Position numbers and translations under genes: made by a program. 64,000 nucleotides of DNA from Mycoplasma parvum str. Indiana (GTDB lineage Bacteria > Bacillota_I > Bacilli_A > Mycoplasmatales > Mycoplasmoidaceae): assembly GCF_000477415.1 (NCBI RefSeq), contig NC_022575.1, positions 248,001-312,000 of the forward strand, read 5' to 3'. The notes beneath the pieces were generated by a model that was given only the letters and a program-made list of their open reading frames with translations, did no database searches and was not told the DNA's origin. Shown here in pieces: positions 1 to 64,000 of the stretch. The first letter of the stretch is position 1; the number at the start of each line of letters is the position of its first letter.

Positions 1-30
1 AATATGTTGTTCTATTGTATGTAAAGCCAT
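1..30 (-). CDS. Start of an unidentified gene running off the left edge
   Basis: An ATG at the right end opens ten codons on the minus strand (MALHTIEQHI) with no stop before the window edge. It lies downstream of the rpoD terminator, in the same direction, and a TAATATAAT-like stretch directly abuts the ATG. Nothing in ten residues identifies the product, and a chance ORF of this length is possible. Confidence 0.35.
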   Translation of the reverse strand, partial: MALHTIEQHI

Positions 31-87
31 TATATTAGGATTTTCTTAATTAAAATACTTATTTTTTAAAAAACTTACTAGTATTTT

Positions 88-122
88 TCATTAATAAAAG
101 GGGAGGTATAATCTTCCCTCCC
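88..122 (-). terminator. Intrinsic terminator after rpoD
   Basis: GGGAGG (101-106) pairs with CCTCCC (117-122), and on the minus strand the stem is followed by TTTTATTAAT. It lies just past the rpoD stop and before the next minus-strand ATG, so it probably ends the rpoD transcript. Confidence 0.55.
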
Positions 123-157
123 TCTAATTTTTTTATTAGTTTATAAATTTAAAAGAA

Positions 158-1756
158 TTAATATGCCTCTCTTTCCAACAAAGTACTAAAAAAAGAATCT
201 TTTAATTTATTTTTTTTAGCTTTATCTCTCAATTTTTGAATAGCTGCATTTTTAAATTTTTCAATTTCAGCACTTAATCCCTTTAAACTAGCAGCAGAAT
301 AATTTGCTCCTTTTTTGGCAGCTTTTTTAGCTGCTAAAACATTAGGATCTAATAAATCTTTAATTTTTTTATCACTCAATAAACTTACATACTTAGGATT
401 TTTTGCAAATAATTGAGCAATTTGTTCGCTAGTATGAGCTTCTTGATTATTTAAACCAAAATGAAGAGAAAGAATTAAATATTCATCTTTCTTTAGTGTA
501 CTTTGCAACAAATCTTTTAATTTTTCTTCATGAATATTTCTATTTGCTATTCATTCTGGATTAACTTCTTCATTATCTTCTTTTACAAAATCTGAAAAAT
601 TAGAACTTTCATTATTAGAAATAGGTTTATCTAAGGAAACCAAATCAACATTAATTTTTTTAATTTCACTAATTTTTAAAGGAGTGAATTGTGTTCCATA
701 TTTTTGCATTTCTGAAGATAATTCATCTAAAGTGGGAGAATTTCCAGTTTTCAAAATTAATTCTTTTTCTGCTTTAGTCATTTTATTAATGACTTCCATC
801 ATATGCACCGGTATTCTTATTATTTTTGATTGATCAGCTATAGATCTAGTAATAGCTTGTCTAATTCATCAAGTTGCATATGTAGAAAATTTATTACCAA
901 ATTTGTAATCAAATTTAGTAATTGCTTTTCTAAGCCCAAAAACACCTTCTTGAATCAAATCTCCCAAATTAAACCCACAATTTAAATATTTTTTAGCTAC
1001 TGAAATAACCAATCTCAAATTAGAAGTCATTAATTGTTTTTCAGCGAAACTTCTTTTTTCCGGAATATCCATTAACTGAGCTATCTTTTTTTCTTCATCA
1101 GCCGTTAGCATTCTTGAAAAGCACAATGTAGAGAGGAAAGATTTAGAAGAGTCGCTTATTTTATCTTTAGTACTCGAAGAATAATAGAATCTGAAATTAG
1201 AAATATTCTCATCTTGATAATCAAGATGAGCTTCTTTTTCTTCTTTAGTTAATTTATTAGTAATCTGAATTGAATGTTCAGTTAATTTTTTTGTGAATAA
1301 TTCTCAAAAATCATCCGGAATCATTTCTTGGTCTTCTAATATCATTAATATTTCTTCTTCTGTTAATTTGTTTTTCCCTTTTTTAGGTTTTGTAGCTTGA
1401 TTCAAAAATAAAGGAAAAATTAAAGTTAATAAATTTTTCCCTTTCTTTACTTTTCCCTTTTTAGAATTTGATTCCAAAACAAAAGATTTTTCAAAATTAT
1501 TTGCTTCAGCTTTTTCTAAAGCTTTTAAAGCTAAAAGATTTTCTCTAATTGTTTTTACTTTTTTTTCATTTTTTTGTAGTAATTCATGATCTATTGCATT
1601 TTTGGCAATCTTCTTTTTAGTTGTTTTGGATTTGGAGGGAGATTCTCTTTTTACGGAGCTACTTTTAGTTTCTGATTTATTACTTTTTTTTGAAGTTTTT
1701 ACTTTTGTTTTAATTTCAGAATTTTTTAAAGTATTTAATTTTTCTTTTTTCGCCAT
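158..1756 (-). CDS. rpoD: RNA polymerase primary sigma factor
   Basis: Sigma-70 factor that directs RNA polymerase to promoters; 532 residues. The first 100 or so residues are a Lys/Ser-rich tail, common in mollicute sigma factors. Region 2 is clear: [25 protein letters not shown], then the core [17 protein letters not shown] motif for -10 recognition and melting, followed by IRIPVHM of region 3. Region 4, with the helix-turn-helix, occupies the last 110 residues and looks divergent. In-frame TGA codons at the WW pair and elsewhere encode Trp; under the standard code the gene breaks into four pieces, all in one frame. ATG start. No other sigma gene is seen in the window. Confidence 0.94.
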
Positions 1757-1973
1757 CCTAATTATTAATTAGATTTTTTTAAATAAAAATTAAATAAATT
1801 TGCTTATTATCTAAAAAAATCTATAAGTTTTTGGAATAATTTCAATTAACACTTAAATTTTAATGTCTTATTAATTAAAAAAAGTACTAAACAATATTAA
1901 ATTCTCTTTGTTTTACTCTTACAAAAATAGATAAAAATAATTTAATAAATTTTATTTAAGGTTAGAAATCAGA

Positions 1974-2049
1974 GGAGCTATAGCTCAATCGGCAGAGCAC
2001 ACCTCTTATAAGGGTAAGGTTATGAGTTCGAGTCTCATTAGTTCCACCA
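1974..2049 (+). tRNA. tRNA-Ile, anticodon UAU
   Basis: A full 76-base cloverleaf can be drawn: acceptor GGAGCTA/TAGTTCC, D stem GCTC/GAGC, anticodon loop CTTATAA giving anticodon TAT, T stem ATGAG/CTCAT with TTCGAGT loop, and an encoded CCA end. The outermost anticodon-stem pair is a C-A mismatch. The body resembles bacterial tRNA-Ile(GAU) genes, but position 34 is T, so it should read AUA directly. Most bacteria read AUA with tRNA-Ile(CAU) modified by TilS; a UAU anticodon is known from Mycoplasma mobile, which lacks TilS. Confidence 0.85.
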
Positions 2050-2071
2050 ATTTATTATTTAAGAATTAAAT

Positions 2072-3016
2072 TTGTCAGATACTATATGAGATGTAATTAT
2101 TATTGGGGCTGGACCTGCGGGGGCTACAGCAGCAATTTATTGTGCTAGATCCTGTTTAAATGTTTTGATTATTGAAAAAGCATTAGTAGGGGGTAAATTA
2201 ACTAAAACTCTTTTTATAGATAATTATCCAGGTTATTTGGATAGAAGTGGCTTTCAATTATCAGATAATTTATTAACTCAATTAAAAGAGTTAAAAGTTG
2301 AAATTAAAAATGAAGAAGTAATCGAAATTACTTCTTCTAATAATAATTGAGAGCTAAAAACTAAAAAAGCTAATTTTTTTACTCGCACTATTCTTATAGC
2401 CACTGGAATGAGAGAAAGAAAATTAGAGATAGAGAATGAAACAGAATATTACAGTAAAGGAGTTTCTTATTGCGCCATTTGTGAAGGTAATTTATATACT
2501 GGAGAAGAAATGATTGTTGTTGGGGGAGGAAATAGCGCTTTAGAAGAAGGTATTTATTTAACAGCAATGGCTTCTAATCTTAAATTAGTGCATAGAAGAA
2601 GAGAATTTAGAGGGGACGAGATTTTAGTAAAACAATTGAAAGGTAAAGATAATGTGACTATCTTTACTCCCTATAAACCAAAAAAGATATTAGTTGAAAA
2701 TGATAAAGTAAAAGGACTTTTAGTTACTCATGCAGAAACTGGAGAAGAATTGGAAATAAAAGGTAAAGCAGTATTTATTTTTATTGGACTTTTACCTGAG
2801 ACGGATTTTCTTTCTAATCTTTCATTAGAAAGAGATGAAAGAGGTTTTATTATTGTTGATTCTGAAATGAGAACTAATTTGAAAGGTATTTTTGCCGCAG
2901 GAGATGTTATTAATAAAGAGTTAAGACAAATAGTAACAGCAATGAATGATGGAGCAATTGCGGCAATTGCTATAAAAAATTACATCAAATCTGGTCATTT
3001 TTCTAAAAATAATTAA
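2072..3016 (+). CDS. trxB: Thioredoxin-disulfide reductase
   Basis: FAD/NADPH flavoenzyme that keeps thioredoxin reduced, the main cytosolic thiol system of mollicutes; 314 residues, normal length. N-terminal FAD-binding GAGPAGATAA, redox-active pair in YCAIC near residue 140, NADPH-binding GGGNSALEEG, basic NADP phosphate site HRRREFRG, and C-terminal FAD motif GIFAAGD. The start is a TTG 22 bases after tRNA-Ile: it restores the conserved first Rossmann strand (DVIIIGAGPAG), which would be lost with any later start. Probably the first gene of a trxB-guaA unit. Confidence 0.95.
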
Positions 3017-3082
3017 TAAAAGGTATTTAAATTTAATTTGTTTGTGAATCTAATCTAAAAGTAAGAAACTATAGAAAGTTCA

Positions 3083-4684
3083 ATTAATATAGATAATAAT
3101 GATTTACTTTTTATTGATTTAGGCTCTCAGTATAGTTGTGTTTTAGAGAGAAAATTAAAAAATTTAGATTGTTCAGTATTTAAATATCTTTTCAAGGAGG
3201 AAGAAATCCCTCCCGAAAAATTTAATTTTTCTCATTTTAAAGCAGTTTTTTTATCTGGAAGTCCTTCTTCTGTTAATGAAATTCAAGATAAAAAAGGTTA
3301 TTCTTGATTAAAAAATGAGATATTGAATAATAAAGAAATTCCCATTATGGGAATTTGTTTTGGAATGCAACTGATTCACTATTTTTTTGGCGGAAAAATA
3401 GAAAAAACTATTTCTTTATTTGGAGAAGGAGAAGTAATAAGAGAGAGAGAACATCTTTTATTTTCAGAAATTCCAAAAAAATTTAAAATTTGGGGATCTT
3501 TTTTTGAAAGTGTTACTAAATTAGGTAATGGTTTTTATTCTTTAGCGTCTTCTAAAGAAAAAGTTTGTTTAATTTCCGCTCATGTAAGTAGGCCTATTTA
3601 TACTATTCAATTTCATCCCGAATTGAATGAAACTGAATTTGGCACTCAATTATTTATGAATTTTTTAACTAAAGTTGCAAAAATAAATTTTCAAGCTAAA
3701 CAAGAAACTGATTATAGATTGAAAAAAAATTCTATTCAAGTTGATGAGTTAATAGAAAAGTATAAAGAAGAATTAGAAGATGCTAAAGTTTTAGTGGCTT
3801 TATCGGGAGGTCTTGATTCTAGTGTATTAATACATTTAATTGGAGAAATGGTTTTGGAAAAAAACATTTATCCAGTATATCTTTCTACTGGATTAATACC
3901 TAAAAAAATGGAAGAAAGAACAGTGAACTATTTTAGTTTAAAATTCTCCAATTTTAAAGTAATTTCTTGAAAAGAAAGTATTTTTAAGGAGTTAAAAGGA
4001 ATTACTAATCCAGAAGAAAAAAGAAAATTAATAGCTCAAAAATTTAAAACTACTTTTGATGAAATTTTTAAAGAAGAAAAATCAAAAGGAATTACTCATT
4101 TAGCGCAAGGAACAATTTATTCCGATGTAATAGAATCAGGAAAATTATCCTCAAAATATTCCAAAATTAAAACACATCATAATGTTGAAATGATTAATAC
4201 AAAAAATTTACCTTATAAGGTTATAGAGCCTTTATCAACATTATTTAAAGATCAAGTGCGAGAATTAGGAAATGCATGTGATTTGCCTGCTTTTTTACTT
4301 TCTCAACAACCTTTTCCAGGTCCAGGATTAGCTATTAGAGTTATTGGAGAAGTTACTGAAGAGAAAGTAAATTTACTTTCTTCAATACATGACTTTATAG
4401 AACAAGAATTTATTGAGAGAAAATTAGGAAAATATAGTGATCAATATTTCCCTATACTTCTTTCCGAGGAAGCCGTAGGAGTAAAAGGAGATCAACGAGT
4501 TTATGGATATGCAATAGTTTTAAGAGCAATAAAAACAATAGATTTTATGAGTGCTAATGTAAGTGAAATTCCTTTAAATGCTTTAGTTGCGATAGCAAAT
4601 AAAATTGTCTCAAAATTTTCTGAAGTAACCAGAGTGTTATTTGATTTAACTACTAAACCCGGAGGAACTATAGAGTGAGAGTAA
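3083..4684 (+). CDS. guaA: GMP synthase (glutamine-hydrolysing)
   Basis: Converts XMP to GMP with ATP and glutamine; works directly after GuaB. Class I amidotransferase domain first (LFIDLGSQYS, nucleophile Cys in GICFGMQ, His-Glu in QFHPEL), then the ATP-pyrophosphatase P-loop SGGLDSS near residue 250, then the dimerisation domain with PFPGPGLAIRV. The family-invariant ending TIEWE appears only if the TGA at 4676 is Trp; the true stop is TAA at 4682. No ATG, GTG or TTG lies between the upstream in-frame stop (3062) and the conserved N-terminus, so the start must be an ATT (3083, chosen) or ATA (3071, 3089). Confidence 0.94.
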
Positions 4685-4700
4685 AAACTCTCACTCTTTT
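4673..4700 (+). terminator. Intrinsic terminator overlapping the guaA stop
   Basis: A perfect 9-bp stem, GAGTGAGAG (4673-4681) with CTCTCACTC (4688-4696), followed by TTTT. The loop TAAAAA contains the guaA TAA stop, so the left arm encodes the last three residues of the protein. Confidence 0.85.
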
Positions 4701-4724
4701 AAGTTTTTTAAGTAAAACTACAAA

Positions 4725-5804
4725 TTAATAATTTAGAATAGTTTCTACTGCATGAACTTTAGATTTTTTAGAAACTGATTTAGTAACTCTAACAAATCTA
4801 GCTTTTTTATGAAGTTCTAAAATATTTTTAGCTCCAATATATCCAAAAGCTGTTTGTAGTGAAGCTGTTAAATGTAATAATACATTTTTAACACTTCCCT
4901 TGTATAGTACATAACTTTCAACACCTTCAGAGACCCAATTTTTTGGGTCTGTAGAATGTTTGAAATATCTATCTGCTGATCCAGCTTTCATAGCACCCAA
5001 AGAACCCATTCCTCTATAGAGTTTTAACTCTTTTCCTTCAATCTTTTTTATTTCTCCGGGAGCTTCATCTGTTCCAGCGAAAAGATAACCTAACATTACT
5101 AAATCTGCTCCGGCTGCCAAAGCTTTAACAATTTCGTCAGTGGAGGTTAAACCTCCATCTGCAATTGTTAAAACATTTTTAGCTTTACATATTCTAGAAA
5201 CTTCTACTAAAGAACTGAATTCTCCCGAACCAACCCCAGTAATTAATCTAGTAGTACAAATTGAACCTGAGCCTATTCCAACTTTAACAGCATGCGCTCC
5301 GCAAGAGATTAAATATTCCGCCCCTTCCGAACTTACTACATTTCCAGCTATTATGAAAATATCAGAAGAAATTTCTTTAACTTCTTTAATTTTTTCACCT
5401 ATATTTTTTGAATGTCCATGTGCGGAATCAATAAGAATAATATTTGCTCCACTATTAATTAATTCTTTTATATCTTCTTTTGTAGTAGAAGCGCCTATAG
5501 CTACAGCATAAGGTTTATTTTCGCCGAATTCTTCTCTTAATTTATTTATTCATTCTTTAGCTGTAGATATTTTTAAATTTCTATGTAAAACTCCCATTCC
5601 CCCTGAAGAAATTAAAGCTCTAGACATTTCGTATTCTGTAACGGTATCCATAGCTGCAGATAAAAAAGGTAAAGAAAGTTTAAATTTTTCATTTAATGAA
5701 ACTTCTAGAGAAACTTCATAAGGTAAGAAATCAGAATAACCAGGAACTATCAATATATCTTCAAAACCTAAAGATAATTTAGGATTCAATCTATTATCTT
5801 CCAT
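4725..5804 (-). CDS. guaB: IMP dehydrogenase without CBS module
   Basis: Oxidises IMP to XMP with NAD+, the committed step to GMP. One frame runs from 5831 to TAA at 4725; the ATG at 5804 (359 residues) is preferred over the TTG at 5831 because family members begin just before the LGFEDILIVPGYS motif. Phosphate-binding GGMGVLHRN, catalytic Cys in GSICTTR, DGG in IADGG and the MLGYLFAGTDEAPG flap are present. Usual enzymes have about 480-490 residues: here ISTAKEWINKLREE leads directly to YAVAIGAS, so the paired CBS (Bateman) subdomain of about 120 residues is absent. Faces guaA tail to tail. Confidence 0.93.
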
Positions 5805-5883
5805 TATTTTTGTACTTTTTTGTTCTTTCAAGTCAATCTGAACATTATTCTTATTTCATTTAGATTAAATGTTAAGTAATTTA

Positions 5884-7395
5884 TTAGGCAATTCTTAATT
5901 TTTCTTCAGGATAAATTATTTTTTGTTTTGAAGGTCTTGATTTGGAGTAGTAAAGAAGAACATTTGGAACTCCCATTTGACCTATGTACATTAATACCAT
6001 TAAAACTACTTGCCCCACTCAATTAGTTTTAGTAGTAGTTCCCAAGGAAAGACCAGAAGTTCCAAATGCCGAAGAAGCTTCAAAGAGTTTTTCATGTCTT
6101 AATAGATTATTTCCTCCATTGCTACTATTTGGAATAATCAAAGATGCAATAAGTACTAGCGCGGATGATAAGAAGAATACCAAGAAAGAATTTTCAATTG
6201 TTTGGCTGGAAACAGTTTTACTAAATACTGATAAAGATTTTCTCCCTCTCATTGTTGATCAAACTTTACCCATTATTAAGAAAAGAGTAATACTTCTAAT
6301 TCCTCCAGCGGTTGAAGAAGGAGAAGCTCCTATGAACATTAGTATTAATAGAATTCATTGAGTTCTCTCAGTTAAACTTGTTAAATCAAGGCCGGAAAAT
6401 CCTGAAGATCTAGCTGAAATTATTAAATAAAGAAGTTGTCAAACTTTTTCTCCAGTACTTAAGCAACAATGTTTAATTTTGTCTAAAGTTCTTCCGTTTT
6501 CACTAAATTCAGATCCTAAAACTGCCCCAGCTGCAATTACAGTAATTAAAAAGTGCATCAAAATAGAAATTTTGGTGAACAAAGAAAAAATATTTTTAGA
6601 AGATTTATGTTTTCTTTTTTTCTTACATCATTCTTTAAATTCATAAAGAACTGGATATCCAATTCCTCCAATAATGGAGGAAATAGAAAATATTATCGAT
6701 AATATCACTCCTCAATTTTTGGAATAAGGCATAATGGATTTACTAGATAGAATGTCCAATCCAGCATTATTAATAGAAGAAACAGAATGAAAAATTCCAT
6801 TTCATAAAGAATTTCAAAAATCTTTTTGAGATCCATTATTACAACTTAAATCTGGTGTTACAAAATAAAAAAAGAAAGTAAGTAATATAGCTATTATTAC
6901 TTCACAAGATAATAGAATTTTTAGAGCAGACATAACTATTTCAAAAGAGTTTCCTCTGCTCATACCTCCTCTTTCGGAGTAAAGATTTAATCTTTCCTCA
7001 ATAGTATGTTTTTTAGCTTTAAGGAAAAAGTGTTTAATAAACATTCAACTAGTAACTAGCCCTAAACCTCCCACTTGAATTAATACAAGAATTATTATTT
7101 TTCCTCATGTATTAAAGGAACAATGCAGAGGGTTCATTGTTAGACCTGTTGTAGTGAAAGCGCTGACTGAAATGAACAATTTTGAAAATATATCATTTTC
7201 ATTTGTTGAGCCGTTTGAAGAGCAAACTTTACAACTGCCGTTTAATGAGATTCCAGGTATATTCAATAATCCAAAACCAATTAGCACTACAATAAAATAA
7301 ATTCTTGAGATTCTTTGATAAATATTTTTTCCTACACAACATCTTCAGAAAATAGTTAATTTATTTGGTTTGTTTTTGGCCTGCGCTTTTATCAT
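5884..7395 (-). CDS. ktrB: Potassium uptake channel subunit KtrB/TrkH family
   Basis: Membrane pore subunit of a Ktr K+ importer; 503 residues with about ten hydrophobic segments. Pore-loop filters are visible as SAFTTTGLTM and ASSAFGTSGLSLG, each with the Gly of the TVGYG-like K+ filter. Several in-frame TGA Trp codons. ATG start at 7395 precedes a basic stretch (KAQAKNKPNK) and the first helix; the stop is TAA at 5886-5884. Divergent from ktrA across 145 bases, so the two subunits share one intergenic control region. Confidence 0.9.
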
Positions 7396-7540
7396 TAACT
7401 AGTGAATAGTAAGACAAAAATTTAAGGTTAAAAATGAGATTTGCATTAAAAAAACTTTAAATTTTTTCATAGGTTAGCTTCTTAATAATTTTTTAAATAA
7501 TAGAATTATTGGTGAATTTGTAAAAATTATTTAAGTAAAT

Positions 7541-8299
7541 TTGATAGGTTTAGTCAAAAAAAAGAACAATTTAAGGAGAGATTATTGTTTAATTGGATTA
7601 AGCAAATTCAATTATGAAATAGCAAAGATTTTAATGAAAGAGGAACAGGGAGTTACCATTTTAGATAAAAACAATGAAATAATTAATAGTTTAGGGGAAG
7701 AATTTACAGAATCAAAAAATTGTGATGCCATGAACATAAAAGAATTAGAAGATGCTGATATTAAAAACTTTGATTATGTAATAGTAGGAATAGATAATGT
7801 AGAGAAATCTATTTCTATTTGTTCTAACTTAAGAGAGTTAGGAGTAGTAAGAATATTAGCTAAAGCGCAAGATGAAATACATAAACGAATTCTCAAATTA
7901 ATGGGAATAGTACATAGTGTTATTCCTGAATTGTGCATTGCAGAAAATTTAGCTTATCAGACTATGTTTGATCTAGAAATTGAAAGGCTTCCATTTGATA
8001 AGGAAGATACTGAAAGTGATATTTTTAGCACTAGACTAACTGTTTATAACTCCAATTTATGAGATAAAAAAGTTGGCTCTTTATTATTTTTAAAGGAATA
8101 TAACGCTTCTATAGTGAGCATTAAGAGAATGAAAGGGGGAAGTATTATAATACCTGTAAAAGATGAAGATAAATTAGAAAGATCTGATACAGTTATATTA
8201 GTTACCAAAAAAGAATCCATCGCTAAACTTAAAGAAGCTTTTGTAAAAAATATTCCAGTGAATTTATTTGTTACAGAAACCAAAAAAGAAGCAAGCTAA
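7541..8299 (+). CDS. ktrA: Potassium uptake regulatory subunit KtrA
   Basis: Cytosolic RCK/TrkA-type gating ring that binds nucleotide and opens KtrB; 252 residues. The N-terminal Rossmann fold starts CLIGLSKFNYEIAKIL, where family members have GxGxFG. The acidic end of beta-2 is VTILDKN, and DYVIVGIDN follows. The C-terminal 80 residues form an RCK_C domain, the site where c-di-AMP binds in Gram-positive relatives; the diadenylate cyclase lies 8 kb away. TTG start: the alternative starts lie inside the fold. Upstream of the TTG there is no clear Shine-Dalgarno. Confidence 0.9.
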
Positions 8300-8315
8300 A
8301 AGAAACTAAAACTCT

Positions 8316-8343
8316 CCCCCTAAAAGGGGGATAGAATTTTTTT
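8316..8343. terminator. Terminator between ktrA and fba
   Basis: CCCCCT (8316-8321) and AGGGGG (8325-8330) form a short strong stem. On the plus strand ATAGAA and a run of T follow, suiting ktrA. On the minus strand the stem is followed by AGAGTTTTAGTTT, so it could also serve fba, whose stop codon lies within the T tract. Confidence 0.65.
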
Positions 8344-9211
8344 AGGCTTTGCCTGCAGAACCAAATAACTTAAATTTTTCTTCAATAACTTGTAGAATGC
8401 CTTGATAACCATAAGCTAATAACTTTCTAGGATCAAAACCTTTAGCTTTCATATCTAAATCTTTTTGTTCTTCAATATATCTTCTAGTTTCTTTTGCGAA
8501 TCTCATTTGCAATTCCGTATTTACATTTATTTTTGTAACTCCCAATGAGATAGCTTTTTTAATGCTTTCATCATCAATTCCAGTCCCTCCATGCAAGACC
8601 AAAGGTCTATTAATTGCTTTAGAAATTTCCTCTAATAATTGAAGATTTAAACCTTTTCAATTCGGAGGATAAGGTCCGTGCATATTTCCAATTCCCGCAG
8701 CTAACATTGTAGGATTTAATTTTGAAATCTCTTCACATTCTTCCACTTTTGCTTGTTCACCCATCCCTAAAACTCCATCTTCTTCTCCCGCAAGAGTTCC
8801 AACTTCCAATTCAACTGAAACACCTTTTTTATTAGCTAAAGAAATTATTTCAGCAGATTTTTCATAATTTTCTTTGAATTCAAGATGTGAGCCATCAAAC
8901 ATAATTGAAGAAAAGCCAGCTTCTAAAGCTTTTTTGCAGCCCTCGTAAGTTCCATGATCTAAATGCAGGATTATAGGGACAGTAATATTTAAGTCTTTAA
9001 CCATTCCATGTACTAAAGAAGAGACAGTGTTATAACCACCCATATATTTAACTGCACCTTCTGAAGCTCCAATAATTACAGGAGAAGAAAGTTTCTGAGC
9101 TGTCATTAAAATAGCTTTAGTTCATTCTAAATTATTAGTGTTAATTTGAGCTACAGCATATTTCCCCTTAAAAGCTTTTTCCATAACTTCAAATCCACTT
9201 ACTACCGGCAT
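8342..9211 (-). CDS. fba: Class II fructose-1,6-bisphosphate aldolase
   Basis: Zn-dependent cleavage of fructose 1,6-bisphosphate into two trioses in glycolysis, the main ATP route of mollicutes; 289 residues, normal length. Zinc and catalytic motifs: ILHLDHGTYEG, ELEVGTLAGEEDG, HGPYPPN, and MVLHGGTGIDDESI. ATG at 9211 gives the family N-terminus (MPVVSGFEVMEKA). It is last in a tight minus-strand run after grpE, with only 5 bases between them, so glycolytic and chaperone genes probably share a transcript. Confidence 0.97.
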
Positions 9212-9216
9212 CTTTA

Positions 9217-9888
9217 TTAAATTCCCACTTTTACTTGCGCTAATTTAATTACTCTTTCATTTAAGGTATAACCTTTACTAAAAACCTCAATAATCTTATT
9301 TTTTTTGTTCTGCTCGACTTCCACAGTCTCTAAACTTTCCATTTTTTCAGAATCAAATTCTTCATTTATTTTTGGAGAAATACTTTTTATATTTAGACTA
9401 TCTAATAAAGCTTCAAATTGAGTTAAGAACATCTTAAAACCTAATAAATAATTCTTTACTTCTTCACTTTTAGCCTCAGCATAAATTACTTTTTCTAATC
9501 CAGAAATAATATTCACTAATTCAGCAAATTGATTTTCATAAATAAACTTTTTATTTTCTTCAAATTTTAGACTGTATTTTTCTTCTACCTGCTTTTCTCT
9601 TTCTTTAATTAAAAGACTTGCCTCCTCACTTTTCTTTTGAATAGCTTCTAAATATTTTTTATTTAATTCGTCTTTAAAAGTTTGTTCTCTTTCTTTATAT
9701 TTATTAAGTTCACTTTCTAGTGAATTAATTTTTTTAATGTAAAAATCTTGAACTGTTTCCTGTTTTCTTTTTTTATTTTTTTTAGAAGAAGTTATTTCTT
9801 CTTGAGGTTCAACTTCCTCTTCATTTGAAATTATTTCTTCATTTGATTCAGCATTAGAATATTTAGCTTCTTCTACCATTTTTGACAT
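9217..9888 (-). CDS. grpE: Nucleotide exchange factor GrpE
   Basis: Releases ADP from DnaK to reset the chaperone cycle. 223 residues: an acidic low-complexity start, a Lys patch, then a long coiled coil (about 50-120, many Glu/Lys heptads) that forms the GrpE dimer stalk, and a C-terminal beta region with GYTLNERVIKLAQVKVG, the conserved end that contacts DnaK. Follows dnaJ by 13 bases. dnaK is not in the window, and no CIRCE (HrcA) operator is visible before this unit. The call rests mainly on the tail motif and the dnaJ neighbour. Confidence 0.85.
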   Translation of the reverse strand: MSKMVEEAKYSNAESNEEIISNEEEVEPQEEITSSKKNKKRKQETVQDFYIKKINSLESELNKYKEREQTFKDELNKKYLEAIQKKSEEASLLIKEREKQVEEKYSLKFEENKKFIYENQFAELVNIISGLEKVIYAEAKSEEVKNYLLGFKMFLTQFEALLDSLNIKSISPKINEEFDSEKMESLETVEVEQNKKNKIIEVFSKGYTLNERVIKLAQVKVGI

Positions 9889-9901
9889 CTAAAAAAACTA
9901 A

Positions 9902-11026
9902 TTAAGAAGAGGAAGGTGTAAGTTCGCCATATTCTTTCTTGAAATTTTTATTTCATTCCTCACTTTCTTTAGGTTCCGTCAACTCTATTGATTTTATTTT
10001 TTCTAAATCAATATGACCTAATTTAGTTGGAGAGACTTCTATTTTCACATATAAATTGCCTGATATTTTTTTATTTAAAGGAATTCCCATTCCTTTAATT
10101 TTTAATAATTCACTACTTTTAGAGTTTGCGGGCAATTTAATAGATTTCAAGCCGAAAGGAGTAGGAACATTTATATATCCCCCAGTAATGAAAAGCAAAG
10201 GATTTATAAATACTTTGGTATATAAATTATTTCCTTCTCTAGTGAATATTTTAGAAGGACCTACTCGCACATTAATATAAATTTTTTGATTATCATAAGA
10301 ATCTTTATCTTCATATACTAAAACATCTCCATCTTTAATTCCACTTCCTATAGAGATGGTTATTTTTTTCATTTCTGAAATATATCCTTGTTTTTTACAA
10401 GTTGCACAACTTTTAGTAATTTTTTCTCCTGTACCTCCACAATATCTACAAGTGACTCTTTGTTCTATTAATCCAAATAATCCTTTAGCTCTTAAAACTT
10501 CAAATCCATGCCCTTTACAAGCTGTACAATTACTAATAAAGCTTTTATCCCCCTTAAAAGCTTTATTTCCTTTACATTCTTTACATACTTGATTAGATTT
10601 GAAATTTATGTCATACTCGCAACCAACAATGGATTGTAAGAATGAAATGGTAATGTATTTTTCTGTAGTTCTTGATTCTTTACTTTTTTTATTAGTTTCA
10701 GTGGCGCTTCTAAAAGTTGTGAAAAAATCTTCTTCATCCCCTTGTCTTGAGAAAAAGCTATTGAAAATATCAAATGGATTGGAACCATTCTCAAAGCCTC
10801 CTGTTCCATCAAATGAAGAGGCGCCGAATCTATCATAATTTGATTTTTTTTGCGGATCTCCTAAAACTTCATAAGCTTCATTAATTTCTTTGAATTTTTG
10901 CTCAGCTCCAGCTGATTTATTTATGTCCGGATGATATTCTTTTGCTAACTTTCTATAAGCTTTTTTAATTTCATCAATACTAGCATTTCTATCTACTCCT
11001 AGAACACTATAATAATCTGAGCTCAT
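9902..11026 (-). CDS. dnaJ: Chaperone DnaJ
   Basis: Hsp40 co-chaperone delivering clients to DnaK; 374 residues. J domain at 4-70 with HPD (EYHPDINKS), short Gly/Phe linker with [10 protein letters not shown], then four zinc repeats: [30 protein letters not shown], and the C-terminal substrate domains ending in SSS. Translation passes through a TGA near 9954 (Trp) to TAA at 9904-9902, adding about 16 residues over a standard-code reading. Sits between fusA and grpE. Confidence 0.97.
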
Positions 11027-11041
11027 CCTCTATTTAAAGAG

Positions 11042-11063
11042 AATAAGTCTAAAAAGACTTATT
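11042..11063 (-). other. Hairpin carrying the fusA stop codon
   Basis: Perfect 9-bp inverted repeat AATAAGTCT/AGACTTATT with loop AAAA. The fusA TAA (11059-11061) is inside one arm. On the minus strand it lacks a following U run, so it may slow decay or partly separate fusA from dnaJ rather than act as a strong terminator. Confidence 0.5.
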
Positions 11064-13152
11064 TACGATCTCCCAAAAATCCAGGAATTTCTTTCAATAA
11101 ATGTTTAGGTAATGGTTGATAATGAGAAAAGCTCATTGAATAAATACCTCTACCCTGAGTTAAGGATCTCAGAGTGGTTGCATATCCAAACATTTCTTTT
11201 AGAGGTATTTTACATTTAATGGAACTGGAAGAGGAGGATAATTCAGTTGAAGTGATTAATCCTCTTTTAGAAGTTATATCTCCCATTACAGTCCCAAAAT
11301 ATTGAGGTGGAGAATTTACTTCTACTTCCATAATAGGCTCAAGTAAAATTGAATTACATTTTCTACTTGCTTCTTTTAAAGATAATGAAGCAGCTATTTT
11401 GAAGGCCATTTCATTGGAGTCAACTTCATGGAAAGATCCGTCATAAAGAGTAGCTTTTATATCAATAATTGGATAACCCGCCAACTGTCCAGCCTTCATA
11501 GACTCTATTAAACCTTCCCTAATAGACTTAATGTATTCTTTAGGGATTTTTCCTCCAACAATTTTGTCTACAAATTCAAACCCTTTTTCCTCATTAGGTT
11601 CATATTTAATTCATACATGTCCATAATTACCCCTACCCCCAGTTTGTTTAATATATTGACCTTCAATCTCTGCAGTAGAAGTGAAGGTCTCTCTATAAGC
11701 AACTTGAGGGGCACCTACATTAACTTGAAGTCCAAACTCTCTCTTCATTCTGTCTATAAGAATTTCTAGATGTAATTCTCCCATTCCTGAAATAAGAGTT
11801 TGACCAGTTTCATGATTTGCAGAAATTCTAAATGTTGGGTCTTCATCTGCTAATTTTTTTAGAACAATAGATAATTTTTCTTGGTCTGATTTAGTTTTAG
11901 GCTCTATAGCCAGTGAAATAACTGGATCTGTGAAAACCATTTCTTCAAGCAAAAAGTTGTCGTCGGGACAACTTGTTAAAGTATCTCCTGTCTTTGTAGA
12001 CTTAGGACCTACTAATGCACAAATTTCACCAGCTCCAGCATATTCTATTTCGGTTTTATGGTTTGAATGCATTTTCACCAATTTTCCAACTCTCTCTTTT
12101 ATTTCTCTGGTGGAGTTGTAAATCATAGAACCTTTTTCTAATTTACCTGAATAAATTCTCGCGAAGGTTAATCTACCTACAAAAGGATCAGTAGCTATTT
12201 TGAAGGCTACTGCCACTAAAGAAGAGGAAGTTTTATTTTCTATTTGTAATTTTTCTCCTCCTCTAGTATAGGCAGTAGTTGTAGGAATGTCAAGAGGACA
12301 AGGTAAATAATCTACTATAGCATCAAGAAGAAATTTAACTCCTTTGTGTTTAAAAGAAGAGCCGCAAAGTACTGGAAAGAATGTTCCTGTTAAAGTTGCT
12401 TTTCTAATGCAACTTTTTACCTCTTCAACACTTACTTCTTCGCCAGCTAAATAACGTTGAAGAACATTATCGTCATACATTAAAACTTCATTTAAAAGAG
12501 TTTCTCTTTGAAGTTTTACTTCATTAAGTAAATCTGCGGGGATTTCTATTTCTTCGAAATTGTCTTCCTCCCCTTCTTCAAATTTATAAGCTTTTTCCTC
12601 AATTAAATCAATAATTCCCCTAAATTCAGATTCATTTCCAATATTTCACTGTATTGGAGAAAAATTAATATTCAACCTCTCTTTTAAAGATTTCATAGAA
12701 GAATTGAAACTTGCTCCAATCTTATCCATTTTGTTGCAAAAAATAATTCTTGGAACATTGTATTTATTTGCTTGTCTCCAAACTGTTTCAGTTTGGGGTT
12801 CAACACCCATGGCGCCATCAAGCACTACTACAGCACCATCTAATACTCTTAAAGATCTTTCAACTTCTACAGTAAAATCAACGTGCCCAGGGGTATCAAT
12901 TAGATTTAAGGTATATCCTTTCCATTCAGTAGTGGTTGCGGCGGAAGTAATAGTAATTCCTTTTTCTCTTTCTTGTTCCATCCAGTCCATTGTGGCACTC
13001 CCTTCATGAACTTCCCCCATTTTATGTATTTTTCCTGTGTAATAAAGAATTCTTTCGCTAGTTGTAGTTTTTCCAGCATCAATATGTGCCATAATTCCAA
13101 AATTTCTTAGTTTAAAAAGTCTTAACTCATCTTTATTAAGCTCTTTACTCAT
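11059..13152 (-). CDS. fusA: Translation elongation factor G
   Basis: GTPase that moves tRNAs and mRNA through the ribosome; 697 residues, usual length. G1 [10 protein letters not shown]3 DTPGHVDF, G4 NKMD, switch I with [11 protein letters not shown], then domain II, domain III ([10 protein letters not shown]), domain IV with GGRGNYGHV, and domain V (EPIMEVEV). TGA Trp codons near 11610 and 12645 split it under the standard code but the frame is constant. ATG start. Third gene of the rpsL-rpsG-fusA (str) operon; tuf does not follow, and dnaJ takes its place. Confidence 0.98.
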
Positions 13153-13161
13153 TACTAAACT

Positions 13162-13632
13162 TTAAGCCCTGTAATAAGCGAAAGCTTTATTACTTTCCGC
13201 TGTCTTAATAACTTCTATTTTTTTCTTTATAGAAAGGCCCGTATTATTTGAGGCATCTATTATTTCCGCGCAAAGAGCATCAATAATAGTTCGTTCATCT
13301 CTTTTTCTACTAAATCTAATTATTCATCGTAAAGCTAGTGTTTCTCTTCTTTCAGGAGTTGATTCTACAGGAACTTGGTAGTTAGAGCCTCTAACTTTTC
13401 TAGTTTTTAATTCAATACTTGGAGCAACATTTTTTAGGGCTAATTGAAAAACTTCTAAAGCAGGTTTTCCCGTTCTTTGCTCTATTTTTTCAAAAGCCCC
13501 ATAAATTATTCTTCTAGCCAGTTGTTTTTTTCCATCTCACATAACAACATTAATAGCTTTAGAAACTAGTGTGGAATTATATTTCGTATCTGGAAGAATT
13601 TTGTGTTTTTTTAATTTTCTTTTTTTTCTTAT
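13162..13632 (-). CDS. rpsG: 30S ribosomal protein S7
   Basis: Primary 16S rRNA 3'-domain binder that nucleates the small-subunit head; 156 residues, family length. The N-terminus [19 protein letters not shown] and the internal [17 protein letters not shown] and [10 protein letters not shown] motifs match S7. An in-frame TAA lies a few codons upstream, and the only start-like codon that gives the conserved N-terminus is ATA at 13632; the first ATG is about 28 codons inside. This looks like a genuine AUA start. Follows rpsL by 14 bases. Confidence 0.95.
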
Positions 13633-13646
13633 TTTCTTTTAATTAA

Positions 13647-14063
13647 TTAAGCTTTCTTTTCTCTTTTAACACCATATTTTGATCTTTCTTTTTTTCTTTT
13701 TTCTACAGGAGCTGTATCTAATTTACCTCTTACAATGTGATACTTAACTCCCGGCAAATCTTTAACTCTGCCTCCTCTAATCATGACAACATGGTGTTCT
13801 TGAAGATTATGTCCTTCTCCAGGAATATAAGCTAACACTTCATGATTATTAGAAACTCTAACTTTAGCGAATTTTCTAAGAGCTGAATTAGGTTTTTTTG
13901 GAGTCATGGTAGAAACTTTTAAACAAACAGCTCTCTTGAAAGGATTTGGTCGTTTGATTGGTTTTTTCTTGAGAGAGTTTCAGCTCTCTTGAAGAGCTTG
14001 AGACTTAGATTTCTTCTTCTTTCTCTGTCTTCCGTATTTAGCTAACTGTGTTAGAGTTGGAAT
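13647..14063 (-). CDS. rpsL: 30S ribosomal protein S12
   Basis: Decoding-centre protein; 138 residues. The conserved decoding loop [15 protein letters not shown] and the second loop [22 protein letters not shown] are intact. S12 almost always begins MPTxxQL; here the frame reads stop-GTA-ATT-CCA-ACT-CTA-ACA-CAG-TTA, so PTLTQL is preceded by ATT at 14063 and no ATG, GTG or TTG is available. AUU initiation is therefore the natural reading. First gene of the str operon. Confidence 0.96.
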
Positions 14064-14278
14064 TACCTAATTAAATCTCTTTTTCTATCTATTAATGCCC
14101 GTTATTAAATATTTAATAAAAAATACGATGAATTTAAAATTTTTTAATTTTAATTAAAATAGATAGCTCACTAAAGACAATTTTAGATTTTTATTTTATT
14201 TTGTTAATTTTTTTATATTTTTCATTAAATATTTAATAAAAATTTCTTTATTTTTTATGCTTTTACTTTTATTACTTA

Positions 14279-14308
14279 ATTAATACTCTCTAAGTATTAA
14301 TTTTTTTT
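14279..14308 (+). terminator. Terminator-like hairpin with T8 run
   Basis: ATTAATACT (14279-14287) and AGTATTAAT (14293-14301) form a 9-bp stem and the plus strand continues with eight T. It has the form of an intrinsic terminator but no plus-strand gene ends just before it; the right arm overlaps the proposed ATT start of the next small gene. It may attenuate transcription into 14.3-14.7 kb or end an unseen small RNA. Confidence 0.4.
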
Positions 14309-14496
14309 GAAAAACTTTTCTCCCTAGTGTATTTTTTTCTGGAGCTCTAGCTATTTTTGCAGCTAAAGTTTGATTTCCAGTTATAGATGGAAAAGCTAAA
14401 GAAGAGATTGAAAAACTTAAAAAAGATAAAGAACAAAACAGTGAAAATGAGCAGTCTAAGGTTGTTTCCCGAAATGACGTAAGCAGCTCTCAGTAA
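14296..14496 (+). CDS. Small single-helix membrane protein, unknown function
   Basis: An ORF of up to 66 codons with one N-terminal hydrophobic helix (PSVFFSGALAIFAAKVWFPV) followed by a hydrophilic Lys/Glu tail ending SSSQ. One TGA is read as Trp in the helix. There is no ATG, GTG or TTG; the ATT at 14296 is the best start, inside the hairpin arm. It has the same plan as the next small gene (helix, then charged tail) and both look like the short N-anchored orphan proteins typical of haemotropic mycoplasmas. Confidence 0.45.
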
Positions 14497-14560
14497 ATAG
14501 AATAAGTTAAAAATTTATTAGAAATTTTTAATTTCTTAAAAAATTAATCTTTTTTGAAAG

Positions 14561-14710
14561 ATGTTTTTATTAAGTGCCGTTTGTTCTGGCGGTTTAATTG
14601 CATTTGTTGTTGTTAAAGCTTTTAAAGGAATAAAAGAAGCTACAGAAAAAGAGGCAAAAGAAAAACAAACTGCCATAACTCAATCAAATCAAATTTCTGT
14701 ATCTGGTTAA
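14561..14710 (+). CDS. Small single-helix membrane protein, unknown function
   Basis: 49 residues from an ATG: a hydrophobic N-terminal helix (FLLSAVCSGGLIAFVVVKAF) followed by a charged tail rich in Lys/Glu and ending in SVSG. Same architecture as the ORF 65 bases upstream; together they may be a divergent tandem pair. Small size keeps confidence moderate; function unknown. Confidence 0.55.
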   Translation: MFLLSAVCSGGLIAFVVVKAFKGIKEATEKEAKEKQTAITQSNQISVSG

Positions 14711-14845
14711 ATAAAAATAAATTAAATGAATGAACATTTATCATATTGATTTTTGAATTTAAATTGAATTTAAAATATCCTTAAAAATTAGAAATGACTA
14801 TATCATTAAATAACTAATAGTAAATTAGTTAGGTAATAGATATAA

Positions 14846-15178
14846 ATGTTTAAAAAAGATTGTGTTTTTTGCCAAATCTCTTCGGATTTGGAAAATAACG
14901 ATAAAGTATTAAAAAATGGAAAAAAAGTTTTCCTTCTTCCCGATATTAAACCTATAAGTCAGGGACATGCTTTAATAATCACTAAAGAGCATTTTTCAGA
15001 TTTATCTGCTTCTTCCGATGAAGCATTAGAAGAAGCTATTATCTTAGCTAAAGAATATGCTAATTCTTTATTAAAAAAACATCCAGAAATTAAGGGATTT
15101 AACTATATTTCTAATCAAGGGGTTGAGGCCAAACAAGTTGTTTTTCATTTTCATTTACATGTAATTCCTAGATGGTAA
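14846..15178 (+). CDS. HIT-family nucleotide-binding protein
   Basis: Histidine-triad hydrolase of the HinT/Hit type, acting on nucleoside phosphoramidates or dinucleotides; 110 residues. Start CVFCQI (zinc-type Cys pair), GHALIITKEHF, and the triad HFHLHVIPRW at the very end. Most bacterial HIT proteins continue 15-25 residues past the triad; here the stop follows PRW immediately. The active site is complete, so it is probably a short functional form. Confidence 0.92.
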   Translation: MFKKDCVFCQISSDLENNDKVLKNGKKVFLLPDIKPISQGHALIITKEHFSDLSASSDEALEEAIILAKEYANSLLKKHPEIKGFNYISNQGVEAKQVVFHFHLHVIPRW

Positions 15179-15304
15179 ATCCTAAGAAATTTAAAATTTA
15201 ATAAGATTTAATAGTATTTTTTAGTTCTTTGAGAATTTAAAAGTTTCAGAGACTAATAATTTTTTAAAAATTTTTAAAAAAAAGAAGTTAAAAATTAAGA
15301 AGTA

Positions 15305-15697
15305 ATGTCAGAGGATTCCAAGAAAAAGGAAAAAGAAGTAACTATTACCTTAACTATTAAGAAGAGTTTGTATGACAGCATAGTTAAACAATTTGAAACT
15401 CTTAAAGAAAAAGATATAGAGGGCTTTTCAAGTGTCAAAAATATTGAAGAATTCATTGTGTTTTATTTGAAATGATTATCCAATGAAGGAGATCATTTCA
15501 AAGAATTAGAGAGCAAAATGCAAGACATTTTAAATGTGCTTAAAGATAGAGGAATTGATTTATTAGATGAGTTAAATATGGGTTCAAAAATTTTTAAAAA
15601 AATTAATAAACCAAAGAAGGAGGAAGATGAGGGGGAAAAAAAGAAAGAAGAAAAAGTTCAGAAGAAAAGTTTTCCAGACAAGGTAAAGAAGAGTTAA
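15305..15697 (+). CDS. Hypothetical charged protein, possible ribbon-helix-helix start
   Basis: 130 residues from ATG. The N-terminus VTITLTIKKSLYDSIVKQF has a beta-strand-then-helix pattern like ribbon-helix-helix (CopG-type) regulators, followed by helical acidic/basic stretches and a Lys/Glu-rich tail ending KVKKS. One TGA Trp. No membrane segment. It precedes pgsA by about 45 bases on the same strand. The DNA-binding idea rests only on pattern; I do not recognise the family. Confidence 0.75.
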
Positions 15698-15733
15698 TTA
15701 TTAACTAAATATCTAAATAGTTTTAAGAGTAAA

Positions 15734-15750
15734 TCGGAATTTAATTCCGA
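15734..15750 (+). repeat. Inverted repeat over the pgsA start
   Basis: TCGGAAT-TTA-ATTCCGA, a perfect 7-bp hairpin that contains the proposed ATT start codon of pgsA. It could hide the start from ribosomes or act as a weak terminator of the upstream gene. Confidence 0.5.
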
Positions 15751-16307
15751 ATTTACTTACAGTTTCGAGATTTGTTTTCGGGTTTTTGTCAATTGTTTTT
15801 TATATGGTTTTTTTATTGAAAGGATGAAAAAATCAAGAGTCAAAAGGAATTACAAATTTTTATAACCCTTTCTTCACTTTAGGATTTTTAACTCTATTTT
15901 TTTCTCTTATAACTGATTGTTTTGATGGTATTTTAGCAAGAAAATGACATTGTGAATCCAATTTTGGAAAGTTATATGATCCTTTAGCTGACAAGCTTAT
16001 TGTTTCTAGTTTTTTAATACTTTTTTCAACTAGAAATATTGTTCATTGATTAATTCCCTTTCTCTCTATTACTAGAGAAATTATTGTAGAAATAGTTAGA
16101 TATAAACTAAAAAAAGTTTATGTTATATTACAAGCGAGTAATACAGCTAAATATAAAACTGCTATTCAATTTGTAGTAATATTCATTATTTATCTTTTTT
16201 TCTCCTATAGCAATAATGTCTGGGGAGATATTTTATTTATCCCTTCCTTATTATTTAGCTTTCACTCTTTATCTAAATATTTACAAATTTATTGAAAATA
16301 TTATTAG
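15744..16307 (+). CDS. pgsA: CDP-diacylglycerol-glycerol-3-phosphate 3-phosphatidyltransferase
   Basis: Membrane enzyme making phosphatidylglycerophosphate, precursor of PG and cardiolipin; 187 residues with four or five helices. The CDP-alcohol phosphotransferase signature is complete: D-CFDG-ILAR, eight residues, G-KLYD-PLAD. The N-terminus PNLLTVSRFVFGFLSI matches the family start. No ATG/GTG/TTG precedes it; ATT at 15744 fits exactly (ATA at 15717 is the other option). The internal ATG at 15814 would remove most of the first helix. The ATT sits inside the inverted repeat TCGGAAT/ATTCCGA. Confidence 0.92.
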
Positions 16308-16319
16308 TTTTATAAGTTA

Positions 16320-16928
16320 ATGAGTTGAAATACTAAAGATATATGAGTTGTTGTTATTTCTTTATCTACATTTCTTTTACTTTTTTATTATGTTTCAATT
16401 GAAAGAGTTTGATTTAAAAAATATGTTTGAAAGCTTTTCAGAAGAAAAAATATTTCTGATTCAGAATTTGAAAATTTTGTTTATCACTTCGGAGAAGTAT
16501 TATTTAAATTCTCCAAAAGGAAAATAGGCGCTCTTATAGTTATTGAAAAATTTCAAAATCTACAAAAATATATTAGTTTAGGTTATGAGGTTAAATCAAA
16601 ATTTTTTCCCGATTTTTTATACAATATTTTTTTTAATAAAGCTTCATCAATGCATGATGGAGGGGTAATAATTAGAGGGATGGAAATTATGTCTATTTCT
16701 TCTTATTTTCCTATTACTTCAGATAAAAATATTCCTAATGAATATGGCTCTAGACATAGAGCAGCTATGGGAATTTCTGGAAGAACTGATGCATTAGCTT
16801 TTTTAGTTTCAGAAAGTAGTGGAAAAATAATGATTTCTCAGGATGGAAAAATTAATAGTTTGGATAATAGCAATATAAATCTTTTGATTAAAAAATTAAA
16901 AGAATTACTTTCTTTTTATATAGAATAG
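16320..16928 (+). CDS. cdaM: Diadenylate cyclase (c-di-AMP synthase), CdaM type
   Basis: Makes cyclic di-AMP from two ATP; 202 residues. One N-terminal helix (VVVISLSTFLLLFYYVS) anchors the DAC domain, matching the single-helix CdaM of mollicutes rather than three-helix CdaA. Catalytic motifs SMHDGGVII (DGA-equivalent) and GSRHRAAMGIS (RHR) are intact. ATG start, 12 bases after pgsA. Three TGA Trp codons lie in the first 40 residues. Target candidates in the window are KtrA and possibly MgtE; a c-di-AMP phosphodiesterase is not seen here. Confidence 0.93.
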
Positions 16929-17003
16929 ATAGGGTTATTTTTTCTCTTTAAAATCTTTTAAATAGAGGGGATAGTTAGTGTTGATGGAGGAAGATAGGCG
17001 TAC

Positions 17004-18611
17004 ATGACAAGAAAAGAAATCTTTCTCTCCTCTAAACATGATCGTTTATGTAATAAATTATTTGTAAAGCTTTCTAGAGCTTATGAATTTAGAAATTATG
17101 CTGCTATTAAAAGTCTCATTAATCATAACTCAATATCTGTTTTAGTTAGAGCTTTAGAAAAGCTCTCTAACTACGAATTAATTAATATTGCAATACTTGC
17201 TTTAGAGCAAGATAGAATGAGAGATTTTTTTCTCTCTTTTTCTGATGCTTATAAATTGGGAATTTTGAATACCATGAGACCTATAATGCTTTCTAAATTG
17301 CTTGCGCAAATGCAAGCAGACCAAGTAGTAGAGTTACTTTCTATGGTAGATAGTAATCTTTCGAAGAAAATTATTTATCTAGCTTCTCCAGAATTAAGAA
17401 AAAATGTAAGCATAATTAGTAATTTCTCTCATTCCCAAATAGGGAGTATTATGAATACTAGCGTTTTGACTATTCCAGAAAATTTAAAAATATCTCAAGC
17501 TTTAACTTATATAAGAAAAAGGAGACATAGATTGGAGCTTCATAATGAATTATTTGTAGTTAATTTATCTAGAGAAGTAGTAGGACTTATTACTTTGCAA
17601 GATTTATTCTTTAGTCCCAATAATTCTTTAACTATTCAGGAAATTATGGAAAAAGACTACATAACCTTTCCAGCTACAAATCAAATTGGTGAAATTATTG
17701 ATGCTTTCCAAAAATATCCAGTTTCATCTATAGCTGTATTAAATGAAAGAAATCAAATATTAGGAGTAGTAAATAATAAGGATATACTTCCAGAAATTGT
17801 TGAAGAAAGTATGGAAGATGTTTATAAGTTTTATGGAATTGTCAATCTTACACATTCTTATATGAAATCTACAACTTGAGAAGTTGTAAGATCTAGACTA
17901 TTTTGATTAATTATTTTGCTTTTTGCTACCACTCTTACAACTTTCATAATTGAAAAGTTTGAAAAAATGGGAATGAGTTGAACTTTTGGATTATCTTCAG
18001 CGATTTTGGTCCCTTTAATTCCTTTAATAACTGACATGTGTGGTAATTCAGGTAGCCAAACAGTCGCCTCGATAATTCAATCTTTTGCAAGTAATGAACT
18101 AAAAGGTAGTGATTTTTGGCAGGTATTTAAAAAAGAATTAAAAATTGCCATTGCTGTCGGAGGAATTGTTTCATTAATGAATTTTGCTAGATTATTAGTA
18201 TACTATAGTATTTTTCCAATTGATACCTCAAGAATTGGAAAAAATCAAGAGGCATTAACCTCAGCTTCAATATTAACTGCCGCCTCCTCATCTTCTAGTG
18301 TTAATGATAAGAGTTATAATCCCAAGTGACTGGGAGTTGTAGGCTCTTTCGTTTCTTCTTTATCTTTGTTTTTTGTAATTATTCTTTCTAAACTTCTAGG
18401 TGTTGTAATTCCTTATATTGCACATAAATTTAAAAAAGATCCTGCAGCCTTAACTACTCCAGTTTTAACTACAATTCTAGATGCAATAGGAGCCTTAATA
18501 TTTTTTGCCATAGGTATATTGGTGATTTATTCCAGTACTAATTTGTTAATGAATAGTTCTCCAGTACTTGCAAATAAGGCTTCTCTTTCTAATTTGTCCA
18601 TTTTTTCTTAA
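17004..18611 (+). CDS. mgtE: Magnesium transporter MgtE
   Basis: Mg2+-gated Mg2+ channel; 535 residues, slightly long. N-terminal superhelical MgtE_N domain (to about 145), two CBS repeats (HSQIGSIMNTSV... and TIQEIMEKDYITFP...), plug helix, then five transmembrane helices. The selectivity region DMCGNSGSQT corresponds to the family GNAGxQ pore motif. ATG start with a rare good Shine-Dalgarno, GGAGGA, about 12 bases upstream. Follows cdaM by 75 bases on the same strand, suggesting joint control of cation supply. Confidence 0.95.
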
Positions 18612-18627
18612 TTAATCTCTTAGTTTA

Positions 18628-19929
18628 ATGGGATTTTCTTTCAACTATCCGCATTTTCACTTTAAAGAAAGAAAGGAAAACATACTTAAAGATGTAGAAA
18701 AAAGAGAAAGAGAATTAAAAGAAGAATGATTAACTAAATCTTGTGGCTATCAATTAGTTTGTAATCAAGATTACAAATTAAGTCCTGAAAATTTTAGCTC
18801 TTCATGAGCTAAAAAAATATTAAAAAATTTAACACTGTGTATTTTTTTTGCAGGAGTTCCAATTTTTATCTATATTTACAAAAAAATAAAGGGAATAAAT
18901 TATTTAAGTACTTTAAAGGAATTAAGTTCTATCGATAAAAGAAAGAGAGAAATGTTAGAGGCTAAAAAATATTTCGAAAATATTGAAGATAATGAAAAAT
19001 CTTTTAAAGAAAGTAAGGAAAAAGAATTAGAAAATTGATCAGAAAAAATTATTTCTTATTCTTTAGCCACTCTTCCATATAGTCAATATGAAGAACAAAG
19101 AACAAAGAAACAAGATCCGTATATGAAATTTTTGCACATTTATGCTTTTTGTATCGCTCTCTTTTTGACTGGAGGTTTAATTATTTTCTATATCCTATAT
19201 AGAAAATGAAAAGATCCTAGATATAGGTTTTTAGAAAGTGCCGTTACAAAACATGTGATAGAGCAAACTAAATTTGAATATTTACTTCAAGATCTAATTC
19301 ATAAAAAACATGGTTTTGATATTTTGGATAATTTGTCTTTTTGTTTTTCTAAAACATTAGGGGATATTTCTACAGAATCTTATTTAAGAACAAAGTTTTA
19401 TTTAATTCCTTTTTGAAGAGCTTTCTTCTTTTTCTTTTTAAATTTGATAACATTAGGTCTATTTCAACTTTGAACTTCTTGACTTTTAACTAAGAAGAGT
19501 TTTAAAACTAAGAAAAATTTCTATAAAAATTGATTATTAAAGAAAAAGAAGGAAAAAGAAATTGTAACTCCTTTAAAACTATTTAGAAAGAAATTGTTAG
19601 GGAAAACTTGTCTTTATTTCAAAAAAGTATGAATTGATTGATATTTTTCTACTTTTATTTCTCAAATTAATAATATGGCTATTACTTCTAATTTTTTTAA
19701 GCCTAGAGCAAAAGTAAAAAATCTTAATTGATCTTTAATGTGAATGTTTACTTCTCCTTTAACTAAATGAGTGATTAATTTAATTCTGTTATTAATGACT
19801 TATACATTTCTATTGGTTTGAAGTTTTAGTGGTGGATTTGTAGTGAGTTATTGAGCTTTTATTCCATTTGTTTTGTGCGCAGTTGCTTTTGTAATTCTAC
19901 TAGGATATCATGTAGCACTAGTAATTTAG
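18628..19929 (+). CDS. Multi-pass membrane protein of unknown function in the PstS position
   Basis: 433 residues from ATG. A 60-residue charged N-terminus, helix 1 (LTLCIFFAGVPIFIYIY), an 85-residue hydrophilic loop, helix 2 (CIALFLTGGLIIFYILY), a cytosolic stretch, helix 3 (FFFFFLNLITLGLFQL), a strongly basic loop with KKK clusters, then two or three helices at the end. More than ten Trp, nearly all as TGA. No lipobox or signal peptidase motif, and no resemblance to PstS. It sits 16 bases after mgtE and 42 before the phosphate permease, where other mycoplasmas keep the phosphate-binding lipoprotein. Unrecognised family. Confidence 0.82.
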
Positions 19930-19971
19930 TTAGTTTTTATTTAAAAAATTGATTAATTAATTAACATAAGA

Positions 19972-21951
19972 ATTAATTTTTCTCTCCCTTCATTAGGGAG
20001 AAGATATTTTTTAAGAATATTTAGTAGTCTAAACTTTTTATTCATTTTTTCATTTTTAGCTTTCTTTTTTTCTTATATTTTCTATAAAGCTGGAGTAGAA
20101 ACTTATAAAAGAGGTTTTTCTAATTATTTTCTTAATTTTGAATTACAAAAAGAAGCGCCAGATTCATCAATTTGACCGCCTTTAATTTATACCCTAATTG
20201 TTGTAATTATTTCTTTAATTTTGACTCATTATTCAGCATTAAAACTGGCAAAACATGCAATAAAAATGAGATCATGATTTAAACGAACAATATTAATTGC
20301 TTTCAAAATTCTTTCTGTTCTGCCTTCTTTTGTAATTTCTTTTATACTATCTGAAGCGATTGTTCCTTTCTTTGTGGGGGTTCAAGGAATTTTTGGTCTT
20401 ATCGGGGGTTATATTTCAGTTCTTTCTATTATTTTGATGTTTTTTTGCATTTCTTTACCTATTTTCTTTTTGAACTATCTTAATTGATTTGAATCAAGCG
20501 AAATGAAAGAATTGAATTCAAATTTAGTGTCATTAGCTATAAATTCCAAATGAAGAGAAAAATTATTTTCTAAAGTATCTCGAAGAGTTATTTTTGTTAG
20601 TTGAGCTGTAACTATTATTAAAGCTCTTGGGGAAAGTGTTGCCTTAAATTTCTTCTGCGGTTCAAGTAATTTCACTAGACCTTTCACCAATCTTAAAACT
20701 TTTTTTAGCTCTAATTCTCGTACAGTTTCTAATTTGATCTCTTCTTTTTATTTTGCTGAATCGGGAGGGGAGGCTAATAGACAAGCAATGTTTGTGTATG
20801 GAGCTCCCTTAGTAATAGTTGCTTTTTTATTGAATTTCTTTTTAATTAGAAAAAGTATTTCAACCAAATATAAAAGAAGATGAGTAGATAAACAATATTC
20901 AAAACTTAAAAATAAATGAAATTCTCAAATAGAAAAAAGTTACTTTAGTAAACCTCTGCTTTATCACTGCAGATATATAGCTTTTTGATTTCATAGCGAG
21001 AATTTAATCAAAAAGGATTTCAATAGAGAAAAATATAGGAAATTAAAGGAAAATTTTATTTCATTTATCTTAATTTCTATTTTTTTCTCGATTCTATTGG
21101 TTATTTTGATTCGAGGTAAATTTTTTATTTTTTGAAATATTCATCGAAGTTATTTCAAAAGTTATAGCGCGGAGGGACTAGGAGTCCCTCTGTGAAATAC
21201 TTTAATTCTATTATTTTTCTCTATTAGTTGGTCTTTACCAGTATGTTTTTTTTCAGCTTTATTTGTAAGTGCTTATTTGCATAAATGAAAAAGATTAAAG
21301 TATATTCTTTCTAGTTTTATTTCTGGTTGCGGAACTGTTCCGCCAATGCTTTGAGCTATGTTTTCAATATTTTTATTTGCTAGAAATATGAATTTAAGTT
21401 TGGGGGGCGGAGTTTCTATTTTTAATGGAATTCTCTCCTTATTTATTCTTAATTTACCTTTCTTATTTACTAGATTTTTTAATTTATTTGAAAATTATTT
21501 GAAAAAATATTCTTCAACTTTTTTGTCTTTAGGGCTGCATCCATATAATTTACTTTTTTTGATAATAAAAGATGCATTTGGAAAGTTGAAGTTAAATGTA
21601 AATGATTCTATTACTAGATTAAATGGTGAAAGTGGTCTTTTATTTTTGACTGCTGGGGCTTCAAAAAATAAAAGATTAACTTTATGGGGTCATGGACAAA
21701 CTTTAACTACTAAAATTTTTGCTTCTATGCTTAAATACGATATAATGGAAGCTAAATCAGTTATGTATGAGACTCTCGTTTTGCTAGTTTTATTATCTGT
21801 CTTTTTATTATCCATTTTCACAGGAATGTGAAAAGGTTTTATTCACTTTCTTAAAAAATACTTCAAAAAAACATACTACAAATTGTATTGGAAATGTTGT
21901 AATGAGGGATTTTTCTCTCTTTCTCAACTTTTAACTAAATTTTCAATATAA
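19972..21951 (+). CDS. pstA: Fused phosphate ABC transporter permease (PstC-PstA)
   Basis: Membrane subunit of a phosphate importer, about 659 residues with two permease domains in one chain, as in the MG411 protein of M. genitalium. Domain 1 has the coupling-loop region around VVTIIKALGESVALNFF (seen as TIIKALGESVA) and YFAESGGEANRQA; domain 2 has SGCGTVPPMLWAM and the coupling loop GESGLLFLTAGASKNKR. No ATG, GTG or TTG exists between the upstream TAA (19954) and the first helix: ATT at 19972, ATA at 19966 or ATT at 19960 must serve as start. Many TGA Trp codons. pstB follows by 14 bases. Confidence 0.87.
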
Positions 21952-21965
21952 GTCTCTTTAAATAA

Positions 21966-22862
21966 ATGAAATTAAAAAAGAAAAAATCTTTTTTAAAAGC
22001 GAAAATTATTCTTTTTGTTAAAAAAATAAAAGAAAGAAAAGATAAAAAAAGAAAACTTTTATTTTCTTCTACTTCAGCAGAAGATTATTTAGTGTTTCAA
22101 GATTTTTCTCTTTGAGCTGAAGAAGGATGAAGAAAGAAAAAGAGAAAATTACTTCTTCGGGAGATAAATTTAGTTTTTGAAAAAAACAAAATTTATGGAA
22201 TTATAGGGCCTTCAGGGGCTGGGAAATCTCTACTTTTATCTTCCATGACAAAAGGTATTTTTGGAGTAGAAGCTATTAAAAAATATGTTTGAAGGGGAAA
22301 AATTTTTTATAGAGGGACTGAAATTTTGCGCTCTTCCTTTCCAATTGAATTATTGAGAAAAAAAATTGGTTGAATTAGGCAGAGCCCAACTCTATTGCCT
22401 TTAACCATTAAAGAAAACATTTTATTTGCTTTAAGAGCTAGAGGATTAAATAATCAAGCTCTATTAAATAAAAAAATAGAAGAAATATTAAAAGAATGCG
22501 CTTTATGAGAAGAATTAAAAGATAGATTGGATACTTTACCCATAAATACTCTTTCAATTGGACAATCACAAAGATTATGCATTGCGAGAGCTTTAGTGCT
22601 TGAACCTGAATTGCTCCTATTAGATGAACCTACTAGTTCATTAGATCCAGCTTCTACAGCTAAAATAGAGCAATTGATTTTAAAGTTATCTAAAAAAATG
22701 ACAATTATTCTAGTTTCCCATTCACTTTCTCAAGTGAAACATATCGCGGATTATACAATTTTCTTAAAAGATGGAAAAATTCTAGAATCAGGAGAAACTC
22801 CTTCCTTATTTATATCTCCAAAAACTCAAGAATTACAAAACTTTATATTAGGTAAGTACTAA
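21966..22862 (+). CDS. pstB: Phosphate ABC transporter ATP-binding protein
   Basis: ATPase driving the phosphate permease; 298 residues. A 60-residue Lys-rich extension precedes the ABC domain. Walker A GPSGAGKS, Q-loop RQSPTLLPLTI, signature LSIGQSQRLCIARALV (ABC signature SIGQS rather than SGGQ), Walker B LLLLDEPTSSLDPAS and switch His in LVSHSL. ATG start. Forms an operon with the permease upstream; no phosphate-binding lipoprotein gene is next to it, and PhoU is not seen. Confidence 0.92.
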
Positions 22863-22868
22863 AAAAAA

Positions 22869-22889
22869 TTTTTAGGTTTTACCTAAAAA
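22869..22889 (+). other. Hairpin between pstB and the permease gene
   Basis: TTTTTAGGT and ACCTAAAAA form a 9-bp stem with a TTT loop, just after the pstB stop. There is no U run on the plus strand, so this may be a processing or stability element rather than a strong terminator. Confidence 0.45.
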
Positions 22890-22900
22890 TCTCAATTTAG

Positions 22901-24400
22901 ATGAGTCAAGCTTATTTTTTTAAAGAAGAAAAAAATCTTCTCGGAAAAAAACAATTATTTATTCTCTCTCTTTCTTCAATGATTGGCATTGGAGTGTTTA
23001 TTAAATCGAGAAATTTAAATGAATTAGCAAATTTTGAATTTTTGCCCATTATTTTTCTTTTTTTATTTGCAGCAATAATTATCTCTGCTATGATTTTTTT
23101 ATTCATTAAATTAATTCAAAATTCTTCCACAACTGGTAGAAGTTTTATTGAATGAGTAGAAAAATATTGCGGAAAAGATTTCGTAGCATGATCAGTAAGA
23201 TTTACAAAAGATTTTGCTCTTCCAATAGGAATTATTACTACTTCTATTTATTTACTCAAATGAATTGCTGGTACGAATTTTTTATGAGTTTGAGAGATAT
23301 CTGCCCTATCTTTAGTAATAGCTGCATTAATTATGAGTTTGAATGTCTTTTCATTCAAAATATCCGAAAAATTTCAAAGAACTTTATTTATTTTTATTAT
23401 TTTCTCTCTGTTATTTGTTGCAATTATGGGACTTATTTCAATCTTTCAGGAAACAAATTCAAACCCCAAAATATCAAGGAATAATGAAAATAAGCTAGAA
23501 GGTTTAAATAGTTTAAGTAGTTGAACAATTCTATTATCGGGTTTACCAGCTATATTTTTTATGTATGATGGTTTTTATTCTGTTCTTTCCTTAAAAGAAC
23601 AAGCAAAATTAAAAACATCATTTACAAAAATTATTCTTTATTCTCTTTACACCATTACAGCTATTTATTTATTAATTATTTCTATCACCCTTTTGGGCGA
23701 TAAAGAAAAAGGTTATTTCTTAAATTTTCAAATATTTAAAGATAAGAATTGAAAAGATGTTTTAACAATTCTGATTTTTTTAACTTTCGCTTCTAGTTTA
23801 AATATTGCATGTATGTGTAGTCAACAACAATTACTTCAATTACATTACAAATATGATTTTTCTGATTTACATTGAATTAGAAAAAGATTGTTAAATAGGG
23901 GAAAAAATCTAATGAATTTCCACTTTGAATGTAAATTAAGTGGATTATTCCATTTAATTAAAAATATGTTTATTTGTGTTTTTTTAATGTCTTTAATTAC
24001 TCAATTAAATTATTGAATTTCTCCTAGTAGTGCAGGAAGCATATTTTGAGATTTAAATGATATGTTAGCTGAACAAATATCTTTATTTATATTTGTTATT
24101 CTTGGGGCAGTTATTTGAAAAAGTAGAAATCAGAATAATTTCCGATTTTATAAGTTATTACATTATTTAGTTTCTTTCAGTATTTTTGGCGCTATTCTTT
24201 ACTATTTTCTTAACACTTTAATAGAATTTGCATGAAATACAACATTTTCATCTTTCATGAAAATTGTTTTATTTCTTGTAATGATAATTATTCCAGCTAT
24301 TCCATATTTAAAAACTATTTTATTTAGAAATAGAAGTGAAGGAAGAATTATTAGATTTAAAAGAGAAAATCAATTACTTAATAATACTTTTTCACAATAA
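22901..24400 (+). CDS. APC-superfamily amino acid permease
   Basis: 499 residues, about 12 hydrophobic helices. The first helix carries SSMIGIGVFIKSRN, the G-I-G-I/V-F unwound substrate-binding motif of amino acid/polyamine/organocation transporters. Short ORFs in other frames at 23.15-23.5 kb are shadows: the permease frame stays open with TGA Trp codons. ATG start. Substrate cannot be read from sequence; mycoplasmas carry several such proteins (MG225/MG226-like). Ends with NTFSQ and TAA. Confidence 0.87.
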
Positions 24401-24437
24401 AATTGTTTTATAGAGAATAATTAATATATAGTCTTTA

Positions 24438-24776
24438 ATGTCTTATCAACCTAGAAGGCCTTTAGATTCTGCTAGAAGAAAAATGATAACTAGACAGCAA
24501 TGTTCTGATTTAATCTCTTATGGAAAAATAATTACTAAATTAAGTTTTGCTAGAACAACTCAAAGATATTTTGAAAAATTAATCACTCTTTCTAAGGATA
24601 GTAATATTGTAGCTAAAAGAAAGGCTTATTCAATAGTTTTAAGAACTCCAAAACATACAAGACAACAATTAGTTCAAAAATTATTTGAAGAAATTGGTAA
24701 AAAATATCAAAACAGAAAAGGAGGGTATACCAGATTATTAAAAACTTCTAAAGGTTTTTTAATTCAACTAGTTTAA
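24438..24776 (+). CDS. rplQ: 50S ribosomal protein L17
   Basis: Large-subunit protein near the tunnel exit; 112 residues. Motifs of L17: RKMITRQQCSDLISYGKIITKLSFART, then GGYTRLLK near the end. Usually the last gene of the alpha operon right after rpoA; here it stands alone on the opposite strand, 3.8 kb beyond the end of rpoA, downstream of a permease and closed by its own terminator. Confidence 0.97.
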   Translation: MSYQPRRPLDSARRKMITRQQCSDLISYGKIITKLSFARTTQRYFEKLITLSKDSNIVAKRKAYSIVLRTPKHTRQQLVQKLFEEIGKKYQNRKGGYTRLLKTSKGFLIQLV

Positions 24777-24781
24777 AAAGT

Positions 24782-24828
24782 AGTTTTTTAGGTTAGGAGG
24801 GGTAAAGGCCCCCCCCTAAAAAACTTTT
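24782..24828. terminator. Long bidirectional terminator between rplQ and ptsH
   Basis: Outer arms AGTTTTTTAG (24782-24791) and CTAAAAAACT (24816-24825) enclose GGAGGGG opposite a C7 run, giving a two-part GC-rich hairpin flanked by T/A tracts. Suitable for ending rplQ on the plus strand and ptsH on the minus strand. Confidence 0.75.
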
Positions 24829-24830
24829 AA

Positions 24831-25091
24831 TTAAATTCCAAATTCAGAAAGTATTTTAACTATTGAGGTCGCAAGTTCCTCTTCATCTTCCCCTTCAATT
24901 TCAAAAGTAACCCGAGAACCTCCAGTAACTCCCAAAGACATTAAATTAATAATTGATTTAGCATTAGCTGATTTAGCATTAAATATTAAAAAAATTCTGG
25001 ATTTGTATTTAGAAAGAGATTGAACTAATTTAGAGGCTGGCCTCGCATGAAGACCTACTGGATCTTGTATTACATATTCAACAATTTTCAT
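24831..25091 (-). CDS. ptsH: Phosphocarrier protein HPr of the PTS
   Basis: Passes phosphate from enzyme I to sugar-specific IIA domains; 86 residues, family length. Active-site His in GLHARPASKLV and the regulatory Ser region in AKSIINLMSLGV, where HPr kinase would act. ATG start. Last of the minus-strand run from greA, 32 bases after rpsU. Implies sugar uptake by a PTS encoded elsewhere. Confidence 0.96.
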   Translation of the reverse strand: MKIVEYVIQDPVGLHARPASKLVQSLSKYKSRIFLIFNAKSANAKSIINLMSLGVTGGSRVTFEIEGEDEEELATSIVKILSEFGI

Positions 25092-25123
25092 AGTTTAAAG
25101 AATAATACTAAACTCCAAGAATT

Positions 25124-25294
25124 TTAATAAAATTTTCGCTTCATATCAGCTCTCTTTTTCTTTTCTTTTCTTTTTAATGCTGGTCTTAAATGATAAGCAT
25201 ATTTCATTGCAGTTCGCTTAATATCAAGAGATAACTTTTTAAATTCCACCAAAGCCTGTTCAATCCCCTGTTCTTTCACTTTAATAACAGGCAT
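25124..25294 (-). CDS. rpsU: 30S ribosomal protein S21
   Basis: Small basic protein of the 30S platform near the anti-Shine-Dalgarno; 56 residues. MPVIKVKEQGIEQALVEFKK at the start and a run of Lys/Arg at the end (KRKEKKKRADMKRKFY) are typical. ATG start one base after the rplS stop. Too short for most ORF filters but the family match is clear. Confidence 0.92.
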   Translation of the reverse strand: MPVIKVKEQGIEQALVEFKKLSLDIKRTAMKYAYHLRPALKRKEKKKRADMKRKFY

Positions 25295-25295
25295 A

Positions 25296-25682
25296 TTATT
25301 TATTTTTAATTTCTTTAGCTTTTAACCTTTTTAATTTTATCGGCAATTCTTCATAATCTCTCAAATAAGAAAGATAAGCTCTTCTAGATCTACCTGTTTT
25401 TACTTTTTCTATTTTTTGCACTAAAGGAGAGTGAATAAAATAGGATTTTTCAACTCAATGATTTTTTAATTTTTCCCTCAATAAAATATTTTCTCCTAAA
25501 TAACTTCCTCTTTTTCTAATTAAAATTCCACTAAATTTTTGAATTCTTTCTTTTTTCTTGTCATCTAGAATTCTCTCATAAACTAAAACTATATCTCCAG
25601 ATTTAATATTTTTAAACACCTCTGATTTAACAGGATCCCCTTGAAATTCATAAAAATATTTTTTTAACTCCAATAGATTCAT
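25296..25682 (-). CDS. rplS: 50S ribosomal protein L19
   Basis: Subunit-bridge protein; 128 residues. Motifs GDIVLVYERILDDKKKERIQ, FSGILIRKRGSYLGENI and, after a TGA Trp, VEKSYFIHSPLVQKIEKVKTGRSRRAYLSYLR with the conserved FPLHSP-like and RRAKLYYLR-like segments. ATG start one base after the upstream unknown gene. In most bacteria the order is rpsP-rimM-trmD-rplS; here trmD and a recognisable rimM are missing. Confidence 0.95.
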
Positions 25683-25683
25683 T

Positions 25684-26145
25684 CTATTTAGATTTTGATT
25701 TATTAAGTAATTTTTCTGTTCTTTCTATAAGTGGAGAATTATTTATTAACTCTAAATTGGTAGAACATAAAGATCTAAAAGTAATTTTTTTAAAGTCTGC
25801 CATTTCAGGGAGAAGTCGCAACAATATTCTTTTTAATGCTCTGTGAATTTCAGAACCTAAAAAAATGTAATGATAAAGTAAATCTCTATCAATTGATAAA
25901 AAATCTCTAGAAGCGCAATAATATCCTATTTCTTTTTTATAAGAAAGAATATTATCCATATATTTTCTATGAGAAAATAAGCTTGAATTTAATTCATCTT
26001 TCAACGGAAAGGTATAAAGAGACCAATTCTTTTTTAAATTAGAGATATTATCTCTTTTAGCTTCTTTTTCAGTAATAAAAATAGAAAAACAATCTGAACC
26101 ATCCTCATTTTTAAAAGAAGGTGTTGCTGAAATAGATATTTTCAA
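25684..26145 (-). CDS. Hypothetical protein between rpsP and rplS
   Basis: 153 residues from a TTG, tightly placed (1 base from rpsP, 1 base from rplS). No membrane segment; mixed alpha/beta composition, e.g. FSIFITEKEAKRDNI early and SEIHRALKRILLRLLPEM later, basic C-terminus ending NKSKSK. It occupies the slot where rimM and trmD normally lie, but no RimM PRC-barrel motif can be seen. A role in ribosome assembly is only positional inference. Confidence 0.78.
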   Translation of the reverse strand: MKISISATPSFKNEDGSDCFSIFITEKEAKRDNISNLKKNWSLYTFPLKDELNSSLFSHRKYMDNILSYKKEIGYYCASRDFLSIDRDLLYHYIFLGSEIHRALKRILLRLLPEMADFKKITFRSLCSTNLELINNSPLIERTEKLLNKSKSK

Positions 26146-26146
26146 G

Positions 26147-26389
26147 TTATTTATGTGATAACTTAACTTGAGCTTTTATCAATGAAAGAAGATTTTTAGT
26201 AGGTTGAGCTCCTTTAGAAATAAATTCTTGGTACATCTCCACATTTAATTGAAAATGATCTCTTCTTGGAATATAAAAACCTAAATTACCTAACTCAGCC
26301 GAATCTCTACTTCTTCTTGCATCCATCGCAACAATTCTATATATAGGATAATGTTTTTTGCCCATTTTTTTTAATCTAATTCGAACCAT
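26147..26389 (-). CDS. rpsP: 30S ribosomal protein S16
   Basis: Early-assembly 30S protein; 80 residues. MVRIRLKKMGKKHYPIYRIVAMDARRSRD and the later ELGNLGFYIPRRD segment are the S16 signature. ATG start shares its A with the TAA of the upstream unknown gene (TAATG), indicating translational coupling. Confidence 0.97.
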   Translation of the reverse strand: MVRIRLKKMGKKHYPIYRIVAMDARRSRDSAELGNLGFYIPRRDHFQLNVEMYQEFISKGAQPTKNLLSLIKAQVKLSHK

Positions 26390-27150
26390 TATAAAGTTGG
26401 TAGAATAGGTTCTTTAAAAGAACTTAAATCAAATAAATTTGGATCTTTTTCTTCCCATTCTTTAATTAAGTTTTCATTATATTTAAAAGATGTTTCCTTG
26501 CCTAAAGAATCAATTTTTCAGGAATTAAATATTTCTAAATTAGTATCTTTAGAGTTAAAAAATAGGGGTAGAATATCTAACTTTCTATTTAAAAAAGAAT
26601 TTAAATTTTTCATATCAGCAAGTGTAGCTATTGGTCTAGTTTTATTTTTAATTTCTTCTGGGTGAGCCGCTTTGTAACTTAATTTAGAAGCAGGATGAGT
26701 AAAAACTAATTTATTGTATTTTTCTAAAAGTCTTCTGTAATCATACTCTATTAAAGAGAGCAAAATTTGTCTTATTTGAAACTTTCATTCTTTAAAAGAA
26801 AGAGAATCTTTAGAAATTTTTTCTTTATCTGGTAATTTTTTATCTAATTTTCCGCCTTTTTGAAGCTCAAGCAATAAAGAATAAATTAACTCTCAATTTG
26901 TAGGAAGAAGAAATTTAGTTTCTTCTTTTAATTGTGAGAGTTTTTCTCAATTTTCATAAAACTCACTTAAAGATAAAAAATTACATGGCAAAACACAAGG
27001 TTTATTGGGAATTTCTTGAAAATAAAATATTCTACTTTTATAAAAAATAGAATACAGCCTAAGAGAAACTAAAACCCCATTAGAAGTTATTTCTTCTATT
27101 GAGCCTGCAACTAAAAGCTCAAAATTTAAATTTCTGAAAAAAGAAACTAT
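26389..27150 (-). CDS. Hypothetical protein between greA and rpsP
   Basis: About 253 residues in one frame that continues past several TGA Trp codons. No ATG/GTG/TTG near the 5' end: the frame opens right after the greA stop and ATA at 27150 is the likely start (a later TTG at 26991 is possible). Early hydrophobic-beta pattern (NLNFELLVAGSIEEI) then a mostly helical, charged body with LPTNWELIYSLLLELQKGGK and a Pro-rich end. No transmembrane helix. Its TAA overlaps the rpsP ATG. Family unknown. Confidence 0.7.
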
Positions 27151-27156
27151 AAAAAA

Positions 27157-27648
27157 TTAAAGTATTTCTAAGATTTTGATGTAATAACTTTTTTTCAAAC
27201 CTTCAACTTGGTAAGTTCCGCCTACAGGCTTTCCTAGAATAGTTTTAGCTATAGGAGATTCATTAGAAATTTTCATTTTCTCAGGATCTGCATCAAGACT
27301 TCCTAAAATTTCATAAACGTATTCTTGATTAGTTAGAGAGTGAAAAACTCTAACTTTAGAGCCGATTTCTACTACTTTTTCTCCACCAGTAACTCTTTTC
27401 TTAGTATCCCCTTTATCTTTATCAATTAAGGAATAGTTTTTTAGAATTAATTCAATTTCTTGTATTTTCTTTTCCAATTCATGTTGTCTTTGTTTTGCAA
27501 AATCATAGTCGGCATTTTCAGATAAGTCCCCTAAACTTCTCGCTTGTTTTAATTCTTCTAGTACTGCAGGTCTTTCAACATTAACTAAATGGGAAAGTTG
27601 TTCTTGCAGCTCCTTTAATTTAGCTTCCGTTAAATAATGTTTTGACAT
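27157..27648 (-). CDS. greA: Transcript cleavage factor GreA
   Basis: Rescues backtracked RNA polymerase by stimulating RNA cleavage; 163 residues. N-terminal coiled coil with the acidic tip in ARSLGDLSENADYDFAKQRQ (Asp-Leu-Ser-Glu-Asn), C-terminal FKBP-like domain with SPIAKTILGKPVGG. ATG start. First gene of the minus-strand run that continues to ptsH; divergent from trmD across about 60 bases. Confidence 0.97.
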   Translation of the reverse strand: MSKHYLTEAKLKELQEQLSHLVNVERPAVLEELKQARSLGDLSENADYDFAKQRQHELEKKIQEIELILKNYSLIDKDKGDTKKRVTGGEKVVEIGSKVRVFHSLTNQEYVYEILGSLDADPEKMKISNESPIAKTILGKPVGGTYQVEGLKKSYYIKILEIL

Positions 27649-27710
27649 TTTTTAAGTTTCCATTTATTATTTAATAAAAATATTCTTAACCAATATTAAA
27701 TTTTAAGTTA

Positions 27711-28433
27711 GTGGCGGGTAAAAGTTATTGCAAGAAAATAAATAGAGGTCCAAAAACGAAAACTAAAAGAAGAGAATTCTATTTTATAACTTTATTTCCT
27801 GTAGATATTACTAATTGATTAATACATTCAATTACTTTAAAAGCTATCTATAGGTCCAATATTTTATTTAAAATAATTAATTTAAGACAAGATTGAAATC
27901 AACAAGTAGATTTCACTCCCTATGGAGGGAGTAGTGGAATGGTAATTTCTGTAGCTCCAATTTATGATATTTTGGAAAAGCATAATTTATTGAATAATTC
28001 TCACATCATTCTTCTTTGCCCTAGAGGAGAAAAATTAACTCAAACTAAAGCTAGAGAATTAGAACAAATTTCTTCTTCTAAAGCGATTGTCTTTATTTGT
28101 GGGCATTATGAGGGGATTGATGAAAGAATAAGATATTTCGTTTCCGAAGTTCTTTCTATTGGAGATTACATAATTTCATCAGGAACTTTAGCAGCTTCTA
28201 TCATTTTAGAAAGTGTAGTAAGAATTATTCCTTCTGTCATTTCTAAGGAAAGCCTTCTTTCTGAAAGCTTTAATAATAGCGAATCAGAAGAAGATCTAGA
28301 TTTCCCCGTTTATGCCCCTCCAAAAGATTTTATGGGCTATAAAGTTCCTGATATCTTATTTTCAGGAAATCAAACAAAAATAAATAGTTTTAGAAAAGAA
28401 TCTAAAACTAAAAAAATTAATAAAAAAATTTAA
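27711..28433 (+). CDS. trmD: tRNA (guanine-N1-)-methyltransferase
   Basis: Makes m1G37 in tRNAs, preventing frameshifts; 240 residues. SPOUT-knot motifs: FTPYGGSSGMVI (family PxGGxxGM), IFICGHYEGIDERI (seen as CGHYEGIDERI), SIGDYIISSGTLAA, and a C-terminal Pro-rich docking PVYAPPKDFMGYKVPDILFSGN. GTG start gives a Lys/Arg-rich N-terminal extension of about 20 residues. Separated from its usual rpsP-rplS partners, which lie divergently just to the left. Confidence 0.94.
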
Positions 28434-28435
28434 AA

Positions 28436-28546
28436 GTGTTTATTCTTTCTCAGGCTTTAAAATCAGTTCCTCCTTGATTTAAAAAATTATTTATTTGTCT
28501 ATTTATAGTTTTAGTAGTTTTAACTATTATTAAAAGTAACCAATAA
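28436..28546 (+). CDS. Possible single-helix membrane peptide
   Basis: 36 codons from GTG, two bases after the trmD stop: FILSQALKSVPPWFKK, then a strong helix (LFICLFIVLVVLTII) and KSNQ. One TGA Trp. Followed by a clear terminator, so it would be cotranscribed with trmD. It lacks SecE motifs. Short and unrecognised, so possibly chance. Confidence 0.4.
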
Positions 28547-28561
28547 ATAGTTAAAAAAGAT

Positions 28562-28590
28562 TCCTTCCCCTTCGGAGGGGAAAGTTTTTT
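28562..28590. terminator. Bidirectional terminator between trmD and rpoA
   Basis: TTCCCCT (28565-28571) pairs with AGGGGAA (28576-28582) around a TCGG loop; GTTTTTT follows on the plus strand, and GGAATCTTTTTT on the minus strand. It can close both the trmD unit and the ribosomal super-operon ending in rpoA. Confidence 0.8.
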
Positions 28591-28595
28591 ACAAC

Positions 28596-29618
28596 TTAAG
28601 AAGAACTAAGAAGTGATTCACTTTCTCTAAATTTATATCCAGCTTCCTTTAATTTATCTTGGATTTCTAATAAAGCTTTTTTACCTAAATTTCTGAATTC
28701 AGATAATTCATCAAAACTATAAGCAACCAATTCAGAAACAGTATTAATTCCACTATTTTTTAGAATGTTATAAGTTCTTTGACTTAATTCTAAATCTTCT
28801 ATTGGAGAGGAAGAAATAGAGGAACTTTCTTCTTTTTCTTTTCTTAATTCTCTATCAGAACTATCTACCTTAAATAATGGAACATCATTTTGAGAGATTT
28901 TATTGAAAATAGAAACCAAAATTTTAGCAGCATATCAAATAGCATCTAAGGCTTTTATTGAACCATTAGTAGAAACACTTAATTTCAATCTATCGCTAAT
29001 ACCATATTTTGTAGTTTTTTCTTCACTAACCTTTCAATCAACTAATAAAACTGGAGAGAAAAGAGTGTCGATAGGAATTAAAGAAAGAGTATTTAATAAT
29101 TCTCTATTTTCAATCGAACTTCTATAACCTCTATCTACCATACAATACAAATCAACTTCTAAAGAAGTCCCTTCAACTGTAATTTCACAAAGCTTTAACT
29201 CAGGATTAACAATTTCGATTCCAGCAAAACACTCAATGTCTTTCGCTTGAACAATTCCAACCTTACTCTTTCTAATTTTTAAACAAGGTCATTTTTCGAT
29301 AGGCAGCTCTTTTAAATGTTCAAAATCAATAACTTTTTCATCAACTTTTAAAACTAATTTTTTAATTGCCACTATCAATTGAGTAACATCTTCAGCAACA
29401 CCTTTAATTGGAGAGAATTCATGAGGTAATCCAGCTACTCTTATTGCAAAAACCGCAGCGGAAGGAATTGAACTTAACAATAATCTTCTCAAAGTATTTC
29501 CAATAGTATTTCCAAACCCCCTTTCAAGAGGGTAGAAAACTACAGTAGCTGAGGTTTGAGAGGAGTCTAACACTTCACTTTCAATTTCAAAATTAGTAAA
29601 TCTATTGAAAGCTTGCAA
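28596..29618 (-). CDS. rpoA: RNA polymerase alpha subunit
   Basis: Assembly platform of RNA polymerase; 340 residues. N-terminal dimerisation domain with ERGFGNTIGNTLRRLLLSSIP and HEFSPIKGVAEDVTQLI; C-terminal domain with SQRTYNILKNSGINTVSELV and FRNLGKKALLEIQDKL (helix-hairpin-helix). Middle part contains TGA Trp codons but stays in frame. Last gene of the super-operon; its usual follower rplQ has moved away. Confidence 0.97.
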
Positions 29619-29645
29619 CTAAAAAATATTAAAGACTAAAAACAT

Positions 29646-30032
29646 TTACCTAGGTTTTTTACAGGGTGTACATCCATTATGAGGTAAAGGAGTTTTATCA
29701 GCTACTTCAGTAACTTCAAAGCCAAGGCCAACAATAGTTCTAAGAGCAATTTCTTTTCCCTTACCAATACCTTTTAAATGAATTGCTAATGCACTAACTC
29801 CTAATTCTTTAGACTCCTTACCAATTTTAGCAGCAACTAAATTCGCAACATAAGGAGTCGCCTTCTTAGTTCCTTTATATCCTATAGTTCCTGAACTTTC
29901 TTGAAGAATTACATTACCTTCAGGATCAGTTAAAGAAATAATGATATTGTTTATGGAAGTATGAATATGCATAATTCCACTTGAAACTGACAATTTTTTC
30001 TTTTTTGTTTTTGGTTTCTCTTCCGCAGACAC
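29646..30032 (-). CDS. rpsK: 30S ribosomal protein S11
   Basis: Platform protein contacting the E-site tRNA region; 128 residues. GIMHIHTSINNIIISLTDPEGN, GTKKATPYVANLVA and the C-terminal DKTPLPHNGCTPCKKPR are diagnostic. GTG start; the first dozen residues are a Lys-rich mollicute-style extension. Seven bases after rpsM. Confidence 0.97.
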   Translation of the reverse strand: MSAEEKPKTKKKKLSVSSGIMHIHTSINNIIISLTDPEGNVILQESSGTIGYKGTKKATPYVANLVAAKIGKESKELGVSALAIHLKGIGKGKEIALRTIVGLGFEVTEVADKTPLPHNGCTPCKKPR

Positions 30033-30039
30033 TATTTAA

Positions 30040-30528
30040 CTATTTCTTGCCTTCAATCTTTTTATTAGCTACAGTTTTTCTAGGACCTTTTCTAGTTCTT
30101 GCATTAGTTCTTGTTCTTTGCCCATGAACAGGTAAATTTCTTCTATGTCTTAGGCCAACATAAGAAGCTATTTCTTTAAGATTAGTCAAATCATCACTTA
30201 TCTTTTTTCTTAAATCTCCCTCTAATAAAAGTCTATCTTTAAAAAAACTAGAAATTTCTGGTTGTTCCCCTTGTAAAGATTGCAGTTTTACTATTGATTG
30301 CGAAAGAGAAGCTAGTTCTTCGGGCGTTAAAGCATATACTCTTTTTGTCATATATTCATGTACTTTTTTCTTTTCTTCGGCGGTAAGTTTATTATCAGAA
30401 AAAACCTTATTTAATACTCAATATTGAATAATTTTCTTAGAAGTAGTAATTCCAATTCCATAAATTTTTGTTAATGCAATAAATAATTCTTTCTTATCTG
30501 GTAATATAACTCCTAATATTCTTGCCAA
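30040..30528 (-). CDS. rpsM: 30S ribosomal protein S13 with an internal insertion
   Basis: Head protein contacting tRNA and the B1 bridges; 162 residues against the usual 120-125. [26 protein letters not shown] at the start and [29 protein letters not shown] at the end are canonical. The extra 40 or so residues lie between the two, in the helical arm around [19 protein letters not shown] and [15 protein letters not shown] start at 30528; the internal ATG at 30351 would delete the rRNA-binding N-terminus. Confidence 0.95.
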
Positions 30529-30570
30529 ACTTTAAATTACTAAATTAACTACCTATTTAAAGTTTAAAGT

Positions 30571-30684
30571 TTAGCCTTGTCTTTGTTTATGTTTTGCAAT
30601 CTTACAAATAACTCTAATTCTATTCTTCCTTCTAACAATTTTACAGTGTTCACATATTTTTTTAACGGAAGCTCTAACTTTCAT
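30571..30684 (-). CDS. rpmJ: 50S ribosomal protein L36
   Basis: 37-residue zinc-ribbon protein: [20 protein letters not shown] then [13 protein letters not shown]. The zinc ligands Cys-x2-Cys, a third Cys and His are all present, so this is the zinc-binding form. ATG directly follows the infA TAG. Confidence 0.96.
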
Positions 30685-30912
30685 CTATCTAACTTTAATT
30701 CTCTCTATTATCTTACCTTTTGTTAAATCATAAGGATCTATTTCAACAATAACAGGATCCCCTTCAAGAATATAAGAACTAAATCTTTTTAATTTTTTTG
30801 AAAGATGACAATCCATTATTTTTTTATTAGAAAGCTCTACTTTAACATTTTCGGCTGTTAACATTCGCACAACCTTACCTTCTAGTGAAAATTTCTGACT
30901 TTCTTTAGCCAT
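30685..30912 (-). CDS. infA: Translation initiation factor IF-1
   Basis: Blocks the A site during initiation; 75 residues with an OB fold. VVRMLTAENVKVELSNKK and VEIDPYDLTKGKIIERIK match the family, in which the segment is usually SPYDLTKGRI. ATG overlaps the map stop (TAATG). Relevant because the genome seems to use AUU/AUA starts, which initiation factors normally discriminate against. Confidence 0.97.
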   Translation of the reverse strand: MAKESQKFSLEGKVVRMLTAENVKVELSNKKIMDCHLSKKLKRFSSYILEGDPVIVEIDPYDLTKGKIIERIKVR

Positions 30913-31793
30913 TAGGAAAATTTTTTAATTATCTCTCAAGAAGATCTCATTTCCTCCAATTCTCACTGACTTGCAGTCAAAATTTCTACTCCATTATTTT
31001 GTATTAAAACTAAATGTTCATAATGAATTGTTAAAGCATTTTTATTCTTAGCGCACACTCCATACCCATCTTTACCTATTTCTCATTTTCCATTTTCTTG
31101 TTCAATTATCATCGGTTCAATACAAATTGTAGCTCCTGCAGGAAGCTTTACCCCCTGTTCTTTAGTTAAACCAAAATTTTGAATTCTCGGATAGTCATGC
31201 AACTTTTTACCGATTCCATGCCCCGTAAAATTTTCTAACAAAGAATATTTTGAGGGAAAATAAGTTTTAAAAAAAGTTTCAATTTTTTCTGTTATAAATC
31301 CAGTAGTTAATTCAGCCTTTAATTCATTTATTGCTTCATAAAAAGAGGCTTTAGTTAATTGATCTAAATATTTATATTCTTTTATTTTTTTCTCTAATTC
31401 TTTATTTTCTTCACTATCACTAGAAGGATGAAAAAATAATGAAAAGGCTGAATCTATATTAAATTCTTTATATTTAAAACCTAAATCAATAGTTAATTTA
31501 TCACCTTCTTTTATTACTTCTTTTGTTGGTGAGCCGTGCACTACACAATTATTTAAAGAAGTACAAATTAAATAAGGAAATTTTCCAGTTTCTTTAAAAG
31601 CCGGCTGCACTCCATATTTTTCAAATTGAATTTCAACCAGCTTTTCTATCTCTTTCAAGCTCATTCCAACTTTTACTTCCTTAAGTAAATATTCTTTAAT
31701 AGCTTGTCAAATTAAACCACCAATTCTCATAATTTGTATTTCTTCATTTGTTTTTGCTTGTACTTCCTCCTTATTGCTTAAATTAAGAATCAT
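30912..31793 (-). CDS. map: Methionine aminopeptidase
   Basis: Removes N-terminal Met from nascent proteins; 293 residues, longer than the usual 250. Metal-binding and active-site residues: His in CVVHGSP, Asp in TIDLGF and NIDSAF, His in TGHGIG, Glu in IEPMI and the C-terminal Glu near NALTIHYEHLVLI. A low-complexity insertion of about 30 residues (SSDSEENKELEKKIKEYKY) sits after the second Asp, and the pita-bread fold N-terminus starts later than usual. ATG overlaps the adk stop by one base. Confidence 0.96.
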
Positions 31794-32485
31794 TAGATTC
31801 TAATTTTTTCGCAAAAAGAAAGATACATTTCTTCTATTGAAAGACTACTATCGATTGTAATAGTAGTAATATTTTTCTTTTCAAAATATTCACAAATTGG
31901 TGAAGTTAAAGCTTCATGTAATTTAAGTCTACGCTGCATTACTTCAAGTTGGGAATCATCAACCCTTTTAATTAATTTAGAGCCATCTTTAGGACAAATT
32001 CCATCTTTAGGAAAATTTTCATTCAATTCATTAAAAATATGTTCATGTGCTTCACAAAGATATCTATTGCTTAATCTTTTTTGTATTTGAAGGTCATTAA
32101 GACCTTCTAATTTAACTATGATTAACTCCTTGTTCTTAGATCATCCTTCTAATTCTTTAGCTTGACCCATAGTTCTAGGATAACCATCCAAAGCAATATA
32201 AATTTCTTCTTGATGATATTCTTTAGCTTTTTCTAAAATCTTTTCAAGCTCTTCTATTGCATATTTATTAACTATTTCATCAGCTAAATAATCACCTTTA
32301 TTTACTTCTTGTAAATTATTCTCTTTATTTTCTTTTTTTTGAGTAATCATAGTTCTGAACATTTTCCCAGCAGAAAAAACATGAAAACTTTTTCTATCCT
32401 TTAATAACTCTGAAAGAGTCCCTTTTCCAGAGCCCGGAGGCGCTATTAAAACAATTAACTTAAATTTTTTATTTTTCTCTACCAT
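31793..32485 (-). CDS. adk: Adenylate kinase
   Basis: Balances AMP, ADP and ATP; 230 residues. P-loop APPGSGKGTLSELL, substrate motif FSAGKMFRTMI, DGYPRTMGQAKEL (family DGFPRT), and a lid-like region CPKDGSKLIKRVDD. An expanded linker is seen before the DGYPRT segment. ATG overlaps the end of secY by 7 bases. One frame; TGA Trp near 32140. Confidence 0.94.
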
Positions 32486-33966
32486 AGTAAATAAGGAGAT
32501 TTATTTTTAATTGCTAAATGAGAGTTCACCTCTAAATTAGATAGCTCTATCTCTTGTTCAGCTTTATATTTAGAAATTATATGAGTAGATAATAATTCTT
32601 CATAAATATTAAGAGAGGTAGAAACTAACAATAATATTCCTGTACCTCCGAAAGCAATTTGTGAAGGAATTCCCGTTCATAAATTTAATAAATTAGGCAT
32701 AATAGTTACTAACCCCAAAAAAGGGGCCCCAAATCAGTTTATCTTATTAAGAATCATTTTTAAATAATTATGAGTTTCTTGACCAATAGTAACTCCAGGA
32801 ATAAATTGAGATTGTTTTTGAAAAGATCTACACATTTCCTCTGTATTGAATTGCACTTGACAATATAAGAAAGAGAATAAGACAATTAATAAGAAATATA
32901 TGAGAAGTCCTGTAGGACTTCCAAAAGAAATATAGTCTTTTATAAAGGCATTAAAGCCTGGGGAGGAAGATTTGAGTAATTCTGCTACTCCAACAGGGAA
33001 AATCATTATAGAACCTGCAAATACTACTGGCATTATTCCTACTGGCATTATTTTTATAGGTAAATAACCTAATTTTCTATTATCTAGTATTAATCCAGCT
33101 CCTGTTTGTTGAATAGGTATTTTTCTAACTGAACCTGTAATAAATACCATTAAAGCAATAACTAATATGTAAAAGAAGACATAGATTAAAAATTTAAAAA
33201 TATTCATTAGTAGTTTTACATCATGGGCTCCACCTTCTAATGAAGATAGATATTCGTAGGAAGAATAGAAATTTTCAGGTATTGAGGAAATAATACCTGA
33301 AACAATTAATAAGGAGATACCATTTCCTAATCCTTTTTTAGAAATTAAATCTGAAAGGAATAAGGCAATATAAGTTCCTGCGACAAAAATTAAAACCATA
33401 AAAACTTTTTGAGTGAAATAAAGTTGCCCAAAAGTAATAAAGGGCTTATTATTTCCATAATTAAATTCACCTCCTGCTGTTTGATATAAATCTGAATCTT
33501 TCTTAGGAGGTTCTCATAAATGAATAAAGCTGATTCCCTCATTATTTAGAAGATATAACGTTCCTAAAGAAGTAATTATTGCGAAAGGGAGAGTTAAAAG
33601 CCTGGTATAAAGCTCAATTTTTACTCTTCCTAATTCTCCAGCCTTCCTTAATTCAGTTAATTTTTTGATTAAGTCGTTAGAAAGTATTTGCATAATAATT
33701 TGAGAGGTAATATATGGGGAGATCCCAACTGAAAAAATACTTGCTCGTTTAAAGCCGCCTCCACCGAATAAATTGAGCAATTGAGCCAATCCAGAAAGAG
33801 AATTTTTTCTCGAAGAGTCAACTAAAGGGGCTGTAATATGAGAACCTAATTGAAATAAAAATAGAACAGCAAATGTTGCTGATAACGAAATAATAGTTCC
33901 TCTATTTTTATTAAAGAATAAAGAGAGGCTATCAGCCCCCCTTTTTTTAATTAAACTTAGTTGAAT
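32479..33966 (-). CDS. secY: Preprotein translocase subunit SecY
   Basis: Protein-conducting channel; 495 residues, ten helices. GGGGFKRASIFSVGISPYITSQI (helix 2 region), GLGNGISLLIVSGI, IPVVF-like MPVVFAGSIMIFP and GVTIGQETHNYLKMIL are family segments. Two extracellular/cytosolic loops are enlarged. No ATG, GTG or TTG precedes the first helix: an in-frame TAA is followed within 30 bases by ATT at 33966, giving MQLSLIKKRGADS. An internal TTG (in SGLAQL) would remove helix 1. The stop TAG overlaps the adk start. Confidence 0.95.
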
Positions 33967-33982
33967 TTCTGTATGGGTTTAA

Positions 33983-34453
33983 TTAACAAATTATTATTTG
34001 ATTTTCTTCTAATTTTTGTAATTCAATTCCATTTTTTTCAGCTCAAGCTAAAACACCTTTAGAAAATAAATGAGCTGAAATTTTAATACCTTTTAAATAA
34101 CATTCATTCCCAATAAGTTTTATTTTTTTATCTCTTTTTTTAATTAGTCTTAATTCTTGCATTTTTAATAAGTTAAATTCTTTCACATCAGGGAAGAATT
34201 CAAATCTAGACAATGGAATTGTCTTAATTTTTTCTCTAAAAGCCCTATTACTAAAACCATATTTACCTATTTTTCTAAATAGGGGCATTTGACCCCCCTC
34301 AAAACCTAATCTAACTGTACCTGATTTTCTAGCATTTTGACCTTTTGTACCTCTAGTTGATCTACCTCCAATTCCACTACCAAAACCTCTACCTACTCTT
34401 TTTCTACGTTGTCCCCTCGAACCTGGAGTGTAATGCAAATAATGTAATTTCAT
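33983..34453 (-). CDS. rplO: 50S ribosomal protein L15
   Basis: Late-assembly protein spanning 23S domains; 156 residues. Gly/Arg-rich tail [19 protein letters not shown] and [22 protein letters not shown] are diagnostic. The frame reads through TGA Trp at 34040 to TAA at 33983, giving the family-length C-terminus. ATG start. Confidence 0.97.
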
Positions 34454-34460
34454 CTAATTT

Positions 34461-35165
34461 TTAAATATCATTTAATTCTTCAATTGATTCATCTTTCTCC
34501 TTTGGCTCCAAGTGGAATAGTTCATTAAAAGTTTTATCTCTTAACTTAGCAATAGTTCTCGGAGATCTTTGTGATAACAAAGCATCGAAAGTCGCTCTTA
34601 TCATATTTACTGGATTATTAGCTCCTAAATTTTTAGAGTATAAATCTTTATACCCAGCTAAAAGAAGTAATTTCTTAACAGGACCGCCAGCAATAATTCC
34701 TGTACCTTCTTTAGCTGGTTTTAAGAGAATTTTGGAGGCATTATGCTTTCCTAAGAATTCATGATAGATAGTACCTTTACTATTCATAGGGACTCTAACA
34801 GCTCTTTTAGCTGCTTTTTTAGCAGCTTTACTAAAAGCTGTAGAATATTCTTTTGATTTTCCTATAGCAAAACCAATTTTCCCCTTTTTATTCCCAGCAG
34901 TAACCAATACTCAAACTCTACTTTGCCTACCACCTCTAGTAGTTTTTGAAACTCTCTTAACTTTAATTACTTTCTCTTCAAATTCACTTAAATGTCAATT
35001 TAATATTTTTCTCTCTTCTTCTTTTTTCTTGTCTTCCCCATCCTTTTGTTGGGGTAAAGAAGAGCCATTAGGTAAATTAGAATTTTTTCTCTTAAAATTT
35101 GTATCTTCTAAAGATTTTTTGTAATCATAATAAAAACCTACTTTTTTATTATCAATATCTTGCAT
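34461..35165 (-). CDS. rpsE: 30S ribosomal protein S5
   Basis: Accuracy and mRNA-helicase protein; 234 residues. Double-stranded RNA-binding start EKVIKVKRVSKTTRGGRQ, then VTAGNKKGKIGFAIGKSKE and GTGIIAGGPVKKLLLLAG. The ATG at 35165 gives a hydrophilic N-terminal extension of about 65 residues rich in Asp/Lys/Ser; mollicute S5 proteins often have such tails. Two TGA Trp codons hide the N-terminus from standard-code searches. Confidence 0.95.
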
Positions 35166-35174
35166 TTCTCTAAA

Positions 35175-35531
35175 CTATATTTTTATTTCATTTTTTAAAA
35201 GAATTTCTCTAACTTTTTGTAAAGTTCCCGTATAGGAGTGATATCCTCTATCTAAACTCAATTTATCTATTTTTCGCTCTTTTAATTTTTCTATCAAAGA
35301 AGAAATTAATTTTTCTAAATTTTCTTGACCACTCTTTTTAATTCTCAATTGTAAAGTTGAGCAAGAAAATAACATTTTTCCAGTAGAATGAGATCTAACT
35401 AATAAATACAAGTGCAAATTAGTTTTTTTAACTCTCAAAATATATCTTTTCCCTTCTTTAGCTTTAGAAGAGACTCTTTTAGCTCTTCTAAGCTGTCTTT
35501 TTTTAATTTGTAAAAGACTATCCTTAGGAAT
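35175..35531 (-). CDS. rplR: 50S ribosomal protein L18
   Basis: Brings 5S rRNA to the central protuberance; 118 residues, usual length. KKRQLRRAKRV at the start, LHLYLLVRSHSTGKMLFS, and the C-terminal DRGYHSYTGTLQKVREILLK (family FDRGGYxYHGRVKALADAARE). An in-frame TAA lies 12 bases upstream; ATT at 35531 gives MPKDSLLQ and the correct family length, whereas no ATG/GTG/TTG lies before the conserved core. Confidence 0.94.
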   Translation of the reverse strand: MPKDSLLQIKKRQLRRAKRVSSKAKEGKRYILRVKKTNLHLYLLVRSHSTGKMLFSCSTLQLRIKKSGQENLEKLISSLIEKLKERKIDKLSLDRGYHSYTGTLQKVREILLKNEIKI

Positions 35532-35545
35532 ATTAAGTTTTTAAA

Positions 35546-36100
35546 TTATTTTTTCATACCTTCTGAACTCTTACCTTGTTTTCTCATTACATACTCGCCA
35601 TCAATTCTAATTCCTTTACCTTTATAAGGTTCAACAGATCTTTGTTTTTTTATTAAAGCTACAAATTCTCCTAAAATTTCCTTATTGTGAGATTTTAAAA
35701 GCATTTCTTTACCATTAGAAGTAATTTCTAATTGAATATCCTTCGGTATTTTTAAAATAACATCTTTTGAATATCCCAATGAAAGATGAATTTCCTCTCC
35801 TTTTTGAATAACTTTATAACCTACCCCCTCAATAATTAATTTTTTTTGAAAACCTTTAGTTAATCCAATAATTGCTCCTAAAGAAAGAGAATTTAAAGTT
35901 CCCTGCATCATATTAGAAAATTTAGAGGAATCTCCTCTAAAAAAAGAAAGAGTTGAATTTTCTAACTTTACTTGAACTAATTTACTATCATATTTAATTT
36001 CTCTGCTTTTTCCATCTTTTTTAAATAACAAATTGTGTGGAGAGATTTCAATCTGAATTTCAAAAGGAACAACTAATTTTCTATTACCTATTCGAGACAA
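35546..36100 (-). CDS. rplF: 50S ribosomal protein L6
   Basis: Base of the L7/L12 stalk near the sarcin-ricin loop; 184 residues. SRIGNRKLVVPFEIQI at the start and the C-terminal RSVEPYKGKGIRIDGEYVMRKQGK are diagnostic. TTG start at 36100, five bases after rpsH. Confidence 0.97.
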   Translation of the reverse strand: MSRIGNRKLVVPFEIQIEISPHNLLFKKDGKSREIKYDSKLVQVKLENSTLSFFRGDSSKFSNMMQGTLNSLSLGAIIGLTKGFQKKLIIEGVGYKVIQKGEEIHLSLGYSKDVILKIPKDIQLEITSNGKEMLLKSHNKEILGEFVALIKKQRSVEPYKGKGIRIDGEYVMRKQGKSSEGMKK

Positions 36101-36105
36101 AATTA

Positions 36106-36495
36106 TCAGATATAGGCTAAAATAACCCCTCCTAATCCTTTTTTTCTAGCTGTTTTTTCGCACATTACTCCTTGAGAAGTACTAACAACTACTGTCCCCA
36201 ATCCGCACATTAGAATGGGAAGTTTTTTAGCTTTAGCACTTACAAATCTGCTAGGAGTAGTTATTTTTTTTAAACCACAAATAGAAGAAATACCATCTTT
36301 ATATTTCAAATAAACAGTGCTTCTTCTCTTATTATTTTCTATTTTAGTCACAAAACCTCTAATATAACCTTCTTCTTCCATAACCCGCAATATTTCTTCT
36401 AATAATTTAGAAGATCAAAAACTAACTTCTTTTTTCTTAACTCTACTTCCTAGCTTTATTTGATTTAGAGCATCAGCTACTAAATCTGTTACCAT
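36106..36495 (-). CDS. rpsH: 30S ribosomal protein S8
   Basis: Central-domain 16S rRNA binder and translational repressor of the spc operon in many bacteria; 129 residues. [18 protein letters not shown] at the start, [19 protein letters not shown] and [25 protein letters not shown] at the end. The ATG at 36495 overlaps the S14 end by 7 bases; a TGA Trp at residue 27 hides the N-terminus under the standard code. Confidence 0.97.
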
Positions 36496-36674
36496 GAAGC
36501 TTTAGTAATTCCAGGAATATAACCCCAAACAGCTAAATCTCTAAAACATAATCTACATAACATATAGTCTCTAAATACTGCCCTAGATCTTCCGCATCTT
36601 CCACAGCGAGTATATGCTCTTGTTTTAAATTTCGGCTTTCTTCTTTGTTTAAGTATTAAAGCTTTTCTTGCCAT
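36489..36674 (-). CDS. rpsZ: 30S ribosomal protein S14, zinc type
   Basis: 61 residues: [27 protein letters not shown] contains two CxxC pairs of the zinc-binding S14 form, ending GITKASW as in the family. ATG start. Eight bases lie between this gene and rplE. Confidence 0.97.
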
Positions 36675-36682
36675 TGTTTTAC

Positions 36683-37237
36683 TTAATTTTTAGAAAAAGG
36701 ACAACCTAAATGAGCAAATAAAGCGATAGAAGCTTCTCTATTTTGCAAAGAAGTTATAAAACTAATATTCATTCCCCTTATTTTTTTAACTTTATCGTAA
36801 TTTAATTCAGTAAAAATAATTTGCTCTCTTATTCCTACATTTAAATTACCTTGTCTATCGATAGATTTTTTACTAATTCCCTTAAAGTCCCTAACTCTTG
36901 GAAGAGCTATTTTAAATAACTTTTCAGCAAATGATCACATTCTATCATTTCTTAAAGTAGCTTTAAGACCTATAGCTTGACCTTCTCTTAATTTAAATTC
37001 GGAAATTGAACCTTTAGCTTTAGTAATTAAAGGTTTCTGAGCGAGCACTAACTCTAGCTCTTTAAAAGAAGATTCAATAAAAGTCTTTTCCTTCGCCCCA
37101 TCACCACACCCAACATTTACCACTATTTTTTGCAATCTAGGCACTTGCATAGGAGTAGTAAAATTAAACTCTTTCATTAAAGAAGGAACAATTTCCTCTT
37201 TATATTTCTTTTTTAGAGTTCACTCAAAAGAAGACAT
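36683..37237 (-). CDS. rplE: 50S ribosomal protein L5
   Basis: 5S rRNA-binding protein of the central protuberance; 184 residues. [57 protein letters not shown] and the closing FAHLGCPF match L5. ATG at 37237 and a TGA Trp near 36932 restore full length. Three bases after rplX. Confidence 0.97.
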
Positions 37238-37240
37238 TTT

Positions 37241-37531
37241 TTAATCTTTTTTACTCTTTCTATTTACCCTTTCTTTTTTTCCATTTTTAAATATATAAGA
37301 AACTTTCATAGGTTCTGGCTTTCTACCAGTAGATAACAAAGCTAAATTAGACAGATGAATAGATCTCTCCATATCTACAGGACCTCTACCTTTTTTATAT
37401 ACTCTAGCAATATTAACCCCCTCCACAATTGCTCTTTCTTCTTTAGTAAATATTTCTTTAATTTTCCCTTCTTTACCTTTCTGAGAGCCAGTCATTACCC
37501 TAACTAAATCTCCTTTTTTTAATCTATTCAT
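37241..37531 (-). CDS. rplX: 50S ribosomal protein L24
   Basis: Assembly-initiator at the 23S 5' end; 96 residues. KOW motif KKGDLVRVMTGSQKGKEGKI, then VEGVNIARVYKKGRG and SNLALLS. ATG start, 3 bases from rplN. Confidence 0.96.
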   Translation of the reverse strand: MNRLKKGDLVRVMTGSQKGKEGKIKEIFTKEERAIVEGVNIARVYKKGRGPVDMERSIHLSNLALLSTGRKPEPMKVSYIFKNGKKERVNRKSKKD

Positions 37532-37534
37532 TAT

Positions 37535-37903
37535 TTAAAGAACAAATTCAGCAATTGAAATTAACTTGTTATATCCCTTTTCTTTTAACTCTCTAGTTAG
37601 AGGTCCAAATACTCTAGTTCCTAAAATAGTTCCGTCATTTTTTAGCAAAACACAAGCATTTTCATCAAAACGAAGAATTGCTCCTGATTTTCGTTTAATT
37701 CCAGTTTTAGTTCTAACTATTAAAGCCTTAAACATTTCACCCTTTTTAACCCCAGAAAATGTAGATAATTTTTTCACAGAAACTAAAACAATATCTCCAA
37801 TACTTGCATATCTTCTCCTAGAACCTCCATAAACTTTAATAACCCCAACTTCCTTAGCTCCTGTATTATCTGCAACATTTAATCTAGATAGTGCCTGTAT
37901 CAT
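37535..37903 (-). CDS. rplN: 50S ribosomal protein L14
   Basis: Subunit-interface protein (bridges B5/B8); 122 residues, exact family length. MIQALSRLNVADNTGAKEV, GDIVLVSVK, GTRVFGPLTRELKEKGYNKLISIAEFVL. ATG start two bases after rpsQ. Confidence 0.98.
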   Translation of the reverse strand: MIQALSRLNVADNTGAKEVGVIKVYGGSRRRYASIGDIVLVSVKKLSTFSGVKKGEMFKALIVRTKTGIKRKSGAILRFDENACVLLKNDGTILGTRVFGPLTRELKEKGYNKLISIAEFVL

Positions 37904-37905
37904 GT

Positions 37906-38181
37906 CTATTTAGTCATAGAACTCTCTATCTTTGTAGTTATTAAAGATCATCTTTTCAATGCCGATCTAGGTCTAGAACTTCTAATACTCACAATATCTC
38001 CTATTTTGGCTATATTTCTTTCATCATGAGCGTGACATTTTTTATATTTAATTTTTAATTTACCATATTTTGGAATTCTATAAATTCTTCGAATTCGAAC
38101 AACAATGGTTTTGGGTCTCACAGAAATAACTTGACCTGTTAATATTTTGTATTTTTTAAGACTTTTCGCTCCAGACATCAA
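37906..38181 (-). CDS. rpsQ: 30S ribosomal protein S17
   Basis: 16S 5'-domain binder; 91 residues. LTGQVISVRPKTIVVRI, RIPKYGKLKIKYKKCHAHDERN and GDIVSIRSSRPRSALKRW, where the Trp is a TGA. The true stop is TAG at 37906, adding 13 residues to a standard-code reading. Directly adjacent to rpmC. Confidence 0.96.
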
Positions 38182-38451
38182 CTATTTTGATTTAGTTTTC
38201 TTTTCTTGCGCCAATTTTTCTTCCTCAGCTTCTTTCATAAATCTTGCCAAATCTTGATTACTAAATCGTTCTTTTCGTTCATGCAATATTGTTAAAAGCT
38301 GAGCAATTGTTCTCCTAGTCGCTTTAATTAAACTAACATTTTTAAGAGATCCTTGACCTAATTGGAATCTATACTCCAAAAGCTTTACTTTTAGTTTGAA
38401 TAACATTGACTTTAAAGTTTCTGTATCAGATTCCCTTAACTCTTTTAACAT
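38182..38451 (-). CDS. rpmC: 50S ribosomal protein L29
   Basis: Tunnel-exit protein that helps dock SRP and trigger factor; 89 residues. MLKELRESDTETLKSMLFKL and the KATRRTIAQLLTILHERK motif are family-like. A Lys/Glu tail of 20 residues extends past the usual end. ATG start. Confidence 0.94.
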   Translation of the reverse strand: MLKELRESDTETLKSMLFKLKVKLLEYRFQLGQGSLKNVSLIKATRRTIAQLLTILHERKERFSNQDLARFMKEAEEEKLAQEKKTKSK

Positions 38452-38453
38452 TT

Positions 38454-38876
38454 TTAAATTTTTAGATTAGTTTTATCTCTAAAAATGGTTTCTGTTTTTA
38501 TCGGAAGTTTAGCACTAGCTTTATAAAAAGTTTTTAATACTTCTTTTTCTGGAAGTCCTTCAACTTCAAACATAATTGTTCCAATTTTTACAGTCGCTAC
38601 AAAGTGATCTGGAGCTCCTTTTCCAGAACCCATTCTCACCTCCAAAGGTTTTTTAGTTAAAGAAAGATGTGGAAAAATTCTTATTCACATTCTTCCAGTC
38701 TTTCCTAATCTTTTAGAGATAGCAATTCTTGCAGCTTCCAACTGCCTTTCAGTAATTCAAGCCCCCTCTAAAGCTCTAAGACCTGCAGAACCAAAAGAGA
38801 GATATCTATTTCCTTTAGCTTTACCTTCATAACTAACTTTATGAGGTTTTCTTCATTTTGTTCTTTTTGGTTGCAT
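38454..38876 (-). CDS. rplP: 50S ribosomal protein L16
   Basis: Near the A-site tRNA elbow; 140 residues. MQPKRTKWRKPHKVSYEGKA, RALEGAWITERQLEAARIA, MWIRIFPHLSLTKKP, VRMGSGKGAPDHFVATVK. ATG at 38876; the TGA Trp codons split the gene under the standard code. Confidence 0.97.
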
Positions 38877-38896
38877 TTTCTAAATATTTACTTTTA

Positions 38897-39622
38897 TTAA
38901 GTACTTTGAGAAATTAAATATTTTCCTGATTCATCTTTATACACTCTAACTCTATCTGGCATAGGAGCAAAATAAGTTCCAAAATATAATCCTCTATTAA
39001 CTCAAACTTTAACTCCTAGAACTCCGTAAGTAGTTCTAGCTATTTTATAATAATAATCTATATCTGCCCTTAAAGTAGAACAAGGAATTTCCCCCTCAGT
39101 ACTACTTTCTATTCGGGCCATATCAGCTCCATTAATCCTACCAGAAACTTGAATCTTAACTCCTCTAGCTCCCGAATACATAGCTTTCTTCATTACTTTT
39201 TTCATCACCAACCGCAATGGAGTTCTTGCTTCCAATAAATCCACTATTTCATTGGTCAAAACAATAGCACTAACTCCAGGATTTCGCAATTCCAAAAAAG
39301 TTAAATTAATTTCTCATTTATTATTAGTTAACTTTTTTAGCAGTCTTATTAATCTACTCTGAGCTTCTCCGTGATTATAAAGACCAATTTCAATTAAATG
39401 TAGAGTAATTGAAAGAGTTCAAATTCCCTGTAAATTTGTAAATCTTTCTATTTCAATTTGGGCCAATATTCCATCTCTGCATTCTTTACTTAAGAACTTT
39501 CTAATTTTTTCATCTTCAAGAATTCATAAAGCTGCATGTTTTTTATCTGGAGCATTTCATCTAGAAAGTCAATTTTTATTAAAACCTAATCTAACGCCAT
39601 TAGGATTACTTTTTTGTCCCAT
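38897..39622 (-). CDS. rpsC: 30S ribosomal protein S3
   Basis: mRNA-entry helicase protein of the 30S head; 241 residues. [22 protein letters not shown] at the start, a KH domain in the middle, and [20 protein letters not shown] with [12 protein letters not shown] at the end. Several TGA Trp codons. ATG start; 10 bases after rplV. Confidence 0.97.
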
Positions 39623-39632
39623 ATCTAATTAA

Positions 39633-40055
39633 TTATTCATTAGCTTGTGATTCAGCTTTTTTAGTACTCAATTCCTTACCTTCATATTTTTTTCTTCCTT
39701 CTTTAACTCTCTTTATTTGTTCTCCCTCTCTAAGAGTTACTGAAAGATGAGAAAATCTTTTTAATCTTAAATCAGTTCTTCCTTTAGCTCTATAAAAAGC
39801 TCTCTTCAAAATCATTCCTTTATTAGCTACACATTCTTGAATATGTAAATTATCCCCTCTCATTGCATAATTATTAACAGCATTTGCAGAAGCTTCTAAT
39901 AGTAATTTACTTAATAATTTAACTGTTTTTTTCTCATTAATTGAATTCAATATTTTATAAGCTTCTGCCAAGGATTTTCCCTGTATTAATCTACAAACAA
40001 GAATTGCTTTTTTAGGAGAAACTTTCACATTTTTATGAACAACTCTAACTAACAT
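39633..40055 (-). CDS. rplV: 50S ribosomal protein L22
   Basis: Lines the exit tunnel; 140 residues. VHKNVKVSPKKAILVCRLIQGKSLAEAYKIL, ASANAVNNYAM, and KGMILKRAFYRAKGRTDLRLKRFSHLSVTL (beta-hairpin region). A Lys/Glu tail ends the protein. Start at the ATG next to the rpsS stop. Confidence 0.97.
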   Translation of the reverse strand: MLVRVVHKNVKVSPKKAILVCRLIQGKSLAEAYKILNSINEKKTVKLLSKLLLEASANAVNNYAMRGDNLHIQECVANKGMILKRAFYRAKGRTDLRLKRFSHLSVTLREGEQIKRVKEGRKKYEGKELSTKKAESQANE

Positions 40056-40060
40056 GCTTT

Positions 40061-40342
40061 CTATTTTTTATTATGCCCCGATTTAGCTAGAGTATGTTGT
40101 TTAAATACTCTAGTTGGAGCAAATTCTCCTAATTTATGTCCTAACATATATTCATTACAAGTAACAGTTACAAAAGTTCTTCCATTATGAACTAAAAAAG
40201 TTAATGAAAGAAATTCAGGATATATAGTACTATTTCTAGATCAAGTTTTAATTGCTTTCTTTTTATCTTGTTGTTGCATCTTAATAGCCTTTTTAAGTAA
40301 GCTAGGAGAAACATAAAGACCTTTTTTTGAGCTTCTTCCCAT
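40061..40342 (-). CDS. rpsS: 30S ribosomal protein S19
   Basis: Head protein partner of S13; 93 residues. [41 protein letters not shown] with TGA as Trp, and [18 protein letters not shown] are S19 signatures. ATG at 40342; stop TAG at 40061. Eight bases after rplB. Confidence 0.97.
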
Positions 40343-40350
40343 TTAATTAA

Positions 40351-41199
40351 TTAACTTTTAACATTTCTTCGTTGAACAATCATCTTATTAGAATATCTCT
40401 TCTTAGATCTTGTTTTAACTCCCATATGACGCTTTCCTCAAGGAGTTCTAGGTGCATCCCTACCAATAGAACATCTACCTTCACCTCCACCATGTATATG
40501 ATCATTAGGATTCATCGCTACCCCTCTAACTGTAGGTCTTACCCCTAAATGTCTATTTTTTCCAGCTTTTCCCAATCTAACTAAATTATGCTCAATTGCT
40601 GAAAGCTGTCCGATTGTAGCTCTTGCATTATTAATAACTTTTCGAACTTCCTTTGAAGGCAGTTTTATTATGGTATATTTTCCTGTTAAATCTTTACCCA
40701 AAATCTGAGCTTGTGAGCCGGCAGATCTAACCATTTTACCTCCATCTCCAGGATTTATTTCAATATTATGCACAAACATACCCTCTGGAATTAAACCTAT
40801 AGGCATACAATCTCCGATATTTAAATTAGTTCTTTCCATACTAGAAAGAACAACATCCCCTTTTTTTATATCTGATGGAGCTAAAATATATCTTTTTTCT
40901 CCATCAGAATAATGAACTAAAGAAATAAAACAAGTTCTATTGGGATCATATTCAATAGTTTGAATTCTTCCTTTTATATTCAACTTATCCCTTTTAAAAT
41001 CAATAATTCTATATTTTCGTTTATTTTCTCCGCCTCTATGTCTAACAGTTATTTGACCTGTATTATTTCTTCCAGCATGTTTTTTAAGTTTTCTTAATAA
41101 AGGTTTATAGGGCTTATCATTTGTAAGAACTTTTTTGTAATCAATAGTGATCAAAACTCTTTTTCCAGAACTTCTAGGTACTTTTTGTTTGATTGCCAT
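40351..41199 (-). CDS. rplB: 50S ribosomal protein L2
   Basis: Peptidyl-transferase-associated protein; 282 residues. [50 protein letters not shown], and the catalytic-site region [23 protein letters not shown] with its His; a TGA Trp joins it to [18 protein letters not shown] start. Preceded by an unusual orphan gene rather than rplW. Confidence 0.98.
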
Positions 41200-41211
41200 T
41201 TCTATTCTTTT

Positions 41212-41583
41212 TTACTTAGTTTGCGCTTCTACAGGTTTAGTAGCATCGGGAGCATCACATTGTAAATGCGTATTCAAATTTTCCCACTGTCAACCTCAAC
41301 CACAAAAATCATCTTTTCTTTTCTTTCAATAGTCAGATTGATATTCTTGATTTTGTTTTGCCTCTTCATCACTTATAGCATCTGTATCTTCTACAAAATT
41401 TTCATTTGAAATTGCCTCACAAACATCTTCTTCTAAAAGACAAGTTTTTCCAAATCCTGGATCATTTTTATTTATAGAAGTACGATCTCTACCAAAAATA
41501 GTTGTAGAAGAAACAGTAAATGCAATAGGGGCGGATCCTAACATACCACCAAATAAAAGATTTTTAAACAATAAAGAAGCCAT
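41212..41583 (-). CDS. Secreted or membrane-anchored orphan inserted in the S10 operon
   Basis: 123 residues from ATG. N-terminal hydrophobic segment LLFKNLLFGGMLGSAPIAFTV resembles a signal/anchor sequence, followed by an acidic domain with five cysteines (CLLEEDVCEA, FCGWGWQWEN, LQCDAPDA) and many Trp. It lies 12 bases from rplB and 2 from rplW, in the same direction, so it must be on the ribosomal transcript. The N-terminal pattern recalls the large families of short orphan proteins of haemotropic mycoplasmas. No known ribosomal protein matches it. Confidence 0.8.
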
Positions 41584-41585
41584 AA

Positions 41586-42056
41586 CTATTTTTTATTATC
41601 TGCAACTTGTTCTACTTTTTCTTCTACTTCTTTTTTGTTTTCGACAACTTTGATATCATCTTCTTTCTCTACTTTCTTAGTAGATTCAATATTAGAAGAA
41701 GTTGTCTCAACTTCTTCAGTTACCTTTTGCAATTCTTGAGGCATTGATTCTAATTCGAATAATTGTCTTAACTTTTCAAAATCTTCTCTTTTTAAGTACA
41801 CAAAAGCTAATTTTTTAGCCTTAGTGAAATTTTTTCTACTTTTAGGCATAACTCTTGCAGGTTGAGGATGTCTATTTTGAGTATTAACTTTTTGAGGTAA
41901 AACACCAAACATTACTTTAAAAGCTTTTTTAATCATTACTTTATTAGCTTTTCTATCCACTACAAAGACTATTTTGTAATTTGTTTGGTTTTTATAAAAA
42001 TAATTCTTCTGATAATAATAAGTTTCTTTAATTACGTCTATTATTTCCATAGGCAA
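41586..42056 (-). CDS. rplW: 50S ribosomal protein L23 with acidic/basic tail
   Basis: Docking site for trigger factor and SRP at the tunnel exit; up to 156 residues against the usual 95-105. YKIVFVVDRKANKVMIKKAFKVMFGV and KKLAFVYLK are the L23 core; the last 55 residues are Glu/Lys/Val-rich low complexity. Start TTG at 42056 or ATG at 42050; both overlap the end of rplD. Confidence 0.93.
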   Translation of the reverse strand: MPMEIIDVIKETYYYQKNYFYKNQTNYKIVFVVDRKANKVMIKKAFKVMFGVLPQKVNTQNRHPQPARVMPKSRKNFTKAKKLAFVYLKREDFEKLRQLFELESMPQELQKVTEEVETTSSNIESTKKVEKEDDIKVVENKKEVEEKVEQVADNKK

Positions 42057-42709
42057 AAATAATTATTTTTCAATCATTCAAAACCTTGATCGCTAAGAAT
42101 AATTTTTTTAGCATCAAGCAAAGAAATAATAGAAATAGAATTAACTTTCACTACTTTTAAATTAGGAATATTTCTAGCTCCTAAAACTATATCCTCATTT
42201 AAATATCTAACTAAAAGATAAATTTTTTCTTTTTGATAACCTAATTTACCCAAAAAAGAATAAAAGATTTTTGTTTTATTAGCTGGAAAATTCTCTAATT
42301 TTTTAGAAGAGATTCCAAAAACCCTCTCTTCATTAAAGGCTAAAGTTCAGGAAGATCTAATAGCTAAAGATCTTACTCTTTTATTTACTTTTTTGTAATG
42401 ATTGACCTCCTTCCTAGGCCCAAAAGCAACACCCCCGCCGACAAATTGCGGATTTCTTCTTGAACCTTGTCTAGCTCTACCCGTATGTTTTTGTCTATAA
42501 GGTTTTTTACCTCCCCCAGAAACTTCACCTTTTGTTTTAGTATGAGGTTTAGCTTTTCGTTTTGATTGTTGTTCACTTATTGCAGTTTGAAAAATTGCAT
42601 CAGAATAATAAAAATCTGCTTTTCAATCTGGAATAAAATCCTTAAATTTAACCAAACTTTCCACACTTCCATCAAGGTTATATATTTTTATTTCTTCTAA
42701 TGAGGCCAT
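42041..42709 (-). CDS. rplD: 50S ribosomal protein L4
   Basis: Tunnel protein, and in enterobacteria an autoregulator of the S10 operon; 222 residues. [45 protein letters not shown] is the extended loop region, followed by [14 protein letters not shown]. The frame ends CLWK with TAA at 42041, 15 bases inside rplW. The ATG at 42709 follows rplC by 2 bases. Confidence 0.96.
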
Positions 42710-42711
42710 TG

Positions 42712-43398
42712 TTAATTAGCTTTTTTTAAAAGTTGACAAGGAACAATTGTTTTTGCTTTATGAAGAGATTTAACTCTAACAAGTCTTTTTTTTCTTCCCG
42801 GAATAGCTCCCTTAACTGCCACTATTTCTTTTTCGGAATCAATATGAATTATTTTCAAATTTAGAATCGTACAATTTTCTCCCCCCGAACGACCAGACAT
42901 TTTCTTACCTTTTCACACTTTTTGAGGAGATCTACCCCCTCTACCAGTTTCTAGAGATCCTTGGAATCTATGAGGATAACCAGCACCATGAGTTTTCGGC
43001 CCTGTAGCAAAATTTCATCTTTTAATAGCTCCTGTAAAACCCATACCTCTGGAAATTCCTTGTATTTTTATTTTTTCTCCAATTTGAAATAATTCAGAAA
43101 ATTTAACAAAATTTCCTGTAGAATACTCAGTTTTTCCATCTCATGCTAATTCCATAATTTTTCTTCTCATAGCAACTCCTTTTTTTAAAAATTGCCCCTT
43201 AACTGGTTTAGTTAATTTTTTTTCATGACATTCTTCTCCAACTCCAACAACTAAAGCGTTATAACCATTCTTTTCTTCTGTTTTGCAAGACAAAACTTGA
43301 ACAGGTATTAATTTAAGTAAAGTAACAGAAATTAATTCCCCAGCCTCAGAAAATATACTACTCATTCCTATTTTTTGGCAAACAATTTCTCTAGACAC
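42712..43398 (-). CDS. rplC: 50S ribosomal protein L3
   Basis: Early-assembly protein reaching the peptidyl-transferase centre; 228 residues. [23 protein letters not shown], then the extended loop [31 protein letters not shown] with TGA Trp, and [13 protein letters not shown] start at 43398, three bases after rpsJ. Confidence 0.97.
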
Positions 43399-43401
43399 TT
43401 T

Positions 43402-43713
43402 TTACATCATTATTGAAAGTCTTAAATCTAAAGAAGCTGGCAAGCTCATCTTCTCAAAATAAGCACATAATCTACTGTCATATCCAGAAATAAGAATTAA
43501 TCTTCTGTGTTCTTTTTTTTGAAAATGCTCCATTGATGGTTTATTTACATGGGGAGATTTCAAAACAGTATAAATTTTCGTTTTAGTGGGCAAAGGAATA
43601 GGTCCTTTCACTATTGAATTATGCTTTAAAGCTAATTCAACAATTTTTTTAACTCATAAGTCTAAAAGTCTGTAATCGAATGAAGTTAATTTAATTTTTA
43701 GAATATTAGACAC
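43402..43713 (-). CDS. rpsJ: 30S ribosomal protein S10
   Basis: Head protein and NusE transcription factor; 103 residues. KLTSFDYRLLDLWVKKIVE (TGA Trp), GPIPLPTKTKIYTVLKSPHV and HFQKKEHRRLI are the family core. GTG start at 43713. First gene of the super-operon; its leader (43714-43800) contains the palindrome GTCTTAAGAC and short inverted repeats. Confidence 0.97.
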
Positions 43714-43800
43714 TTAAATTAAAGTTTAGACAATAAAAGTTGTCTTAAGACAGCAATAAGATTAAAAATTGGGAAGTCAAAAACTTCTTTTTTCATTTAA
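43714..43800 (-). promoter_or_regulatory. Leader and promoter region of the ribosomal super-operon
   Basis: About 90 bases with GACAA...TTGTC, a perfect GTCTTAAGAC palindrome and GAAGT...ACTTC followed by TTTTTT on the plus strand. It must hold the promoter for the 15-kb minus-strand unit. Exact -10/-35 boxes cannot be fixed by eye. Confidence 0.4.
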
Positions 43801-43802
43801 AA

Positions 43803-43876
43803 GCCGGATTAGTTTAGTGGTAAAACAAGTCAATGGTAATGACTAGAGAAGTGTTCGATTCACTTATTCGGCACCA
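43803..43876 (+). tRNA. tRNA-Thr, anticodon GGU
   Basis: 74-base cloverleaf: acceptor GCCGGAT/ATTCGGC, D stem GTTT/AAAC with AGTGGTA loop, anticodon stem AGTCA/TGACT with loop ATGGTAA (anticodon GGT), T stem AAGTG/CACTT with TTCGATT, and encoded ACCA. Reads ACC and ACU. It stands alone, divergent from rpsJ, and is closed by a strong terminator. Confidence 0.92.
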
Positions 43877-43918
43877 AATTTATTTTTTCTAAAAACATAC
43901 AAAATAATCAAATTTTTT

Positions 43919-43944
43919 AAAACTTCGCCTAAGCGAAGTTTTTT
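43919..43944. terminator. Bidirectional terminator between tRNA-Thr and rplL
   Basis: AAAACTTCGC (43919-43928), loop CTAA, GCGAAGTTTT (43933-43942), with T6 on the plus strand. Symmetric arms allow use by the minus-strand rplJ-rplL unit as well. Confidence 0.85.
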
Positions 43945-43950
43945 AAATCT

Positions 43951-44352
43951 CTATTTAGAAGATTTAAATTCTACAGTTGCTCCAATTTCTTCAAATTTAA
44001 CTTTCAATTCTTCAAATTGAGCTAGTGTGATATCAGATTTAATTAAAGAAGGTGCACTATCAGCTATCTTCTTAGCTTCCATTAAACCTAGCGAAGTTAA
44101 TTCTCTAATTAACTTAATAACTCCAATTTTGTTAGTTCCTGCAGAAACCAAAAATAAGTCTTTATTCACTGCTTCTTGCGACTCTTCTCCTTCATCTTTT
44201 CCTCCGGCAGCAGCTGTTGGAGCGGCAAAGTTAGAAGCAGAAACTTGAAATTCTACTTCTAATTGTCTAACTAATTCATTTAATTCAGCAACAGAAAAAG
44301 ACTTTATAGTTTCTATTATTTCTTTACTTGATTTTTTCAAATCTTCAGACAT
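43951..44352 (-). CDS. rplL: 50S ribosomal protein L7/L12
   Basis: Stalk protein recruiting translational GTPases; 133 residues. N-terminal dimer helix (IETIKSFSVAELNELVRQLE), Ala/Gly hinge FAAPTAAAGGKDE, C-terminal domain KIGVIKLIRELTSLGLMEAKK with the GTPase-contact helix. ATG start; 2 bases after rplJ. Confidence 0.97.
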   Translation of the reverse strand: MSEDLKKSSKEIIETIKSFSVAELNELVRQLEVEFQVSASNFAAPTAAAGGKDEGEESQEAVNKDLFLVSAGTNKIGVIKLIRELTSLGLMEAKKIADSAPSLIKSDITLAQFEELKVKFEEIGATVEFKSSK

Positions 44353-44354
44353 AC

Positions 44355-44849
44355 TTAAGCTTTCTTGCTTTCTATTCCCTTCAATATAAATATTAAGGAA
44401 AGAATTGGATAAGTAAGTAAATAAGCCAATTTAGCAATAACCACTTCTTTTTCCATTCAATTAAGCAAATAAGCTTTTTGATCTTTATCCAAAAAGAACT
44501 TTTTATCGCAATAAACCACTCCAAGTTGTAAAGGTTCATGTTTTTTTACTAATTCAGCCAAAAATTTAAGCAATTCAATTTTTTCTGAATTAATTAATAA
44601 CACAAAATGTTGACCTTTAATATCATCACATTTCATTTCAGTTTTAGAAAAATTTTGTAGTGCTCTTCTCAGTACATTATTTGAAACCATTTTTATTTCT
44701 CCTCCTTTCTTACTAACTTCTTTTCTAAGTCAATTAGAAGATTTAACTCCTAAAGAAGAATATTTCAGAGTTAAAAAAGAATTAGAATCTTTAAATTTTT
44801 GAATTAATTCATTTACCTGAGTTTCTTTTAAAGAATGAAACTTTCTCAT
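44355..44849 (-). CDS. rplJ: 50S ribosomal protein L10
   Basis: Stalk base holding L7/L12; 164 residues. LTLKYSSLGVKSSNWLRKE, GGEIKMVSNNVLRRALQNF (family KNTLxRxAL), and a C-terminal helix. A TGA Trp joins the two halves. ATG at 44849. rplK/rplA are not adjacent; RNase P RNA lies upstream instead. Confidence 0.94.
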
Positions 44850-44926
44850 TTTTTACTCTCTAATTATTTAAATAATTTATTTTTTATATGATAAAAGTCA
44901 GGTACCTTAGTTTTTTACAAACTTAA

Positions 44927-45320
44927 CAGGTATTTGGAGTGTTAGTGAGTAGCTCTCTTAAAAATTTAAGAGAGAGGAAAGTCCATGCTTGCATAGACTG
45001 AGATGTCTATAGTGTTTGTGTAAGTATATAAAAAATAAAACTTAACAACTAAAGAAATTTAGTTGATGGCGGAGATTAATTCTAAGTAGATTTCTATATG
45101 AACTAATTTCTATAAAGTGCCACAGAGACGAGTTTTGTAGAAATACAAAAAGTGAAACGCGGTAAACCCCTCAAGCAAGAAACCTAAATAATGGTAAGGG
45201 ACTTTAAGCTAAGAAATTCAACGAAGCTTAAAAATTTAGAAATAAATTAGATTAATTACTCACCTTTTTAACAAAAAGACAGAACATGGCTTATTCTCTC
45301 GAGATACTTTCGAGGTACCT
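44927..45320 (+). ncRNA. rnpB: RNase P RNA
   Basis: Catalytic RNA that trims tRNA 5' leaders. Universal core segments are present in order: GAGAGGAAAGTCCATGC (CR-I), CCACAGAGACGAG, GTGAAACGCGGTAAACCCC (CR-IV region), and ACAGAACATGGCTTAT (CR-V). The ends AGGTA (44928) and TACCT (45316-45320) can form helix P1. A hairpin CTCTCTTAAAAATTTAAGAGAG follows P1. Its 3' end meets the lon stop codon tail to tail. Confidence 0.92.
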
Positions 45321-47736
45321 ACTTATTTAAAAAGAGTTCATTGTAAAGCTCTGAATAATATTGAACAGGTTTTAGCTTAATTTTTTCTAAAACTTCTTTT
45401 GGAATATCCTCCAAATGTCTTTCATTAGCCTTAGGATAATAAATAACTTCCACTCCTCCTCTAACGGCTGAAATTATTTTTTCTTTAAGCCCTCCAATTG
45501 GAAGAATTTTTCCTCTTAAAGTCATTTCACCTGTCATTGCTACATTATTAGGAACGGGCACTTTTAATAGCGCTGAAAGCATTGCTGTTGTAATTGTAAT
45601 TCCGGCTGAAGGTCCATCCTTTGGAACTCCTCCCGAAGGAACATGTAAATTAATATCTAAATCTCCTCATTTATTTTTATTCAGTTTGAATTCATTTTCA
45701 TTAGCTCTTATATAAGAAAGAGCTACACTAGCAGATTCTTTCATAGTATCCCTTAAATTTCCAGTTAAAAGTAAATTACCTTTTCCGGAATAGTAATTCA
45801 CTTCTACAGGCAATAAATTACCTCCATATTCTGTATAAGCCATCCCATTAACAACACCAGGAATTGTTATTTCATCTTTAACAGTTGTTTCATATTTCTC
45901 AGTTGATAAATATTTTTTAACTGCTTCAATATTTATCTCTTCCTCTTTCAAATCTTTTTCCATTTCTTGTCTTTGAATAAATTTTCTAGCTATTTGAGCA
46001 AAACATTGTTTTAAATTTCTAACTCCAGCTTCTCTAGTATATTTTTGAATAATGTAGAGAATTGCATCTTCTTTAAAAGTCAATTCATTTGTTTTAAGCC
46101 CATGTTCTTTAAATACTTCTTCAAGTAATTTATTTTTAGAAATTTCTAATTTTTCTTTTTCAGTATAAGAAGTTAATCTAATAACTTCTAATCTATCTAA
46201 AAGAGCTTCAGGAATATTATCTTCATAATTTGCTGTAGCAATAAACATCACTTTTGATAAATCAACACTCTCTTCAATATAGTTATCTACAAATTCATTA
46301 TTTTGTTTTGGATCCAATACCTCCAATAATGCTGAAATCGGGTCTCCATGATGACCATCATCCATCTTGTCAATTTCATCCAATAAAAATAAAGGATTAC
46401 TTACTTTAGCTTGTTTTAATCCTTTAATTATTTTTCCGGGCATAGCTCCAACATAAGTTTTTCTATGTCCTCTAATTTCAGCTTCATCGCCCATTCCGCC
46501 TAGTGAAATTTTCACACATTCTTTATTAAGTCCCTTAGCTATTGATTGAGCTAAAGAAGTTTTACCTACTCCCGGAGGGCCAACTAAACAAATGATTGTA
46601 CCTTGAGGATTTTTGATTTTCTTTTGAACAGCAACAAATTCCATTATTCTTTCTTTTACTTTTTCTAATCCAAAGTGGTTTTTATCTAACTCTTCCTTTA
46701 CTTTTAAGATGCTTTCTTGATCCTCTGAGAATATTCCTCAAGGTAAAGAAGTTATTCAAGATAAATAAGTGTGAATAATTAAAGATTCATTAGTTGAAAG
46801 AGCATTAGCATATTCAAGCTTTTTAATTTCTTCCTTAACTCTTTCTTTTATTCTTTCAGGGGCTTTATTATTTCTTAATCACTCTTTGAATTTGTTTATT
46901 TCTGAGTCCTTAGAAATACCTTCCCCTAACTCTTCTTTGATAACTTTCACTCTCTCTCTTAAATAAAACTCTTTTTGTTGTTTAGAAATATTTTTATTTA
47001 CCTTTTTAGTAATAGCGCTATTTATTTCTGCTTTATCTGCGTCTGAAAGAAGTTCATATTTAAGCATTAATTCAATTCTTTTAGAGATATTCAATTCTTC
47101 GAGTCAAGATTGTTTTACTTTAACACTATCTTCATCGCTGTGATTAGGTCAAATTCCACATAATTTATCTATTAATTCTGCGCAAGATTTGCTAGCTCTA
47201 GAATGATGCTCTTCTGTTAAAAATAGTTTTTTCAGAATGACAAAATCTTCCGCTTGATCTCCAAGAAGAGCTTCGAAAAATTTAAAAAGAACTTCTAAAT
47301 TATCTCTATTTTTTAAGAAAGAAACATTTTTTTCTTTAAGAATTTCATAATCCGCCATTCAAAATTTTCCAAGTTCTTCATGATCTGGGAAGGATAACAT
47401 TTTTGAGCTAAATATTTTTGCTCTTTTTAATCCTTTAATTTCTATTGAAAGGGAGCCATCTTTATGTTTCTTTTTTATTTGAACTTTAGAAACAGTTCCG
47501 ACATTGTAAAAATCTGAGGGGAGCGGATAATCAATATCATGATCTTTTTGAGAAACTACTATTATTCTGCCTTTAAAGGCTGATATTGCACATTTAATTG
47601 CTGATATTGAACATTCTCTTCCTATCTCTAAGGAATTTGTAGAGTGGGGAAAAACTACTAAATTTCTAGAAATTAGTATTGGAAGATAATTGTTCAAGTT
47701 AGTAGTTTTTAAATTATTTTCATTTTTTGTACTCAT
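45319..47736 (-). CDS. lon: ATP-dependent protease La
   Basis: Cytosolic quality-control protease; 805 residues. N-terminal substrate domain (ILISRNLVVFPHST), coiled middle, AAA+ module with Walker A GPPGVGKTSLAQSIA and Walker B LFLLDEIDKMDDGHHGDP, and Ser/Lys dyad domain with PKDGPSAGIT and GEMTLRGKILPIGGLKEK. Five standard-code fragments join across TGA Trp codons. ATG start. Lon is HrcA/CIRCE-controlled in some mycoplasmas, but no CIRCE repeat is visible upstream. Confidence 0.97.
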
Positions 47737-48133
47737 TTATTTCTTTAAATCCTGCGTCTTTTCACTTATTTAATAATCGAAAAAATCAAAAAATAAATAA
47801 TTTGCCAAAACAAAGTTAAAAATTATTCAATAAAGTTAGTGAAAAAACAATTAATTTTGCATAAATGCAATCAATTGCATAATTTATATAAATAATATAT
47901 GTATATACATATATAAACTATTCCCGCCCGAATACTTACCACTAAACTATTTTAGCAAATTAAATATTTAATTGCTAAAAAGCTTTCTTAGATTTATTTT
48001 TAAATACTAAAAAAATAAAATTTAAAAAAGCAAGAATTCTTTTTTATATTCAATTTAGTTTGCTTTAAAAGCTGTTAAACAAATTTAGAAACCTTTAACA
48101 AGACAAATTTTTTTATAACTTTCTATTAATTTA
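47737..48133. other. Palindrome-rich divergent intergenic region (lon/rpsI)
   Basis: About 400 bases without a gene. Contains ATGCAAT-CA-ATTGCAT (47865-47880), a perfect 20-bp palindrome around GTATATAC (47895-47914) and a 31-base hairpin of TTTTAGCA/TGCTAAAA (47950-47980). Divergent promoters for lon and rpsI must lie here. The stretch 47915-47956, read on the minus strand, resembles pieces of a tRNA-Gly D arm but no cloverleaf closes. Confidence 0.6.
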
Positions 48134-48565
48134 ATGTTGGAAATAAGGTCATATTCCAAAAGAAAAAAAAGTAGGGTTAATGTAGTACTAACCCCTTTAG
48201 AAGACTCAAAAGAACATAAAATGGAGATTTTTGTCGGAAATAGCAAAAATAGAAAAATGTTAACTCCTTTAGATTACTTCAATGATAAATATCTTATTCC
48301 TATTCTGTTTTCTCCATTTGCCTTTTTACCTGCAAAGCATTTGGAGCAAAAATATTCAATAAAAGCTTATGTGAAGGGTGGGGGATTGAGCTCGCAAGCT
48401 AAATCTTTAACTCTAGCCTTAGCTAGAGCGCTTCTGAAATATTTTCCAGAAATAAAAACTTCTTTACGAAGAGCTAATTTACTTACTCAAGATAGCAGAG
48501 TGAAAGAAAGAAAGAAGATAGGTAAATATAAAGCTAGAAGATCTCCTCAATTCACTAAGAGATAA
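48134..48565 (+). CDS. rpsI: 30S ribosomal protein S9
   Basis: P-site contacting protein; 143 residues. KAYVKGGGLSSQAKSLTLALARALLKYFPE and the C-terminal KERKKIGKYKARRSPQFTKR, whose last Lys-Arg touches tRNA, are diagnostic. The first 30 residues are less conserved (basic). ATG start. Its usual partner rplM is not adjacent. Confidence 0.96.
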   Translation: MLEIRSYSKRKKSRVNVVLTPLEDSKEHKMEIFVGNSKNRKMLTPLDYFNDKYLIPILFSPFAFLPAKHLEQKYSIKAYVKGGGLSSQAKSLTLALARALLKYFPEIKTSLRRANLLTQDSRVKERKKIGKYKARRSPQFTKR

Positions 48566-48568
48566 TTC

Positions 48569-49423
48569 ATGAAAGGAGAAACTAAATTTGTACCAAAAAT
48601 TGGCTTTGGAACTGAATCTTTGAGAATTATTGAAATTTTAACTCCTTATTTAAAGGCAGCAAATGAAAATAATTATGATTTTGTAGACTGCGCATGAAAA
48701 TACGGAAATGAAGCTATTATTGGTTTAACTCTTAAAACTTTAAGAAAAGAAAATGTAAATTTCAATTTTAAGCCTTATTTTCAATCAAAGGTATGGCCTT
48801 CACAATTTTCTGGAGGAATAGTTAAATCTTTAAAGTTTTCTCTGAACAAAATAGGGGTAAATACAGTAATGAATACTTATTTACTTCATAGACCATCTAC
48901 AAATATGGAACTTAATTTTTCTGCATATAAACAATTAGTTTTTTGTAAAAAAAATGCTTTAACAAAAAAAATAGGTCTATGCAATTTTGATAAAGATACT
49001 ATTTTGTGATTACAAAAATTAACCGGTGTATTGCCGGATATTTTGCAATACGAATGTTCTGTAAATAATATGAGATGAGATAGAATTTCTTTCTGTAAAA
49101 AACATAATATAGAGCTTCAAGCTTCTTCTCCCTTCGGAAATTACAGCAAAAACAAAGATAATGAATTATTACAAAAAATGTCCAAAAAATATGGTATTTC
49201 TATAAAAGCATTATTAGCTGCTTATCTCATTAATTATGAAATTGTTCCCATTATTGTTCCTGAATCTGAAGAAGAAATAGGAGAAATAATTAAATCTAAA
49301 GAAATCAAAATTTCTGAAGAAGATCTTAAGCTTCTTGGAGGGCTAAATGAATATGAAAATCAAGAATTTGAAACAATTCAAATGGAATATCCTAAAGAAA
49401 TGCAAACAGAAGGAGAAGAATAA
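48569..49423 (+). CDS. Aldo/keto reductase family protein
   Basis: NADPH-dependent carbonyl reductase fold; 284 residues. PKIGFGTESL at the start, catalytic tetrad visible: Asp and Tyr in FVDCAWKYGNEA, Lys in FQSKVW, His in YLLHRP. Later part has KIGLCNFD and SSPFGNYSK; C-terminal NADP region VPIIVPESEEEIGEI. Three bases after rpsI. Substrate unknown; an unexpected enzyme between ribosomal genes. The C-terminus is acidic. Confidence 0.9.
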
Positions 49424-49767
49424 TGATTGAAAAGCAAGAAAAAAAAGTTCCAGAATTATGTTTTGAAATCAAAAATAAACAATATTTATGTAATATTGGG
49501 GATAATATAATTTCTAATTTTTTAGATCAATCGGAGGGAGATGAATTAAGTTTTGATAAGGTTTTGATGTGAAAGGGGGAAATTGGATCTCCTTATCTTC
49601 CTGATTTAGAAGTTAAATGCAAAGTAATTAAGCATTTAAAATCCAAAAAAATTAATATCATTCATTTAAAATCTCAAAAGAGACATAGAAAAAGAATGGG
49701 TTTTAGAGCTAAGAATACTATGCTTCAAATTTCTTCAATAAATAAAACTCCTAATAAGAGCAAATAA
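49423..49767 (+). CDS. rplU: 50S ribosomal protein L21
   Basis: 114 residues, ATG overlapping the aldo/keto reductase TAA (TAATG). The N-terminal beta region CFEIKNKQYLCNIGD and the typical C-terminal HLKSQKRHRKRMGFRAKNT (family KRRKNYRRxxGHRQ) identify it. One TGA Trp. rpmA (L27), which normally follows, is absent; mraZ comes next. Confidence 0.92.
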
Positions 49768-49772
49768 TTTAA

Positions 49773-50216
49773 ATGGAAAAGCCTAGTTTACAAAGACATT
49801 TCTTTTCCGGCACATATACTGAGTATATGGATGGTAGAAATAGAATAGCAATTCCTTTGGTGTGAAGACATATTTTAAAAGACAAGGCAATAATTACTAA
49901 AGGACAAGATGGTTGTTTATGTTTATGGACAAAAGAATTTTTTGAATATTATGCGAGAAGAAGAATAGATATTTGTCAATTGGAAGGAGAATTGGAAGCA
50001 GTACAAAGATTACTTATTGGTTCTTCCAAAACTTTAGATATAGATTCTAAAAGTAGAATGTGCATTCCTGATGATTGATTAGGTTCTTTTGATGCCGATA
50101 ATGAAATGTATTTTATGGGTGTGGGAGATTATATTGAGATTTGAACTAAAGATTTACTTAATGGCTGGAAAGAAGATCAAATTATTAAACAAAGCAAAAA
50201 AAGACGAATGGAATAA
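49773..50216 (+). CDS. mraZ: MraZ, transcriptional regulator of the dcw cluster
   Basis: DNA-binding AbrB-like ring protein regulating division genes; 147 residues. Two repeats start FFSGTYTEYMDGRNRIAIP and LDIDSKSRMCIPDDWL, each with the D-x-K/R-x-R-x-x-I-P motif. TGA Trp codons. ATG six bases after rplU. In mollicutes it normally precedes rsmH and ftsZ; here rsmH follows, ftsZ does not. Confidence 0.93.
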
Positions 50217-50220
50217 AAAT

Positions 50221-50272
50221 TTTTTCCCCCAAATAGGGGGAAAAATATAAATTTCCATTAAAAATGGAAAAA
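50221..50272 (+). other. Double hairpin in the mraZ-rsmH spacer
   Basis: TTTTTCCCCC/GGGGGAAAAA (50221-50245, loop AAATA) then TTTCCATT/AATGGAAA (about 50252-50270). The second stem contains the rsmH ATG. Neither stem is followed by a U run, so they look like translation-control or RNA-processing elements rather than terminators. Confidence 0.5.
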
Positions 50273-51184
50273 ATTCATATTCCTGTAATGTTAAAAGAAG
50301 TTTGTGAAAATTGAATTCTTTCTCCTGATGGATGATATATTGATTGCACATTTGGTTGTGGAGGCCATTCAAAAGAGCTTTTAAAAAATTTATCTGAAAA
50401 AGCTCATTTAGTAGGAATAGATATTGATCCGAAAGTTATTCCTTTTGGAGAAAAATTAATGAAAGAAGATTGTAGATTTCAATTTTTGAATAATAATTAC
50501 ACTTTTATTCGAAATTATTGAATCAATAATAAATTACCTTTAGTTGACGGAATTCTTTTTGATTTAGGATTATCTACTCTCCAACTAAAAGATGAATTTA
50601 GATCTTTTAGTTACAATAGCCCTTCTTCAAATCTTGAGATGAGATTTGGAGTAGAAGGAAAAAATGTTTATGAAATACTGAATAATTATTCAGATAGAAA
50701 ATTAAATAAATTATTTAAAAAATACGGAGAAATTAAGCAAGCTGAAAAATTAGTTAAGAAAATTATTGATTTCAGAAAAAAAAGTCCAATAATTGAGATC
50801 AATCAATTAAAAGAAATTGTGGAAAAAAGTGGTCTTTTAAATGCTAGAAAAAATAAAAATACAATGAAATTAATTTTTCAAGCTCTAAGAATAGAATGTA
50901 ATAACGAATTAAACTGCTTCAAAGAGGCTTTAGAGCAAGCTTCTAAATTATTAAAAATCAATGGTAAACTTTTAATAATTTCTTTTCAATCTTTAGAAGA
51001 TGAAATTATTTTGAATTGAAAAAAGAAAAACTCTGTTTATATAAAAATACCCGAGATGGGGGAAATAATTCCCCCTAATTTTTTATTAAAGTTTAATTCT
51101 CCCCTGCTGCCAAGTAGAGCTGAAATTGAAAGAAATTGATCATCAAGAAGTGCAAAACTATGAGTTTTTACAAAAAATAAATAA
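50264..51184 (+). CDS. rsmH: 16S rRNA m4C1402 methyltransferase
   Basis: SAM-dependent N4-methylation of C1402 in the P site; 306 residues. HIPVMLKEV start, SAM motif DCTFGCGGHSKELL, ID-IDP, ILFDLGLSTLQL, the region MRFGVEG, and C-terminal SFQSLEDEIILNW plus LLPSRAEIERN. ATG at 50264. Second gene of the mraZ-rsmH pair; no ftsL/ftsZ follows in this window. Confidence 0.96.
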
Positions 51185-51244
51185 AATTTTATGCCTTTTT
51201 AGCTTTTAAAAGTAATAAATAATTGAGAAGAGATTTAAAAAAAT

Positions 51245-51790
51245 ATGAGTTATCTTACTTTCAAAAATCGAGGAAAATTATTGGAAGAATTAATGTTAAA
51301 AACTTCAGAATACTATAGAATCAAAAAAGTTGCTTATTTAAGAAAAACTAATCCTGATTTCAGTCATGTTACGTATAAAAAACGAAATATTTTTGATGCT
51401 TTATCTAAATCTTCTTTTCAGGTTAAATTGATCTCAAAAGGGGATTTAGATTTTTATGGAGTTTATCTAGGTAAATATTTTTCTATTGAATTAAAAGAAA
51501 CAAAAGAAAAAAATTTCAATTTCTCTTTAATTAAGCAACATCAATTATCCCAAATGGAAGAAATTAATTTTTGCGGAGGGCATGCACTTTTATTGATTCA
51601 TTTTTTTCACTCAGAATCATCTTTTTGAGTGCTCACTTATTCGCAAATTTTAAAACTTCATTTAGAAAATAAATTAAAAAAGATTGGAATAGAAGAACTT
51701 AAAAAAATTAAAGCTTATGAATTACAGATAGTTTATCCAGGAATTTTAAATTTAAATTCAGTTATGAACTTAATACTCAAAGATAACTAA
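51245..51790 (+). CDS. recU: Holliday junction resolvase RecU
   Basis: Cleaves four-way junctions in recombination; 181 residues. NRGKLLEELM at the start, DFSHV, GDLDFYGVYLGKYFSIELKETK (catalytic Asp...Glu-x-Lys of the PD-(D/E)XK fold), QHQLSQMEEI, and HALLLIHF. ATG start. Its TAA overlaps the polC stop from the other strand by two bases. Confidence 0.92.
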
Positions 51791-54700
51791 ACCTTAATTT
51801 TTTCTTCTATGATTTTCAATTGCTCAAATAACTTTAATATAGGAGAATTTAATTTAACTCGTTGCTCTAAATCTTCTCTATTTTTAAATATTCCTCCTCT
51901 TTTTCTTTCCGCTTCTATTTGATTAGCAGTTATATTACCTAATCTAGAAATAGAAGAAAAAGGGAGTAGAATAGTCCTATTTTTTGCATCTGGTTTAAAT
52001 ATAGAAGCATAAGACTCATTTAAATCAACCATTTTAAAAGTAATTCCTCTAGAAAGCATTTCCATAACTACTTCATAAATAATTACTAAATATTTAGTTT
52101 TTTCTATATTTTCTCCACTTTTTTTACCCTTAATTAATAACTTTCCTTCTTGAAATTTTTTTTTTATATATAGTAAATCATTAGTAATAATAGTTTCAAT
52201 ATCAAAATGTCTATTAGTAATAGTTAAATAAGCAGCATAAAACTCTACAGGATAATATAGCTTGAAAAATGCTATTTTTCAACACATCAAAACATAAGCG
52301 GTTGCGTGAGCTTTAGGAAAAATATAAGTAATTTTATTGGCACACTCAATATATCATTCAGGAACTCCAACTGATCTTAAAAGAGGTAAATCCTCTTTAG
52401 GAATTCCATAACCTTTTCTTACACTTTCTGTTACTCTAAAAGCATCTTGAATGCTTATTTTTTTCTTTAATAAATAATTCATAATATCATCTCTACAAGT
52501 TATAACTTCGCTTAAAGATAAATTTTTATTTGAAATTAATTTTTCTATATTATTCTTTCATACATTTTTTCCATGACTAATTCCTGAAATTCTAATTAAA
52601 TCCGAGAAATTATTAATTCTATTTCTACAAGCTTTAACAATTTCTCTAGTTTTTTCAGTTCCAAATTCAGGAAGCCCTATAGTTCCAACAATTTCCCCTA
52701 AAATATCTAATTTTTCCTGTGGGATATCTAATACACTAATATCGCTAAACATCTTTAATATTTTTTTATCTCTATAACTTATTCTCTCTAAATTAACTCC
52801 TGTAAATCTTGATAAAAGGGCTAAAATTGTTGGATCATCTTGACCTAGAATATCAAATTTGAATAAAGAATCTTTAAAAGTATCTTTATCAAAATGAGTA
52901 GTTAATCACTCACTTTCTATATCATTTGCTGGAAAATTAACAGGAGTATATTTATGAATAGAATCTCCCTTGGGAATAACAATTATTCCTCCGGGATGTT
53001 GTCCAGTAGTTCTTTTTATATCAATTAATTTATAAGCCAATCAGTGTAAATATCCTTTATTAAAGGTAATTTGATTATCTTGTAAATAATTTCTAGAAAG
53101 AGCAAAAGAAGTTTTTTCTGCAACAGCAGAAATAGTTCCTGCTCTGAAAGTATGATCTTTTCCGAAAAGCTCTCTTAAAAAAGTATGTGCTTTTTGTTGA
53201 TATTGTCCAGAAAAATTTAAGTCAATATCTGGCACTTTTTTTCTTTCTAATCCCAAGAAAGTTTCGAAAGGAATATTTTGACCATCAGTCAATAAATCAG
53301 TAGAACATTCAGGGCAGACTCTAGGCTCTAAATCAAAACCAGATTCTATGAAATTAGCACACAATTTAAAGAAAGAGCATTGACTACAAAAATAATGAGG
53401 GGGTAATGGATTTACCTCACTTATTTCCAATATATGAGCCAAAAAGGAGGACCCAACAGAGCCTCTCGATCCAACTAAATATCCTTCTTTTTTAGATTTC
53501 TTAACAAGAAGGTGAGCGCATCAATATACAGATTCATATCCATTATCAACTAAACCTTTTAATTCTTTGTCTAATGTTGTTTGTAAAAAGCTATTAGTTT
53601 TTTTTCCATATTTTTCTTCTATTTTCTTGGCAATATAACTTTTAATGTTTTCTAATGCTCCTTCTATTTTTGGAAGAGATAATGTTGTTTTATTGATAAT
53701 AATTCCTTCATCCACTCTATCAGCTAATTCTTCTCTATTGCTGAAGAACAAACCTTCCTTTTCTTCCTCAGAAAGAGGTAAGAAAGCATATTCTGAAATG
53801 AATCTTTCAGTAGTTCTCCAAGAATAATCAGGCAAAACATCATTGCTATGTTTGCTAGAGAACAAATAATGTCTTTTTCCTCCTATATTTTTAGCATGAA
53901 CTAACACTTTATATTGTTCAATTTCCCTATAATCCTGATATTTCAAGCAATAATTTGCAATTACTTTAAACTTACAATTATTTGCCCATTCATAGAATGT
54001 TTTTAAAAGAATTTCAATTTTTTCTAATGTAAAAAAGCCTCTATTAATTTCATGCCAGAAATTGGAGGGTGGAGGTAAACTTAAATAATCAAATTTTATC
54101 CCTTCTTCTTTAAATAACTCAAAATTATTATTCAAAATTGCATTTATAATAGAGCTGCTAGTAGGGGAAGAAAGAATAATTAATTCTTCTCTTCTCGATT
54201 CTATCGCCTCTCAATACAATCTTGGCCTATCAACAAAATTCTCAGTATGAGCTACAGAAACTAATTCATATAAATTTTCAAGTCCTTTTTGATTTTTTGC
54301 AAAAATAATGACATTATTGCCAAAATAATTTCGTAATAATTTTTTTCGATCGAAAAAAGTATTTAAATTACTTAACCCCTCATATGTATAAGGGTCTAGA
54401 AAAAGCTCTGAAAGTTGTTTCTCCCAAATTCTCCATAATTTAGCTAAACATTTAGTGTCATATTCCGAAGAGTGTAATTTTTGTTCTATAATATTCAAGG
54501 ACATTTTTTTAGATATTGCTGATAATGAATAAGATTTAGATTTTTTTTCATCTTCAAGAGCTTTACATAACTTTAGAGTATCTAAAATAGGATTATTTAG
54601 AATTTCTAGATCAGACTTTCTAAGCTCAGAATTTAAAAATGGAAGATCGAATTCTATTCCATTGTGGGCCATTAAAATAGTTCCAGCAACAAAGTCACTA

Positions 54701-56058
54701 ACTTCTTTTAACACTTCCTTTTTATCTCTCCCTAAGCTATTTAATTGCTCTTCTGTTATATGTGTCAGCTCAATAATTTCTTTACTCAATTTAGTATTGC
54801 ATTTAATATAGCTGTGATAATTCTCAATTACAGTTCCGAAGCTATATTTCAAGATATAAATTTCTATTATTTCATCAAATAAAGGATTTAATCCAGTAGT
54901 TTCAATATCGAAAATTGAATAAATTATTTCATTTTCAGCTTTTCAAACTTCAAAATTATCAAGAATTTTCAATCTATCTGAAATAACTTCAAATTCGGCC
55001 CCATAAAGAGGCTTTAATTTATATTTTTTAAAGCTTTTTTCAGATTCTGGGAAAGAATGAACATTATTAAAATCCGTCAATGCTAATACTTTGTAACCAG
55101 ATTCAGCAGACAATTTTGCTCACTCTTCGGTAGTAAATAAACCATCAAAGCTTGAATATTTAGTGTAAACATTCAAAGGGAAGGCTTTTTTTGATGATAA
55201 ATCGATATATTGAATTTCCTTTGGAGCTATTCCTTCTTCACAATTTAACAGTCAACCGTCATAATTAGAGAGTGTTTTTGTCTTGGAAAGATGCTCCACA
55301 TCCAACTTAAATTCAATTTCAAATCATTCTCCAACTTTCAACATTCTCAAAATATTTAATTTTTCCTGTTCTTCTATGAATCTTCCTAAAATTAAGAAAT
55401 AGTGATTTTTTGAATCTGTAAATCCTACTTTAAAGGCCTTTCTCTTTTTATATGAATAATTCTCAATTTCTTCTAAAAAATATAACTTGTAATTTCCTTT
55501 ATTTGTTTCACCCTTTTCTCTTTTATGAAAAAATCTAACTTCACTAAATTCATCAGAATTTGGATTCAAAATCGGAGTTATAGGAATATTATCTACTTTA
55601 GTTACAGAAATTCACATTTGGTGATAACCAAATAAATATTCCAAAAATTCTTGTAAATAATTACTATGAATTGACAAATATTTTTCTTGCTTTTCATTCT
55701 CAGTTTTAAAAATCAATTGAGGAAATTCAAAAATTATATTTTTCTCTTTTAAAGAGAATTCTTCTTTTTCATCAGCTTTGAAAGAAAAATATTTAAATCA
55801 TTCTGTAATTAATCTATATAAGGATGATGTATCGTAAAGAAAATTTAATTTCAGATGTATAAAACAAACTGATGAGGAAAAATTAAAAAATTTAATTAAT
55901 TCTGAAAATAAAGGCTCTTCAAAATATTCAATATAAATATCTAATCATTGATCAGAAAGAGTTTGATTTAATTCAGCTTTTTTTGTTAAAGCTTCAAATT
56001 CTTCTTCAGTAAAAAGATTTAAAGTATTGACAAAAAAGCTTTTAAACTGTTCTTCCAT
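51787..56058 (-). CDS. polC: DNA polymerase III alpha subunit, PolC type
   Basis: Replicative polymerase with built-in proofreading; 1423 residues. N-terminal domains and OB fold, a PHP domain split by the 3'-5' exonuclease ([41 protein letters not shown]), then the palm with [11 protein letters not shown] (catalytic Asp pair) and [12 protein letters not shown], plus helix-hairpin-helix and C-terminal parts. PHP metal ligands are lost: [10 protein letters not shown] and ALTDFNNV replace HxH and TDH. ATG start. Many TGA Trp codons, one continuous frame. Confidence 0.97.
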
Positions 56059-56079
56059 TAGATAATCATTTTTTAATAA

Positions 56080-56108
56080 TTAAAAACTAGCTGTAATTCA
56101 GCTAGTTT
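56080..56108 (-). terminator. Terminator between trmK and polC
   Basis: AAACTAGCTG (56084-56093), loop TAATT, CAGCTAGTTT (56099-56108); on the minus strand the stem is followed by TTTTTAATTATT. Likely ends the transcript that includes trmK before polC. Confidence 0.75.
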
Positions 56109-56133
56109 ATTTTTTTAAAAAGAAATAAAAAAA

Positions 56134-56823
56134 TTAAATTTTTTTATTCAACCTAACTTTAGAATATCATTCCATTCATTGTTTAATACTTTTGTCTTCC
56201 TTATTTTTTTTAAATTTAGCTCTCCATTCATAATAATTATCTCAATATTCTCAATATAAATCACTTTTAGAATTTTCTGCTAATATCTCAAAACTTTCAA
56301 GTTTATTTAAACCTTTAGAAAATAATAAGATTGGATAAATTTTTTTATTGTATCGAAAATATTTTTCTTTTCTCAGCTTTCATTCATTTTGTTTGAATCA
56401 ATCAAATATTTTTAAAGGATGAGTATGTGGAAGAATTAGAATTAAAACATTTTTTATTTTTACCCATTCTTTAGGATAATTTTCCAAAATTTTAAGAATT
56501 GTCGTTGAGCCCAGCCCAGCTAAAACAATTATTAATAAATTAGAAGAAGAAAAAGTTTTTAAATTAATTTTTTTAGATAAATTAATAAAACCATTAGAAT
56601 AAATAAACTCAGAGCAATTTTCTAATTCTTTCTTAGTATATAACTCTTTAGAACTTTCCAAAGCTTTTTTACTTAATTCAATATTCCAAACATTATTGAC
56701 TAATTTTTTAGAGAGTAAATTTAGGCCTAAAAGGCCTAAATCTGCCCCTATATCTATTAAAAGAGAATTATTAAAATGGGATAGTTCAGGAAGTAAACAT
56801 TCTGTTATTTTTTGTATCCTTAT
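56134..56823 (-). CDS. trmK: tRNA (adenine22-N1)-methyltransferase, TrmK family
   Basis: Probable m1A22 tRNA methyltransferase; 229 residues. Rossmann SAM motif SLLIDIGADLGLLGLNLL (family DIGTDHAYLP), then VLAGLGSTTILKIL (family IAGMGG) and LPHTHPLKIFDWF. The motif changes (GLGS for GMGG, no DHA) make it divergent. Start ATA at 56823 (or ATA at 56817): the frame opens with TAG and no ATG/GTG/TTG precedes the SAM motif. Several TGA Trp codons near the end. Position next to rpsD and polC. Confidence 0.75.
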
Positions 56824-56859
56824 ATACTAAAAAATTTAACTGAAAAATTGAATTATGAA

Positions 56860-57468
56860 TTAAGTATATTGTTTATATCACTCAGTAGCAAATACTTCAT
56901 TTAACTCCAAATTAATTTCAGCCCTTTCTGGATGTCTTAAATAAACAGCTTTATATTTATTTTCAAGTTGAATAAAAGGTAGAGGGGTAAAATTTGGAAA
57001 AAAATTAACCACAGGTATATTTCTACTTTTTTCAGCAACCTCAATAATCGAAGAAACTGGGACTATATAAGAAGGAATATCGACTTTTTTTCCATTTAAT
57101 CTAATATGGCCATGCACTATTAATTGTCTAGCAGCTCTCCTTGTATTAGCCATTCCAGAACGAAAAACTAAATTATCTAATTTACTTTCCAGCAGAATAA
57201 GAAAATTAAGAGCTAAAGAACCTTGCATCTTTTTTGCCATTCTGAAAAATCTTCTCATTTGTTTTTCACGTAAACCATATAAAATAGCAAGTTTTTGCTT
57301 CTCTCTTAATTGTTCACCATGTAAACTTAATTTTTTAAATTTAGTTGGACCATGTTGTCCGGGGCCATATTCCCTTTGCTTTCCTTTAGCAAATTCTCTT
57401 CCATCTTCATAAAAAGAAAAACCATGTTGTCTCGATTTTTTATAAAGAGGCCCTAAATATCTAGACAT
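56860..57468 (-). CDS. rpsD: 30S ribosomal protein S4
   Basis: 16S 5'-domain nucleator; 202 residues. MSRYLGPLYKKSRQHG, then S4/HSP70-like RNA-binding segment MANTRRAARQLIVHGHIRLNGKKVDIPSYIV. The reading frame passes TGA at 56878 to end TEWYKQYT with TAA at 56860; the standard-code end would be truncated. ATG start. Two bases after rpmB. Confidence 0.97.
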
Positions 57469-57470
57469 AT

Positions 57471-57674
57471 CTATTTAATTTTTCCATTTTTTCTTCAAGT
57501 TCGAACAGTTTTAACAGAAGTTCGAACTTTAAACTTTTTACCTGTTTTAGCATCAATTAATTGAAAATTTTGAATATTTAAATTTCAAGCTCTTTTAGTT
57601 GCATTCATAGCTTTAGATCTATTATTACCGGTTTTTGAACATCTACCGGTAACTCTATCTAATCTATTTCCCAT
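57471..57674 (-). CDS. rpmB: 50S ribosomal protein L28
   Basis: 67 residues from ATG at 57674: MGNRLDRVTGRCSKTGNNRSKAMNATKRAWNLN is the L28 signature, then GKKFKVRTSVKTVRT. TGA Trp in RTWRKNGKIK. It lies between rpsD and the giant coiled-coil gene, one base after the latter's stop region. Confidence 0.95.
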
Positions 57675-57675
57675 C

Positions 57676-60600
57676 TTAAGTAGAAGATTCTTTTTCTAAT
57701 TTAATTTCTACAATATTTTTTCTTCTTTCAGCTAATTTTTTGCTTATATCCTCAAAAGTATAATCCATCATTCCTTGTAACTCCATAAATATTTCTTCTA
57801 ATTCTTTAGACTTACCATCCAAATATTTTTGAAGATCCTCTAAATCATCTTTCATTTCTTCGCAAAGAATTTCTCTCTTTGTCTTTTCAATTTCACAAGC
57901 TTCTTTGTAATTGCCAGAAGCTTTTTTAAGAGTTTCAATTTCTTTCTCTAGCTCTAATAATCCCTCTTTTACCTCAACAATATCAATTTTCTTCTTTTCT
58001 TCTCTATATCTTTTTAGATTTAAATTTAATCAATCATCTATTGTAGGTTTATTTAATTTAATGGAAGCTTTTTTCTCTTTTATTTCTTTATCTCTCTCTT
58101 CTAAAGCCTCTAGAATTGATAAATAACTTTCATCTTCTAAAGAAAAAGTTTCTGATTCATCAAGTTTAAATGAAGAAAGACCGCAAGACTCTATGAAACT
58201 TAATTTTTCTTTAGATTTGATAAAGTAATCCCATTCACCTAATCTCTCAACTAAATCTGGATTTTCTAATTCCCCTTTATCACTAATATTTAATCTATTT
58301 CCCCAAACTTCTACACCTTTTAAAGTCATTACTTTTTGAGTTAAATTAGACAGCATATCTTTAAATTTATATCTAACTTCTGAAGTAGTGAAATTAGCTT
58401 CTTTTCAATTATGAAATTGAGATTTTTCAAATAATTTCAATTTTTTAATTCGTTCTTCTTCATCAGCTTCTTGAGGAAAATTGTTCTCAAAAGTTAATGT
58501 TTTGAATTTGTAATTCTTTTCTTCTAACCTTTTATTCATATCATTTTTACTTTGTTTTATTAACTCTTCTATTCTTTTCTTATTTTTTTCCTTAGATTCT
58601 TTTTCGACCTTCTTTTTTAAACGATATTCTTGTAAGGGTGTCAATTTAGCTCAAACTTGATCAATAACTAAGAAATCTTCATCATTTAACAATTTAGGAG
58701 AAAGACCTATTAACTCATTAATTTTTGGAATAGTATATTTCAAAGAAGGTTTGTAATAAATAAGTTTTTCTATTTCCGGAGATAAGGAAAGGTGAGATTT
58801 TTCCATTTTAGGCAAAAATCTGTAATAGCTTTCTGAAGGTTTAGGTTTTGATAAAAAATAACCTAATGTCTTAAATTCATCAACCATTTCGTTATAAACT
58901 CTTTCTCATTCTTTTTCTCTTGTTTTAGATTCTTGAAAAAGATTTTCTTGATTTAAATACATTCTCTTCAAATTCAGAACAATAATTTCTGAAAATTCTC
59001 TAATTAATTTCTCCTTTCTAGAAATTATTTTTTCAATATATTCAATTCCTTGAAGAGCTCAATCTTTTCATACTTTACTCATTGCATTATTCATTAATGA
59101 TAAATGTGAAGCATAGGAAGTGCTAATACTATTTTGAAAATCTTGCACTTCTCCCCTTAAAGTGGAAATAAATGAAGCATATTGATTTTCAATTCTCTCA
59201 ACTTTCAATTTCATCGCATAAATTTCTTCCCTATATTTATCAACTTTTTCTCGAAAGATATCTCCTTTTTCTCGAAGACTTCTAGATCTATCTTCATAAT
59301 CCGCATAAGAATCAAGCCTCTTTAATCTATCAAGATATTTAGATAATTTATTTTTTTCTTGATCAATTTGTTTTTGAATATTGTATTTAGAAATTTCAAG
59401 AGATCCTTTAATTTCTAATTCTTTTAATTGATCAGTTCTTTTCAATTTTTGTTCTTTTTCCTTTTGTTGATAAATCAATTTAGATAATTCTTGATCTTGT
59501 GATAAAAACTCTAATTTCAATTCAGCTTTTCTAGCTTTATGTAAAATACTTAATTTTTCAAATAAAACTCTCTCAATTTCTTGTTGATAATAAATAATTT
59601 CATTTATTTGATCATTAAGTTCAAATAAAGTATTTCCAACCTGTCAATCATATTGAGAAAGAATAGCATTTGAGCCGAAAATAGTTAAATAGAATTTTGC
59701 ATCAAAATTACTCAAAGAAGAAAATTTTTGAATTCTAGAAGAATATTCTTCTAATAATCTCATTGTTTTTTCAATATCTTCTAAAATTCCTTTTTTTTCT
59801 TTCATTGTTTGAAGATATAGAAGATCACTTTCTGGAGATTTTCCCTTAACAAATAGCTTTTCTTTTAAATCAACAAGATAAGCGCTTAAATCATTATTTT
59901 TGCTATTCAACTCATTAATTTTGCGATCTAATAATTGTTTGAATGAGCTATCTTGCCCATCATATTTTTGTAAAATTACATTTTTTTGCAAATTAGATCA
60001 AAGATTGGCATCAAGCTCATTATTTGTCTCTCTTTTAGAAATTAATTGTTCTAATTGTCTAGGATTTAAAGAGCTGTAATAATTCTTTAATTGAATTGCA
60101 AAATCATCGACTTTCTTATATTGGGTGGAAATTGAAAATCAAAAGTGGTGGGAATTATTTAATTCCCTAACTAAAGAAAATGGAAAATTAGCATTAAAAT
60201 ATTTAGCTCTTTGTAATGATTTGCAAGGCTTTTTAATCAGTTCTTGATATTTCTCTTCTGGAGTAGGAACTAAATCCAATAAATCTTTCTTTTCTTGTGG
60301 CTTTGAAATATCAGAGCTAAGAGGATTTAGATTTTCTTTTTTATTGTCGTGCTCTTTAATTATTTTTTCAGCAATTTTTTGCCCTTCTAAAAGTAAAAAA
60401 TTAGAGAAAAGCTCATCTGGAGAGAAAAAACAAGATCTTCAAGAAAAAGACTTTAATCGAATTTTTTCATGTTTCTTAAATTTTTTAGAAAGTTCAATAG
60501 ACTCTTCCTCTAAATCTGACTGTTTAATGAATGAGCCTGAAGAGGGCTCAGGAATAACTGATTGACTTGGAGGCTCAATTAAAGTAAGCTCATCTTCTTT

Positions 60601-60933
60601 CTTAAGTAAAACATCCAGTGGATATTGAGTGTCTAAATAAACAAGACCAAATTCTGTCGGAACATCTTTAGCCTCTTTAATTGTCATTAAAACATCAGAA
60701 AAAAATTCTTTTTTTACTAAAAAATAATTCTTATTTAATATTTCTTTCACATAATAATCTACCCTTCCTAAACGAAGTTCATAAAAATCTACTAATTTGG
60801 GATCCAAACTAGATGAAAGTTTTAACCCTTTAGCTCCGCTCAATAAATTAATCATTTCCTGAGAAGCTATGAAAACATAAGCTGTTTTATGATTGTTGTT
60901 CATAAATGTTTGAATTTTTTCTTTTAAAGGCAT
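57676..60933 (-). CDS. Giant coiled-coil protein, unknown function
   Basis: 1085 residues, one frame joined over many TGA Trp codons. N-terminal 115 residues have a compact alpha/beta look (HKTAYVFIASQEMINLL, FGLVYLDTQYPLDVLL), then a Pro/Ser linker (EPPSQSVIPEPSSGS), then about 850 residues of heptad-rich helix (e.g. LDRKINELNSKNNDLSAYL). No membrane helix or signal peptide. No EAGR box, the aromatic/Gly repeat of attachment-organelle proteins. Size and heptads suggest a cytoskeletal or scaffold protein, but family is unknown. Confidence 0.85.
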
Positions 60934-61041
60934 CCCTTAAATTATTATTAAATAATTAGAAACCAAAAAAATTTATATTTATTGAAGGCGAACTTACGCC
61001 CTTTCGCGCTTTAACAGAAAAAATTCAATGAAAAAATTAAT

Positions 61042-61449
61042 TTAGTATTTCTTTCGAACTCTTAAATTATTTCCTTTCTCCATCTTTTCATCTATCATCT
61101 CTTTAGTAACTTTAAATTGATTTCTCTCGCCTCTTCTAGAAAAAACAGCTTCAATATTAATAAATGAATCATCATCTAAAAAAGCTGCAGCAATTGTTTC
61201 AAAAGAAAGGCCAAAAGGACTACCTCATCTTCAATTATTTATAAATAAAGATATTTTTTCAGCTATTTGAGTAGCTAGAAAAAAAAATACCAAAAACGGA
61301 AAAATTAAAAAAGAAAGGGAAAGGGAAAAAATAAGTCCTACGCAAAATAAAACAGAAAAAGAGAAAAGTGAAAAATATTTTTTAAAAGAAGATAAATTTT
61401 CAGAGTTTTCTGCAGGAGCCTCCGAAAACACTATCTTTTTAATTGGCAA
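61042..61449 (-). CDS. Small hypothetical membrane protein
   Basis: 135 residues from TTG. N-terminal hydrophilic 25 residues, two closely spaced hydrophobic helices (YFSLFSFSVLFCVGLIF and LSFLIFPFLVFFFLAT), then an 80-residue soluble tail with FETIAAAFLDDDSFINIEAVF and a basic end. TGA Trp in the tail. Between ecfA and the coiled-coil gene, same strand. No family recognised. Confidence 0.7.
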
Positions 61450-61536
61450 ATTAATTAAAAACCTTTATCTTAAAAAACCAATATATTTTAAGATTTTAAA
61501 GATTAATTATATAACTTTGAAAATTAACTTAAAAAT

Positions 61537-62406
61537 TTAATTTTTGTTTATTAATTTTGAAATATTTTTAATTAATTCTTCTTCAGAGGAAAATGAAGGA
61601 ATATTTAATGAATATTCCTCTAATAAAGAATTACCTAATTGAATAGAAAAAGGGGGAGTTAGAGATAATTCTTTAAAAAAAGAAGCTGGTAGCTTAAATA
61701 ATTCTTTAACACTTTTTAAATGAGAAACAATTTTTCCTTTGGAAAAAATAATTATCTCATCAGCTTGTAATAATTCTTCCATATCGTGAGTAATTGAAAT
61801 TACAGTTTTCTTGTAATCTACAACTAATTGTTTCATTAATTTAACAATTTGTTGTTTTTCTGTTGGGGAGAGTAAAGAACTAGATTCATCAAATAAAAAT
61901 AATGCTGGATTAAAAGCCAAAACAGAGGCAATAGCAATTTTTTGTTTTTGCCCTCCAGAAAGAATAGCTGGAGATTTATTTTTTAAATCTTCTAAATTTA
62001 AAGCTTCAATTAATTCAGAAACTATTTTGGACATTAAAGCTGGAGGAACTTTTTTATTTTCAAGACCAAAAGCTAACTCTTCTTCAATTGAAGAAGTAAT
62101 GAACTGACTATCAGGATTTTGAAAAACCACTCCCAAAAAAGAGAAAATTTGTTGATAATTTATTCTAGTTATAGGCTTATTGAAAATATGAATAGTTCCT
62201 GATTGAGGCTTTAATAAACTTGTCAAAAGTTTTGAAAAAGTTGATTTACCAGAACCATTATGCCCTACTATACAAAAATATTTTTCAGAATCAAGCGAGA
62301 TAGATAAATTTTTTATAAAAGGTTTATTTTTTGTATAAGAAAAGCAAAGTTTATTAACCTCTATAGCTTTTACTTTTTCCCCTCTTCGGGGATTTTCTTG
62401 TGAAAT
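61537..62406 (-). CDS. ecfA: ECF transporter ATP-binding protein
   Basis: Energises vitamin/cofactor uptake with EcfT; about 289 residues. Walker A GHNGSGKSTFSKLL, Q-loop VFQNPDSQFI, signature LSGGQKQKIAIASVLA, Walker B LFLFDESSSLLSP, switch His SITHDMEEL. The Walker B Pro is Ser, and the D-loop Asp is Ser (SLLSP instead of SxLDP). No ATG/GTG/TTG fits: ATT at 62406 or ATA at 62364 must start translation. Partner A subunit not seen. Confidence 0.91.
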   Translation of the reverse strand: MSQENPRRGEKVKAIEVNKLCFSYTKNKPFIKNLSISLDSEKYFCIVGHNGSGKSTFSKLLTSLLKPQSGTIHIFNKPITRINYQQIFSFLGVVFQNPDSQFITSSIEEELAFGLENKKVPPALMSKIVSELIEALNLEDLKNKSPAILSGGQKQKIAIASVLAFNPALFLFDESSSLLSPTEKQQIVKLMKQLVVDYKKTVISITHDMEELLQADEIIIFSKGKIVSHLKSVKELFKLPASFFKELSLTPPFSIQLGNSLLEEYSLNIPSFSSEEELIKNISKLINKN

Positions 62407-62545
62407 TACTCTTTTAAATTTATTTTTTTATTGTTTTATTTTTATATTTAAAAAATTAATTAATCGAAAAAACAATAGAAAAAGGTAACGGGAAGAATTT
62501 TAAAAATTTTCATACAAATAGAACTTTTGATTATTTATAAAGATC

Positions 62546-62797
62546 CTAGCCAGTTTCTCCCTTGTCTTTTTTTAACTCCTTAGTTTTGGCTTTTAAATAT
62601 TTAACTAAATAGAAAATAACAACTGAAGTAATTTGAAAAATTACGATTGACCAATGTTGAGCTATCCAAGCAAGTATAAAAAGAACGATATAAAAAATTC
62701 AAAAAATTACTAAAAATATCTTTTTTAATAATAATTTCGCTAATATTACTAGATATTTTGGAATTAATTTCCAATCAAAACTTCAACGAAAATTCAA
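62546..62797 (-). CDS. Small two-helix membrane protein within the ECF cluster
   Basis: 83 residues from TTG at 62797, overlapping no other gene except for 8 bases downstream of ecfT. Two helices: IFLVIFWIFYIVLFILAWIA and SIVIFQITSVVIFYLV, then a Lys-rich tail ending KGETG. TTG lies in a tandem repeat TTCAACGAAAA (plus strand). Could be a small accessory of the ECF transporter; unrecognised. Confidence 0.55.
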
Positions 62798-62804
62798 CGA
62801 AAAT

Positions 62805-64000
62805 TTAGAGAGAAAGTAAGAGAATAGGATCTACTCATTTAAAAGGAGAGAAATAATAAGAACCAAAAACAAAGTAATAACACATAATAATATAGAATAT
62901 TATTCCTCCAAACATAACTAATTGAGGTTTAGTTAAGGAATAGTTTTTAAATCTAGTTCTATTTTCTTTAGGTAAATAGGCTCTCGAAGTCATTGCATTA
63001 GCCAACTCTCTAGATTTAATCATCGAAATAATGAATAAAGGTATAAATAATGAAAGAAAAGCTGTCATTTTATCCACAAATCTTCCATTTTTAAAATCAA
63101 TTCCTCGACTAGATTGAGCTTTGGTTATTCTAATTGCTTCTAAAAGAAGAGAAGGAATGAATCTTATAGCTAAAGAAATAATAAGAGTAATTTCCTTCAC
63201 AGGAATTTTTAATGCCGCTAAAGGTCTTATTAATTCTCCTACAGCAAAAGTAAAAGAAGTCAAATCTGTAGTATGGCTTAATGCTCTTGAAAGAGCAATA
63301 ATCATAGTTAATTTATTTGCCATATTAAAAGCCAGAATAAATTGTAAGGCAGTTAATGTATATCATTTAGGGAAAAATACTACAACTTTTTTATCTCCTT
63401 CTTTACTGGTTACGTAAAACGCTTTATAATTTTTTCCTTCCAATCTATTTTTAATACAACCACCATTATTTTTGCAGCAATTTGTAGTTGCTTGTTCTGC
63501 AGTGCACTTACATAATTGCTTTAATTCTTCAATATTGTTGGCAGAAACAATATTATTTTTGCCTCCCGCACTTTTGCAAGTGCAATTGCAATCAGACACA
63601 GTTTCACAACAACTCTTTAAAACTTCTCCTCCAGCAAATCAACCAACTTTAATTCCTTCTTGTTGAACGCTATTCTGGTTATTTCCTCTACCAAAAAAAG
63701 AAAAAGGTTTTTGAGTAAATAAATTCTGGAATTTTATAGCAAAATCTGAATAAGTGCTTGTTAAATAATCATTATCTCAAAAACCTGGATTTTTATTAAA
63801 TATTCAATTAATGCAAAAAAGAAATAAATAAATTCCTATAAAAAGTACAACTAATTTTCTTCATAAATCTTTAAGGCAGCCAGATAAAAAAAGAATAATA
63901 ATTGTAAAGCCAATTAATAAAAAATGTAAAAATATTCCCAATTTAGAAAAAACTAGGAATACAGAAAGAATAAAAATAATCAATTTAAGCAAAGGGTGCG
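62805..64000 (-). CDS. ecfT: ECF transporter membrane subunit EcfT with a cysteine-rich insert, 5' end outside the window
   Basis: Coupling membrane subunit for vitamin/cofactor uptake; 398 codons visible, N-terminus cut. Starts HPLLKLIIFILSVFL (first helix). After helix 4, LFCINWIFNKNPGFW, there is an insert of roughly 130 residues with ten Cys: KSCCETVSDCNCTCK, LCKCTAE, NCCKNNGGC. Then LTALQFILAFNMANKL and the coupling helices: LIISLAIRFIPSLLLEAIRITKAQSSRG (family ARG motif) and RELANAMTSRAYL. Ends SPFKWVDPILLLSL after a TGA Trp. The insert would face outside the cell, if the usual topology applies. Confidence 0.88.

Follow-up and report, generated by a model that had tools for sequence, protein, structure and literature searches.

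The closest described relatives of this locus are the solved EcfT subunits of group II ECF transporters (8bms, 7nnu, 5d3m and 4huq), in which the loop between the third and the fourth transmembrane helices (TM3 and TM4) is short. The EcfT of Mycoplasma parvum str. Indiana resembles them in its fold, in the motifs of its coupling domain and in being encoded in an operon with two EcfA ATPases, but its TM3-TM4 loop has 136 residues and contains ten cysteines. We studied this protein in a window of 64,000 nucleotides (NC_022575.1, bases 248001-312000) taken from a genome with a published length of 564,395 bases (PMC3869333). The coordinates of the features discussed here are given in Table 1. Hemoplasmas, the group to which M. 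parvum belongs, are unculturable and lack a cell wall. We take the hemoplasma genus of M. parvum to include also M. suis, and the names used below for comparison genomes (M. suis, M. genitalium and M. haemofelis) are putative.

Table 1. Positions of the ecfT features in the window and of the other cysteine-rich loci
Feature	Position	Strand	Basis or remark
ecfT coding frame	62805..64000	-	extends 76 bases outside the window, as far as an ATG
TM3-TM4 insert, residues 101-236, 136 aa, predicted extracellular	63369..63776	-	67-EcfT alignment, model
Ten-cysteine core, residues 156-207	63456..63611	-	
Loop scaffold, first half, GWFAGG stretch	63612..63776	-	matches the family WGG motif
Loop scaffold, second half: helix 208-214, strands 218-223 and 229-235, then TM4	63369..63455	-	model
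EcfA2-type ATPase	upstream of ecfT, 23-base overlap		TIGR04521/PRK13631-type
EcfA1 ATPase frame	61537..62403 (L002:4538-5404)	-	downstream of ecfT; TIGR04520, E 1.1e-81
83-aa hydrophobic ORF	62546..62797	-	between ecfT and EcfA1; without family match
Hemoplasma FtsH loci	L138 (G000:C1:558133-560403), L137, L139-L146		
PTS IIBC permease loci	L198:6440-8311, L211:6600-8324, L207:15660-17564		
tpiA-adjacent hydrophobic protein	L109:13751-14794 (genome C1 about 513751-514794)	-	

The EcfT subunit and its TM3-TM4 loop

The M. parvum protein is an ordinary EcfT, the scaffold subunit of group II ECF vitamin importers. The first-pass annotation, made from the sequence alone, had described an EcfT with the usual helices and coupling motifs, and each of these elements was recovered. 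The full frame (L002:5806-7077, 423 aa, genetic code 4), whose minus-strand part within the window spans 62805-63998, matches the Pfam profile PF02361 with 71.4 bits, against a curated cut-off of 25 (E 1.1e-19). A structure model built from 66 EcfT sequences (pLDDT 82.7, pTM 0.83; a seven-sequence model gave pLDDT 40.7) contains five transmembrane helices and the three-helix coupling domain, and its best matches in the PDB are EcfT chains (8bms_C: Z 17.0, rmsd 4.3, 256 aligned residues, range 6-406). Both coupling motifs of the X-R-G type are found. The first is S-R-G at residues 323-325, with R324 and G325 invariant across 66 EcfT; the second is S-R-A at 364-366, which departs from the strict A-R-G and has a nearly invariant R365. 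The two EcfA ATPases flank ecfT, in the order EcfA2-EcfT-EcfA1. The search for ECF S components identified one FolT-like protein per genome, with scores below the curated cut-offs. A thioredoxin gene lies directly upstream of this sole detected S component in all seven genomes of the genus (L087:977-2352 and matching loci).

The insert starts directly after TM3 and stops at TM4, which places it between two membrane segments in both the alignment and the model, as had been proposed. The interval first given for it, 63360-63640, includes the ten-cysteine core and leaves out about 130 bases on the N-terminal side of the loop. In the structure of ECF-FolT, the N-terminal end of TMH3 is on the cytoplasmic side, along the release path (PMC4820897), so that the C-terminal end of TM3, and hence the insert, would face out. 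The TM3-TM4 loop of EcfT is accordingly placed by homology to solved EcfT and predicted to face the outside of the cell, in line with the first-pass annotation. The model gives the loop a small domain, with the two strands listed in Table 1 and a short helix (182-188); pLDDT is about 89-90 in the block of residues 211-230 and moderate in the cysteine core (block means 64-85). A profile of the loop had no match among PDB sequences, and the Pfam search with the seven loops of the genus returned no match above noise and no metallothionein family. The same profile retrieved only EcfT, and no paralogue, in the seven genomes of the genus, and gave one weak match besides.

Cysteines of the loop across EcfT proteins

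The comparison included 67 distinct EcfT proteins. Loop length is 128-145 residues for the hemoplasma genus of M. parvum (seven genomes), 69-169 for a further 39 EcfTs from the family (a group that leaves out one second, short-looped EcfT) and 5-51 for 20 proteins from the rest of the order. The M. parvum loop is like those of other family members, including the putative M. genitalium, in being long and in carrying a WGG-type consensus motif, but it is unlike those from outside the hemoplasmas, which have 0-3 cysteines. The long TM3-TM4 loop is an old trait, probably already present in the ancestor of the family. Because it is found across the whole family, only the cysteines are new in the hemoplasma genus. 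The initial remark that no such domain was known in EcfT is thus partly right: the domain is absent from Pfam and from PDB sequences, but the long loop is family-wide and the novelty lies in its cysteines.

The ten cysteines (residues 156, 157, 163, 165, 167, 189, 191, 200, 201 and 207) fall within 52 residues and are spaced by two CC and three CxC steps, including C-N-C-T-C and C-K-C, which bears out the cluster first reported (C-x-C-x-C, C-K-C and two CC pairs). EcfT has three other cysteines (67, 88 and 399). Proteins encoded in the 64-kb window contain 1.03% cysteine, and shuffling of EcfT placed ten cysteines within 57 residues in 1 of 20,000 trials. A denser patch occurs in just one other ORF out of 236 (about 264 kb of M. 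parvum, window included); the patch ranked after that ORF and EcfT belongs to the zinc-finger chaperone DnaJ, recognised by sequence.

Six of the seven genus genomes have ten cysteines in the loop and one (G004) has eleven. The counts are 2, 4 and 4 for the three species sampled from the sister hemoplasma genus and 0-3 for all remaining EcfTs; these counts come from related species and are not independent. The alignment with the EcfT of related mycoplasmas, a check proposed by the first-pass annotation, shows the ten-cysteine cluster to be kept in the genus and absent from the others.

Cysteine-rich domains in other hemoplasma proteins

The domain of FtsH between TM1 and TM2 lies outside the cell. 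It contains 14-22 cysteines in 10 out of 10 hemoplasmas (18 in the putative M. suis genome) versus 0-1 in 21 other members of the family, one of which (L151) has a domain that is not delimited and is represented by its whole N-terminal segment, with one cysteine. The FtsH tree groups the ten hemoplasmas with support of 100/99, and the neighbour G007 has no cysteine in the domain. The FtsH domain, which includes CCCCC runs, is like the EcfT loop in lineage, membrane side, abundance of cysteines and paucity of aromatic residues, but unlike it has denser cysteines and longer runs, and the two share no detectable sequence relation. A cysteine-rich insert is also found in the glucose-type PTS IIBC permease, with 24 and 25 cysteines per protein in two further genomes. 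The permease of M. parvum has a weaker insert (16 cysteines), and the putative M. genitalium homologue has two cysteines in total and no insert. Finally, a hydrophobic protein encoded beside tpiA has 14 cysteines in 57 residues (a CCC/CCCC/CCC loop) in M. parvum only; the putative M. suis orthologue has a serine run in place of the patch.

The EcfT cluster looks like an instance of cysteine-rich outer domains having been gained throughout the hemoplasmas. That these clusters are shared within the lineage and absent from its relatives suggests a lineage-wide surface adaptation, for which we infer a single origin. Relatives among the Firmicutes avoid cysteine in exported proteins (PMC9974433), which makes the hemoplasma patches unusual. 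A literature search of incomplete coverage, mostly without subscription papers, returned no report of cysteine-rich EcfT or FtsH in hemoplasmas.

The scan for cysteine-rich proteins was made on sampled genome stretches, and in this partial sample most of the densest patches, likely zinc-binding proteins aside, belong to membrane or exported proteins. The one exception looks soluble. It is a 103-aa, His-rich, metallothionein-like ORF with 31 cysteines in the putative M. suis genome (L209:17687-17998, minus strand); it adjoins a 119-aa cysteine-rich ORF, near an endonuclease IV gene, matches no Pfam family and lacks homologues in the stretches sampled. An exported-looking protein of the putative M. 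haemofelis genome (L184:4132-5145, plus strand) has a cysteine-rich stretch (CCKQGTSCTCEAGKCPVGCIGCCPSTSC), and its paralogue adjoins on the other strand. The PTS frame at L211 starts late, with its upstream part in another frame. A cysteine-rich ORF of the putative M. genitalium genome (L204) looked like an antisense frame and was set aside by eye.

Possible state and role of the cysteines

We propose that the variable middle of the ancestral long EcfT loop would have become a ten-cysteine knob in the genus of M. parvum and, presumably, M. suis, and that the loop of the PTS permease and, in both hemoplasma genera, the FtsH extracellular domain would have changed in the same way. The cysteines would pair in the oxidising environment of blood, without dedicated Dsb or VKOR, and the disulfides would close the host-exposed loops of a wall-less cell into compact, protease-resistant knobs. 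To this proposal as a whole (old loop, cysteine knobs in several proteins, disulfides oxidised by the host, and protection) we assign a probability of about 0.5. That the lineage gained cysteine-rich outer domains in several housekeeping membrane proteins (FtsH, EcfT and PTS), departing from the cysteine avoidance seen in exported proteins of its relatives, and did so without known thiol oxidases, with blood providing the oxidant or the metal, seems to us slightly better than an even bet. We found no match to DsbA or VKOR in 12 genomes, while control genomes were matched; each genome has one thioredoxin, and the one inspected lacks a signal sequence. The disulfide state and the protective role of the loops are what we infer from the whole. 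Cysteine counts are even in 6 out of 7 EcfT loops and 9 out of 10 FtsH domains. Among species that are relatives of one another, this would favour pairing to a limited degree, and the eleven cysteines of G004 would count against it.

The loop could instead be a metallothionein-like metal-thiolate site for zinc, copper or another soft metal, buffering or capturing it near lysing red cells, which we consider rather unlikely. None of the 52 residues of the M. parvum core is aromatic, and the cores of all seven species of the genus have 0-2 aromatics, no histidine and a filler rich in Lys, Gly and Ser. The few aromatics, together with the CC/CxC spacing and the CCCCC runs of FtsH, would also suit metal-thiolate sites, and the near absence of aromatics and the CCCCC runs look more like such sites than like a typical disulfide fold. 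A reduced or metal-bound state is likewise compatible with the absence of DsbA and VKOR matches, and the separate 31-cysteine ORF points in the same direction. The EcfT core is like metallothioneins in its spacing and its near lack of aromatics, but unlike them has only 19% cysteine, is part of a membrane protein and matches none of their families. Moreover, thiols outside a wall-less cell should oxidise in blood, the patches of FtsH and of the PTS permease are ill-suited to metal uptake by an ECF transporter, and the single S component that the search identified resembles FolT. The first-pass annotation had offered metal capture or host contact as a possible function of the EcfT insert. This idea fares poorly in view of the same S component and of the analogous patches in FtsH and the PTS permease, which weaken the case for metal capture specific to the EcfT transporter. 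Since the loops are exposed to an oxidising fluid outside the cell, we give disulfides roughly twice the probability of metal.

Another explanation is that the patches are functionless, low-complexity expansions drifting in tolerant outer loops. The loops diverge fast, with 34-46% identity to the M. parvum EcfT among members of the genus, and the patch of the tpiA-adjacent protein, replaced by serines in the putative M. suis, behaves as drift would predict. But invariance is much more frequent among the cysteine columns of EcfT than in the rest of the loop (8 out of 10 versus 12 out of 126 other columns, Fisher P 2e-6, in the best of four alignments; 7 out of 10 in the other three), and the FtsH domains retain their many cysteines in all ten hemoplasmas. 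This makes drift improbable.

A scenario to which we give slightly less weight still is that the cysteines form intermolecular bridges, which would produce a disulfide-linked layer stiffening the wall-less envelope, as in Chlamydia. Several membrane proteins of a single lineage have cysteine-rich outer loops, and shear in blood would be a plausible stress. The chlamydial cysteine-rich envelope proteins are also at the surface of a bacterial parasite and are reported to form disulfides; they differ from the hemoplasma proteins in being outer-membrane proteins of cells with a periplasm, and are unrelated to them. Against such a layer, few proteins have these patches in the sampled stretches, even counts fit internal pairing equally well, and FtsH and EcfT are not known to be abundant at the surface. 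Finally, no evidence was found that the cysteine stretch belongs to a separate gene, results from a frameshift or is cytosolic. Of these readings, the separate gene and the cytosolic side are outcomes that the first-pass annotation had listed as refuting it. We deem all three very improbable, since the stretch lies in a single open frame in seven species (no internal stop in M. parvum, cysteines kept in frame in the six others), the EcfT fold extends on both sides of the insert, and the FtsH patches are in a domain that is outside the cell.

Little is known of how the wall-less surface of hemoplasmas copes with blood, and the shared cysteine patch is a concrete, testable adaptation in this respect. 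It is also relevant to the handling of extracellular cysteines by bacteria that have neither Dsb nor VKOR, and diagnostics could make use of the FtsH and EcfT domains, which are conserved and exposed.
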